Source: Hydrangea macrophylla (lineage: Eukaryota > Streptophyta > Magnoliopsida > Cornales > Hydrangeaceae). From it: a stretch of 64,000 nucleotides of DNA. Of the stretch, positions 1 to 64,000 are shown piece after piece. Location of the stretch: assembly GCA_033977485.1 (NCBI GenBank), contig CM066988.1:76667669-76731668 (forward strand), written 5' to 3'. The number at the start of each line of letters is the position of its first letter. The stretch's first letter is position 1. The notes below the pieces were generated by a model, which saw nothing but the letters and a program-made list of their open reading frames with translations, did not search any database and was not told the origin of the DNA. Made by a program: the position numbers and the translations under genes.

Positions 1-2
1 TG

Positions 3-335
3 CCAGACAACGAAGATGCACTCAGAACAGAACTGGACTTGGTAGAGGAAAAAAGAGACTGAGCCTATTTAAAGGTGGCAGCCTATAAGCAGCGGGTCTC
101 ACGATATTACAACACCAAGGTGAAGCATCATAGTTTTCAAGTAGGAGACCTCATCCTTAAGGCAGTGAACCAGTCTACTCAAATCTCGAGCCATGGGAAG
201 TTGGGGCCAAACTGGGAAGGTCCATATACAGTTACCCAAGTCAATCGACCGGGAACTTACTGGCTTCGGAGCCTGGATGGATGTGATTTGTCTCACCCTT
301 GGAATGTGCAACACCTCTGCAAGTACTATCAGTAA
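3..335 (+). pseudogene. pol 3' end: integrase C-terminal domain of Tat-1
   Basis: The frame starting at base 3 reads into the window and stops at 333-335. The last 86 codons carry the gypsy integrase C-terminal pattern: YKQRVSRYYN, then VGDLILKAV, then GKLGPNWEGPYTV, ending NVQHLCKYYQ. In the family this domain follows the DDE core and helps bind DNA during integration. An in-frame TGA at 60-62 lies where relatives usually have arginine, consistent with CGA to TGA decay, so this is a broken gene. The catalytic core is upstream of the window. Family and domain are secure; the exact clade rests on the neighbouring antisense ORF. Confidence 0.85.
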
Positions 336-472
336 CCCTGAGACATGGGCAGTTTAGCACTGGTCAGGAAATTTTTGTAGCTCCATTTGAGCATTCATTA
401 TAAATTTTTGAATAAAATAAAAGACTTTACTTTACAAAATTACTCCAATCAGTGTCCTGTCCAATATTGAAA

Positions 473-666
473 GACCTCGGGCCTAACCCTGAGGCGCCTC
501 CAAAGACCTCGGGATTGCACCCGAGGCCTAAAAGACCTCAGGCCTAAGCCCGAGGCATGACATACCTTGGGTCAAAACCAAGGCACAATGACCTCGGGCT
601 AACACCCGAGGCAAAAGACCTTGGCTCAAAACCAAGGCACAAAGACCTCGGGCCTAACCCCGAGGC
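473..666. repeat. Array of seven short hairpins (CCTCGGG-N6-CCCGAGG type) downstream of pol
   Basis: Seven inverted repeats follow each other. Arms pair at 475-481/488-494, 507-513/520-526, 536-542/549-555, 565-570/578-583, 592-598/605-611, 619-624/632-637 and 646-652/659-665. Five use CCTCGGG with CCCGAGG or a one-base variant and a 6-base loop. Two use CCTTGG with CCAAGG and a 7-base loop, a paired change in both arms. Tat-2 has a degraded version at 57120-57300. The array starts about 140 bases after the pol stop. Function unknown. Confidence 0.85.
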
Positions 667-1311
667 AACGGCTTCGCTTAGGCCCAACCAGAGACGGGGG
701 CAAAACCCCTAGATGGCTGATGATGGCAAGCCTCAAATGACCCTAAAACCACCCATGTTCCAGGTCGGTTTCCTACAGCCACTCACTCCCGCACACCGGC
801 CTTAGCAAAATGCTTGGGGGGGCAAGGACTGGGCCAAAATAGGAAATCACATCGGTCATTAAAAGGACTTGCAATCCTAACATTCCTAAGTACTTACAGT
901 GATCAGAGATAAAACATCCCGAACGGTAAAATAGGATTTTCCTATAATACATCGGACCATCTAGGACGGTAAAACAGGATTTTCCTATAATACATCGGCC
1001 CATCCTGGACGGTAAACAGGACAAGTTCCTATGATACACTGGGCAGTCACCTTTAAAATAGGTCGGTAAGACCAGTTGTTCTACCGGTGACGGTCCTAAA
1101 CCATTTGCTAAGGCAAGGATTTAGGTCAGTTAAAACTGGGCGGATACTGGGAATCACAAACAGGCAGAATATGTAAACAGTTAATGGAAAGAAGAGTGGC
1201 CTCACGGACCTTTTCATTAATTAGCAAACAAAATTATTTACATCGCCTGGGGGGCAATTATAGTAGCCCCCCCAAAAAAAATACAACACAAAAGAAAATA
1301 GGTTGGGGACC
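667..1311. repeat. Non-coding Tat-1 spacer with a 43-bp tandem repeat at 923-1045
   Basis: I see no gene here. Two full 43-bp copies and a shorter third begin ACGGTAAA (923-965, 966-1008, 1009-1045). Tat-lineage elements are known for variable tandem repeats in the region after pol. Confidence 0.7.
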
Positions 1312-3590
1312 TTAGTCGTCCACCTCAACCAAGTCTTCGGTCTCCCCAGCCTCCTCTTCGGGGTCAGCTCTTCCTCCCGGTATAGAGCCTCCGCTCGGGG
1401 CAGCCTTCTCAACAAGTCCAGCATCAGCAGTGGGGCCCTCGCCTACAGCAGGACCTACATCCCAGAAATCCAAATCAATCCCCTCGTAGGACGAGATGTC
1501 CCACTCGAGGTGGTCCCAGGATAGCCTGCGCTTCAAATCTTCATAGCCCTGGAAGAAGCCATCGTCGAAAGCTTCCTCCCAGGCCCCAATTGTCGTCACC
1601 TCTGCCAACTCCTTCTCCCGTGCCTCTGTCGCCGCTGCGCTGGCCCGAGCAACCTCTAGGTCGGCCTGGGTTGTGGCCAGCTCGACTTGAGCAGCGCCAA
1701 GGCTCAAGGCCAAACCTTTTACCTTATCCTTCTCCACGGCCAGAGCAGTCCCCCTGGCCTCTACGGTCGCCCACTCCTCAGACAAAGCGGCTTCAGCAGC
1801 AGCGGCCCTCCTGGCCAAGGAAGGTAGGAAGGACTCAGCCCAGGCGGCCATGCATCCAACCTGCGAGAAGTTAAAACCGACCGGTCAGTAAACATGCACA
1901 ATTGGTAAAATAATTATAAAAAAGAAAAAGAAAACAGAGGCAGGAGAACTCACCATATGAGAGAGGCTGTACAGCCAGCTCTGGAAGACCTCGGGAGACA
2001 TGTCTTCATATGCCTCCACTTGGCTGGGGAGCAGACCGGGTTTCACCCGTTCCCTGATCTCGGCTAAGACAACCATTGGTGCCACGCCTGGCACCCCCGC
2101 CCGGGGGGCAGTCTTTTCAACCACCACCACATGGGGCGTTGAGGTCCCCATGGGCTCTAGACGATTTGCTATTCCGTGCCGGATCTGCCTCAGAGGGCGC
2201 TTACTACCCGGGGCCTCAGCAGTTGGCCTTTTCCCTTGTGCCACCGCTATTCGGGCGACAGCAGCAACAGCAGCCTACCTCTCCCTCAATTGCTCCATAT
2301 TTCTCTTTGGAGCCATCTCTGCAAAAGAAGAAAAGTGAACAGTTAACACCAATAAAGAAGACGGGGAAGGAATACCACGGGAGACGGCAGAGTCCGAGCA
2401 CTTACCAGGAAGAATTGGGGGGAATACCGGAGCTTCGGTGGGCTGAGCCGGGTCATCAGTAACTCGGAAGTCACCAGTCTGAGTCAACACGTTCCAAATG
2501 TTTATCAGCCGGTATGCCAAACTCCTGATCCTGGCCTGGCACTCGTCAGGAATGCTCGGTGGATTGGTTGATCTCGCTGTAAGGCAAAGTGCAAAGTGGT
2601 TAGTCTCAAAAACTAGAGCAAAACAATGAAGAAAGCAAAAAAGTAAAACTGAACGGGCCTATCCCTCAACTCTCCTACCCAGGAAGTCCTCATCTGGATC
2701 CCAGGGGCTGGTTCGCAGAGCCCGAGGGTGGACACTTGGAAGAACCTGTTCTTCCACCCTTTGTTGTTGCTCGGGCAGTTGACTAAGATCTTCCTCCCCT
2801 GGCGAGCCCCGAGAGAAAAGAACCCGGTCTTTCCATGTACAAGGAACGGTCGGTGTGTCCAGAGGAACTCCTGGACGGAAAGTTCATATCCAAAAACTTG
2901 GGGCCATAGGGAGATGGACCCGATGAGGAATCTTCAACCGTTCGGGGGCCCGGGGCCAACTGGCCCGGGGCAATCCCCATGTATATCAGGACGTCCCGAG
3001 CGACCGGATGGAGGGGGTTGCGGAACCCAGCCATGAGGATGTCCTCATATAGGGTAGTGAAATCCCGCTGGTAGATTTGGGCCCCACTAATACTCACCGC
3101 CAACGAGCAGTAGTCAGGAAGGCCGTACCTATCCCTAATGCGCCCGAGATCTTCAGTACGCAAGGTGGACGGGATGAATTTGCTGGAGAAGGCTACCTCG
3201 GGGTCGGGGCTCCCCTAGTGTCTTGTCACCTGAACCCCAGGAAACGGAAGCAACGGGGGCTTCCTGGTCTGACTCATCATCGGAGAGATGGATCGGGATC
3301 CTGCCTTCACTCTGGTGGTCAGATAGGGAAGCGGGCGGTGGATCTAGGCTAGTGTTAGGACTTCCCGATTGGTACATCTCATCCTTTGACCGGGAAGCAG
3401 AATCGAAGCCAGAGTGTTCTATTTTTGGTACTCTTATGGTAGGATGGGGAAGCAGGTTACGGGCTAAGTATGGGTCGGGAACCCTGAGCCTGGTATACAA
3501 AGGGGGCAAGGTCACTAACCTAAAAGGGAAAGAGTGAATGGTACTTAACGTAAGGTGACACTCTCTCAAGACTACCCCAAAAATTCCCGC
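1312..3590 (-). pseudogene. Antisense multi-exon ORF of Tat-1 (putative gypsy-type transposon protein)
   Basis: This gene runs opposite to pol. Reading from high to low coordinates: an N-terminal part at about 3569-3200 (RLRVPDPYLARNLLP); a core at about 3200-2680 with LYEDILMAGFRNPLHPVARD, then IYMGIAPGQLAP and a WKNRFFQVSTLGL block; an exon near 2590-2410; an exon near 2327-1945 beginning MAPKRNMEQL; and a last Ala/Glu-rich, probably coiled-coil exon at 1855-1312 ending in an acidic tail. The core resembles the plant 'putative gypsy type transposon' domain (PF04195-like). Junctions fit GT-AG introns, for example after 1945. A TATA box sits at 3871-3880. Lesions: an apparent one-base frame change near 3200 and an in-frame TAG at 2277-2275, unless the latter is spliced out. 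Tat-2 has the homologous gene at 58049-60188. Exon borders are my estimates; biochemical function is unknown. Confidence 0.7.
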
Positions 3591-3870
3591 TCGGTTCAGC
3601 TGCCCTAAGGTGCCTCCTGACTTGAAGGAAGAATAGAACCTAAGGAAGAAAAAATCCCACTCCCGTTCTAACCTAAGTGGGTTCGCTTTCTCCAGCCTCG
3701 CTCAGAAAAGAAGAGAAGGAAAAGAGTGAAGAACTGAAGCTAGAAAGGAAAGACTTACAAAGTTTAGCGCAGAAAAGGGCTCGGGAATCTTGCTGGGGAT
3801 CTTGCTCGCTCTCAAACCGCTCGGGAATATATGTCTTTGCAGCAAAGAGTTGAAGAAATGAACAAGTATC

Positions 3871-3880
3871 CTTTATATAG
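3871..3880 (-). promoter_or_regulatory. TATA box of the Tat-1 antisense ORF
   Basis: On the minus strand this reads CTATATAAAG, about 300 bases upstream of the antisense reading frame. The surrounding 17 bases (3864-3880, + strand AAGTATCCTTTATATAG) are identical in Tat-2 at 60516-60532, although much of the nearby sequence has diverged. This supports a dedicated promoter for the antisense gene. Confidence 0.65.
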
Positions 3881-4005
3881 GAACCACAGACGGTTCAGAT
3901 CAAAATAGATCCAACGGTTCATACATTTTCTCGCCTAAAGTGGCTGACAGTTGTCACCTCAGGCACGCGAAGCATCGCCACAAAAGGCGTGCGCATTAAA
4001 TGTAC

Positions 4006-5625
4006 TGATTAGAGGTGAAAAATGCATGTTCATAGCATATTTCATAGTCTTTTATGCATAATTTTATCCCCAAGTCCCTAGATTTAGATGCACATCAATG
4101 ATTAAGTGTTTTCTATGATGTTGAGACTCAAATATGTGTTTTTACACCATTTTGCAGGTTATAGGAAGCAACCATTGCATAGAAAGTGATTCTGGTGAAG
4201 AGAACAACGGAAGCAGCTGAGAAAATGCCAATTTTGACAATTAAGGCTTCAGATTTGGAATATTTTCCCAGAGATATAAAATGTAGATCTTTGAGTTACG
4301 GTCGCGTGGCCACAAACGGGAGGTCAATCCGAGGTCCGAGTAAAAAGTTATGGCCATTCTCCCATCGGTGTGCAGTGCTGTCAAAATCCGAGGAGTTCAA
4401 GCGATTGAAGAGGGTTCAATCGATCGAACCTTCGATCGATCGAACTGAGCTCGATCAATCGAACCTTATTTTCACCCAAAAGTTGCATAAACTCTGTGGG
4501 AACCCTATATATACTTCGTTTTGACGCCAGACGAAGGGAGGACGCTCCAGAACGCGAAAAACAGCAGTTTAGGGTAGTTTTAGGGTTAGATTAGGAGTAG
4601 TTTAGGTTAGATTTATGTTATTTTTCATCTTTTCCATTGATTCATTGAAGATTATTGATGATTCAACTGTATTACAAGTTTTTTACAAGTTTATTTCAGA
4701 TTATTTACAGGTTTTTCTTCTCCTTTCCCTCTATTTGATTGTTTATTAGTTTAGATGTTGATGATTGTCTTGTTTTACTATTTCTGTAATAGTTTTATTA
4801 TGTTTCCGTAGTTTAGACGTTGGGAATATGTGATGAAACATTGATTCCCAACCTCTGCCATGCAATCTTTAGAAACCTTGGGCTCGATCGATCGAAAGTA
4901 GTTCGATCGATCGAACCAGAGCTAGTCAAGCGATCGAAGGCATTTCGATCGATTGAAGGATGATGCTGTCCGATCGATCGAGAGCGCTTCGATCGATCGA
5001 ACATGTTAATTCTTGAGATGATTCTTTTAAGTATTCCATGACTTTCTGTTTTAGAAATCTGTCATCAAATTATCCCAATAAGCTCAGTTTGTCACAACAG
5101 TTTTTAGAACTTAAAGCCTTAAGGCCTTTTCTTCAATGACTTTTGAAAACCACTTTGAATGCTAACACCATTTAGAGTGCAAGTAATTACCATTGTTTTA
5201 AACCGTCTTCTAAGTATTTTAAATCACTTGTGATGATGTAGTCCCGGTCATGAAAGGGCTATTGATTCTTTATCTTTAGAAAAATACGGAATACTGAAGA
5301 GGAATGAACTCCATAGAACATTAATGAGTATGCATGGTAGATGGTTAGGATCAATGTGGATTCTCGTATTTCCAACACCTTTAATTTACTTGTTTAATTA
5401 GTTATGTTTCTATATGCTTAGTTTATTATTTAGTTTAATTCAATTAATTAGGATTCATTAGAACCTCCAATCCTTCATTTTTATTTTATTTTCTTTAGGT
5501 TGTAACTTAGTATATATTCTTCCTATTCCTTCCCTGTGGGATCGACCTGGACTTATCCAGTATTACTTGCACGATCACCTACACTTGGGTGTTGCACAAG
5601 AGCACACAACTATTTAGTCGTGTCA
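4006..5625 (+). repeat. 5' LTR of H (1620 bp) with TCGATCGATCGA palindrome clusters
   Basis: It begins TGATTAGAGG and ends GTCGTGTCA. A TATA box (TATATATA, 4506-4513) marks the likely promoter. Palindromes built on TCGATCGATCGA flank it: 4415-4464 just upstream and 4883-5002 downstream. They are spaced about 19-20 bases in the best-kept pairs. Reading the downstream cluster as protein gives repeats of S-I-D-R and F-D-R, which I treat as an artefact of the palindromes. Confidence 0.9.
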
Positions 5626-5631
5626 AGTTTT

Positions 5632-5649
5632 TGGCGCCGTTGCCGGGGA
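5632..5649 (+). other. Primer binding site of H, complementary to tRNA-Asp
   Basis: TGGCGCCGTTGCCGGGGA lies 6 bases after the 5' LTR. It matches the complement of the 3' end of plant tRNA-Asp including CCA. This tRNA is used by several plant gypsy groups such as Athila, which hints at the autonomous partner lineage. Confidence 0.8.
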
Positions 5650-5782
5650 AGGCAACTAGGTTAGGATTTTACTAAGTTTTTCCATTTTTTCTTCTTTTAC
5701 TTAAAAAAAAAAAAAAAAATCATTGGACTTTTTCTCTCACAAGAAATTTTTTTTTTCTTTTGTTTAAATATTTTGGGTAAAC

Positions 5783-7489
5783 ATGTCTTATCCATATTAC
5801 CCTCCATACAACACAAATACCACGAATGGGTACACATTAGGTAATGAGAACTATACCCCGAGTTGGCAAGCACCCACATATGATGCACATTATCAACCTG
5901 AGTGCTACCAATCACCACAATGGGAAAACCATCGTGTTAGTCCCCCATGTTATCAAACGTATCAAGAACCTCCACCTGGAGAGTTCTATCAATCGCAATG
6001 GGGATATAACCAAAATGATAGTGTAGGATATAGTAGTAGTTCCCACGATTACCAAATGCACCAAGACTTTCCTTCTGGGGAGTCTTGCACACAAACACAA
6101 TGGGAAGGGGACTATTACCAACAACAATGGGGTGAAACTTCATATAGTGATAATGAGGAGAATAACCAAGTTGAGGATAATGGTATGTTAGAATTGCTGC
6201 TCAGTGAAATGAAAAGGCTAGAGAGTGCAATTGATAAATTAGGAGCTAGATATCAACAAGCATTTGATAGCCAACCTTTAGAAGACTATACCAGTCCTTC
6301 AACGCTACAACCTGAATTTCAAGACACTAACAATGGAATGGAACTAGAGGACAATGATGGGTTCATACCGAGTGAGGTTAACAACTCATTTGAGAAAGTG
6401 ATAACCCAACAAGAACTCCAAAACCAAACCATTGAGCATGAAGTTGTAGAACCATCTTCTCCTCAACATACAACCCCAGACATCAACTCCTTCACTGCCT
6501 AGATAAAACTGCACAATCTCTTTGTCCAGAGCACCTCAATAGATGACATATATAGTGAGGAGAGTTACAAGGATGAGAATGAAGTTTTAAAAGATGACGA
6601 GAGTTTAGGTGATTGCACGCAATTAGGAAAGGAAGAGTCCCCTGTTGACTCTACCCCTACCTTTGAAAGTGACCCTAGAGAGGACATAATTGAAAAATCT
6701 AAATCTGATTTAGATTCTTGTGATATTCATGAACCCTCACCTCTTTCGACCGAAGAGGTGGTGTCACCAAGTTGCCCATCACCTATCCTTGCTATCAATC
6801 AAAGCTCTCGTCCTGAGCTTGAATGTTATGTGTACCCCATTCGTGAACAAACATAATGTGTTGTGGAAGAGGATGGTAAGGATACTAGCACATGTTCTTC
6901 ACAAAATTTTAACTTTCAAAATTCTTTGAGAGAAGACTTGGAAAATATTGGGCCCACTTTAGATGATCTTAAAATTCAACAAGAATCTAGCAATCTTCTA
7001 GACTGCTTGACCTTCTTGTGTGATTATGACATTGAGGCCCAAATAGATAGCTTTATCCAAGTCCAGTCCAAAACCATGTGCATAGAACAGAAATTCAATT
7101 CCTATGATTATATCTCCATAGATTCTGTTCTAGGACAAGCGGAGGGTGGTGAAGCTTCATTAGAACATCACTTCGACCCTACCCCTTTTATTGAACCATG
7201 GCCTCCCCTTGTTTTTTGTATTAAAATAGAGGCCGTTATAGAAAATACCAAAACCAAAGATCTTTCCTTGAGTATAATTCCTAAAAAGTGTGGTATTCCT
7301 TTTATAACTGTCCCAAAAAAATTTGGAAGCCATAGGTTTTGCATCATCTCCTCTGAGCTTGAGCCTGACATTAGTTGGGGGGAGTTGCATTTTTATGAGG
7401 ATCCCAACATTCTTCTCACTGTTAAAGTATTTTATTGGGAAGATCCTCAAAAATTTCGGTTGTTAATCTATGATAAAAATCTTGATTAA
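5783..7489 (+). pseudogene. Single long reading frame of H with two in-frame stops (unknown function)
   Basis: From the ATG at 5783 one frame runs 568 codons to the stop at 7487-7489, broken only by TAG at 6500-6502 and TAA at 6854-6856. No frameshift is needed to pass them. The N-terminal 120 residues are rich in Tyr, Gln, Pro and Trp, with repeated blocks such as PPPGEFYQSQWG and SGESCTQTQWEGDYYQQQWG. The middle is acidic and low-complexity. The C-terminal 100 residues look more ordered (ITVPKKFGSHRFC; SWGELHFYEDPNILL). I recognise no enzyme motif or zinc knuckle. By position it could be a derived gag-like or structural protein of a non-autonomous element. The long frame argues that the coding capacity was kept by selection until recently. 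Confidence 0.7.
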
Positions 7490-9481
7490 CCGAATTTATT
7501 TACTGAGTAGTTGTATCTATGTTTCCTTGTTGCTACTAATGATCTTGCAGGTAGCTTGAAAAAAATGGATATCAACGCTTCGAGGTAAAATCCTTCCTTC
7601 TCTCGCTTTACTTTACATGTCCATGTGCTTAGTTTAGAACATTGGGGACAATGTTTAGTTTTAGTTGGGGGGAGTGAGTCATTGCATGCCTCGTTTCTTT
7701 CTTTTTATACTTTAATGTCAATACACCTGCTTATGCAACATGTAACTCAGTAAATTAAAAATTGTTCAGTAAATTAAAAATTGTAAAATTTTAAAATTTT
7801 TAATATATATTTTTAAAGATAATAAAATGGTTCTTGTATTTCTCTCATAGTTAATGTAGTTAGTTATGATGCATTAGTGTTATTTTCTGTATGCTATTAG
7901 TATGTGATACACCATGATAGTTTGTTTACTATCTTAGTTATAGTATATTTTATGCTTTTTAATCTTCAAACAACTTTGAGCACGTTGTGACAACCTTGTA
8001 CTTAGCTAAAATGGATTAGTAAGCATAGTTTAAGTGTTTTGAAAGACTGTAGTGGAGACTAATAACCCGTGTAAGCTTTTGTGCCATTCTTTTATTTTTG
8101 AGGGTTTTATAAAATTACTCTTACTTTTTGAAAAGCGTATTCATTCGTTGAAAGTCTCAATTTTCTTCATTTTGACTGATTACTAGAAGAGAACGTTCAG
8201 GATTTACCAAACTTTACAGCTCTTGAATTTACTGAAATGAATAATCCTATGAACTTAGAATATGATTTAGGCCATCTTTTGACCATACATGGATAATACA
8301 GCCTTGGCCTACCTCTATGCTATTCCTTTACTTCACCTCTTGAGCTTATCATAATCGCCTTGTCTTCATAATCCTAAAGTCTATACCAAACTCCAAATTA
8401 GGAGTTCAAGCATCAGTTCTTTATTTAGGTGTGATTGGGATGTGTTGCATTAATAAGAAGTATGTTAGTGTGAATAAGGGAAAGTTGGCAAAGAAAAAAT
8501 GAAAGAAAAAAAGAAAAGCATGAGAAGAAAAAGAAAAAAATGCCAATGGTTGTTACAATAGAAAAAAAAAAGGAATGAAAAGAAGAGTGTGAAAAAAATA
8601 AATAAAAGAAAAGAAGAAGAGAGAGATTGGAGATGTGGGAAGTTTGAAAAGTTATAGTAGACATTCCAATCACATCCTTTGACCCAATTGAATATCACGA
8701 GCCTTTTTCTTCTTAATCTAACACCTCTTTTTCAAAGTCCTGATGATTTTAAGTAAATTGGATTTGAAGTTAAGGTAATGAGAGAGTTATCCACGGTATC
8801 TCGCTCTTCTAGTGAAAAGTATCCATTCATGAGACTTTATGCACTATAAAATGTCCGTTTTTCTATTTAGATATGAGAAGCATTAGATTCCATTTACATT
8901 TACTCTTTATAGCTTCTATATCATGAGTGATAATTATTACACCTAATTCGGAGTGATTTCATCTTGAGAGTGTAATCCAGGTGAGAGTTGAGTCAAAATG
9001 AACGTCTTGATAGTATCTTAGGTTATGCAAGCTTTGAAATTAAAGTTTTGTATTTTGGTTGTCCATTCACACACACACTTGAAGATTAACAGGTATGGAA
9101 TATTCTAATGACTTTGATAGTAGATTAGCTGTAATGTGTGTGTTGCATTGCTAGGGCATACTAGAGAGTTTCATGAGATTGTTGAGCTTAACTACATTGC
9201 TAAATGAGAGGAAAAATTTCTTGAAAACATTTAAACTAGAACCATTACCATAAATATGAATTTTGTGGGTAGATTCACTGCAAACCCTCACGAGACAACA
9301 CTCGTCCACTAGGGGGAACCTAGGGGTTTAAAGGCTTGTTGCATACGCTAAATGCAATCGCGATTCCTGCGAAAGTGATTTAGGTTTTTTACTTTCTTTT
9401 GTTTTCAATTTTTAGAGTTAAATAAACATTGCTGTAGTTCGCTTCATTGCTAGGGACTAGCAATGAGCTAGTTGGGGGGTG
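7490..9481. other. Non-coding 3' internal region and polypurine tract of H
   Basis: No gene is visible. The region is AT-rich, with a purine-rich low-complexity stretch at about 8470-8630. GTTGGGGGGTG (9471-9481) directly before the 3' LTR is the likely plus-strand primer. Confidence 0.7.
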
Positions 9482-11082
9482 TGATTAGAGGTGAAAAATG
9501 CATGTTCATAGCATATTTCATAGTCTTTTATGCATAATTTTATCCCCAAGTCCCTAGATTTAGATGCACATCAATGATTAAGTGTTTTCTATGATGTTGA
9601 GACTCAAATATGTGTTTTTACACCATTTTGCAGGTTATAGGAAGCAACCATTGCATAGAAAGTGATTCTGGTGAAGAGAACAACGGAAGCAGCTGAGCAA
9701 ATGCCAATTTTGACAATTAAGGCTTCAGATTTGGAATATTTTCCCAGAGATATAAAATGTAGATCTTTGAGTTACGGTCGCGTGGCCACAAACGGGAGGT
9801 CAATCCGAGGTCCGAGTAAAAAGTTATGGCCATTCTCCCATCGGTGTGCAGTGCTGTCAAAATCCGAGGAGTTCAAGCGATTGAAGAGAGTTCAATCGAT
9901 CGAACCTTCGATCGATCGAACCTTATTTTCACTCAAAAGTTGCGTAAACTCTGTGGGAACCCTATATATACTTCGTTTTGACGCCAGACGAAGGGAGGAC
10001 GCTCCAGAACGCGAAAAACAGCAGTTTAGGGTAGTTTTAGGGTTAGATTAGGAGTAGTTTAGGTTAGATTTATGTTATTTTTCATCTTTTCCATTGATTC
10101 ATTGAAGATTATTGATGATTCAACTGTATTACAAGTTTTTTACAAGTTTATTTCAGATTATTTACAGGTTTTTCTTCTCCTTTCCCTCTATTTGATTGTT
10201 TATTAGTTTAGATGTTGATGATTGTCTTGTTTTACTATTTCTGTAATAGTTTTATTATGTTTCCGTAGTTTAGACGTTGGGAATATGTGATGAAACATTG
10301 ATTCCCAACCTCTGCCATGCAATCTTTAGAAACCTTGGGCTCGATCGATCGAAAGTAGTTCGATCGATCGAACCAGAGCTAGTCAAGCGATCGAAGGCAT
10401 TTCGATCGATTGAAGGATGATGCTGTCCGATCGATCGAGAGCGCTTCGATCGATCGAACATGTTAATTCTTGAGATGATTCTTTTAAGTATTCCATGACT
10501 TTCTGTTTTAGAAATCTGTCATCAAATTGTCCCAATAAGCTCAGTTTGTCACAACAGTTTTTAGAACTTAAAGCCTTAAGGCCTTTTCTTCAATGACTTT
10601 TGAAAACCACTTTGAATGCTAACACCATTTAGAGTGCAAGTAATTACCATTATTTTAAACCGTCTTCTAAGTATTTTAAATCACTTGTGATGATGTAGTC
10701 CCGGTCATGAAAGGGCTATTGATTCTTTATCTTTAGAAAAATACGGAATACTGAAGAGGAATGAACTCCATAGAACATTAATGAGTATGCATGTTAGATG
10801 GTTAGGATCAATGTGGATTCTCGTATTTCCAACACCTTTAATTTACTTGTTTAATTAGTTATGTTTCTATATGCTTAGTTTATTATTTAGTTTAATTCAA
10901 TTAATTAGGATTCATTAGAACCTCCAATCCTTCATTTTTATTTTATTTTCTTTAGGTTGTAACTTAGTATATATTCTTCCTATTCCTTCCCTGTGAGATC
11001 GACCTGGACTTATCCAGTATTACTTGCACGATCACCTACACTTGGGTGTTGCACAAGAGCACACAACTATTTAGTTGTGTCA
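9482..11082 (+). repeat. 3' LTR of H (1601 bp)
   Basis: It is the partner of the LTR at 4006-5625. It lacks about 20 bases of the first palindrome cluster: the CTGAGCTCGATCAATCGAAC segment of the 5' LTR is missing near 9922. Palindromes are at 9891-9922 and 10340-10459, and the TATA box at 9963-9970. The LTR ends TTGTGTCA before the TSD at 11083-11087. Confidence 0.9.
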
Positions 11083-11087
11083 TGTAC

Positions 11088-11358
11088 GACAAGATGGTTC
11101 GGCTACCACATAAATGGTCTGGTTACATCCACGCTTGCATCGTTTGATCTTGACTAGGCCAGTCACAAGCTGACACGTGGCAGAGGTATGACTCGGGCCC
11201 ATAGGGCCACTGCTCAGTCCATACCCCGACTGTCCACCACGCCCGGTCCCACCCCAAGTAGAGTCCCGACCTCTTACCGGACGGTTCCTCGGAAGCAGTC
11301 TTAATTTTCAAACTTCATCTGATGGGACATCACATCAACTTCGAAAATGGGGGGCAGT
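11088..11358 (+). other. End of Tat-1 internal region with polypurine tract
   Basis: This resumes Tat-1 after H. No gene is seen. AAAATGGGGGGCA (11344-11356) matches AAATGGGGGGCA in Tat-2 (60831-60842) and is the expected polypurine tract before the 3' LTR. Confidence 0.7.
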
Positions 11359-12410
11359 TAATACGCCCAGAAATATTCTACTACAGTCTAACCTCCATGT
11401 CAGCAGCAAAGGACCCGGATTATCCAGAAAGGGAGCTTGTGGCCCACCGATCCCGAGGTCTTTTGAGTGCAACCGCTCGGTATGCTCGCACAGCCCGGGC
11501 CTGCGACACAGCAGCTCTCCACGAGGTGCAGTTTGACAGCCAAGCCGCTCAGCAGTTAGGGATGGCAATTTTCCCCGCCCCGCCGGGCCTCCGCCCCGCC
11601 CCGCCCCTAATGGAACGGGTTTGGAGGAGCTATAATAGGAGTAGGGGCGGGTTTGGTATGAAAAAATGAAAACCCTATAGGAGTCGGGGCGGGTTTGGTA
11701 TCCGCTAAAAACTACCATTTAAAACCCACCCCGCCCCGATTATATTAACAAGTTACACATATACCCTTATATGTTTGCCTTATTACAGATTTACCAGTTA
11801 CTATATAAGCAAATTTATAGCATACTAGGGTTTATAATTTTACTCCCAAAGCATAGCAGCGCCTCCCTCAGTCCCTCTTCCCCTCTCTTACCATCCCCTC
11901 TCCTCTGACCTCTCTCGTCTTCTCTATATCAGTCATCACCGATCTTGGGTCTCCGATCAAGCTTCAAATCTGACTCTCTGGCTTGACTGTGGTATGGGGT
12001 CTTCAATATAACTTTGAAATTCGAATCTCTTTCAACTGAAGGTTTTTCTCCACTTTTCTTTATTCTAATTTTTTTTACCATGCAAATTTTTAATTTGTAG
12101 TAAGGCAATTTTGTAATCTTAAATCAGTGAATGCCTGAATGGTGCGAAGCTTCACAAAAAAGACCAATTGGTCATTCACGGCAGACTGGCCAGTGGATTA
12201 GATTTATCCACTAGAATAGGGTTCTTTTTTTATTATTATAATTTGATTCCACAGCTTCATCATTCTATAATTTCTATTGTTTAATTCATGAAACTTTAAA
12301 ATAATAATAATAGTAGATGTGCATGTTAACAAATTGCATTCACAAGCAATATAGAAAAGGTTAATAGGAGACAAAGCATGTGTGGATGTGGCTGCTTTCA
12401 TCATATGTAT

Positions 12411-12639
12411 AAATGTATCATATGCATATCTTTATTCTAACTTTTTTTGACATTTTCTATTTTGTGCACATTCATATTAAATGTGTGTATAATTTATAAA
12501 TGTATGATATACATATCTTTATTCTAATTTTTTTTTTTTTACATTTTCTATTTTGTGCACATCTATATTAAATGTGTGTATAAATGTATCATATGCATAT
12601 CTTTATTCTAATTTTTTTTTGACATTTTCTATTTTGCAG
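12411..12639 (+). repeat. Triplicated intron 3' end upstream of the hAT transposase
   Basis: Three tandem copies start AAATGTAT (12411-12497, 12498-12581, 12582-12639). Each contains CTTTATTCTAA, a T-run and ATTTTCTATTTTG. The first two continue GTGCACAT; only the last ends in TTTTGCAG, a proper 3' splice site 20 bases before the ATG. Confidence 0.7.
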
Positions 12640-12659
12640 ATTCAACCAAAGGTTAAAGC

Positions 12660-14808
12660 ATGTCGGAACAAAATCAACAAATGGATATTCAAACTCAATC
12701 CAGCCATCCTTCAACACCAGTTGATTCAACTCCAACTCCTACTTCAACTCCAACTCCAGCTTCAACTGCAACACCTACTTCAACTGCAACACCTACTTCA
12801 ACTCATGTTTCTCCGAAGAAGAGAAAGTTGACTTCGGTTGTTTGGAATGACTTCAAGAAGGTAAAAATTGATGGTATTGACTATGCTGCTTGCAATTTGT
12901 GTAAAACTAAACTGAAAGCAAATAGTAAAAATGGGACTACACACTTACATGAGCATTTGAAAAGGTGTAGAAAGGATCAGAGTAAGGATATTAGGCAACA
13001 ATTATTACATGCCCAACATAAGAAGAATGACGGAAATGTGGAATATCGTCCTTTTTTCTTCGATCAAAATGTCTCCCGAAATGATATGGCTAATATGATC
13101 ATAATTCATGAATATCCACTTTCGATAGTTAATCACTTTGGCTTTCAGAAGTTTGTTAGTAATCTTCAGCCGTGCTTCAAGATGGTTAGTAGAAATACAA
13201 TCAAGAGTGACATCTTGAAAATTTATAACGCTGAGAAGGAGAAGACATATAAATTTTTAGAGAAGCTTGATAGTAGAGTTGCGATTACTACGGATATGTG
13301 GACTTGTAATCATACGAAAAAAGGTTTCATGGCTATTACTGCACATTACATTACTGATACATGGTGCTTAGATAGTAGAATTCTAAAGTTTGTTTATGTC
13401 CCTGTTCCACACAATAAGGAAATGCTTTCTGATGTTCTAATTGACTCATTTTTGGAATGGAACATTGATCGAAAAATATCCACAATCACTGTGGATAATT
13501 GTACCACAAATGATGCTATCATTGATATTATGCTAGAAAAGCTTCCGTTGGATACTCTTTTGTTGGGTGGAAAGGTGCTTCATATGCGTTGTTGTGCACA
13601 TATTTTAAATCTTATTGTGAAAGATGGCTTAGAAGTAATAGGGCGCCAAATTGAGAGAATTCGTGATAGTGTTTTGTATTGGACAGCAACACAAGGAAGA
13701 ATTGAAAAATTTGAAGAAGCAGCACGTCAATTGCGCATTCCATGTACTAAGAAGATGTCTCTTGACTGTAAAACACGTTGGAACTCAACTTATTTAATGC
13801 TTCAAAATGCATTGGCATATAAAGACGTGTTCCCACGAGTGAAACAACGTGAGAGACATTACAATAGTTTACCAACAGAAGAAGATTGGACTTTAGCAAG
13901 AGAAATTTGTGGAAAGTTGAAGTTGTTTTATAACGTGACAGAGTTTTTTTCTGGAACCAACTATCCCACTGCAAATTTGTATTTCCCAAAAATTTGTGAA
14001 ATCAAAGTTGCATTGTGTCAATGGATTGAAAGTCCAAATGAAACCATCATGCTAATGGCTACAAAGATGTTGGATAAGTATAAGAAGTATTGGAGTGCAT
14101 GTCATGTGATTATGGGAATAGCGTGTGTCTTGGATCCTAGATACAAAATGAAGTTAATTGAATATTATTACAAAGCTATCTACGGAAATGATTATCGTGT
14201 TGAATTTGATAGAATTCTTGAAGATTGTTATGAATTGCTTCATGAGTATCAATTAAAAACGAGGTCGGGTGAAGGTAATTCGGGTAGCACATCTTTTGAT
14301 CCTTCTGATTCGACACCGATAGATATTGATGACCAAGATCCTCTTCTTAATTATGACATATTTGTCTCTAGTACTATTAGTAATGTGCATATCAAGTCGG
14401 AGTTGGATTTTTATTTAGAAGAAAATGTGCTTCCAAGAACTCAAGACTTTGATGTTCTGAGTTGGTGGAAGACAAATGGAGTCAAGTTTCCTACTTTGCA
14501 AAGGATTGCTCGTGACATTTTAGCAATTCCTATATCAACTGTTGCATCAGAATCTGCTTTTAGTACTAGTGGCAGAGTTGTTGGTCCAAGTCGTAATAGA
14601 CTTCATGCAAAAACATTGGAAGCGTTGATGTGTTCACAAAGTTGGTTGTCGAGTCAAGTGAATGGTACGTAAATTTGGACTATTCTTTTATTCACCAAGC
14701 TTTTAACTATCTCATTTTTATTTAATTGTTGCTTTGTTGTTCATAGTTTCTTGTGCAAACGCAACTGTTTGTGACGATGACGACGACGATGATGATGAGT
14801 CAATTTGA
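12660..14808 (+). CDS. hAT-family transposase with BED zinc finger, apparently intact
   Basis: The ATG at 12660 opens a frame without internal stops, 670 codons if unspliced. In order: a Thr/Pro/Ser-rich N-terminus (residues about 10-50) ending in PKKRKL, a likely nuclear signal; a BED zinc finger (CNLC, then HLHEHLKRC, residues about 78-102); the RNase H-like core with TTDMWTC and TVDNCTTND as likely catalytic aspartate motifs and RCCAHILNLIV; and a C-terminal hATC dimerisation domain (SWWKTNGVKFPTLQRIARDIL, ESAFSTSGRVV). The protein cuts and re-inserts the element by recognising its terminal repeats. The first stop lies just past a good donor (exon end 14664, GTACGT). Splicing to 14747 (after TTCATAG) would replace the last residues with an acidic tail containing eight aspartates and stop at 14806-14808. 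I choose this end; the unspliced end would be 14672. Confidence 0.92.
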
Positions 14809-15503
14809 GTAATATATTCTAGTTCAAGGTGATTGTATTTATTTCATGGTTTCTTCATCTATTCGACTACTATTATTTTTGTTTTAGATTGTATTCTTTT
14901 GTATTTCTTTCTAACATTCCTATTGTTTATTCTAATATTCTTATTTTTTTTGTGTTCCAAATTGTTGTAGGTAGTAGGTTCAAGCATGGACTTGGGTGGA
15001 TTAATACTTGGGTTTGGAAGACTAATGTTGCCAGGAGTTGGATTTCTTTTTATGTTGTGATATGAAACTTTGTTGTTTTTTTTATGTTATGATGTTGCCA
15101 TGTATTTGGATTTGGTGCTCTTGCCTTTTAAACTTGTCTCTTCTTGTTCTTTTTTTTTTTTTTTTTTTTTTTTGGGAGACTTGTATTTGGATTTGTGATA
15201 TGGTTTGCTCTATTTTTTGTTATGCATGATTGTTATGTACTGTATTTGGATTTGGTTTGAATGGTTTCCCACTATTGTTATTATAACAGTTTGAGATTCA
15301 ATTTTGCTTGCTTATTTTCTTTCTTTCTATTTTTTTTAATGGCTTGGCTTAGCGGGGTGGAGTCGGAGTACCGACGGTTAACGGAGTCGGAGTAGGAGTA
15401 GGAGTTGGTATTTCACCCTAGGCGGGGCGGGGCGGAGTCGGAGTAGGAGTAATTAAACGGAGTAGGAGTTGGTATAGGGCGACTCCGTACCAACTCCGAC
15501 CCG
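14809..15503. other. Non-coding 3' part of the hAT element
   Basis: No gene is seen. It contains a poly-T run (15151-15173) and the GC-rich 3' subterminal repeats (GCGGGGCGGGGCGG, 15422-15435, and several GGAGTCGGAGTAGGAGT copies). Confidence 0.7.
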
Positions 15504-15923
15504 TTGCCATCCCTATCAGCAGTTTCCTAAATCAGTCAGAAGACTAATGGAATGTGTAAATAGTTTCCTAAGCCATTTAGGAAACCTCCCTTGATTTATG
15601 CTCATCAAATTGTAATTAGATAGGGCTTCCTTATCTAATCGGTTGCCTTATGTGGGTGGTCTCTTGCACCTATAAAAGGGGCCACTCACCCCATTAAGGG
15701 GGATCACATTCTTAACTTAAAGAATAGCATTCATACTTATTTCATACGCATATACCCGGCCGCCCATCTGTTGGCTCACCAGGCCCGCCGGTGATCTGCT
15801 AATGAAGCGCGCTGACGCACCCGTGGACGTAGGTCACCTCATTAACTGGGCCGAACCACATACAATTGATTGTGTCACGATATCTCTCTTCTTAATCTCT
15901 CTTACCAATTTTTGGCATCATCA

Positions 15924-16362
15924 CTCGATTTTACAAATGATCTGATCAGGTATTAAAAAGCATGAAGTTTGATATCCTATAAGTTTTGAATGTAAACCGC
16001 TAGTTTTGGTTTATGTTTTCTAATGCCCGTGTGAATGAATACTAGTATGCAAGTCTTTGATATTTGGATTGCAAACAAGTAATTTTATCTGCTATAAAAA
16101 TAGTTTCAAAATGTAGACAGATAATGTTGTCTATTGTGTACAATTTTATAAAACACACCATTATAAAGCACATATTATCATATCAAAGATTACTAGATCC
16201 AAACTAAATACAGATAGAACATATTCACAAAAAATAGCAGACACTTTATTGAAAAATCAAAGCCATAACACATTTAGACATGTAAAATTGATAACATGTG
16301 TAGATTGAATTACAAAGCTTCGTTATATGTCTTTCTGGTATGGTTGGCATATTTGTCACACC
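15924..16362. other. Non-coding flank between the Tat-1 LTR and the MULE remnant
   Basis: AT-rich sequence with no convincing gene, inverted repeat or promoter. It may be the 3' end of the MULE or the original flank of Tat-1. Confidence 0.5.
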
Positions 16363-18627
16363 TTACACTCCTAATTCTTTACCCTCAAAGGAATTCTTTT
16401 TCCTTGCCCTTCCAGATTGCTTTCTTGGTAAGGGAGGGCGAACAACTATATCTTCAATGGTAAGATTTGGCTTGGTGATTATGGGAACACCAAAAATATA
16501 CTTGATATGTGCCTCAGAGAAACTTCTCACATGGTACCAGTTATCTACAAACATGTTCAAGTCATTCCTGCTACTTTGAATAACAGCACAAGCATGACTA
16601 CACGGAAACCCATTGCCACTGAAAGCAAGAGCATGTCAAACTACGAATATCAACCAACACAGATGGGATACACTGAACCTCAAACACATCATCAGAACAC
16701 TTGATCAATTTCCACGTTTGACCCTCGCTTAAAGATGAATGCAGCCCCTTATCCCTTTCAGGGCAGATATCAGGGCTCCATTTTTTGCACAAATCTCTCT
16801 GATAGGACATTTGTTTCATAATTTGAACCCTAATCTTATCGACCATCTTAGTTATAACCATGTGATGAGCTACTACAATTTGAGATTTAAAAGACTCAGC
16901 AGCATTAGAAGACATCTCCCTATAACGCTTTCTTTTAAAATAAGCATGACACCACTTATCAACAGGTAGATCATTCAACAAGCTATCAATTGTTTTGCTA
17001 CCCTCATGTCTCAACTGATCCATGTGAGGATACAACGTTACTTCAATCGGGACATAAGCACACCTACAGAACAATGCCACAATCCTCTTCCTAAATTCCT
17101 TGTCCACACTACTATAATTCTCCCGCAAATTTTTTTGTAAGTGAATCATACAAAAAGTATGAGGAGAGGAGGAGAATATGCTAGAAATAGTATGACCAAG
17201 GCAAGGATTTCGATGTGAAACAAATGTCACAATACGATCATCAGACAAAAATTGACGCAACTAGCCACAAAATCACATCTAATTATCAAGATTCTCGAAG
17301 TCAATAATACCAAATGCAACCAGAAACAAACATGCATCAACATTGAATATCAACTTAAAAATAAAAACACCAATACAACAAACATATACAACAATTCAGT
17401 TCTTAAAAACCAATTGACATAAACAGATATTATTATTTGTTATGGATAATAGATGATATAACATAATTGATAAAATAATAAGAGCAAATATTATATGTTA
17501 TGTACTAACATTGGTTACCATCCTTTCCAGTTACAGCCAACAAGTTACCCTTATATCATCTAAGAATATTAAGGGATGACAAAAATTGAATCCATATATG
17601 TACCCATAAAAAGAAACAAACAATCTCTTAAAATGTCCACTACCCTGATCATATTCAAACTCAATACGGCTACCCGGGTAATTCTTCAACGCCTCATCAG
17701 TACACCATCGAAGATCAAAAGACAACAAATCTCCTAGCCTTTTCAACACCCAGCCATGCATGGTGGTAGCTAATATCTAGTTCATATTTTTTTCTTAAAA
17801 TCCCGAACAACTACAAATGGACGAGTCAAAGACTTTGACCAAACATCATCTAGAACGCTATTAACTAAATCTGAGCTCATCCTTGGGTTTTGTGAGGTCA
17901 AAATAGAGGCCCCATAAGTGTGGTCTTTATTGAACTTCTTTATCTAATGGAACCCGTTTGAAGGCACAACCGATGCATGTATCCGCCACAAACAAATCCT
18001 AGTATCCTTGAATTTATATTCAGTCATAATCTTTCCCTTCTCACTCTTTTTGTACTTAAATTGAATACCAATGTCAATAGCATATTTACAAAGCACTGTA
18101 CAAATTCTGCATTAATGCTTTCAAAACACTGTCCAACACCAAGTAATCTATTAGCCTAGAAGTAGACAATAAGACATTTTCCTTATGAGATACATAGGAA
18201 GGTAGTAATTCTTTCACTGGAACATTACCTACTAGTCAACAAACCCATACAATATGCTTCATGAACACCACTAGACTGATCCTCACTAAAAACGAACACA
18301 ACCACTCTTCTTAATAACAACAATATCACCACGACTACCACAAACACCATTAACCAATAAAACCATATTTTGGAAATCATCTTCATTCTCTAAAATACAA
18401 TTTGAACGTCCAGTAATAGAATATTTAAAAGAAACAATGTCAAGTGTCAAGTTGCTCCATATACCACAAACAAAATTCACCAAATTACGGTAACAAGGCT
18501 CATTTGAAACCTTCACAACAGTTGTATAACCAACATGCTTCACCAACAATAGAACTGAATTGTCCATTACTTTGACCAAAAAAAATATCAGATTCAAAAA
18601 TAGGAAAGCACAGAAAAACGATTTCAA
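16363..18627 (-). pseudogene. Decayed Mutator-like (MULE) transposase
   Basis: On the minus strand the pieces come in the right order. An N-terminal MuDR-type region lies at 18627-18286, then WRIHASVV near 17980, then the start of the catalytic domain (FKRLFVSFYGYIYGFNFCHPLIFLDD, 17660-17550). After a frame change comes GNLLAVTGKDG, then a gap that looks like an intron plus nonsense codons. The main catalytic part (17260-16598) has FLSDDRIVTFVSHRN and MIHLQKNLRENY. A SWIM-type zinc finger (SLTCSCFQWQ) is broken by a frameshift near 16615 and resumes as FPCSHACAVIQ into 16560-16363. Active proteins of this family cut and paste Mutator elements. I found no terminal inverted repeats or 9-bp duplication. 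Clearly non-functional. Confidence 0.8.
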
Positions 18628-18789
18628 ACATATAATATTATATGTTTCTTAATACTATATGTTTCAATATCTGTCTACAATACCTACGCATTACCTAATA
18701 ATTATAATTGTAATACCATGTATTTTTTAATGTATATAAATAAATTAGACCTTGTATTATTAAATAATGAATGTACAAGCTTTACCCTA

Positions 18790-18964
18790 TCAATTGTTGA
18801 ATTGAGTATCCCAATCCATTGGACCATGTTACCAATCGATTGTCTTACCTTGATTCCCAATCAATTGGATACTTTATCAATCGATTGGAAATTGATCGCC
18901 TCAACCCAATCCATTGGAATACCACAAATCGATTGGTACCTTCCTACCTACTACCAATCGATTG
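18790..18964. repeat. Palindrome cluster A1 (CCAATCGATTGG type)
   Basis: Seven or so copies of CAATCGATTG or close variants (CAATCAATTG, CAATCCATTG), at roughly 18-25 base spacing, lie upstream of a TATATATA stretch near 19120. Confidence 0.85.
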
Positions 18965-19068
18965 CCAACAGCTGAACTTGGGCTCCAAGTTTAGCTGGGG
19001 TGTTGACACCTGTCCATCTCAATTGTGTGTGAATTTCGTGGATTGGGTCTGTTTTGGTATATTGTAGA

Positions 19069-19069
19069 G

Positions 19070-19122
<53 letters not shown>

Positions 19123-19320
19123 ATATATATATGTTCACTCGCATATATATAGACACATACACCTATATATAAACCCATACACACACTGAGTGAAGAAGAA
19201 GAAGAAGAAGAAGAGAAGAACCTAAAGAAGTATAAGAAGAAGAAGAAGAAGAAGAAGAAAAAAAAGTGGAGAAGAATGAAGGGATAGAAGAAGAAGACAG
19301 ATATATATATATATATATAT
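19069..19320. repeat. Microsatellites in LTR A
   Basis: A GA run (about 19069-19116), GAA repeats (about 19195-19260) and an AT run (about 19304-19320). No coding potential. Confidence 0.85.
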
Positions 19321-19404
19321 GAGGCTATTGAAGCTTCCCAAACACCACACACATCCAAACACTCCCTAAGGTGGATTTCAAACTCACTTGGTATCTTTTT
19401 TATA

Positions 19405-19696
19405 CTCCCTCCGTCCCATAATAAGTGTCCACATTTCCTTTTTTGGATGTCCCACAATAAGTGTCCACTTTCCTAAATTGGCATATAGCATTTACTTACT
19501 TTCCAAAACTACCATTATAATAAAGACAAAGTAGTATTTATTTATGGCCTCAAAATAAGCAAAAAGTCAAACACCCATCACATCTAAGGGCAAAATTGGA
19601 AAGTGACCATTTAATGAACCAAAAAAACTAAAATAATACAACTTTCTTAAACAATGTGCAAAATAGAAATGGACACTTATTATGGGACGGAGGGAG
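19405..19696. mobile_element. Stowaway (Tc1/mariner-type) MITE, 292 bp
   Basis: The ends are CTCCCTCCGTCCCATAATAA (19405-19424) and its inverted copy TTATTATGGGACGGAGGGAG ending at 19696, with TA duplications (19403-19404, 19697-19698). These are the classic plant Stowaway termini. No ORF. It sits between palindrome clusters A1 and A2. Confidence 0.95.
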
Positions 19697-19792
19697 TACT
19701 ATTTTAATACTATCAAAAGAAGGAAAGATGCATAATACGTCTCTTTTGAACTTTAAATTTTGGACTGCATGTGTTTGGGAAAAAGACGTAAT

Positions 19793-19963
19793 CCCAATCA
19801 ATTGGGACATTTTTCCAATCGATTGATAAGTTTGTGATCCCAATCAATTGACATTTTTGTCCAATCGATTGACATTAATTGTTACCCAATCGATTGGCAA
19901 GGTGTGCAGATGATTGTCATTATTTTTACCCCAATAGATTGGACCTCTGTCTCAATCGATTGG
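19793..19963. repeat. Palindrome cluster A2 (CCAATCGATTGG type)
   Basis: Six or seven copies of CAATCGATTG or CAATCAATTG, the same motif as A1, downstream of the putative TATA region. Confidence 0.85.
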
Positions 19964-20251
19964 TATTTATAGAATATGAATTTTTCCTGTTGTTCATATT
20001 ATGAACTGTTTAGTTGTTGAAATATTGTTCCATGTTTCCTATATACGTTACTATAGTAGATAATGAGATAATGAAACATTGTAATAAGTAACATTGTGTT
20101 ACTGTTATGTAACGTTAGTTGACTTGTTCGTCATGAATCAAATTGGTCATCGTTCATTTTATCCAGAGTAGTCAGGGCACATGGAAAATGTCATGTATCG
20201 GTGTTACTATGAAACTAAGCAGGTTTGCTAAGATTTGGGAATCTTGCGTGG

Positions 20252-20516
20252 CTGGGCATTGGTCATTAATATGTCCTTAAAAGTAATGGACTATGGATAT
20301 GTCCTTAAAAGCAGTGGACCGGACCAATTAGCCCTAAGATAGGTCGATGATCCATTAATATGTCCTTAAAAGCAGTGGACTATGGATATATTCTTAAAAG
20401 CGGTGAACCAGGGTCACTAGTAGATTACGAGATGTCGTGGTGATAAAAAGATATGTCTTGTTCATTAATATGTCCTTAAAAGCAGTGGGCTCTGCATATG
20501 TCCTTAAAAGCGGTGG
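20252..20516 (+). repeat. Tandem array in LTR A (TATGTCCTTAAAAGCAGTGGA)
   Basis: About six copies of TATGTCCTTAAAAGCAGTGG with variants, in pairs separated by unequal spacers. It takes the place of the unrelated arrays in B (34105-34390) and C (42811-43204). Confidence 0.75.
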
Positions 20517-20668
20517 ATTGGAGCAATGGTGTATCCATAGAAATTTTACTATCCAGTTATTCTCCGATTAATAGAGTATAGTCGGTCTTTGTGTAACAAG
20601 ACATTAGTAATCGGTTAATGATGAGTTTGAATAAGAAAAGATACTATTAGTATAACTTAATCTTATAA

Positions 20669-21325
20669 TATCATAATCTTGTATTTTACTCACTCAGCTT
20701 TGATCAGCTGGCGACGTTTTATACCCTAGACATTCCTCATCCAGCCTATCCTGTTTATGACTATACAGGGACAGGACCCAACCATGAAGGCTTCTATCCA
20801 AAGGGAGACTATGCAGAGGAAGGCCCCGTTGAAGACGGTTATGCCAGGGAGTAGGGGTAGGCATTCGGTTTGTTTGGTTCAATTTGGGGTAATTCGGTTC
20901 GGTTTGGGGACTAACGAACTAAATGCCGACCGAAACATAATTCGATTATTTTGGTCGGTTAACCGAATTGTAAAAAACCCAATTTTTTTTATTAAAAAAA
21001 TTCAATTTTCACAACTTTTTGTGTTTTTTTTCTTTTTCTTTCATTTTGCAAAGAAAACATACTTTTGTTACATATAGTTATATATAAAGTATATTAATAA
21101 TATAGAAAATAAAAAATGAAATTGGGTTTTTCGGTTGGTTCAGTTCGGTGGTTCAGTTCGGTTTGCCTGTAGGCTACCGAAACCTGAACTGAAATTTTTA
21201 ACTGAAATAACTGCACTGAAATTTAAAATTTGGTTTGATTTGGTTTGGTTTTTGGATAACCGAACTATTTGCCCACCCCTACCAGGGAGGGATACTATGC
21301 TGAGGACTACATCTACGCCAGTTGA
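20669..21325 (+). pseudogene. Short Tyr/Gly/Asp-rich reading frame in LTR A, split by a hAT MITE
   Basis: A frame open from 20669 passes CTGGCGACG (20708) and reads a peptide rich in Tyr, Gly, Asp and Pro. It enters the MITE at 20852 and, after the MITE and one TSD copy, resumes in the same phase at 21290 to end YIYAS at the TGA 21323-21325. LTR C ends its matching frame NYAS (52502-52504) and B ends YDYAN (34730-34732). No in-frame ATG is seen here, so it would need splicing or is decayed. CAGCT(20695-20699)/AGCTG(20706-20710) forms the hairpin in front. Function unknown. Confidence 0.45.
20852..21281. mobile_element. hAT-type MITE, 430 bp
   Basis: It starts TAGGGGTAGGCA and ends TGCCCACCCCTA, 12-bp inverted repeats with one mismatch. 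The exact 8-bp duplication CCAGGGAG flanks it (20844-20851, 21282-21289). No transposase. The interior has repeats of GGTTCGGTTTGG and its complement. Confidence 0.92.
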
Positions 21326-21560
21326 AGACTAGGACAAACTGTAGTACTTTCTTTTTATGTTTCCCTCAGACCTTATTATTATGTTTTGAAATTAGGCATG
21401 TGTTTCCTTAAGACTTTAGATTCATCGATACTTCTGACTTTGAATGTAATAGCTTAGTAACTTTAAGTCATATTTATCCTGAACTTAGATCAGTTTATTT
21501 ATGTTTTCTCATTACCTATTGTTTAGAACTGTGTGGTGTGGACAATCATGTGACTTCACC

Positions 21561-22147
21561 AATTATTGATGGATGTTCTTCTAGGTATTTTAGCAAGCAT
21601 TATATGATTACTGGACATGACTATAGGTTAGAAAATAAGCATTTAAAGACTTTGTGTTCATCATTGAATTTCATTGTATACAACTTATATGTGTCTAAAA
21701 AATCAACACTATAAATTGATATATTTGGTTATTGCTTTTGCAGGAAGTCATGAACAAAAGGATGGTAGCAATTTTATTATACCTTTGGTGATGTAAATGA
21801 TAGTAGTAGTTTACTGCAGACAACAACTTGTGGTTGCTTTCGTCAATGAAACAACAAAACTAGAAATATGTGTACCAATTAGTTGTTTCGTATGTTGTTG
21901 CATTTTAACCTTTTGTTGTATAGGATGTTTATGTTTAAGGACTTCATTTTATCATCAACCTCCACTTTATGGTTGACAACTTTTACAATTGTATAGAATC
22001 TTGCATATTGTTTATTCATAATCTTTTATGTCCTTGAGGAACAAAGTTGTTTACTATTTTGATTTAGGCCGAGCCAATGGGCATAATTTTTAAGATCTGT
22101 GACTATCCTAACCAGATAGACGAACGTAATTGACTGGGAGGAGCTTT
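21561..22147. other. Non-coding AT-rich spacer
   Basis: I see no gene, repeat array or element end here. Confidence 0.5.
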
Positions 22148-22566
22148 GCGACTTAGACCCCGTCGGATATTTTTTTTCTAAAAATCCGTAGCCCTTCGAC
22201 CCCGTCGAATACGTTTTTTTTCAAAATAATCCGCAGCCCTTCGGCCCCGTCGGATATGTTTTTTTTTCAAAATAATCCGTAGCCCTTTGGCCCCGTCGGA
22301 TATGTTTTCTCAAAATAATCCGCAACCCTTCAGCCCGTCGGATATGTTTTTTCAAAATAATCTACAGCCTTTGGCCCCGTCGCATATGTTTTCTCAAAAT
22401 AATCCGCAGCCCTTCGGCCCCATCGGATATGTTTTCTCAAAATAATCCGCAGCCCTTTGGCCCCGTCAGATATGTTTTTTTTCTGAATAATCCGCAGCCC
22501 TTCGCCCCCGTCGGATATGTTTTCTCAAAATAATCGGCATCCCTTCGGCCCCGTCGGATATGTTTG
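22148..22566. repeat. Tandem array of about ten 40-43 bp units
   Basis: Units read CCCCGTCGGATATGTTTT, then CAAAATAATCCGCAGCCCTTCGG, with variable T-runs. It probably lies in the 3' hypervariable region of element F, where Tat-lineage elements often carry such arrays. Confidence 0.85.
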
Positions 22567-22599
22567 CTCTGAGTTTTTCAATTTTGGGAGTTCAAACAA

Positions 22600-23006
22600 A
22601 CTCAAAATCTTTCTCGATTTTCAAAATCAAGAGTCAAATCTGACTCAAAATCTTTTCACCTTTTCAAAGTCCAAAAATCAAATAGACCCAAATTCTTTTC
22701 AATTTTCAAAATCAGGAGTCATTCAGACCCAAATTCTTTTCAATTTTCAAAATCAGGAGTCGATCAGACTCAAATTCATTCAAATTTTCAAAATCAGGAG
22801 TCGATCTGACTCAAATTCATTCAAATTTTCAAAATCAGGAGTCGATCATACTCAAATTCAGTCAATTTTTTGAAATTAGGGGTCACGGGACTCCGAAAAA
22901 AAAATAGATTTTCTTGGACAAAAGTGGGCAAAAATTAGGGGGGTTTAAGTTTAAATTTTGGGGTTTATTTTGAATTTTTTTTTGGGGGGAGGGGGGGGGG
23001 GGGGGA
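22600..23006. repeat. Second tandem array (about 39 bp units) and a G-run
   Basis: About seven units built on TTTTCAAAATCAGGAGTCGATC and ACTCAAATTC lie at 22600-22880. A run of almost pure G follows at about 22983-23006. The open frame through the array (22517-22873) is a product of the repeat, not a gene. Confidence 0.8.
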
Positions 23007-23076
23007 ATCAGTGACACTTAAACCGCCTTAACCGCGGTACACACTGAAGTTTGTGGTAGTCTGTAACTACCGTACA

Positions 23077-23290
23077 TCACTCACGGAATGCCGGAACGGC
23101 ACTCAGCAAGTGCCGCACGACACTTCATCAACTGTCGCGCACATTTTCCCAAGTGTCGTTCGGTGCGACAGAATGCTTATACTTAAGTTTTTCATTTCAT
23201 TTCATTCACTTCTCAATCTCTCAAAGTTGAAGCTCTCTCTGGAGATTTTTCTCTCCTCTCCTTGCAATGATCTGAAGGATCCATAGGTAA
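23077..23290 (+). promoter_or_regulatory. Promoter and 5' leader of the plant mobile domain ORF
   Basis: Palindromic motifs such as CGGCACTCAGCAAGTGCCG lie at 23077-23169, followed by a TATA-like CTTATACTTA (23175-23184). The leader seems to contain an intron: donor AG/GTAAGT at 23286/23287, acceptor CATCAG ending at 23389. The ATG follows at 23393. Confidence 0.6.
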
Positions 23291-23392
23291 GTTACTTCTG
23301 GATCAGAACTCCGTTATTCCCTTTATTTTAGTTGTTTTCTTGATTTACTCCAAAGTTTAACCCTCAGTTTACTCTCTTTTCCTCATCAGATT

Positions 23393-26159
23393 ATGGCTAG
23401 TGGCTCAAGGAGTAGGAAGAAGGCCAAGTACACGGCCACCCCTCACCCCGATACTACATTCTTGCTTTGGGACCAGGACGCACACTTGTCTACCCGCACG
23501 TTCAAGCGCGAGGTACACGCTCCCCTCATTTTTCTTTTCTTGCAATTCTTCTGTCTTATGAACTTTATGAATGCAATGCATAATCAATACAACTTCAAAT
23601 GCCTCCTTATGAATGCAAAATGCCATGCTTATAGAAATCCTAAGCGTTTCAATTGTGTCTGTGCTTGCTCATTCAATTTCATTTTATCGTCCCTCAATTT
23701 GCGTTATTCTTTTCCTTTCCATTTTTTTCCAAGATTTATGAATGCAATGCGTTTTAATCGAAACTTCATGCATTCCCCATGAACACGACTATTGTGCTTA
23801 TGAATTTTCCCGAGCGTTCCAAACGCCCTTTCATTTATCGATTTGAGTACTTTTGAACCTATATTACTTTTGAACCTTCTCACACAAAGTTCGTGGACGT
23901 TAGGCATGTTATCAGAACTACATATGTTTTCTCAAGAATTTAAACTTTGTGAAACCTCTCAAGTACTTTAGATGCTTTCCTCTTCACCCTTTCATTATTC
24001 ATTCATCTTTTATTATAACTCCTTTATATTATTTTTTACTATTTTTTTATTATTTTCATTACTCTTTATTTCCTTATTTCCTTCCCTTCTTTCCTCCATT
24101 CACTTGCTGACATTTGAATCTTGCAATTTTTTTTTGCAGCTTCAGTCCAACGTGCTAAAGGGGCATGGCAGCCTAGCTCATGGCTTTGCATGGTACGAGG
24201 AGCTGAGCGAGATCATGAAGGGGTTCATAAATGCTACGGGTTTCGGGGACTTCGTCAAGCTTTTGACGAAGAGCTTCAATGACCTGAGACAAATACATGC
24301 TCTCTTCGAGCGATGGTGGGACACCACCAGCACATTTTACTTCTCGTTCGGGGAGATGACCATGACCCTACTGGATTTTAGCATGATCACAGGGATCCCC
24401 TTCGGGGGGGAGTGCCTCTGCTACCTTGACACGGTGATAGAGTGGGATCGGGTGCTACCATTGCTATGAGTCATTCTCAAGGAGACCTCGGTCACAATCA
24501 AGTGGTTCATGGATACATTCAAGGGCCAGCAGGGCTTCACGGATGAGCAAATGGCCCGAGGCTTCATCATGTACCTGTTGGGGTGTTCACAGATGAGTAC
24601 TAGAGGCGATAGGATCTCTGTGGCACTGGTGGGGTCACTGGAGCTCATGGGATAGACCTATTAGTATGATTGGGCTGGTGCAGGATTAGCCATCATGTAT
24701 AAGCATATGGGGGGACATTTCCCGGGATCGCCCGTGCTCCACCGGCGGCTTTTGGAGGGCTTGGGAGGTACATCTCTCCTTCTGTCAATCCCTAATTTGA
24801 AATCAAGCCTTAAATTCTTTAAATTTCTTTATTTATGTACACTGAGACTTAAGTTATTCTTTCTTTCTTACAGATTTGGTCTCATGAGTATCTACACATG
24901 ATGTCGCCTGAGATGCGACCAGCGGACGCCCTCATCTTGCCCTAGGGACTGAAATGGGCAAAGGAGAGGGTTGGGCGGAAGACGGGGGTTCATGACTTTA
25001 TCTTGTTCAGGAATTTTATGACGAATCTACGAGAGCCGCACGTTTGATGGCAGCCCTGGCTTGATGTGCTTCCTGACACTTCCCCGAGGATTCGGTAGTC
25101 AGCTGGGTATAACCCACAGAGGATATTACTGGATGGTCCAGATGCTCAAGCGTGGTATCTGGGGGAGAGGGTGACCAGGAAGTCGTTGGCGGCTCCTGTC
25201 TTTCACGTGCTACGTCCTCCACCCGAGTCTATAAGAGCTATAGATACCTTCCAGGATTCAGCGCTTACAGTCGCCTTAACTGGGTTCTCTATTCAGGATT
25301 TTTTGGAGCCCTCCGACGGGTACGAGGCCTTCCATTCCACCAAGCTGATGAGGAACTTCCCTTTGATGGAAGTGACTCGGGTAAGTATCTCTTAGCCTTT
25401 CAATCTTTCTCTTAGTTCTTGATCATGCATGCATGCTTTCTGACTGAATTTATTTTTTCTTTGTAGCCCGTTCCTCTCGTAACCCAGGCTCTAGCCCTAC
25501 CACCTTGGGATTAGAGCCTCCGGACAGTCTCCTATGGCGAGCAGGTCATGACCATGGTCCCCCGATTTCATGCTGGTGCTCCCACCATTCCACTCCAGTA
25601 TGACCATGTCTCGCGGGACTACGCAGAAGAAGGCTTGCTCTACGCCAATAGTGTGAGAGAGTGGGTCTACGGTCAAGAGTGGAGGGCATTTTCTAAAAAC
25701 TTGACTTTTGATTTAAAGCACTCATGTTCTCATTCTGACTTTCCAACCTCTTTTTTATTGATTTTCTGATTCAGGTTGACGGGGCACGGGTATCTGCTGA
25801 GGCTCACACGAGAGCTCTGGTAAGACTTCTACTAACCCTTTTTCACTTATTTTAGCATTTTTTTTTATTTTTATATAACACTTGCTTATGCAATCTATTT
25901 CTCCATTCAGGAGGAACAGAATAGAGCATTGGTCCTACAGGTGAGAGAGCTTCAGCAGAGGCTTTAGCTGTTCGGCATTGATTTTAGTGGAGCTCCCGGA
26001 GGTAGCAGTACCAGACGAGGTGGAGGTGGCAGTGGCGACAGAGGTAGAGGCAGAGGCGGAGGTAGAGGCGGAGCGGGCGGGACAGAGTTAGAGGAGGAGC
26101 CCCTCAGACGCGTGACCTGCCAGACTCGAGGCCGGGGCCGGGGCCGGGGCCGGGGCTGA
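23393..26159 (+). pseudogene. Plant mobile domain (PMD) ORF on the strand opposite to F pol
   Basis: Exon 1 is 23393-23512 (40 codons, then GT). Exon 2 (24140 to about 24767, after TTTTTGCAG) carries the PMD hallmark: LKGHGSLAHGFAWYEELSEI, RWWDTTSTFYFSFGEMTMTL, DFSMITGIPFGG, and after a stop ARGFIMYLLGC. Exon 3 (about 24874-25380) includes WYLGERVTRKSLAAPVF. Small exons follow, and the last part (to 26159) encodes a Gly/Arg-rich tail (GDRGRGRGGGRGG; RGRGRGRG). Host relatives (MAIN/MAIL1) act in nuclear gene silencing and genome stability; PMDs also ride on gypsy and Mutator elements. Stops at 24467, 24653, 24662 and others, and a poor exon 2/3 phase, show decay. Its place after pol, in opposite orientation, fits a Tat-type antisense ORF. 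Exon borders are estimates. Confidence 0.75.
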
Positions 26160-26609
26160 CCTCACCTTTGTCTCTCTTCCCTTTCTCTTTTATGTTTTGA
26201 GTGTTTTCGGAGAGGATACACACTTTTATTTGGATGACTGTATTATACACACACACATTTATTTTTGGTGACGGCTTTTGGTTAGTCGGGATAGGATAGG
26301 CACCTTCATCATCTTTTATTTTTGTGCATGCTCTTACTACGACTGTTTTTACCTTTTTCTACTTTTTACTACTGCTTATCATATATGTGACCATGGCTTG
26401 GTCCTTTTATGTCATTTTAACTTTCTGCAACAACTGAACTTTTTAATTGTCATCACTTTTTCTCTTGTATGAATGAATGAATGAATGTGACCATAGCTTA
26501 GTCATGTTACAGGTGCTGGATGATGTACACGTTTATTTATATATTCAGTTTTCTATTTGCAGGTGGGCTGAAAATATTACAAACAGATCCTGGCCAAAAA
26601 ATAGCTTCA
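26160..26609. other. Non-coding spacer after the PMD ORF
   Basis: Nothing recognisable except short GAAT repeats near 26470-26490. It probably holds the 3' UTR of the PMD ORF. Confidence 0.5.
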
Positions 26610-26770
26610 CGCGGCACTTGGTTAGGCCTGAACGGCACTCAGTGAATGCCGCAGTGGCAGTCAGTGAATGTCGTACGGCATTTACGGACTGCCGCATGGC
26701 ACTTCATCAAGTGCTGGTCTACTTTATCAAGTGTCGCCCGGTGTTCTGGGCAGACCTACTCCTATTTATA
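26610..26770 (+). promoter_or_regulatory. Palindrome cluster and TATA box of the second opposite-strand ORF
   Basis: Motifs such as CGGCACTCAGTGAATGCCG and CGGCATTTACGGACTGCCG lie at 26610-26740. TATTTATA follows at 26763-26770. The block resembles 23077-23184 (both have CACTTCATCAA and AAGTGTCG just before the TATA), so the two promoters look like duplicates. Confidence 0.65.
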
Positions 26771-26989
26771 GCCCCCTTTCATCAACACTCCGCAAAACAC
26801 TCTTTTCCTGCCTTCACTTCCTTCTCAAATGTCCCCCATTAGTTCCCAATCCTCTTTTCGTGGATAGATGCTCTCTCTGGCATCGATATGCTCAACTTCG
26901 AGTGTTTTAGATTGAACGACCTCTTCTCTTTCTGATGGATGATCTTGAATGAAGGCTTACTTCAAGTTGCTCTTCAGTGTTAGGATCCC

Positions 26990-28022
26990 TCACTCCATGT
27001 CTTCCGCTTCGGCTCACAGGAGGTCTGCCCCTTGTTTGAGGAGTTCAACGCCATTCTTTACACTGATCCTTCTACCGAGTTGACAGTTTCTTTGGTTCAA
27101 ACCGGGTATGTTCAGGATTTGGCTGCTCTTCTCTAAATGTCTAGGAACATAGCGGGCTCTTTTGTTCATGATAGACAAATTGATTTTGAGCGCCTTTCCT
27201 CTGTATATGCTCCCATGGGGGACCCTTATGATGGTAGGTATCATATCATTCAGCATAGCGCGCTATTGGTAGCTATGCTCTCTTACTTCCTCTTTTAGTC
27301 ATCTTCTGATGTTCTCATTCCTATCGCTCGTGGTCTGCGGGAGATGAAGAGCGCCGTTAAGTTGATCCTTGGCGAAACTTTGATTGGTATGGACCGTGCC
27401 CACACTGCTGAGGCTATGTTATCTATAGGAGCGCCTTTCGTCTTACAAATTTGGCTTATGGAGCTTCTAGACCTCTTTATACACCCATCGCACCTTTGCG
27501 GGTCTCTTCCCTATGATCGTATGGAGATCCATCACTTGTTTCATTCTGTCGATGCCCGGTTTGGTTGGCTTCAGGGTCTTTCTTCCAGTGATATCTGCTG
27601 GATTTGCCGGCAGTGGATTTACCATTTTGTTGCAATACGACTTCCTGGGCAATCTGGCATCTGGCTGCCTGGTTTACATACTACCACTTTCTATATTCCT
27701 GGCCGGGTGGTCCGCCAGTATGGATTCCTCCAAGACGTTACTGAGGACATTACTGTAGACTTTACGAGGAGTTCGATCATGGGCCCTTCCATTGTGAAGT
27801 CTTTTACCGAGGCTTGGTGTGTAGGGTGTCAGCTCCCTTCCGGAGGGTCTCTGCATCGATCGGGCCTACTACTGAGTACCTTCTTCAGATCCAGACTTTG
27901 GTCCAGAGACAAATTTCGTAGACATACATGGATGAAAGTGAAAACGACAGGACAAAGCTTTATTTTACAAAACAATCTGACAAGTCCTACCTATTTTCCT
28001 ACGCATTTGAATGTGATCTTTT
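26990..28022 (+). pseudogene. Second opposite-strand ORF of F (retroelement protein, PMD/DUF7745-like)
   Basis: One frame from about 27002 to 28022 is broken by TAA at 27134-27136 and TAG at 27296-27298 but needs no frameshift. It begins FRFGSQEVCPLFEEFNAIL, similar to the start of plant retroelement proteins related to PMD (for example the DUF7745 type). It later has WICRQWIYHF, then IWLPGLHTTTFYIPGRVVRQYGF, matching the W/PGL/RQ-GF pattern seen in those proteins. The last 50 codons look unrelated. Catalytic residues are not evident. A TATA box is 230 bases upstream. Family assignment is from memory of patterns, so moderate; the frame with two stops is directly visible. Confidence 0.5.
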
Positions 28023-28024
28023 GA

Positions 28025-28566
28025 TTTTCCAATGGAATGTTTATGTTTAGAAAGTGCTCTACTATGCTCAATCAATGTATTCACTCTTTCAATCTATCCT
28101 TAGATTATAACGATCCTCTTTTCTTAGCTTTTCATTTATTTGCTTTGAATTTTGCTTAGAGCTTTAATCATTCTATACCATGAATTCTCGTTTGTTTTTT
28201 TATAGTACTTATTTCGACAGCCAAGGGATCTAGAGATGGGCTTAAGGTATTATCTGGGTCCCTCGGTTTAGGAAACGAAGCTTGCTATTGGTTTTGGGGT
28301 TTTAAAGTGGTTCCGAGAAAACACAAGTTTGCCCCTAATTTGGCATAGGATTTTCTTTGGGTTTTCATGGATTGAAGGCTTTTGAGAGCCCGCCTACTTA
28401 TCCCTGAATGGGTATCAGGTCCTCAGTAGTTCGGTTTTAAGGCTTGACAGAGGGTGCCACTTAGGTAATTATTTAATGATCGAACTGAACAGGTTGCCTA
28501 CGTATCCCCTAGCGGGAATCAGGTCAAGCATAGTTCATCAACTAGGAGGTTTTGAAAGAAGTGGTT
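28025..28566. other. Non-coding region after F pol
   Basis: No gene. On the minus strand it holds CTAGGGGATACGTAGGCAACC (28522-28490 area), a block I associate with the 3' side of plant gypsy pol regions. Confidence 0.5.
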
Positions 28567-30035
28567 TTAAGCAAAGTATTTCTTGAGGCGATCGAGGTTA
28601 ATTGGTTGTTTAAATTCAACCCCGTCTAGGTCCATAAGATAGGCCACTCCTCCAGAGAGGAGAATCTTAATGATGTATGGCCCGACCCAGTTGGGTTTGA
28701 ATTTTCCTCTGGGGTCATAAACAGGCACTTTCAGTTCTTTGAGGACCAGGTCACCCTCAGCAAGCTTCCTTGGGTGGACCTTTTTGTTGAAAACACGAGC
28801 TATCCTCTTCTGATATCCCCAAGTATGGTTTATTGTAGCCAACCTTTTCTCATCGAGCAACATCAATTCCTCATACCTTTCCCGTGTCCACTCTAACTCA
28901 GTTATTTCATATTCGGCCAAAACCCTTAGAGAGGGTATCTCCACCTCGACAGGAAGGACGACTTCCATCCCATAAACCAGCGAATACAGTATAGCTCCTG
29001 TAGAAGTTCTCATGAAAGTACGGTACCCCCATAACGCAAATGGCAACTTTTCATTCCAATCCTTATATGTTTCTGTCATTTTCCCCAAGATTGCTTTGAC
29101 ATTCTTATTCACCGCTTCTACTGCCCCATTCGTTTGCGGTCTATATAGAGATGACTGATGATAGATGATTCTATACTTTTCTAACAGTGGGATGACTTCC
29201 CTTGAAAATGACTGCCATGATCTGAAATAAACTCATTTGGAACCCCGTATCTGTAGATCATGTTATTCTCAATGAAGTTTATCACATCCTTAGCTTTTAG
29301 AGTTGCGTATGACGCAGCCTCTACCCACTTAGTGAGGTAATCAATTGCCAAGATTATGTACTGGTTCCCATTGGAAGCTTTTGAAACTATTTCGCCGATG
29401 ATATCAATGCCCCAAACGGAAAATGGCCAGGAAGTGGTCATGCTATAGAGCTGAGATGGCGTGGTGTGCATCAGATTTGCATGGATCTGGCACTTATGGC
29501 ATTTTCTGACATACTCACAGCAGTCTTTGTCCAAGGTCGTCCAGTAATAACCTTGTCGAATTAACTTTTTTGCCAGCATATGCCCATTCATGTGGGGTCC
29601 ACAACCTCCTTCATGTATTTCCTCCATCATTCTCTTAGCCTCTTTACCGTACAAGCATTCCAAATTATGCCTGTTATACGACTTCTTCCACAGTTTGTCC
29701 GTAGAGATCACGAATTGAGTGGAGAATCTTTGGATTGCCTTCTTGTCCTTCTCTGATGCTCCCCCGGGGTATTCTCCTTCTTTAATGAACCTCCAAACGT
29801 CTTCATACCAAGGCACTTCCCCTTCATTCTCTAGAGCTACAACCATCTCAAATGATGGTTGGTTCCTTATTTCTATGGATAGCGGGATCATGGTGACTCC
29901 TGAAGGGATTTGTATCATTGAGGCTAAGGTTGCTAAGGAATCGGCCAGTTGGTTCTCTTCTCTGGGAAGGTAATAGAATGATATTTTCTTGAACCGCACC
30001 TTCAAACTCTCTAGATAATCATGGTAGGGCCTCAA
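28567..30035 (-). pseudogene. F integrase
   Basis: The minus-strand frame 30035-29181 starts in the end of an RNase H fold (FYYLPREENQLADSLATLAS), then has the integrase HHCC zinc finger (HEGGCGPHMNGHMLA, later CHKCQ) and the catalytic core with WGIDIIGE and FISDHGSHF, the first two acidic residues. A missing G in a G-run near 29205 shifts the frame. The third acidic residue lies beyond it in NGAVEAVNKNVK, and the C-terminal domain (VHPRKLAEGDLVL, GKFKPNWVGPYII) runs to the stop at 28567. Integrase inserts the DNA copy into the genome. This copy is broken by the frameshift. Confidence 0.88.
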
Positions 30036-30053
30036 TTTCTCATGCTTTACCCT

Positions 30054-30317
30054 CTAATCACCCCGAACTTGAGATATGATCAAATTAAAGTCCCCAAAAA
30101 CATCAATCTTCTCAACTTTTAAAGTTAGCGTTGCTTCTATTCCAACTATGCACGCCTCATATTCTGCCGTGTTGTTGGTTGAGTTATACTTAAGCTTAAC
30201 GGTTAGAGGGGTTGGAGTCCCATCTGGTGCTACTAGGATGATTCCAACCCCGTAGCCCAGTTGGTTGGTTGTTCCATCGAAGTACATTTTCCACAAGTTT
30301 TCCTCTATCCCCATCAC
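30054..30317 (-). pseudogene. F second (archaeal-type) RNase H
   Basis: WKMYFDGTTNQLGYGVGIIL, NNTAEYEACIVGIEA and FGDFNLIISQVRGD show the RNase H fold with its acidic residues. The tandem position, after the RT-linked RNase H and before integrase, is typical of Tat-lineage elements. It is cut off by a stop at 30054 but continues in the 30035 frame, so one small lesion separates them. Confidence 0.75.
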
Positions 30318-30473
30318 CCCTTCATTTGGAAATCGAAACTCACCTCTTTTTTTTGGATTCTATAGCAAGGTCGGCTAGGTATTCGGCGATAGCTCTCCCT
30401 TTCACGAATTTGAAAGTGACGTACTTGATGTCGAATTCAGCCAACATCATGGTCCACCGAGAGATTCTACTGG

Positions 30474-30770
30474 TTAAAATAGGTTTTTCAATAGGTATTT
30501 AAGTGGGTCCATTCGGGAGATCAAGATTACAGGAAAAGCTAATATATAATGCCTAAGACGACGGGTGCACCAGACTAGGGCCCAACAGGCTTTCTCTAAG
30601 AGTGAGTATTTCAGCTCGTATCCGGTTATCCTCTTGCTCAAATAATAAATGGCTCTATCCATGTGCCCCTCTTCTCCTTCTTGGGCCAACATGCACCCCA
30701 TCAAATCTTCAGACACAGATACGTACAGTAGTAAAGGTCTTCCGGGTAAGGGTGGTGATAAGACAGGCAA
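30474..30770 (-). pseudogene. F RT-linked RNase H region
   Basis: The sequence LLLYVSVSEDLMGCMLAQE, AIYYLSKRITGYELKYSLLEKACWALVW and RRLRHYIL is the RNase H-like region that follows gypsy RT. Active elements use it to remove the RNA template. Here the frame is broken on both sides (30318-30473 and 30771-30990 hold more degraded pieces). SEDLMGCML keeps the usual pattern, though the usual first catalytic Asp looks replaced by Ser (VSVSED). Confidence 0.75.
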
Positions 30771-30990
30771 ATTTTGAAGGTAGGTTTTGACCTTTTCGAA
30801 GGCTTGTTGGAATAAGGTATCCCATTCAAACTTCTCTCCTTTTCTAAGAAGCTTAAATAAAGGGTCACAGGTTAGGGTGAATTTTGAGATGAAACGGCTT
30901 GAACTGTATTCTACCCAGAAATCCCCTGAACTCCTTCTTGTTCTTGGGCGACTGCATTTCGACTATGGCCTTTATATTGGTCAAGTCCAC

Positions 30991-32082
30991 CTATATCCCT
31001 CTCTGAGTGATGAGAAACCCCAACAACTTTCCAGTAGTGACCCCGAAGGTGTACTTCTGAGGGTTCAACCTCATTCTAAATTCCCTTAACCTTCCGAAGA
31101 ACTTTCGTAATGCATCCAAGTGTCCTTTCCTCTCTTTATATTTCACAATCATATTGTCCACATACACTTCTACCTCCTTATGGATCATATCGTGTAACAA
31201 CGTCGTAGCGGCCCGCTAGTAAGTTACACCTGCGTTTTTGAGCCCAAATGGCATCACCCTATAGCAGTATGTGCCCCACAGTGTGATGAAAGTGGTTTTC
31301 TCCCTATTCTCGGGCGCCATTAGAATCTGTTTATACCCTGAGAACTCATCCATGAAAGATAGGAGTTCATGTCCCGCTGTGTTGTCTACTAATACATCAA
31401 TGTGAGGTAAAGGGAAATCGTCCTTAGGGCTGGCCTTGTTCAGATCCCGAAAGTTGACACAGACCCTAACACGACCATCCTTTTTTGGGACATGCACAAT
31501 ATTGGCGATCCATTTTGGATACTCAGTGACCATTAAGAATTCAGCTCTCAATTGCTTTTCAACTTCCCCTTTGACTTTGAGTGCTCATTCAGGCCTCATT
31601 CGCCTCAATTTTTGTTTTACAGGTTTTGAATTGGGAAAGAGGGGGATATGATGTTGGACTATTTCTAGATCGATACCTAGCATATCGTTGTAAGACCATA
31701 CATAAACATCTTTGAATTCATTTAATAGATTGATTAATTCTTTGCTTTCTTCTTTGCTAAGTGTAGAGCCAATAAAAACATTTTGAGGATTATCTTCATT
31801 TCCTAGATTGATCGTTAGAGTGTTCTCAATGATTTTACATGTAGATTCTTTTTCTTTTTTGATTAATTTTTGCGATTCATTTGGTATTTCATGTTCATCA
31901 CATTCATTAAGCTCATTCGAGTATGCAAAATTAGTCATACTTTCATTAATTTTCTTTGGAGCGATTACAATAGACATGGAAATTGAAAGACGCCTCATTT
32001 GGGCCATTACAGACTCCGGATGTGGGGGATACCTATCACTAGACTCAAAAACCCACTCTTTCTTGCTTTCTTCTCCCAGATC
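30991..32082 (-). pseudogene. F reverse transcriptase
   Basis: The frame 32007-31585 is the protease-RT linker and RT start (LNEFKDVYVWSYNDMLGID, PVKQKLRRMRPE). 31551-31216 has PKKDGRVRVCVNFRDLNKASPKDDFPLP, LSFMDEFSGYKQI and YRVMPFGLKNA, the RT fingers and palm. After an in-frame stop at about 31216 the frame goes on to EVEVYVDNMIVK, where active enzymes have YVDD. The change of the second Asp to Asn would abolish polymerisation. LNPQKYTFGV and GKLLGFLI follow. The upstream end at 32082 is the insertion point of solo LTR B. Confidence 0.88.
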
Positions 32083-33437
32083 TGTAATAACCTACATTTC
32101 CATTTATTTCTAAATTACATTTTCATATTTAATTGGTAATTGCATTGTCATATTTAATTTCATTTGGTATTGACTGCTTCATTTAATTACATTTCTCATG
32201 TTCTAATTATTATCCCTCGTGTTATTTCATATTAAAATTTTATTGGGGGTCAAACTGCGATTTTACAAAATTAGTAATACCTGTGTGGATTTCAAAGTCT
32301 GTATTTCAACGGTGAAAATAACTTCTATTGACTCAATCAGTATTTTTTATGAAACCAGAAAATCAATTCTTAAGTTAACAGGAAATTCCCGTATTTTTGT
32401 GGTGACCACCGCGCCCCGAAAATACCAGTTTATGTCCAAAACTGTTCGCGCTGTGTGAACTTCCACAGATTTTGGAAGTGACTGATTTGGACATTTGCTT
32501 TATTTCCAATTATGGCAAGTGATGATTGCCTTGTGTCTTGTTTGGGAACATACAACTTATATGTACATTCTAATGCCATAAGCTAATTTTCCCAAACAAC
32601 CAACACTTGACCCCTATAACCCTATGCTTGGCTCTTGGTCTATTAGAGAGTTTATCATCATCTGTGTTTATATGCTATATACATATGTAATTGTGTGTAG
32701 ATTCTCCAGCTCAATCAATTGGAAACAAAACAATTTGTAGAGTGTATGTGAAGAGACTTGGCCTCCAAGTTCAATGCTTGCTATGTTTATTTATACACCT
32801 CACTCTTCAAACACACACACATACTTTCATTCTGCAATACACAAAACACAGAGGGAGCAGAGAGTTCTTAGTTCAGAATTTTTGAGAGAGAGAAAGAACC
32901 CAACCTCCATAGCTTGAAAGTTTGATTTGGATTTCAATATTCTTATTTGGTCTTTCTTTCTCAACGATTACTTCCATCTCTAATCTCTGTGAGTATTTCT
33001 AACTCACTAAGAATGTTAATTATACATGTTTGCTATGTATATGATTGTAATTTATAATCCTCCATTTCAAATTTCGTTCATGGAAGCTTGAGCTTCAAAA
33101 ATCAAAATTTTCAAACCTAAGCCAAAACTTGTTTTTAGAGTTGATTATGAAAGATTATACCTCATTAATGATATGTCTGAAGTTTTAGAACCCAATTCGT
33201 TCATATAAGAAAGTATATTGAAAATGAAGTTTGGACATGTTTTAGTTTTTCCTAAAATTGGAGAGCTATGGATCAAATGGTGTTAAATTAATCTTAAATT
33301 CTTAATCCTTGTTTAAAAACAAAGAGATCCATATATAACATGATAAACATACTTACAGATTTGAAATGGGTCAATTTTAGACCCTGTTTTCTGAAACAGA
33401 GCAGTTTCTGCGGAGAAGATGAAGCCTCAGCTTCATC

Positions 33438-33728
33438 TCGCGCCACGATCGCGCGCGCGAGAATCGCGCGAGCGATCTTTCGCGCGAGCGATCCGCGCGC
33501 GCGATCCTTGCTTTCCCAGGCAGACATAAGAGTTTATATATATATATTGAAATTTGGCTGGTCGCGCGAGCGAGGCACGCGCGAGAGACATATCGCGCGA
33601 GCGATCCGCGCGCGCGACCTTGGCTTTCTCAGGTGGACAGAAAAGTTTAATTATAAAATTAAAAGTGGGCCTATCGCGCGAGCGGCCCGCGCGAGCGACC
33701 TTTCGCGCGAGCGGCCCGCGCGCGCGAG
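33438..33728. repeat. CpG palindrome cluster in B (TCGCGCGAGCGA / GCGCGCGCGA)
   Basis: About a dozen GC-only motifs built on CGCGCGAGCG and GCGCGCGCG lie in otherwise AT-rich DNA. They fall in three roughly 110-bp units sharing CTTGGCTTTCYCAGG-like spacers. Confidence 0.85.
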
Positions 33729-34099
33729 GTTTGGCAGTTTCTGTTTTTGTCTGTTTTCTGTTAAGGGACTGTTTGGTTCAACTTTTTAGTACTGTTAAGG
33801 TTCTGTTTGGGATATTTAGTTAATCAGAACTCTATTTGGTTATGTTTGAATGATTAAAACATTGTGTTATGACTTGTCAATCTCCGTACGCGCGTTGTTC
33901 CTTTAATTCAGCATTTTGCTTTCGTTTAAGTGCATATCATTCATGTGGGGTCAGTGGTACATGCATGGGGGTGTTAGTCAGTGTGGAAAAGAGTAATGGT
34001 AGTGTGGAAAGAGTATGTGATTGAGATTGTGTTGTGGTTGTGGTTGAGATTGTGTTCGTGGTTGTGATTGTGGTTGTGGTTGTGGTGAGGGTATCTTTG

Positions 34100-34390
34100 A
34101 AATGCGACGGTGGCAAATATGGACACTCCCTGACGCCCATGGAAGCGTTAAAGTGTGTGACGCCGAACTCGGACATTCCCTGGCACCCATGGTAGTGCTA
34201 AAGTGTGGCCTACGGACACTCCCTGATAACTCGAGTCTGGATACTGTGTGAGGGGTTGCCCCGGTATTTGCATGGCGGTTAGGGTATTCAAAGTGTGAGG
34301 CATTGGACACTCCCTGGTACCCCGGACCAAAGTGTGAGGCAAACTGGACACTCCCTGGCGCCCCGTTGCTAAAGTGTGGCTATCTGAGTG
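34100..34390. repeat. Tandem array in B (GGACACTCCCTGG ... AAAGTGTGG)
   Basis: About five copies of GGACACTCCCTGG, each followed by AAAGTGTG about 25-40 bases later. Just before it (34017-34085) is a TG-rich stretch. Confidence 0.75.
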
Positions 34391-34630
34391 TTTCAAAGAT
34401 ACCAGGAGTAAGATAGTGGGTTGTTGGGTTTGGTCGAGAGAAAAGAGTCGGTCAGATGAAATGGTGCATCGTTCTCATACACGGTCACATATATGTGAAT
34501 TCATCCTTTCAATAATGTTGTGGTTGTTTTCTAAATAAGCTTTTTATCTTAAATATAAACTTGTGAATTTACATGGGAATTTAAAAATGGTAAATAAGTA
34601 TGCTTTACATTTAAAGTCATGTTTTTAATA

Positions 34631-34732
34631 CTCACCAGCTTCTTGAAGCTGACGACGTTGATGCGTCCTGGACATTCGTGTCTAGGCTTTTTAGGTTATA
34701 ACCAGGAGGAATCATACGACTATGCTAATTGA
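34631..34732 (+). other. Hairpin and short reading frame near the end of LTR B
   Basis: CAGCTTC (34636-34642) and GAAGCTG (34645-34651) form a perfect 7-bp stem. A 23-codon frame (ATG 34661, stop 34730-34732) follows and ends ESYDYAN. The layout matches C (52348-52504) and A (20695-21325). Confidence 0.5.
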
Positions 34733-35092
34733 GAATGGCTGCTTTTGGAATGAAGAAACTGTTTATTTATTACATGTTTTTACGTTTTAAACTGTTTTGT
34801 GTTATAAGGATGACTGTAACAGACACTAAGTTATTGTTTTGTTTTCAAGGCGGTCTGTGCCTTAGTTGACCCCGTATCCTAAGATGTAATAAGTTAGAAA
34901 ATTTTTGTAAGCCTTGATTGCTCTGCTCTGATTATTATTGTTTATTGTTGTTCGACGTTTGGGACGGAATCAATCCTTCAAACTGTCGCGACCTACGGGT
35001 CCATAAAGGAAATTAAACGCTTTCCTCATTTATGCTACGTCGGGGCGTGACAAGATCGGTGATGAAGCATTCCTCCAGATCCCTTGTCTTGG

Positions 35093-38000
35093 TATAGACA
35101 CCCCGATTTTAACCAAACGTTAAATAAAGGGATTGGTTACCTCTAAAAAACCCTTGTCTTGCTTTCTCCTCCCGATTTTGACCAGATGCCTCAAATGATG
35201 ACGATGACCGGTGAAATTTGAAGTTTTTTTTTCGGAAAATTCAAATTCTTCAAAGATTCTTTGAATCGAGTTTCAAAAATCAAAAATAAAAAAAAGAGAA
35301 ATTGGGTATTCGGGAGAAACTCGAATGTTGAAAACATATGAGAAAGTCAGTCTGGGGATTTATCCTTAAAAAGAGAGAGAAAATGAAAAGAAGTTTTGAA
35401 AAGAAAAGAGAAAGGGATAGAAGAAAAGAAAAGAAATAAAAGAAATAAATAAAATGATATATTAGAGTATATACCATGCATATGGGTGTATTCTAATGAA
35501 GTAAATTACAAATATAAGTACAATAGTATATACTTTACTAAATAATTAAGTTTATGTTAATATATATTTTAAAAATTGAAAAGGAGGCAGAAATTCTATT
35601 AGCTGTGGCACGCGCCGAAGCTACGGCACTCACTGAGTGCCGCGCCGGCATTCATTGAGTGCCGCTCGACAGTCAGTGAGTGCCACCCGGTACTCAGCAA
35701 GTGCCGCAGGCAAGTCGTCGAGTGTCACGCGCTGTAACAGACTGCTTTTCTCACATGTTCTAGAAGAAAACTTTGCACATGGGTTTTCACCCGAATTTAC
35801 CCATTTAACCTTGTAATGTGGGTCTAAATAAACAGACCTTCATCTCCATTATTGGGACTTTTGACTTAACCTTTGAATCAAATTGAGATACACAAGAGAT
35901 ATATATATACAATAGAGAGAATTGAGAGAGAAAAAAGAGAGTTCTCTTGAAGAATTTGAAGAAGAAGAAGAGAAGAATTTGAAGACTTTTTGGAAGAACT
36001 TCACAAGAGATAGAAGAAATCTATGAGGTCATAATAGAGGTAACCTCTCAATCTTTGATAGAATTGGGCAAATTCAATCACAAGTTCATAGTTCTAGGAT
36101 CTTTACACATTTTTAAAACCTCTCTTCCTACCTCATTTCATCACACACCACTTAGAGCTTGTGATTGAATCTCATAATATTTCATTAATTTGGATCTAAT
36201 CGATGCCTTGGGTTTAAGATAAGTTTGATTTGGAAGAATTTGTGCTCCAATTCCTCTAAGTAAACTTTGATTCTTCATTTTTATTTCCTCTTAAGATTCA
36301 TGAGATTTTATATATCTTATTGAGTCTCTTTGAGTTTGATTCTTTAGTTTCCTATGATCCTATGATCCATATGGAGATTAAAGTAAATCATATTCATATC
36401 TACACATAGTTGGTTGAGTTCAAGTCTTAGCTCATGATTTGGATCTCACTACTAGGGATCTTATGGAATCCATACTATATTCCATAGAGATTTGAGTAAA
36501 TTTAGGTCTTATTTAGTCTCCAAGGACCATTAATTTGAGAGGAGAATAAGGTGTCATGGATCTACATTCCTCAAGAATCATATGTTTGAGAGAGGAATTA
36601 TATGTAGATTTAAATAGTTTATATTCCAAGGTTCATAAAATTGAGTAAGACCTTAGGATTCTCTTGCTATGAGATCTATGATGGAAATTCATTAAGGCTA
36701 AATCTATGAATCTCTTCACGTTTCATTATTTATTCCAATAATCATAGTCATACTTGATCCTAGTTATCTCTAGAATCAAGGATCAAGTTTGATTCGAAAT
36801 ATGAACGCCAATTCAACAAAGGTGTAGTGAATTCATAAACCAACTGTGATCAAAGATTTTTATAAAATCATGGTTCATTGGAATTGGATAAGACCAATTG
36901 GAGGATGCTCATAACCCATTTAAGTACCTCTGTGATTTTTGTTTTAATGAAATTCCATGTTCAAGATGGTTTGGTCTTGTGATTTCAAAACAAGCAATTC
37001 TCTGTCCAAATTTTCAGAACAGTAAGTCCGTTTTAAAATTAATAAATCAGAACCTTAATTGATCTTTCTTGACCCAAAATAATTTTTTGTAAGTATTTCA
37101 ATGTGTTAGGAAGATACCCTAAAAATATCTAAGTATTTCTCATTTGTTTACTATTTTTAGAAAATCATACAAGATCTCTGGACAGAGAGTCGTAGATTCA
37201 TGAGTGACGTCTAGTGTTTTCCATATTCCCAGAGATTTAACCGTTCAAACCTTGATTTTCTTTTTGGGTTAGAAACTAAACTCACAGAGGTATATCATAT
37301 CCAAAAATCATTAAGATCCAACCATCGAAAGCATGATTTTTCTATCTTTGAAAGTTGGGTGTGCTCTCAGTAATTTAGGAAAATCAGTCACTGTTTTTGT
37401 CTAGTCTCATTGATTTTAACTTAAATGGTTTCCTAATGTCTTGGGACCCAAATCATGTTTTGAATAATGATAATTTAGCTTAAATCCAGAGGCTAAGTGA
37501 TCCAAATTAGTGAATAAATTCATATCTCATTCTTATTCATATTCATTCATTCATTCATGTGCATTGATGCTTATGATTAGAACTAGTTATTGGATAAAGT
37601 TGGACTTAGTTGAACCTAATTGTGAGTTCCTTATGATCATGTTGGGATTATAGCACCCCTGTATGGACATCACATTGGCTCTTAGGTGAGATTTGTATAC
37701 CTATAGAGATGCTATGGCTCTAACTAATCAAAAGGAATTCATAGTTTTATCAATTCTTCCTCTACTTGATAGATCTAAGCTAGAGATTTAGGATTGATTA
37801 TTTGATGTCATATTTTTGTGTGAAGCATGTGGACTAACCCTTATTTTGTAGCGCTTTGGAGGTATAACTTCTCATCTTTTCTCTAGTTTATTTCATTTGT
37901 TGATTTATTGATTTTCAGCTCCATGCGCGACACCTTAGCTTAGGTTTTGCCTTATGTGTATATGTGATTAGAGACATTTTTCCTAGGATTTCTATTCTTT

Positions 38001-38457
38001 GTATGCATTGCACGTTTCCCATTTTGCGGCTGGATCCCGGGTAAGTTCTCTAGTTCCCTACTTGCACATCATTTTGCTTCCTACTTCAATTATGTGGCTT
38101 ATGAATGATATTTTACCGTTAGCAATTTTGCACCCTTTTGACATGCTTGTGATATATATACTTATATCTATGTATTAGTTGAGGGCATGCTTAGATTATT
38201 AATTTGATTAAAAAGGATTTTGAGTAGAGGCCTATCACGAGATAGGATGAGAGGGGTGTCTTAGTCCGTCGGGCTCCTTCCCCTCTCATTCCATAATCCC
38301 CGAACCCAGATTATCTTTGGTTTTGCAAAAGATCGGTTTAGTTTTAAAATGGTTTCTTAATTTTCCTTTTAAAAATTAAGTGACGACTCTTTGATTTTGA
38401 ATTTGAATTTGAAAATTGTTTTAAAATTAAAAGTGGGCCCAAATGCCGGTATCCACA
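35093..38457 (+). mobile_element. E1: solo LTR of the F family, 3365 bp
   Basis: It starts TATAGACACCCCGATTTT (a mutated TGTAGACACC) and ends GCCGGTATCCACA, between CTTGG duplications (35088-35092, 38458-38462). It is in the opposite orientation to F but homologous to F's 5' LTR (54113-56970): both have the TGTAGACACCCCGATTTTGACC start, palindromes of CGGCACTC/GAGTGCCG, and the GAGTAGAGGCCTATC and TTAAGTGACGACTC blocks near the end. TATA: AGATATATATATAC near 35898. No genes inside. Confidence 0.9.
35606..35730. repeat. Palindrome cluster in E1 (CGGCACTC-N3-GAGTGCCG)
   Basis: CGGCACTCACTGAGTGCCG, CGGCATTCATTGAGTGCCG and CGGTACTCAGCAAGTGCCG, plus two weaker ones, follow each other at about 25-base spacing. 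They lie 170-290 bases upstream of the TATA stretch. Confidence 0.85.
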
Positions 38458-38462
38458 CTTGG

Positions 38463-39021
38463 TTATCTCTTCTTTTTTCGATCCTTCCATGTCATTCTCC
38501 TCGTCTTGCACCTCTTCTACCAATCCCTCAGCATGTTCTTTTTCAATCTTGTCTTTCGCAACCCCTTCTTGGCCTTTTGCCTTGGTTTGCATGCTTTCTT
38601 CGCCCAACAGGTTCTTCATGACCGAGCCATCTAGCGCACCAATCCAATCTTTAACAGTAGCTAACTTCACGGGCACCTGTAGATATGAATCTTGATACTT
38701 AGAGAATTCGTGGGGGAAGAAGATCTCAAACCCAAGCTTCAAACAATTATCTTTCTTATCCACCCATGGTTCTGGGAAGCCACAAAAGAGGAAATCCTCT
38801 CCTTCCTTCACAAAGTATCCATTGAGCGTCTTCAGGTAAGGGTCCAATGGTACGTCAGCTGCCCTCTTCTTCTCTCTCAGCTCTTTCTTTGATGGTAGAT
38901 AACCCAAACCATGAGTGTGGGTTTGTATGAGGATCCTTGGAAATTCTAGCAGGTCTTGATGATACTTACCCAATCCCATACCTGGGAAGAAACCCATCTT
39001 TTTCATAATCCCAGCGACCAA
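38463..39021 (-). pseudogene. F linker with G-patch-like motif between protease and RT
   Basis: MKKMGFFPGMGLGKYHQDL fits the Gly-rich G-patch pattern, an RNA-associated motif seen in some retroelement and retrovirus polyproteins. An acidic, Lys/Glu-rich stretch follows. The frame enters solo LTR E1 at 38462. If E1 and B (with one TSD copy each) are set aside, it continues without a stop through 35092-35058 into 32082, so no Ogre-type intron is needed here. Confidence 0.7.
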
Positions 39022-39156
39022 CGGACTCGCGTACTAATCAAAGTATAGCGGTAGGATCTCTCTCGGCTTCTCTCCCTCCAACATGTTAATGATCTCGAAC
39101 CCTCCCAGATATGTCTCCTCTTCTTGAAATTGTACCTCTAGAACCGGCGTGCTTGA

Positions 39157-39534
39157 TTAAGTTTCAGACAGACGGACCCAACTGTCCCCGAGAATATCAC
39201 AGACCTTGCTTTTCCAGACATATTTGACTTTTTGATGAACTATAGACGGTATGGCACCCAAACTGTCTAACCATGGCCTCCCTACCAGCAAATTAAAAGA
39301 AGCAGGAATGTCAATGACCTGAAATTTGGCTTCCTTTTCCACATGCCCGACAACGAGATGAAGGAGAATTATCCCCATAACCGTCCTCTGAGTGCTGTCA
39401 TACGCTCCCACCCTCTGCTCAGATGGTATGAACGTTGATTCATCCAAACCCATGCACTTAGCTGTTCGGAACGGACACACGTTTAGAGAGGACCTATTGT
39501 CAACAAGACAAGTAGGCAAAATGTTCCCAGGCAT
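39157..39534 (-). pseudogene. F aspartic protease
   Basis: LPTCLVDNRSSLNVCP is the active-site region; active enzymes have Asp-Ser/Asn-Gly, and here Gly is Arg. FQVIDIPASFNLLVGRPWL is the conserved flap-to-C-terminal block of plant gypsy proteases. The enzyme would cut the Gag-Pol polyprotein. It overlaps the gag frame (39483-39534) through an apparent one-base shift. Confidence 0.8.
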
Positions 39535-41520
39535 TCAACAGTGATATATAGCGGTTTATTGTGAACAGGCCCTCCCGGAGGTAGGTCATCTGATGAGAAG
39601 GTAATAGCAAGAGTCGGAATCCTACTAATCATTCCTACGAGGTCTTCTGGTGCTGTCTCAATAGAAACGTCAGATTGGTTCAAAGCTTCCAGGACTGCCT
39701 GCTTGTGACATTTAGAAGTGATCAATAAACCCCAGATGGTGATGTTAGCCTGAGTTTTCTTCATTTTCTTCAAAACCCTATCTTCTTCCTCTTCTTCATT
39801 CATTTTCCTTTTCCCTTTATCCAATTCTCTCCCTGGGTGATCCTCCTCTAGCTCATACGATTTGAAGTGTCTCCCTGACCGGGTTAGATGATTGACTTCT
39901 TCTTTTGCCCACAGATTGTCAATTTCAGAAACAACTTTCAAACTTTTTTCCTCTGCTCCTTCTCCGTCGCTCTCGTACCATAGGTCATCTTCCACTTGAC
40001 CCACATCGGTGTTGCTAGTTTCTTGGTTCCACCAATCCAATTGCTTTGTCGTTCCCTCTCCACATATTCCGAATTGATCCCCCAAAGTACAGATCATCGA
40101 ATTCCCCAGTATCTTATAAGACTTCCTTGGTGTCCTGGCTTTAGTGATTAGCCTAGACAGATCAAAGATCGTCTCTTCCATCCCCAAGAAATAGAGGCCT
40201 TGTGGTGGCGGTACAGCATGATGGTTTGGTAGCGGATTCCTAGTAACATTAAGAGTCTTGATAGGAGGCTCTGATATCACCTTGTTATCAATGAGGTCCT
40301 GGATTTTGTGCCTTAGCCTTGTGCACCGATCCGTAGAATGACCCTTCTGTTGGTGAAATTTGTAATAGAGATCTTCTCGGAAGGTTGGTGGAAGTGGACT
40401 TGGTAGGGGTTGAGGCTCCAACGGACGAAGATGCCCTTTTGCTATTAGCCTATCGAGGGCGGTTGACAGTGATACCCCCAAATCTGAAAATTTCCTCGGC
40501 TGTTTGTCCACTCCTCTTCTTGGTGTTATGTCAAACTTTCTCTCCGGTCCACTTAACGCGTTGACATCGATGGGGCCAGAGTGACCCCCCGAATGTCCCC
40601 CATTCAACCCGTAATTTAGCCTCCTTTATCGATTCGGTTGTTCCTCCTTTTTTATTACCCCTTCTTGGATCGCATCCTCTATCCTTGTTCCTACGTCAAA
40701 ACCTCATCAAAGGTGTTGATCGACTGGAATCTCATTTTTTCTTGGTAAACAGGCTGAAGGTTTTTCATTAACATTCAGATCTGATCTTTCTCAGACGGCC
40801 TCTGCTCCATCTTAGCTGTTTTTCCCCTCCACCTACTCAAATACTCAGCAAATGACTCCTTGTTTCCCAACCTAGTGGTTTCCAAGTCTCGGACTTTGAC
40901 ATCCAAGTCCTGATTGTACTCATACTGTTCCACAATTGCTTTGATCACCTCTTCCCAAACCAGGGTTTTGCTTGGTTTGAGAGTGAGGTACCAGGATAGA
41001 GCAGCTCCAGTTAAAGTCTGCTAAAATAAGACATCCATCATGGTAGTGCTCAGCACACTCTGTTGGAAGGCCCTGATGCACATTCTTACATGACTGCGAG
41101 GATTCCCTGTCCCATCGAACTTGTCAAAGACCGGTATTTTGAATCCGGCAGGCAGTGTTTCACGGACCCCATCATACAACCCTTCTAACTCCATCAGATA
41201 AGTGTCGACCCCTTGATCCTTACGTATCACCCTTTCTAGCTTCTCGATCTTCTTGATCATTATCCTCTCTTGGTCAGTCTTTTCCCTTTCCACCCTTTCC
41301 CTTTCGGCTCTGGGAACCTCGGCCCTTGGCATCTCTGGGTCGTCATACCAACCTTCTTCCCTAACTGGCGGATCGTTATTTGGTGGATTCACGACTGGTG
41401 GCGGGCGTGCTATTGCTTCTATCATGACCATCATTCGGTTCATATTCTCAGCATGTCGCCTCATCTGTTCTGCTTGTTGTTCTACCAGTGTCCTTAACTC
41501 TGCTACTTCCCCATCGTTCC
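39483..41520 (-). pseudogene. F gag
   Basis: The N-terminal part (41464-41021) is charged (AEVPRAERERVEREKTDQER) and leads into the gag domain (PVFDKFDGTGNPRSHVRMCIRAF). After an in-frame stop near 41021 the same frame continues with ALSWYLTLKPSKT and FAEYLSRWRGK, the core of the plant gag domain. More stops follow between 40800 and 40610. The C-terminal part (40607-39483) has a zinc-knuckle-like YYKFHQQKGHSTDRC, which lacks the first Cys, and long acidic/Lys-rich stretches. Gag forms the particle that packages the RNA. The upstream end is the insertion site of C (41521-41525, TTTTG). Confidence 0.82.
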
Positions 41521-42810
41521 TTTTGTGTAGTAACTCGTATTTTCATGTTTAAATTGACGATTTAGATTTCGTGTGCAATTTTAGCAGAAATTGGCCACAG
41601 GGGTATTTTGGTCATTTTTCTAATTTTGTAAGTCAAAAACTGAAAATACAATTTTTGAAAAAAGTTGCGTAAGGTTAAATGATTCGCTATTCGTATTAGA
41701 AGTTAAGAGTTTTCGATATCTATTTAGAAGATATCTCAATTTTAGTCATTTTGAGAAAATATCCGTTTTTGTATTCATACAACCTTTTCTGTATTTATTC
41801 GACTTTTTAATTATGTTATTTAATAATATAATTACATGAATAATAATTATAATGAAAGATAATAATTACCTAACTAGATTTCCACTATAATTAATATTAT
41901 TTCAGAACCCGTAATTATACATGTTATTCCCCTAACCATGCTTATACCCTAAGCCAACCCCCAAACAACCCCTGTGAGGTGTCCTATGAGGTGTCTTGGT
42001 GCTTGAGTGCTTGTGAGGTGTCCTGTGAGGTGTCTTGTGTGCTTGAGTGCTTGTGAGGTGTCCTATGAGGTGTCTTGTGAGGTGTTGTGTATAATATATA
42101 TACATATTGGTGGTCTTCCCCCTTTCCCTATAAAAACCCCTCCCATTAGTTGTTGAAAAGGAAGGGAAAAATAATAATAGAGAGTTAGCTGAGAGACTGA
42201 AGGAGAAAGAATATAAAAGAAAGGAAAGGAAGAAATCCCAAACCACACCACAACCCCGAACCTACAAGGCGTAGAAGGAGAGAAAGGAGAAGAAAAAAAA
42301 GGAGAGAGAGACACCCCGAGACCACCCACGACCACCCCAATCTCGCCGGTGTCACCGTCTTTACCAGTGAGTGCCTATACTCACTTAGTAGCGTAGATAT
42401 GTATGTTTATATATGTTTTGGCATGAAAGAATTAACAGACCCCGAACGTACGGGAAAGGTTCAGTTCAATTCTGGAATATTACTGCTCTTAATCGATCGA
42501 ACTTAGTTCAATCGATCGAATGTAATAGAATGTTAATTGTTTAGTTGTTTTATATCTAATGAACTGTTAACCTATTTATTATCATATGTTAATGTTGGAG
42601 AACTGTATGGAAATAATACATACGTGGAATAATGGACTTAATGCTTTGAAAAGTGGAACCCTTTGGTTACTGTTGAGATAATAATGAGATTGAAAAGCCG
42701 ACGTGCATAGTCATGGGTCTGTCGACCACAATGGTCGATACTATTTATGATTGGTACGTGTAAATGCGGTCACGAAGATCGTATGATATAGGACGGTATG
42801 GCCAGTAGTA

Positions 42811-43204
42811 TGTAATGGGCGTATTGGCCGTAATGTAATGAGCGTATTGGCTGGGCGTATTGGCCGTAAAGTAATGGGCATATTGGCCGTAATGTAATGA
42901 GCGTATTGGCTGGGCGTATTGGCCGTAATGTAAATAGTGTATTGGCTGGGCGTATTGGCCGTAATGTAAATAGCGTATTGGCTGGGCGTATTGGTCGTAA
43001 TGTAATGAGCGTATTGGTTGGGCGTATTGGCCGTAATGTAATGAGCGTATTGGCTGGGCATATTGGCCGTAATGTATCGAGCGTATTGGCTGGGCATATT
43101 GGCCATAATGTAATGGGCGTATTGGCTGTAATGTAATAAGCGTATTGGCTAGGCGTATTGGCCGTAAAGTAATGAGCGTCCTGGCTGGGCGTATTGGCTG
43201 TAAT
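42811..43204. repeat. Tandem array of C, left part (GCGTATTGGCTGGGCGTATTGGCCGTAATG)
   Basis: About ten units of roughly 35 bases, each with two GTATTGG boxes and GTAATGTAAT. The same array goes on at 51716-52085 on the other side of D. ORFs in this stretch are repeat artefacts. Confidence 0.9.
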
Positions 43205-45375
43205 TGTCACGACCCATCCCACTACGCGTGGAAATAGGACACGTGGCACGCCACCAAGGCTTATCCAAACACCAATATTATTATACGCAGCGGAAAGATT
43301 CTTCAAAACAACCCTGGTATTTAAAACTTAGGAAACATTCCCCTCTGAGTTGTAGAATCCATTGAAAATTTGAGTTATAAAAAGTTTTGACAATTGAAAA
43401 CACATTCAAGAGAGAATAGTTTTGAAAACAGAGGCTCAGTCGACTGCCCCGTCGACTGTGCCTAGCAGAACCCAAGACCCTAAATTCTCAGCAGAGATCC
43501 AGTCGACTGCTCACTCCCCCTCAGTCGACTGGGTTAAGCAGAACAAATAATGCAACATACTACAAAGGGTCCAGTCGACTGATCTGAGGATCCAGTCGAC
43601 TGCTTTTCCATTCATCAAAGCAGTAGCCAAAAATCTACAGTGTTCAGTCGACTGACGAAGGGTCCAGTCGACTGCTTCCCTTACTATTCACTTTCAGTGT
43701 CTCAATCCCACGAGGTCCAGTCGACTGACCCAGGGTCCAGTCGACTGCTCCCCTGCTGGGCAGCCTGTGTTGAAAATTCACAAGTCCAACTTCTCAAACC
43801 CAACATCAAACACAACCAACACCAATTTCAACATTTAAAACATAACTACCGACGTTCGATTACAATATTACAACACTGAGAAGCTAATCCATGTTTCTAT
43901 TACAACATACTACAATATTCAAATCCTTATACAAGCTTTGGGATTTAAAACAAAAACATTTACAAAGGTGATTTTCCCCGGCGTTCATCGGCCTCACTCC
44001 ACACACTTCTTCTTGCCCTTTTTCTTTTCACCTGCAATGGAGGAAGTCTCCACTGCTCAGCTATATGCTGAGTGTACAATTCTAAACAAATGCATATGGG
44101 CAATTCATGTTTTAAACATCTAAATCACATAATTTAGTCTCCGGGGAGAGAGATACGCATTCACCCAGTATATCGGCAAGTCTTAAATCTTAAACCGCGA
44201 TGCCAATGGTTAGCCAAGAATCACTCAACCATTGCATCCATCTGCTCTGGTTGGCCACTTCCCACACCAAGCAAGTAGTCGTCACTACTGTAAACTCTCA
44301 AACATCGAGAGGCGTGCACCGGCGTAAAATTATATCAAACTCCCCTTTGACCCACATAGACATTTAGCATACTCACATAACCATGGCACCGTGCTTTTCA
44401 ATACGTACTCGCTAAATTTAACGGGCCTAATTTAACACATAAGTTTGCCCGGATCACAAATCATACAAAACATCTAAAACATCCAAAATTGTCTATATTA
44501 CATAGGTTCGGAATTCATACCTCGAGCTATAGCTCTCAAACTTCAGGAGAAGTACAAGAAGACCAAATAAACGTCAGATCTCTGATCTTAAACGATTCCT
44601 ACAAGTATAGACATGTTTTTCCCAGATTCTTAAAATTAACTTTTCAGAAAAACTTCGCCAAACGTGGCCTAAGTAGTATCAAAACGTAGGTCTTACCTCC
44701 ACGAGTTCAAATCTGGAATTTGGTGAAAATCTGACAGACGAACGGTCGCCGTTTGTCGTCGCAAAGCCCGTGGCAACTAAATCTCCCTTCTCTCTCCTCT
44801 CTCTAGATATTTGTCTGGATTTGGATGAGAATGAATTCTCATCCTCATCTATATATAGACCAAATTTCGGGAATTTACGTTTACCTCCCCGCAAGTTTCT
44901 CAAAACTTCTAATTAATCCATGAAACGTCGCACACGTCCATTTTATGCCTTTACGAGTGAAAACTATAAGTTTCAAAAGTTTTCGACTAGGTTTCGTTTG
45001 GGTCCAAAATTAACGTCCGAAAACTATAATCTGTGGAATCTCTACACAACCTACCTTTTTAGTTAACGTGTCACTCACGTTCTCACCACAGTTCTCAAAA
45101 CGATCTCTAACAGTATCAAAATTACCAGAATTATACTTCACAGGTATAATTACTATTCATAAAATACCAGATATTTCAAATAACATTTAAATCATATAAA
45201 TGTCATTTACTCATGTTTATGCAATATGAACTGCCATGTTCCCGTGTCCTTACTGACACCTTACCGTTGACCCACAGTCAACCTCGTCTCAATCCAATTA
45301 TCAAATAACATTGATATACTCACAACTTTCCAATTATGTATGATAAAACTATGAAATTTTGGAACGGGTGTGACA
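43205..45375 (-). repeat. 3' LTR of D (2171 bp)
   Basis: On the minus strand it starts TGTCACACCCG (45375) and ends GGGTCGTGACA (43205). TATA: CTATATATAG at 44849-44858. A perfect CTCAGC/GCTGAG hairpin is at 44056-44072. CAGTCGACTG palindromes are at 43437-43747, about 1.1 kb downstream of the TATA box. Confidence 0.93.
43437..43747. repeat. CAGTCGACTG palindrome cluster of D (also 49777-50087)
   Basis: About ten copies of the perfect 10-bp palindrome, mostly in pairs. Within pairs the start-to-start distance is 20-22 bases, two helical turns. One copy in each LTR is changed by a transition relative to its partner region. Confidence 0.9.
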
Positions 45376-48300
45376 ACTCTCCCCTCCAAAAAGGAAGTTT
45401 GTCCCCAAACTTAAACCATCTTCTCAAGTCACCAAGATTTCACACAAGTACTTCCAACATTTGCCTCATACACAAACCAATCACTTCACTGAGAAGTCAC
45501 AGTCTCACGAGGAAAATAAATCCTCAGGCTCTTAAGGAAAATAAATCCTCAGAGCCTCCATCTCAATCTGATAGGAGATTCAAACAGAATCCTAGCAATA
45601 CTCCGAAACATCTCGATAGATAAGAATATCAATACCTGAGTGAAACTTACCAATAGTCATACCTGACATTAACTCACCTCACGATATCACAACGTCAACT
45701 CACATATATCTTTATTTTACTTGTCGCATTTCATTTCCGAAACTCAAAAGTTTCATCACATTACTCAAACTCAAGACAACCATTCATCTCTCATTCACCT
45801 ATCTTGCATTTCGACTACAAGTCATTGACAACATGTCCTAGCTGGTGTACAATCATACACAATTCTTCATCTCGAAGTGACCCAAACTGAGTACTATCAT
45901 ACACAAATACAATGTCGATAAGTCAATGCCTCAACCAACTGTTGCACATACTATAGATCATCATACCACTTGCAGTACCATATCGTATTTCAAATGATTC
46001 CCAAGTTCTTATCAAATTCCGACTTACCTTCCTAATAACTCCACATCACGGCAACATCAGTTGCAATAATTATCACCTAATCGGTAGTTCGTCACTCAGT
46101 ACTTCCCTCTGTCCCTACAAATTCGTAGCATTCCATTCAGGTTTTGCTAATCTCGTACTATACTCCCATCAATCGTACCTCATAAGGCATCAATCAAGTT
46201 CTCTACTGAAAATTTCACACCATTTTATTCATTCAAGTTTGCACATGTCTCAAATCACCCACGGTGAAGCCAAATACAATTGTCGTTCCTCTTTCCCAAG
46301 TTTGCACTCGAACTACCACTGATTGAAATAAAGGATTCATACCTCATACTTTTTGGTTTAAAACTTTTCAACAAAGTCAAATGCATTTATGATTATGATT
46401 TAAAACAAGCTGATTTAAAATCTCACCTAATACTTTCATCCCTTCTCGCAACATAATTGCCCCATTATTCTTAGTAACAAATAACATTGTCGCCCAAAAT
46501 CAACTTAGTCAATCATCCATGTATCACGGAGTTCATTACAACGTATCCCTACGTTCAACACATACATCATCACTGTCTCTATCATTGACTGTTCACAGTC
46601 CATCCGACTCTCATAGTATACATATGCCCTAAGCCAATTCCTTCTCTATCGGAGATCACAACTCCACTGTAACCCATTTCCATCTCATACCTTACCCGTT
46701 TACTATTCTTTACATTCATCGATCCACGTAGGTCCCTTACCATTGCCGTAGTAGTAAAATTTTTCCTACTCCTCGGTTGTTTCACTTTAACTTTTACACA
46801 AGTCCAGACCATTCACACATCCGTATACTTCAACTCATACCGAGCTCTTAATAAACCTTCACCCCAAGTATATGCTCCTCGTATATAACATCTCACGACT
46901 CCATATTTTATCCCAACATTTAATGTTCCATAACTGTAGTCGATTTTGACTTAATTTCAATTCGAACTCTCTAATCCTTTGTTTGTTCTATCCGGATCTC
47001 CACTCCCTTGTTCCCGAATAATTCTGTTGCTCAACGTTCGTATTATTCTCGTAACCCATCTAGAGGTAGTCCAGTAATCAAACATTTCCATAAGGTATGT
47101 CTCACTGTGTTCAGTACATTTCTTATCAATTCCCAATGCTCATACCTGTCGCGACAATACACAAGGTCACCCCATTCTCACTCCGGTTATTAAGTCAACC
47201 GATGGATCATAACTGTTATCTCTCAAGTGCTTCATACGTTATGAATTTCACCAAGTTCCTGATCGTTCAAAATTTCAAATCATTCACAATCTCGGATTAT
47301 CCCAATACATAAACCCAGATCAAGCTCCCTTTGGCACGATGCTCACGACAACTCAATAAATGTCATACGCTCAAACTTATCAAATTCAAGTGCGCGAAAC
47401 CCCACCATCTCCTTACTTTAGCATTTCGAAGTTCACCACCTACTCACGTGGGACTCAATCGTTTGACCACCTTTGTTGCATCCCCAGTACTACGCATACT
47501 GCATCCTTCTACAATACTTAGCTTTCAAAACCTACTCAATACATTATCGCCAGCATTTAATACCACATCCCTCATTTAAACAAAAGTTAGGTTTTGAAAT
47601 ATTTTAAACATTTTAAAATTTTCACAGGGACGGAATCTGACATTCTCAAAATCCTCCAACCTTGTTGGAATTCAAGACAACTGTGATAGCTTCCCATTGC
47701 ATCCACCACTGTACTCTATCAGCCTCACATTCCCGCTATCATATCTGTTAACGTGCTCAACGTACTACCAAGTCTTCATTCCACTCAACTGTCCCCGTTC
47801 ATTTACTCATTAAAGCTTTATTTTCTCGATTCATATTTTAACTTCTCTACATTGACTTACCCAAAGTCTCTCTACTTGTCTATCGTTCCCACAACCGCTC
47901 TTGTTCAGTATCGTAATACCCGTTGTACTCTAGCGTCCTGCTGATAGTATCTTGTGTTAAATATTCAACGATATTTTAAAAACATTCAAAGGAAAGATTT
48001 TTTTCATTTTATTTTGAAAATACGTTAAAAGTCCAGGTTTGACATCGCCTGTACTTCACCCCTTGGTGGTAACCACCTTCACACAAGCTTCTTATCAAAG
48101 TACTCTCATCCCCATGATATCCAAATCCCACTCGATTTCTCTGAGTTTCTTCTCACGTTCCATAATTCACACTTATGTTTTATTCCCGGTCTCCTAATCT
48201 TACTCCCTTTATTCTATCTCTTCCGACAACCCCTGGCAAAACATTAGGGAATCTTATTACTTTGCATTTTTGTCCATTCATTTGTTTCTCACCAAGACCT

Positions 48301-48612
48301 CTACAATTTCTCCTCCGACCTATGTCGTCCTTCAACATCAGTCATCATCCTCATCGTTGCATTTCTACGGCATAACCATCGAGTCTAGCAAACCACTCTA
48401 GAAGTCTCATCATCTCATTGGTTAACCTTCGACTATCTATAGGCTCAAACTGTTCACTCATACTCTATTATTTCCATTCATAATTCTCATCTCAAGTCAA
48501 CCTTCAGATCCCAACAATTTCCTTTCTACTATTAACTCAATAGCATTTGTTACAAATCCCAACACTGCATCTGCATTTGTTATAGTGCTACGACTATTTG
48601 AAACCAGGTTCA

Positions 48613-48930
48613 GTTGAGAGATTCCTCAACAACCACAATACTGATAGCCCGTAGAGATATCGCCCAATCCCTAATACGTTCCACAAGATAGGTTGAGAGA
48701 TTCCTCAACCGTCCAATACATACCGTAAGATAGGTTGAGAGATTCCTCAACCATCCAATACATACCATATACCGCACCATAAGTTGAAAGATTCTTCAAC
48801 TACCGGACATACCCTGCATATATCGTAAGACAAACCATACACCGTATATGTCGAAAAATACCCCATAAGACAACCGCGCACTATCGTGCTGTAGGTTTCC
48901 ACCGTAAGATAAGGTGAGAGATTCCTCACC
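48613..48930 (-). ncRNA. Array of hairpins with invariant loop and covarying arms in the D leader
   Basis: Five inverted repeats share the 6-base loop AGATTC (+ strand). Arms: GTTGAG/CTCAAC (48613-48630), GGTTGAG/CTCAACC (48691-48710 and 48733-48752), AGTTGAA/TTCAACT (48782-48801) and GGTGAG/CTCACC (48913-48930). The arms differ but stay paired, while the loop does not change. In the element RNA (minus strand) the loop reads GAATCT. The position, between primer site and the rest of the interior, is where LTR elements usually hold packaging or dimerisation signals. That role is an inference. Confidence 0.6.
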
Positions 48931-49527
48931 GGTCCCATACACGAGCAATACATACTGCTGAACTATTTTTTTTCTGTCATAAACTCCAACTGGTCATTCA
49001 TTTTCTCTCGCATCATGACGTATATCCCATGTCTGAAGTATAACTTTAATCAAGTACTTCTAGTCTCAAAACTCAACCACAACACTCACTTTCGTTCCCT
49101 AGGTGAACTATACGGAAATCTTCTCTGACGTGTACTACTCGACTTCGTTCTCGGTAAGATCTCCCAAAGGACACTCGTCACTATCGTTGGAAATATCCAC
49201 CGATTCGATCAAAACTATTTTCTTTTGGCTTAGAATTTCCACTGTTCATCACTACCAAAGTATCATCTTTTCCTCTTACCACAACACGCGGTCTATTATA
49301 CTCATGATAATATCATTACATCGTACGGCTCCACATCCGTATGATTCAACCGATTCTCACGAATGCATAAATGCTATGCATGCATGATAACAACATAATT
49401 ATGTATGTATAACAACATACCATATGCATCAAACATCTCTAAAATATGTCGATGCATTCTAAAACATGTGACAATTCACTCAACACTCCACTCGTCGTCG
49501 AACGTTCCCAAAGTTTTGTTACCTATA

Positions 49528-49539
49528 GCTCTGATACCA
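49528..49539 (-). other. Primer binding site of D, initiator tRNA-Met type
   Basis: The minus strand reads TGGTATCAGAGC, the standard plant primer site complementary to initiator tRNA-Met, 5 bases from the 5' LTR. It fixes the orientation of D. Confidence 0.88.
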
Positions 49540-49544
49540 CTAAA

Positions 49545-51715
49545 TGTCACGACCCATCCCACTACGCGTGGAAATAGGACACGTGGCACGCCACCAAGGC
49601 TCATCCAAACACCAATATTATTATACGCAGCGGAAAGATTCTTCAAAACAACCCTGGTATTTAAAACTTAGGAAACATTCCCCTCTGAGTTGTAGAATCC
49701 ATTGAAAATTTGAGTTATAAAAAGTTTTGACAATTGAAAACACATTCAAGAGAGAATAGTTTTGAAAACAGAGGCTCAGTCGACTACCCCGTCGACTGTG
49801 CCTAGCAGAACCCAAGACCCTAAATTCTCAGCAGAGATCCAGTCGACTGCTCACTCCCCCTCAGTCGACTGGGTTAAGCAGAACAAATAATGCAACATAC
49901 TACAAAGGGTCCAGTCGACTGATCTGAGGATCCAGTCGACTGCTTTTCCATTCATCAAAGCAGTAGCCAAAAATCTACAGTGTTTAGTCGACTGACGAAG
50001 GGTCCAGTCGACTGCTTCCCTTACTATTCACTTTCAGTGTCTCAATCCCACGAGGTCCAGTCGACTGACCCAGGGTCCAGTCGACTGCTCCCCTGCTGGG
50101 CAGCCTGTGTTGAAAATTCACAAGTCCAACTTCTCAAACCCAACATCAAACACAACCAACACCAATTTCAACATTTAAAACATAACTACCGACGTTCGAT
50201 TACAATATTACAACACTGAGAAGCTAATCCATGTTTCTATTACAACATACTACAATATTCAAATCCTTATACAAGCTTTGGGATTTAAAACAAAAACATT
50301 TACAAAGGTGATTTTCCCCGGCGTTCATCGGCCTCACTCCACACACTTCTTCTTGCCCTTTTTCTTTTCACCTGCAATGGAGGAAGTCTCCACTGCTCAG
50401 CTATATGCTGAGTGTACAATTCTAAACAAATGCATATGGGCAATTCATGTTTTAAACATCTAAATCACATAATTTAGTCTCCGGGGAGAGAGATACGCAT
50501 TCACCCAGTATATCGGCAAGTCTTAAATCTTAAACCGCGATGCCAATGGTTAGCCAAGAATCACTCAACCATTGCATCCATCTGCTCTGGTTGGCCACTT
50601 CCCACACCAAGCAAGTAGTCGTCACTACTGTAAACTCTCAAACATCGAGAGGCGTGCACCGGCGTAAAATTATATCAAACTCCCCTTTGACCCACATAGA
50701 CATTTAGCATACTCACATAACCATGGCACCGTGCTTTTCAATACGTACTCGCTAAATTTAACGGGCCTAATTTAACACATAAGTTTGCCCGGATCACAAA
50801 TCATACAAAACATCTAAAACATCCAAAATTGTCTATATTACATAGGTTCGGAATTCATACCTCGAGCTATAGCTCTCAAACTTCAGGAGAAGTACAAGAA
50901 GACCAAATAAACGTCAGATCTCCGATCTTAAACGATTCCTACAAGTATAGACATGTTTTTCCCAGATTCTTAAAATTAACTTTTCAGAAAAACTTCGCCA
51001 AACGTGGCCTAAGTAGTATCAAAACGTAGGTCTTACCTCCACGAGTTCAAATCTGGAATTTGGTGAAAATCTGACAGACGAACGGTCGCCGTTTGTCGTC
51101 GCAAAGCCCGTGGCAACTAAATCTCCCTTCTCTCTCCTCTCTCTAGATATTTGTTTGGATTTGGATGAGAATGAATTCTCATCCTCATCTATATATAGAC
51201 CAAATTTCGGGAATTTACGTTTACCTCCCCGCAAGTTTCTCAAAACTTCTAATTAATCCATGAAACGTCGCACACGTCCATTTTATGCCTTTACGAGTGA
51301 AAACTATAAGTTTCAAAAGTTTTCGACTAGGTTTCGTTTGGGTCCAAAATTAACGTCCGAAAACTATAATCTGTGGAATCTCTACACAACCTACCTTTTT
51401 AGTTAACGTGTCACTCACGTTCTCACCACAGTTCTCAAAACGATCTCTAACAGTATCAAAATTACCAGAATTATACTTCACAGGTATAATTACTATTCAT
51501 AAAATACCAGATATTTCAAATAACATTTAAATCATATAAATGTCATTTACTCATGTTTATGCAATATGAACTGCCATGTTCCCGTGTCCTTACTGACACC
51601 TTACCGTTGACCCACAGTCAACCTCGTCTCAATCCAATTATCAAATAACATTGATATACTCACAACTTTCCAATTATGTATGATAAAACTATGAAATTTT
51701 GGAACGGGTGTGACA
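49545..51715 (-). repeat. 5' LTR of D (2171 bp)
   Basis: Partner of 43205-45375 at a constant offset of 6340. Contains the same palindromes (49777-50087), hairpin (50396-50412) and TATA (51189-51198). Confidence 0.93.
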
Positions 51716-52085
51716 GTAATGTATCTACCGTATTGGCTGGGCGTATTGGCCGTAATGTACCGAGCTTATTGGCTGGGCGTATTGGCCGTAATGTAATGGG
51801 CGTATTGGTCGTAATGTAATGAGCGTATTGGCTGGGCGTATTGGCCGTAATGTAATGAGCATATTGGCTGGGCGTATTGGCCGTAATGTAATGAGCGTAT
51901 TGGCTGGGCGTATTGGCCATAATGTATCGAGCGTATTGGCTGGGCGTATTGGCCGTAATGTATTGGGCATATTGGCCATAATGTATCGAGCATATTGGCT
52001 AGGCGTATTAGCCGTAATGTATTGAGCGTATTGGCTGGGCATGTTGGCCGTAAAGTATTGGGCGTGTTGGCCAGGATGTATCAAA
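51716..52085. repeat. Tandem array of C, right part
   Basis: Continues the array of 42811-43204 with the same GTATTGGCTGGGCGTATTGGC units. It becomes degenerate after about 52030. Confidence 0.9.
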
Positions 52086-52347
52086 GGAGTGTTGGCCAAA
52101 CTATATCAGGGCGTTTGGCTAGATTATATGGGACTGTGTGTCTGGTTTGACAAACCGTAGGTATGGGACTACGTGTTTTATTAATGTGGACCCAAGAGTC
52201 TATGTTATGTATTGGGAGATTGGGATGATGTCCGTTGTTAGATATTGAGTTAGTGCATACATGCATGCGAACGATGAGATGATCCTTTTAATGATGTTGT
52301 TTGTATATGCTGCCATCTATAGATACTCTGTTAGTATTTGCATTCAC

Positions 52348-52504
52348 TCGGCTTTCGTAGCTGACGACGTTTATGCCGCTGGATATTCGACGTCCAGCTG
52401 GCCAGGGTTATGAGTTTTCAGGAGATGCATACATGGATAGGGGCTACAAGGAGGGAGCCTACGATGATGGAGGTTATGCTAGAGATGACAACTACGCAAG
52501 CTGA
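52348..52504 (+). other. Hairpin and 43-codon reading frame near the end of LTR C
   Basis: TCGGCT (52348-52353) and AGCTGA (52359-52364) form a stem with one G-T pair. GACGACGTTT follows, then ATG at 52373 and a frame ending GYARDDNYAS at 52504. The peptide is rich in Tyr, Gly, Asp and Arg. The frame end in LTR A is similar (GYARE, then YIYAS). I recognise no family. It may be a terminal exon, because each copy has a possible 3' splice site (CAG or TAG) just before it. Confidence 0.5.
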
Positions 52505-52817
52505 AAACTTGGGTCTTGCTGTTGATAGTTTATGCTTATATTTTTAGAGACCGTTGTTATAGTTAAGTTTGTAATCGGCATATATTGCCGTAATGCATTA
52601 TTTACATTTTCTGCAAACATTTTGGTTTTGTAATAGTTAGTATTGAACTTTGATTATATATATCAACCTTAGAACTTTCCAATGCGTGGTTTGAATCATT
52701 ACTCTGATGGTTTGACTTTGGTTATGAACAATATGGTGACGTTCAACTGTCATGGCCTACGGGTCCAAAAAGAAATTTATTTTCTCTAATTTTGCTACTG
52801 CGGGGCGTGACATTTTG

Positions 52818-54090
52818 TCTGCCATTTCTTCGTCACTCCTCCTTACTAACCTTGTTGTGGGACCTCTAAACCAAATCCTGCCCGAACTGGATGCTATTTT
52901 TGCCCTACAAAAGAATTTTAATAATCTTTCAAAAACTTTGTCTTTTTATTTTCATCTTGGTAAAAAGGTTTTACGAATGGTTCATATGTCACACGGATGC
53001 ATATGCATGTGTGTGTATGTGTGTGCCTACTCTATATGCAAAAGAAAATAAAAGAAAAAATTCTCATCCTAGCAAATAGACACATAAGCATATAAAACCC
53101 TCATTCATGTCAAATGCGCTGATTTTACCTCTCTTTGTGATCCTTATTACCCCCTTTAGAAATCTTTTGGAAAGATAAAATATTTTGAAAAATTCTCGAG
53201 AATTTCTTTTGAGAACGGGGATGTTAAACATTCCTTAACAAAGGCGGTTGGATTGTAATTTTGCTTCGAAATTCATTTTGAAAAAGCATTCCTCCAAAAA
53301 TAATTCCCAAGATTTTAATTTTTGAAAATAATCATGTGAAAATATATTTTAACTAAGATTAGTTTGGAGCTTTAATCAAAAGTGAGCTCCAAAGATTTTG
53401 AAAGTGTGATTTTCTGAAAAACCTTGGGGTAAAGATGGCAACAAAAAAAAATCTTGTCTGCTTAAAAATGGATTTAGAATTCTTTGGGTAGAAGGGTCAC
53501 ATGATCGAATTATCACCGTACTTTTCATGAATTCAGATACATGCAAGGTCAATGATGCTTAGCTAATCATGATATAAGAGATGCAATCTTATAATCAAGA
53601 TTCGGCGTATTCTCAAATGTCATAAGACATAAAGAGGATTCGCGAAAAGGTGATAAAGAGGTTACACGTCCTATATCAAGTAAGCATTGTCATCATCTCA
53701 GGCAATCCCTTTCGGGCATACAAGCTCCCTAATATATAACCTTAATCAAAAGTTTATTTCCTAAGATTTGAAAGGATCTATAGAACTACTACGTAAAAGC
53801 TGGGTTTTGGTCAAACGAGGGACCCTTGACAGATAGGATGCTTCATATACCAAATCATGGTACGAGATCTAGGGTGTTCACACAGTCCCATGATCACTTG
53901 ACCGACCAGGTTGCCCCGAGCCTCCAAGGTCATAGTTTCGTGCAATCGAATGGCGAGACATGCAAGTGAAATGCAATAGGCATACAAAGATTAATTAATT
54001 AATTTGATAAAAAGGATGCTTTCAAGTCTGATCCTCGAGTGAATCCAAAATCAATAAATTCTTGTCTGTGAAACTAGAGATTTTGGTTCG
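52818..54090 (-). other. Non-coding leader of F between primer site and gag
   Basis: No gene is seen. It is AT-rich and interrupted at 52817 by solo LTR C. Confidence 0.6.
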
Positions 54091-54109
54091 ATCCCCAATG
54101 GAGTCGCCA
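54091..54109 (-). other. Primer binding site of F, tRNA-Arg type
   Basis: On the minus strand TGGCGACTCCATTGGGGAT follows the LTR after AATC. The TGGCGACTC...GGGGA form is what I remember for Ogre-like elements primed by tRNA-Arg. The tRNA assignment should be checked against tRNA 3' ends. Confidence 0.6.
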
Positions 54110-54112
54110 GAT

Positions 54113-56970
54113 TATAGATATCACATTTTTCCTACCCACAGCTTTTGTTTAAAACCTTTTTCAAATTCAAATTAAAAAAAGATGAGTCGCCACTTAATTT
54201 TTAAAAGGAAAATTAAGAAACCATTTTTTAAGGAAATCAATCTTTTTTGAAACTAGAGATTAACTAGTTCCGGGAATTATGGAATGAGAGAGGAAGGAGT
54301 CCAACGGACTAAAACACCCTCTTTCATCCTATGTCGCGATAGGCCTTTACTCAACATCCTTTTAATCAAACTATTAATCTAAGCATGCCCTCAACTAATA
54401 CATAGATATAACTAAACATTACACAATCATGTCGAAATGGTGTAAAATTGCAAAAGACAAAATATCATTCAAAACCAAGTAGTTCATTTAGTAAGCATTA
54501 TGATATGCAAAATAGAGAACTAGAGAACTTACCCAAGGTCCAGCCGCGAATATTTAAACGTGCAATGAATACAAAAGTTGAAATCTTAATAAAAGGGTCT
54601 CTAATCACATATACACATAAGGCAAGTTTTTAATTCTAATGTGTCGCACATGAGGTCGAAAAATCAATGAAATTAAGGAATAATTAAACCAAGGGAGAAT
54701 CGAGAGATCATACCTCATCGGCGTTACAAAACAAAGGTCAGTCCACATAATATACAAGATATAAATTTAGATGACAATCCTAGGCCTCTAGCTTAAATCT
54801 ATCAAATATAGTTAAATCTAAAGCAACGGATCCTAATTACAAGCATCGAGCCACATGGACGAATGTATACATGAACAAGAATAAATTATGAAATACTCAT
54901 TGATTTAGATCATCTAAACTTTGAATTCAAGCATTACTAGTCATTACTGAAACATGGTTTAAACCTTAACTCATGAAAATACCATTTGAGCCATTATTTG
55001 CAAAGTTTACCAAATCTGTCACAACATTCTAAAAATTCCAGAGAGCAGACCCGAATTTTAAGAATTTGAAAAGTATACTTCCAATGGTTTGATCTTAATG
55101 GTTTTTGGTCACAAAGTGCCTTTGTGAGTCTTGTTTCTAACCCAAAAAGAAAATCAAAGTTCCAACGGTTAGATCTCTGGGAATCAACAAGCACTAGACA
55201 TCACTCAGGAATTTCCAACTCTCTGTCCAGAAGTATTGTACAATTTTCTAAAAATAGTAAAAAAAATCAGAATTGATCTAATCTTTTTAGGAGGGCTTGT
55301 TAACACATTAAACTATATGAAAAAATTATTTGAAGTTAAAAATACTTGGTTAAAGCTCTGATTTATTAATTTCAAAAAGGTATTACTGTTCTGGAATTCT
55401 GCACAGATTATTGTTGCTTCACAAAACTCATGACCAAACCACTCTAAACACGAGATCTCATTAAAGCAAAAATTACAGTGGTAAAACTTTGTGTTATTGC
55501 CACTTTCCAGTTGGTTTCATTCAATTCCAACGATCCATTAATTAACTAAAAATCCTTGATCAAAGAGGGTCATTGAATTCACTGCACCATTTGTCAAGTT
55601 CAACTTTATTTGTTAACCCCGACTACTAAACCAAGAAGTTGGGCTTAAACCAAACTACTTCTCCTACCATTTGATGGTCATTAGAGACTAAGGATGCCTA
55701 AACTTGTGGATTTTAATGAAGTATGAAGAAACTTTATAAAACCCCAAGACAAAGAATCTAAACCATGAAGATAGGCTTAGACTCAAACTACTTCTCCTAC
55801 CATTTGATGGTCATTGGAGACTAAGAACTCTTATACTTATGGATTTTGATGAAGTGTGAGGAAACTTCATAAAATCTCAAAATAATGAATTCAAACTATG
55901 GGTAAAAGTTTAGACTCATTAACTCAATATACTAATATCAACCTTAATCCTCTCATAAATCATGAGTTTACAAGAGTACTAAGGGTTTTAAGTACAAAGA
56001 TTCAAGTAAAACATTGAAAGTCTTATTAATCTTAAAAAATAAACATAATCAAAAGAAAAGAAACCAAAGTTCTACTTTAAGATTTATTTAAGCTTTAAAC
56101 CCAAATCTATTTTGATCCAAACTAATGAAATGCAAGTTCAATCACAATATTAGTGGTATGTGATGAAATGAGGTGGGAAGAGAGTTTTTGAAAATGTGTA
56201 AAGATCTAAAGAAATTCTAAATATTGTGATTGAACTACTAAATAAACTAATTATCCTAGAGTTTACCTCTAATTATCCTCAACTCCTTGTTTGCTTTAAG
56301 ACCTTCCAAATGATGATCAAGCTCTTCTTCTAGCTCTTTCTTCTAACTCTACTACTCTCTTAATTTAGAAAGTTTTTTAGGAGGAATCAATATAGGGATC
56401 CTAACATTCCAAATTTTAAGTCCTTTTGTAATGGGATATACACCTCCTTATATAGGCAGATTTTGGAGGGGTATTCCAGCCATTTTAGGGGCAAAACCCT
56501 AATTCTGGGCGTCCTTTTTGAAGGTACAAAATTTGTTGTTTCACAGCTAGCGATTACAAAAATTTGGCACTCGATAACTGCTGTTACGGCACTCAATGTC
56601 TGTCGTGCGGCATTCGCTGAGTACCGGAACGGCATTTAATGACTGCCGTAGAACACTCCACGGACTGCTGTCTTTTGTGAAATTTTAATTTTCAAGGCAT
56701 TTGGTGAAATTTGTGGCATTCACAGAATGTCGTACGGCACTCCAGAGATTGCCGCACGGCAACCCGTGACTGCCGCAACCATCACTATGTGCCGTTTTGC
56801 TCTATTTTCCTTTTTCCTCTCTTTTCCCTTTCATCTTGAATTGAAAAAAGCCTTTGGGAGAGCTTGAATCACCTTTGGAAGTCCTAGATTAGTGGAGCGT
56901 TTGTCATCATCGGATCTTAGAGGTAATACTCCCCTAAATTCGGTGTTTGGTCAAAATCGGGGTGTCTACA
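54113..56970 (-). repeat. 5' LTR of F (2858 bp)
   Basis: On the minus strand it begins TGTAGACACCCCGATTTTGACC (56970) and ends GATATCTATA. Homologous to solo LTR E1 but inverted relative to it. A TATA box (minus CTATATAAGG) is near 56450. Palindromes lie upstream of it at 56560-56790. Otherwise AT-rich and gene-free. Confidence 0.85.
56560..56790. repeat. Palindrome cluster in the F 5' LTR
   Basis: CGGCATTCGCTGAGTACCG, CGGCATTTAATGACTGCCG, GGCATTCACAGAATGTC and weaker copies. The same motif family occurs in E1 and in front of both opposite-strand ORFs of F. Confidence 0.8.
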
Positions 56971-57119
56971 ATCAGTAAATTGGAATTAGGATTGGTTAGG
57001 GATGTTATGTTTTCTTTAATAAGTTGTAGCTCTTTCCGAGCACTCACAGCAGTTTTTCAAATTGAAAAAAGAATTTTTCTGTAAATAGTGTTCCTTACCA
57101 GCATTTGATAACAATAAAA

Positions 57120-57300
57120 GACCTTGGGATCATATTTGAGTCACCCGCAAAGACCTCAGGATTACACCCGAGGCACCCCAAAAGACCTCGTGATCATACC
57201 CGAGACACCAAAAAGACCTAAGGCCAAACCCTTCATCACTTTAAGACCACCGTACCACAAGTGGCAAAAGACCTCGGCACCACTCGAGGCACCAAACTCC
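57120..57300. repeat. Degraded hairpin array of Tat-2
   Basis: Units such as AAAGACCTCAGGATTACACCCGAGGCA match the array of Tat-1 at 473-666. Several arms here no longer pair. Confidence 0.7.
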
Positions 57301-58048
57301 ACTTAAGTCCCTGACCTACAATGTGGATAAACCCCCTAGGTGACCCAAGATAGAGGAATCAAAAGACCCTAGAACTCACACGTTCTAGGTCGGCTACCTA
57401 CAGTAACCACTCCCACAATGCTTACCTTACCTAAAGCTTTTGGGGCTAGAGGGGAATAGTGAATATCAAGAACCACATTGAGCATTCACAGGCCTTGGAA
57501 TTAACTAAGTACAAACCCTCAGACACCTGAGCACCCACAATGTTCAAAGTTCACATCGAGTTGGCCCAGGATTAACCAAGTATAAACTTTTGAGTTAATC
57601 CCAAGCACTTACAAATTCCCAGACCGAGACCTCAAAACCTGGAATTTTCCCAAGTACAATAGCTCGGGAAATTCCATGGCATTACAAAGTCCCCAGAAGA
57701 CCGAGTGCTTCCCACCAATCACATATCCAAACCTTTTGCTAAGGCAGGGTCATAATGAGGCTAACAACTAGTCGGGCACAGGCAATAAAAACAAACACAT
57801 GCAATAAAATTACAAACATGAACAACAATGGATGCAAAGGGCCTTTGTCATTACTAGTTTGAAAAAAGTACAACGCCTAGGGGCAATTATAGTAGCCCTA
57901 CAATACCAAATATAATACATATATATATATACAAATACGAAACAAATCAGGAGTAACAAGTCGGAGTGCTCCAACAGCAGGCCTCGGAAAAATCTTCACT
58001 GCCTTCTTTTGCTTGGCAATATACCTCCTTATTTTTCAGGCAGGTTCA

Positions 58049-60188
58049 TTACTGAGGATCATCTATGATGACAACCTCATCCTTATTCTCCCTGACCTCT
58101 CCAACAGGAGCCTCCTCTTCAGCGACAGCCTCATCAGCGGCAGCGGACCCCTTATCCCAGAAGTCTGAATCTACTCCTGAGTAAGTCGAGAGGTCCCACT
58201 CGGGATGATCTGCAGCTAGCCTCCTTTTCAAGTCTATGTATCCCTGAAAGAAGCTGGCATCGAAGACTCCTGATGAGGCCTTCTCTGCCTCCTCGGCCAT
58301 GGCCTTCTTCTAGGCCTCTACAGCCGCCAAGCTTCCCAGGTGGTCTCCAGCTTAGCCTGATCGGCTCCTAGGCTCAGGGCCAACCACTTCACCTTGTCCT
58401 TCTCCACTTCCAGGACAGATTCCTTAGCCTCCAATGCTGCCCTCTCCTTTGATAGAGCGGCCTTAGTAGCGGCCGCCCTCTCAACCAGACCGGGCAGGGA
58501 GTTCTTAGCCCCAACCGCTATGCAACTGACCTGGAAGAAGGGAAACAGAAACCGGCTAGTCATCATAGATAAAGGAAAAAGGCAATGAAGAATGGAAAGG
58601 ATGGAGCAAGTTACTTACAAAATGGGAGAGGTTATATAGCCACCCAATGAGAGACTGGGGGGAATCTCCCTACACTTCTAAACTTGACTTAGGAGGAGGG
58701 CCAGCCGGATTCTCTCCTGGACCTCTGTTGCAAATTCTACAGTTAATATCCCAACTAGGACGTTTCCCGAGGGTATTTTAGTAGCCAAAACTGCATCGAC
58801 CCTGGGAACGGAAGGCCCGCTTGCGTGTTATTTCAGCCCTTTCTTCTGTCGCCTGAGTTGTTGGCCATCGGTAGAGGGCTCAGCAACTACCCTCTTTCTT
58901 TTTTACCCCGTTCGGACAACAGCGGCGACCTCTATCTCCCTCAAGGCATCGAGGTCTTTCCTAGGAGCCATATCTACGGAGTCAGGAAAAGAAATGAATT
59001 AGCAAAATGCATACAGAGGATGATGAGGCAGTAAAGAAGACTTAGGAACCAGTAACATACCAGGAATGATAGGGGAAAAAACTGGTGCAGAAAGAAATTT
59101 ATCGAGCTCGTAGGTAATCTTTCGAGCTCCCGTTTGAGTTTAGCACGTCACCAATGTTGACAAGTTCCCTGGCCAATGCCCTAATCTGGCCTTGGCATTC
59201 GTACGAGATGCTCAGTGGGTCGATAGCATCCACTGCAAAACAAAAACCATCAGCCAATGCTCAAGCAAAAAAAAAAAGAGGAAATGCAGACTTAAGACTG
59301 AAGCTTACTCCTCATCTCCCCCGTCCAGGTGGTTCTTAGTGGAATTCCTAGAGCCACCTCACTGAGCCCGAGGGATGACACATGGAAGAATTTCTTCTTC
59401 CATCCCTTGTTGTTGCTCAGGGCTTTATCTAGTATATCTCTCCCTTGCCGAGCAATCGGGGAAAAGAAGTTAACCTCCCCATGCAACGGGAATGGTCAGT
59501 GGGTCCACAGGAACTCCTGCAGGGTAAGTTTGTACCCGAAAACTTGAGGCCAGAGGTAAATGACCCCATCAGAATTCTCTAGCCGTTTGGGGTGAATTGC
59601 CCGGGAACAATGCCGAGATAGATCAGTAAGTCTCGAGCAAGTGGGTGAAGGGAAAGATGGAGGCCCATAATGAACGCGTCCTCATAAAGGGTAACAAAAC
59701 CCAACTGGTACAGGTGAGCTCGGCAGGTGGCACGAAGAGTGAAAAGTAACTGGAAAAGTCATATTTTTTCCTTAGTGTACCCAGTTCAGACACGAGCAAA
59801 ATTCTAAGGGTCCACTCACAAGAAAAGGCAACCTCGGGCCTACTCAAAATTGAAGCCTCATTGCCTGACCCCCTAGACTCAAAAACCTCGGGTATTCCTG
59901 ATCCACTCCTTTATTAGAAACTCAGACCAGGATTCTACCCTCACTATGGTGGTCTGACGAGGTCAGTGAAGGATAGTCCAGGCTAATGCTCGGGGTCTCG
60001 GATCTCGACTGGTTGTCTTCTAACCAGGAAGATGAGTTAAAGCTGGAATAACACATTTCGGAAGTCCCTACAACAGGACAGGGAAGCAGTTGGCGACCTA
60101 GGTATGGGTCAAAAACTCTTAACCTAAGGTAAAAAGGTAGAAGAGCCAAGATCCTATACGGTAAGACGTATATGGTCCTAACTATCAA
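58049..60188 (-). pseudogene. Antisense multi-exon ORF of Tat-2
   Basis: Homologue of the Tat-1 gene at 1312-3590. The N-terminal part (60188-59922) has LRLRVFDPYLGRQLLP and SSDHHSEGRI. PEVAFSC begins the next block (59835-59625). KGWKKKFFHVSSLGLSEVALG (59420-59340) matches the Tat-1 WKNRFF block. An exon near 59225-59100 and one starting MAPRKDLDAL (58970) follow. The last coding part (58550-58049) keeps LKRRLAADHPEWDLSTYSGVD and an acidic C-terminus. Frame breaks near 59900 and at 58317-58300, and a stop near 58900, show decay. Same role question as for Tat-1; exon limits are approximate. Confidence 0.68.
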
Positions 60189-60522
60189 ATAGCACTCAAA
60201 AAAGGCAGGCCTGGGGCAAACCGACCAGTCAGACTATTCTGCCAAAAGAAGACGACCTCCCATTCCAAGAAAAAAGAAGAACCTGAGGAAAAAGAAGTCC
60301 TACTCCCTCACAAAGCCTGTAGAATTCCTATTCTCTAGTCTCGATTAAGAAAGAAAGAAAAAAAAGAAGGAAAAAGAGGAACAGAGAATGGGCAAAGTAA
60401 GGACTTACAGAGAATAATAGTCACAAGGGAGCTCGGGAAGACAAGTCAGGGACTTCTTCTGTGGCACTGCTCAGTAATTTCTCTCTATGGATAGTAGATG
60501 GAATGAAAAATGACTAAGTATC

Positions 60523-60532
60523 CTTTATATAG
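60523..60532 (-). promoter_or_regulatory. TATA box of the Tat-2 antisense ORF
   Basis: CTATATAAAG on the minus strand, about 340 bases upstream of the reading frame, within a 17-base block identical to Tat-1 (3864-3880). Confidence 0.65.
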
Positions 60533-60844
60533 ATGCTCGACAGCTAGTGCCTCAGGCAGCTAAAGTGGTACCTCAAAAGACGTACGCATTTAATGATTGA
60601 TGTGACGGTTCGGTTTACTTATGGTAGTCTAGTTGTTCTAGCACCGGTCTGGTTGGATCCTGACCAGATCAACCCCTATATGACACATGGCATGTTGGAC
60701 TCCGAGCTCCTGGGTTGACCAGAGCGGGATGTCGACTCAAATCACCAAGCAATTGGCCCGATACCAAGCAGTTATCCTGAGATGTACCAATTTCCAAGCC
60801 TTATTTGATAAAACACCAATTTAGCATTGGAAATGGGGGGCAAC

Positions 60845-61447
60845 CGATACGTACAAAAGTATTCAACCAATAAGAGCAATGCTCGCTGACCACATCGGGT
60901 AATACCTAATCAGGAGGCACAGTCCACCAGACCATCGACTAGGCCTATGAGTCGGGAATGCCACCTGGGCCTAGTTCTTCGAAGGATAGCTTCGGACAAC
61001 CTAGAGACGCAATCAGAATTCGTCCAGATAGTTTCCTATACCAGCTAGAAGACTAAAGGAATGTTAATGTTGTTTCCTAATCTAATTAAAAAAAACTCGC
61101 ATAATTAGTGTTAATAACACCTAATCAAATTAGATTACCTAATCAATACAGTTTCCATGTACGAGGAGGTCTCTTGCAAGTATAGAAGAGACCCCTATCC
61201 CCCTACATGGGGGAGGATCAACTATCTTCTACACAATACTCATCGTAGACTTATGTAGCCGGCCCGGTAGACCTCTGGTAGTTCCAGTCCATTATTGGTT
61301 CATCAAAGGTCACCATCTATTTTATAATATAGTGAAAGTGCTCAGACACACCATGTGGACATAGGTCTCCTCATCAACAGGGCCGAACAACATACAAGTC
61401 GTCTCTCCCTTTCTTTTCTTACGTTACACCAAATTTTGGCATCATCA
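60845..61447 (+). repeat. 3' LTR of Tat-2 (603 bp)
   Basis: Starts CGATACG (expected TGATACG) after the polypurine tract and ends AAATTTTGGCATCATCA, as in Tat-1. A TATA-like TATAGAAG is at 61181-61188. Confidence 0.8.
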
Positions 61448-61500
61448 ACATATAGTTTTAATCAAATAGGTTATCCAATCCAAAAAAAAATTCACTCGAT

Positions 61501-61544
<44 letters not shown>

Positions 61545-62048
61545 AAACATTAGGCGTGTGGAAACACAATTGCAGAGCCACCTACCCTTTGATATTTCCA
61601 ATAAGGAAGCAACTCAACTTTCAAATTCTACATGAAATCCCACAAAAAAAAAAGATATTCCCATAACCTTTTGATATTCTTTTGACTCCCCCCCCCCCCC
61701 CTCCCCAAAAAAAATGACCTTTGATATTCTCCAATCCATATACATCCGCATCTCTTTCTTTCTTTTCTTTTTTTTGTTGTAGTGGTCTCATGCGAGAACA
61801 TAAGTGCTAAGGCCCGAGGGAAGGGGGTCAAGTTCAAACCCTAGTATGAAGTGGTATTTTGACCAAGATATTTTTACAAAATCATCTTGGATCTTTAAAA
61901 AGAAAAAACCATAGTGATATTTTTGCCAATATATTTTTACAAAATAATCTTAGATCTTACTCGTATGATATGAACAAATCGCATATCTTAGAATTCTACT
62001 TGGGAAAGTGAAAGATTTAAGAAAAAATGATTTGATTAGAGAAGGAAA
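61448..62048. other. Non-coding flank with a TC microsatellite and C-run
   Basis: TC repeats at about 61505-61541 and a C-run at about 61686-61702. The first 35 bases (ACATATAGTTTTAATCAAAT...) recur in diverged form at 62884-62915. No gene. Confidence 0.7.
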
Positions 62049-62720
62049 TAGGTTGGCAATTTTTGACAGGTACAACAACACGACACGAATTAAACGGGCT
62101 TGGCTTTAGCTTATACGGGTATGGGTCATAAAAGGGTCGACCCATTTAATATGATTAATAAATGGGTTGGATCATATTTTAATTGGGTCAACCCATTTAA
62201 CTTGATCATAGAGGGTATTTTTGGAAATATGCATTTAAAAAAAAAGTATTGCAGTTTTTTTTTTTAACAATTTTTTTAATTTAATTTTATGGGTCAAAAA
62301 TTGCAATCATCTTAGCTGTTAAAAAAAATTTGACGCTAGCACAACACGACCATATATACAGACTGTGAATTAGAAAAAAACCATCTCTATCACAATACAG
62401 CCGCCGCTCACAACACAAACTCACAGTCCACATTCCACAGACTCCTCACACTCCAGTCCTCTTCTTTGCGAAATGCTTGAGGACAAAGAGAAATAGTCAA
62501 TACTCAATATTATTGGTGAAGAAATCTTGGGACATGTCACACGTACGAGAAGAAGATCTTGGTAAAATGGCTTGTTCATTACATGGGTTGATGGGTTAAA
62601 TGGGTGACTAGTGGATTGCATTAGTCGGGTATGGGTTAAGGTTTTGACACATTTAGAAATTACACGGTTATTGGTGACATGACATGGATCTGACCTGACA
62701 TGACACGATTGCCACCCCTA
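62049..62720. mobile_element. hAT-type MITE, 672 bp
   Basis: It starts TAGGTTGGCAAT and ends ATTGCCACCCCTA, imperfect inverted repeats. GAAGGAAA is duplicated exactly (62041-62048, 62721-62728). The interior has GGGTCGACCCATTTAA and ACACGAC repeats and no transposase. Confidence 0.88.
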
Positions 62721-62728
62721 GAAGGAAA

Positions 62729-64000
62729 GTAACACAACTATAAAAATATAAAGATTTGCTCAAGAATGAAGTAAGAAATTTGAGGAATGATTTGTTTTTT
62801 TTAAATATTAATGGCATGTTTGATTTTTTTTTTTTTTTTGGCTTTATTTTCATAGGGATTATGTTTTTGTTTTATTTTAATTAACATATAGTTTCAATCA
62901 AGTACGTTATCCAATTCTATCACACAAAAAAAAGTTACATTATCCAATCCAAACAAAAATTTACCTGCCTACTCTAGGTAGTTCGCATAGTGAAGTCACT
63001 AGCCCACAACTAGTGCTAACTTCATGAATTTTGGTCATCATATTCCAGACTCAGTCCCAGACTCCTGGCTAGGTTCAGGCTCTAATACCATTTGGTAACA
63101 CCCCGGATCCACCATTTCATATCTGCTACCCATGCTCCCTGCAACTAGAACCAAGTTGAGGTATTCCCAAACTCTCTTCCTTCTAATTTTTTTTTCTTAC
63201 CCATTCCTTTCTTGCTATTCTCTTTATCTTTCTCTTTCTCTTGGCATGATTCAGTCTCCCCTTTTTTCCAATTAATCTCCCTTTGCCCCTTTTTTATACT
63301 ACCAGCATATGTGTGTGTGTGTGTGTGTATACACATATATATATATAAGTACACTCTTATCATTTTTCCATCCATTCTTATCTTTTATTTTTTATCTTTA
63401 TCTTGATGACATACCACACAAGTGGCTAATGATGATCCAAGTCTCATGCTTGATTACAATTCCTCATTCTTATCTTTTTCTTTACCTCAATGTTCTATCT
63501 CCTTTATCCTTCTTTTTCTTATTTTTGTTGACTCATTCACTGGGCCTACATGTGTGTACTAAAGATAACAGGATACAAACATATCCGAATGCTAACATTA
63601 AAACCATTTTTTTTTCAAAATAATACTAATATGGATGGCAGTAGTTAATGTCACATGTGGTTCCACAAGTTATGTGAATATAGTAAATAATTGTGAAAAA
63701 GTATGACTTATCACAGTAGATATCACCCTCACCATCATCAGACACAATCCATCACGAGCAACTTCTATCCTTGTCATTAAGCACCACCATAACAAACCCC
63801 TACGCACATTCCTATTATAAGAAATATTATGGGCCACACGGGCACCCACATATCATTGGACTGGGTCCAATGGGCCTTGGCTCTTGGAGCCCTAGGGTTT
63901 GGTGAATATGTGTGTATATATATGATATAAACACACATATGAGGATCCCTAACAGATACAATAATACATCTGGCCTCTCTATTTCCGCCCCTCTCTCTCA
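62729..64000. other. Non-coding end of window with a possible primer site/LTR junction
   Basis: AT-rich, with a GT/AT microsatellite near 63308-63347. GCTCTAATACCA (63079-63090) followed by TTTGGTAACACCCCGG resembles a reversed initiator tRNA-Met primer site next to an LTR end, as in D. This may be the edge of an old minus-strand LTR element whose LTR starts near 63093. No gene recognised. Confidence 0.4.

Follow-up and report, generated by a model that had tools for sequence, protein, structure and literature searches.

The minus-strand RNA of a gene-less LTR retrotransposon of Hydrangea macrophylla is predicted to carry an array of five hairpins that display one AAUC tetraloop, and comparison of copies within the genome supports that this array recurs and is conserved in a non-autonomous lineage. 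Our leading explanation, which is held tentatively, is that the array is a cis-acting RNA element of this lineage, possibly a multi-copy binding site for the Gag of a helper that would draw the parasite RNA into particles. The element (element D) lies in a window of 64,000 nucleotides, i.e., the whole stretch of DNA that was analyzed, and coordinates are counted from the first nucleotide of this window. Element D was found to be organized as follows.

43205..51715, minus strand: whole non-autonomous LTR element (element D), with a 2171-bp LTR pair and GTAAT on both sides
49545..51715, minus strand: 5' LTR, 2171 bp
49528..49539, minus strand: primer binding site (PBS), TGGTATCAGAGC, read from the sequence
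45376..49544, minus strand: internal region, 4169 bp, in which gag was not found
45376..45387, minus strand: polypurine tract (PPT), GGAGGGGAGAGT, adjoining the 3' LTR
43205..45375, minus strand: 3' LTR, 2171 bp
43200..43204, strand not applicable: target-site duplication GTAAT, one side
51716..51720, strand not applicable: target-site duplication GTAAT, other side

The order of PBS (which we take to be of the initiator Met tRNA type), PPT and LTRs is that of the minus strand and, thus, the element RNA is the minus-strand RNA. The sequence-only reading that preceded this work had considered the element non-autonomous, and this was borne out. No gag was detected in element D by tblastn, the longest sense stop-free run of the internal region (76 codons) was no longer than in shuffled sequence, and Pfam analysis of 10 of the 40 listed stop-free pieces gave no domain at the curated cut-off, nor did Pfam reveal a domain at cut-off within the array. 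The two LTRs were found to differ at 5 positions in 2171 bp, all transitions, which indicates a young insertion, with an age of approximately 0.09 My at an assumed rate of 1.3e-8 substitutions per site per year. Only 0.37 changes are expected in the 318-nt array since insertion; thus, the differences from unit to unit are largely older than the insertion of element D.

The array is separated from the PBS by 0.60-0.90 kb, in agreement with the 0.6-0.9 kb that had been proposed at the outset. The 5' end of the RNA is more distant, however, as judged by the TATA box of the 5' LTR at 51197: the inferred start is located some 1.6 kb before the PBS and, hence, 2.2-2.6 kb from the array. A 9-bp hairpin (GGATGAGAA-TTCA-TTCTCATCC) was noted at 51162-51197, immediately past the LTR TATA box and near this inferred start, and also at 44822-44845. 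Each LTR also harbors ten copies (at most 1 mismatch) of the palindrome CAGTCGACTG, at 49777-50087 and 43437-43747, with starts that are 12-53 nt apart (20 copies in the window vs 0.93 expected). The insertion site of element D is itself a tandem array of 36-59-nt units (CGTATTGGCCGTAATGTA type), which is present on both sides (42810-43204 and 51716-52071).

Within positions 48612-48931, five imperfect palindromes of 20 nt each were identified that have an identical 6-nt middle.

48912..48931, minus strand: hairpin 1 (first in the RNA), GGTGAG-GAATCT-CTCACC core
48782..48801, minus strand: hairpin 2, AGTTGAA-GAATCT-TTCAACT
48733..48752, minus strand: hairpin 3, GGTTGAG-GAATCT-CTCAACC
48691..48710, minus strand: hairpin 4, GGTTGAG-GAATCT-CTCAACC
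48612..48631, minus strand: hairpin 5, GTTGAG-GAATCT-CTCAAC core, outer T-T unpaired

The earlier claim of five inverted repeats with exactly one common loop was confirmed and found to be beyond chance. The internal region has eight hairpins with a 6-bp stem and 6-nt loop, five of these with one common loop; by comparison, 500 dinucleotide shuffles of this 4.17-kb region gave a mean of 0.84 such hairpins, and a loop was never common to two. The loop had been read as AGATTC and is indeed identical in all five hairpins, but with the RNA on the minus strand it is instead GAAUCU, the ends of which can pair G-U to leave AAUC. The RNA form is a stem of 6 or 7 bp with a G-U closing pair and an AAUC tetraloop (GGUUGAG-G[AAUC]U-CUCAACC).

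Paired replacement in the arms, also proposed from the sequence, was found at three pairs (hairpin 2, pairs 1 and 7; hairpin 1, pair 5), with no one-sided replacements. Of the 35 arm pairs 33 are formed, but hairpins 1 and 5 each have a broken outer pair. This covariation (null P of 0.003-0.009; reached in 8 of 500 shuffles) is moderate evidence for pairing, the units being related to one another. Indeed, hairpins 3 and 4 lie within a 42-nt tandem repeat (97% matches), as would be expected if the array were a neutral by-product, with duplication of a 42-49-nt unit that happened to contain a hairpin, and with symmetric changes that came from exchange of units or from template switching between arms. 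Plant Retand elements are described as often having tandem repeats (PMC11963269), which fits this explanation as well. We consider such a neutral origin unlikely. Between units, the 18-nt core is 91% identical vs 38% for the flanks. The core of hairpin 5 is intact, with 18 of 20 nt in common with hairpins 3 and 4, whereas its flanks are at 17-33% identity and display no significant similarity to those of the other units by gapped alignment; this contrast argues against the neutral explanation.

Folding predictions were consistent with a structured RNA. Among 81 windows, folding z was lowest for the segment 48676-48825 on both strands (minus, -4.27; plus, -7.03). When a 1.4-kb leader was folded, the stem pairs had a probability of 0.86-0.99, and the AAUC loop was unpaired at 0.87-1.00. 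A hairpin model gave 33.7-37.7 bits on the minus strand vs 9.6-16.2 bits for the same sites on the plus strand, a contrast that is partly by construction, since the model was made from these hairpins. Rfam analysis of 43000-52000 revealed nothing at gathering score (one match, 23.5 bits vs 75 needed). A partial hairpin match in the LTR (49633-49644) was discarded as being at chance level (12.2 bits, E of 0.7).

Dimerisation had initially been suggested as an alternative to packaging, and a palindromic site near the 5' end of Ty3 RNA has been proposed to drive dimerisation (PMC11381356). However, the loop GAAUCU is not self-complementary, and the predicted gain of the homodimer (4.4-5.0 kcal/mol) is what the self-complementary arms alone would give. 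Based on these predictions, dimerisation is an unlikely function of the array, and a signal that acts by loop-loop kissing would be highly improbable.

The array proved to be present in multiple copies, as had been anticipated. The exact pattern of hairpins 2 and 3 was detected at 672 places in this 2.2-Gb genome compared to 0 for the reversed control, and a search for other copies gave 1777 candidates in 2.22 Gb, of which 40 out of 40 that were scored matched. Absence of the array from mobile relatives, a finding that would have spoken against the sequence-only reading, was not observed; hundreds of places have the array, and element D is a young copy. Among relatives sought in viral contigs, genome contigs and plasmids, no plant one was recognized. 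Of the matches L001-L006 (L001-L004 being viral single matches), L005 was inspected; this Bacteroidaceae contig (6568-6629) was rejected as a look-alike, in that it is a bacterial repeat with two TTGAAGAATCTTTCAA hairpins in tandem.

Close copies of element D were compared in a set of 39 that included element D and 38 of the 39 other scored matches (C1:98718003 was left out). Diversity in this set was 0.013 for loops, 0.042 for arms, 0.064 for spacers and 0.102 outside. A divergence profile of eight copies gave 0.013-0.046 in the array and up to 0.30 in the LTR, a profile that is biased by the choice of copies for array similarity. Arms mutating without compensation, the second outcome that would have counted against the earlier reading, was seen in part: 21 of the 34 arm changes among the 39 copies break a pair, with 15 of these 21 on tips, where decay of inserted copies would be unconstrained. 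On internal branches, changes per site were 0.118 for arms vs 0.124 for spacers, and the 9 arm changes included 6 that break, 2 that keep and 1 that restores pairing. This branch count speaks against special constraint on the arms of close copies, and the neutral explanation gains from it.

More distant relatives were represented by 70 diverse arrays (30 loci of the hairpin 2 and 3 pattern and 40 additional regions, from contigs C1 and C2 only) with a median divergence of 23% outside the hairpins. Despite this divergence, hairpin 1, which was not part of the search pattern, was placed in 70 of 70 arrays with at most 3 mismatches in 18 (65 at the usual distance and 5 displaced), a finding that speaks against a neutral by-product. 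Pair 5 of hairpin 1 was GC in 57 arrays, TA in 6, GU in 6 and AC in 1. When the 25 distinct forms of hairpin 1 from all 70 arrays were compared to 2000 shuffles, the observed values were reached in 0 shuffles for double cells, 0 or 1 for covariation and 2 for percent paired; the count of double-change pairs was not unusual (165 and 169 of 2000 shuffles). Upon removal of the 5 displaced placements, these counts rose to 20 of 2000 for covariation, 35 for double cells, 68 for percent paired and 500 for double-change pairs. For hairpin 4 with weak placements excluded, 67 of 2000 shuffles reached the percent paired and 95 of 2000 the double cells, and no significant covariation was detected in the 70 arrays by shuffle test for hairpin 5, hairpin 4b or hairpin 4 with weak placements included. 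These shuffles take no account of relatedness.

All six TA arrays at pair 5 of hairpin 1 were found to carry a whole hairpin-3-type unit and, thus, unit exchange may explain this pair, which is the main double replacement of hairpin 1. More generally, template switching or unit exchange may be the source of the arm symmetry. In light of the displaced placements and these whole-unit replacements, covariation across subfamilies appears moderate and confined to some hairpins: it is clear for hairpin 1 with all 70 arrays, weaker without the displaced ones and absent for hairpins 4, 5 and 4b. The lack of significant signal in the latter hairpins again fits a neutral origin.

Changes in the diverse arrays were also assigned to branches of a tree built from non-hairpin sites, after exclusion of 9 of 67 hairpin-4 placements (more than 3 mismatches) and of the 13 arrays, out of 70, in which hairpin 5 was not placed. 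By this approach, pairing was kept vs broken at a ratio of 11:3 on internal branches compared to 19:31 on tips, with one restored (P of 0.008 one-sided, 0.014 two-sided). Similar values were obtained without the displaced hairpin 1 placements (11:4 internal vs 16:30 tip; P of 0.010 one-sided, 0.015 two-sided), whereas restoring the nine weak hairpin-4 placements gave 11:10 internal vs 21:34 tip (P of 0.19). Hairpin 1 alone gave 6:1 internal vs 8:9 tip (P of 0.097) or, at its usual place, 6:2 vs 5:8 (P of 0.12). Taken together, these ratios provide moderate support for selection for pairing.

Internal changes per site were 1.94 for non-hairpin sites, 0.47 for arms, 0.17 for the closing pair and 0.08 for the tetraloop, compared to tip changes of 2.00, 1.19, 2.00 and 0.42, respectively; the outside rate may be inflated, as spacers were aligned across tandem repeats, and the entry condition of intact hairpins 2 and 3 favors well-kept arrays. 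The AAUC tetraloop is slow to change, with one internal-branch change over 12 sites, which argues against the neutral explanation. Hairpin 1 had 9 internal and 20 tip changes vs 697 and 717 outside the hairpins (P of 0.038) or, at the usual place only, 9 and 15 vs 697 and 717 (P of 0.17). The closing pair of hairpin 1 was GU in 60 of 70 arrays, GC in 5, AU in 3 and other in 2. Correction between arms might be expected to convert this G-U mismatch too, yet it persists in the 60 arrays.

The closing pair also bears on whether the array acts as DNA, i.e., as a series of dyad-symmetric protein sites such as a transcriptional activator cluster, as has been proposed for Sirevirus motifs. Sirevirus elements are reported to have 8-32 palindromic motifs each (PMC2829016), and the LTRs of element D hold the CAGTCGACTG palindrome array, which is like the Sirevirus motifs in form and unlike them in sequence. 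However, Sirevirus motifs keep CGG-CCG arms and vary in the middle, whereas here a non-palindromic middle is kept and the arms vary. Moreover, the array is within the inferred transcript, and the closing pair is mismatched in DNA, yet 8 of its 10 departures are to GC or AU. A function of the array as DNA sites is, by these observations, improbable.

Gag-bearing relatives were sought with a 22-nt LTR/PBS pattern in which the array is not included. Of the 3168 places detected, the first 30 were examined over 1.5 kb on each side of the PBS; these are all located on contig C1. By tblastn, gag was found in 19 of these 30 loci (confirmed by Pfam in 4 of 4 scanned), and 0 of the 19 had a hairpin-model match at E of 0.01 in the stretch examined; L155 and L156 each had one look-alike hairpin with 4 mismatches. 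By contrast, five or six hairpin-like motifs with no detected gag were present in 5 of the 30 (L142, L143, L144, L154 and L157), and these five arrays were all among the 11 gag-negative loci. Partial cases, also without gag, were L139 (a lone perfect hairpin 1.4 kb past the PBS) and L146 (hairpin 1 alone within the examined stretch). When 15 gag-bearing loci were compared to the element D leader, 14 were found to share 22-67 nt, while L135 shares 188 nt (80%) and much of the LTR (72-95%), with its gag match starting at nt 210. A packaging signal of the retroviral type, common to helper and packaged RNA, was thus not found in the stretch examined (0 of 19 gag-bearing loci). Given that the array is missing from the sampled gag-bearing elements, it would have been added in the parasite lineage, as opposed to being the helper's own signal.

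The confinement of the five arrays to gag-negative loci also fits a need peculiar to untranslated RNA. By this alternative, the array would be bound by a host protein that stabilizes, exports or localizes the element RNA. The structural evidence applies equally, with the partner alone being different, and a host protein fits nearly as well as Gag. We know of no host protein with specificity for an AAUC loop, and consider this explanation rather unlikely.

Helper Gag is favored as the partner in that gene-less elements must move by such means and in view of chimeras with a gag-bearing family. These chimeras were surveyed in 28 array loci with the PBS in view, 5 selected by PBS and 23 from L053-L082 (7 of these 30 had no PBS in view). 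LTR parts with 86-95% identity over at least 500 nt (summed pieces, possibly overlapping) to gag-bearing loci of the L137/L141/L147/L150 kind, other than L135, were detected in 12 of the 28 (L142, L143, L144, L157, L055, L064, L070, L071, L073, L077, L080 and L082). The nearest leader was that of L135 for 22 array loci, of the L147/L148/L150 kind for five (L143, L157, L064, L067 and L073) and of L153 for one. L073 is 96.5% identical to L147 from the PBS over 432 nt, including the first 68 codons of gag (91%); beyond a sharp junction about 425-432 nt past the PBS, it matches the body of element D at 75%, array included. Similarly, in L144 a D-type leader is joined to an L150-like LTR (95%). Template switching between two RNAs within one particle would give rise to junctions of this type, although recombination at the DNA level could also have produced them.

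The chimeras suggest that RNAs of the two families were packaged together in shared particles, and the L147/L150 family, which is without the array in the stretch examined, is a likely helper. They reveal close contact with the gag-bearing family and are silent on the binding partner of the array. Our leading explanation supposes that the minus-strand RNA of the gene-less element folds into the five hairpins in the cell, that pairing is under selection during transposition, that the nucleocapsid of the helper Gag binds the array, and that the chimeras arose by template switching in shared particles. A more specific scenario, which we regard as doubtful, is that the gene-less lineage evolved its own capsid-capture RNA that out-competes helper RNA for Gag and was kept with the body while LTR and leader were repeatedly swapped. 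The AAUC hairpin array, with its chimeras to a gag-bearing family, thus provides a concrete candidate packaging element, and raises the question of whether parasite elements evolve packaging elements of their own.

Comparison to known systems was based on the available portions of the papers cited. Large retrotransposon derivatives (LARDs) have LTRs, a PBS, a PPT and a multi-kb internal region without coding capacity, and their authors state that RNA secondary structures are well conserved (PMC7215508). Element D has the same features, i.e., paired LTRs with a target-site duplication, a PBS and a PPT, a large internal region (4169 bp) without detected coding capacity (gag by tblastn; Pfam on 10 of 40 pieces) and many copies with a conserved non-coding internal region (1777 candidates, 40 of 40 scored matching; 672 places). 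It differs in that a repeated hairpin with an invariant tetraloop is not in the LARD description of that source (PMC7215508); the original account (Kalendar 2004) was outside the comparison. Within the same limits, no plant LTR element was found in the literature consulted with a repeated invariant-loop hairpin array in its leader, and the words hairpin, stem-loop and secondary structure are absent from the available text of a plant review.

Gammaretroviruses have a pair of GACG-tetraloop hairpins, SL-C and SL-D, in the dimer-linkage region (PMC5874298), which are similar to the array in being leader hairpins with one conserved tetraloop. Here, by contrast, the tetraloop is AAUC, the copies are five and not two, and the predicted hairpins are 0.6-0.9 kb past the PBS. 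Sirevirus motifs are likewise palindromic and present in many copies within non-coding regions of plant LTR elements, but these are Copia elements, and the motifs are in the LTR or proximal to env, with arms kept and middle variable, and have been read as DNA sites (PMC2829016). The array arms (GGTTGAG/CTCAACC) and leader position do not correspond to the Sirevirus definition of CGG-CCG arms in the LTR or before env. BARE2, packaged in BARE1 particles, is similarly an element that is unable to make Gag and is packaged by a relative (PMC3735527). In that system the parasite is said to have conserved signals for dimerisation and packaging, whereas here the array is absent from the sampled gag-bearing loci. 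Ty1 and Ty3 also have cis signals in the RNA of an LTR element; a hairpin array is not described in the available portions, and the cis packaging sequences are said to be not clearly defined (PMC4974528, PMC11381356). With respect to a possible mobilisation in trans by an autonomous element, the 12 of 28 array loci with gag-family LTRs and the gag-family 5' end of L073 suggest shared particles.

Two further features were noted in array-bearing loci. A 134-codon open frame starting LLRMPARKTRVGG is common to L061 (2022-2423) and L127 (1203-1604), downstream of the arrays, and gave no match when the L061 copy was analyzed by Pfam. A hairpin of GTATGT-TGTTAT-ACATAC is located at about 49420, some 110 nt past the PBS of element D, and recurs in array-bearing loci, with 15 counts of the TGTTAT loop over 30 array loci.
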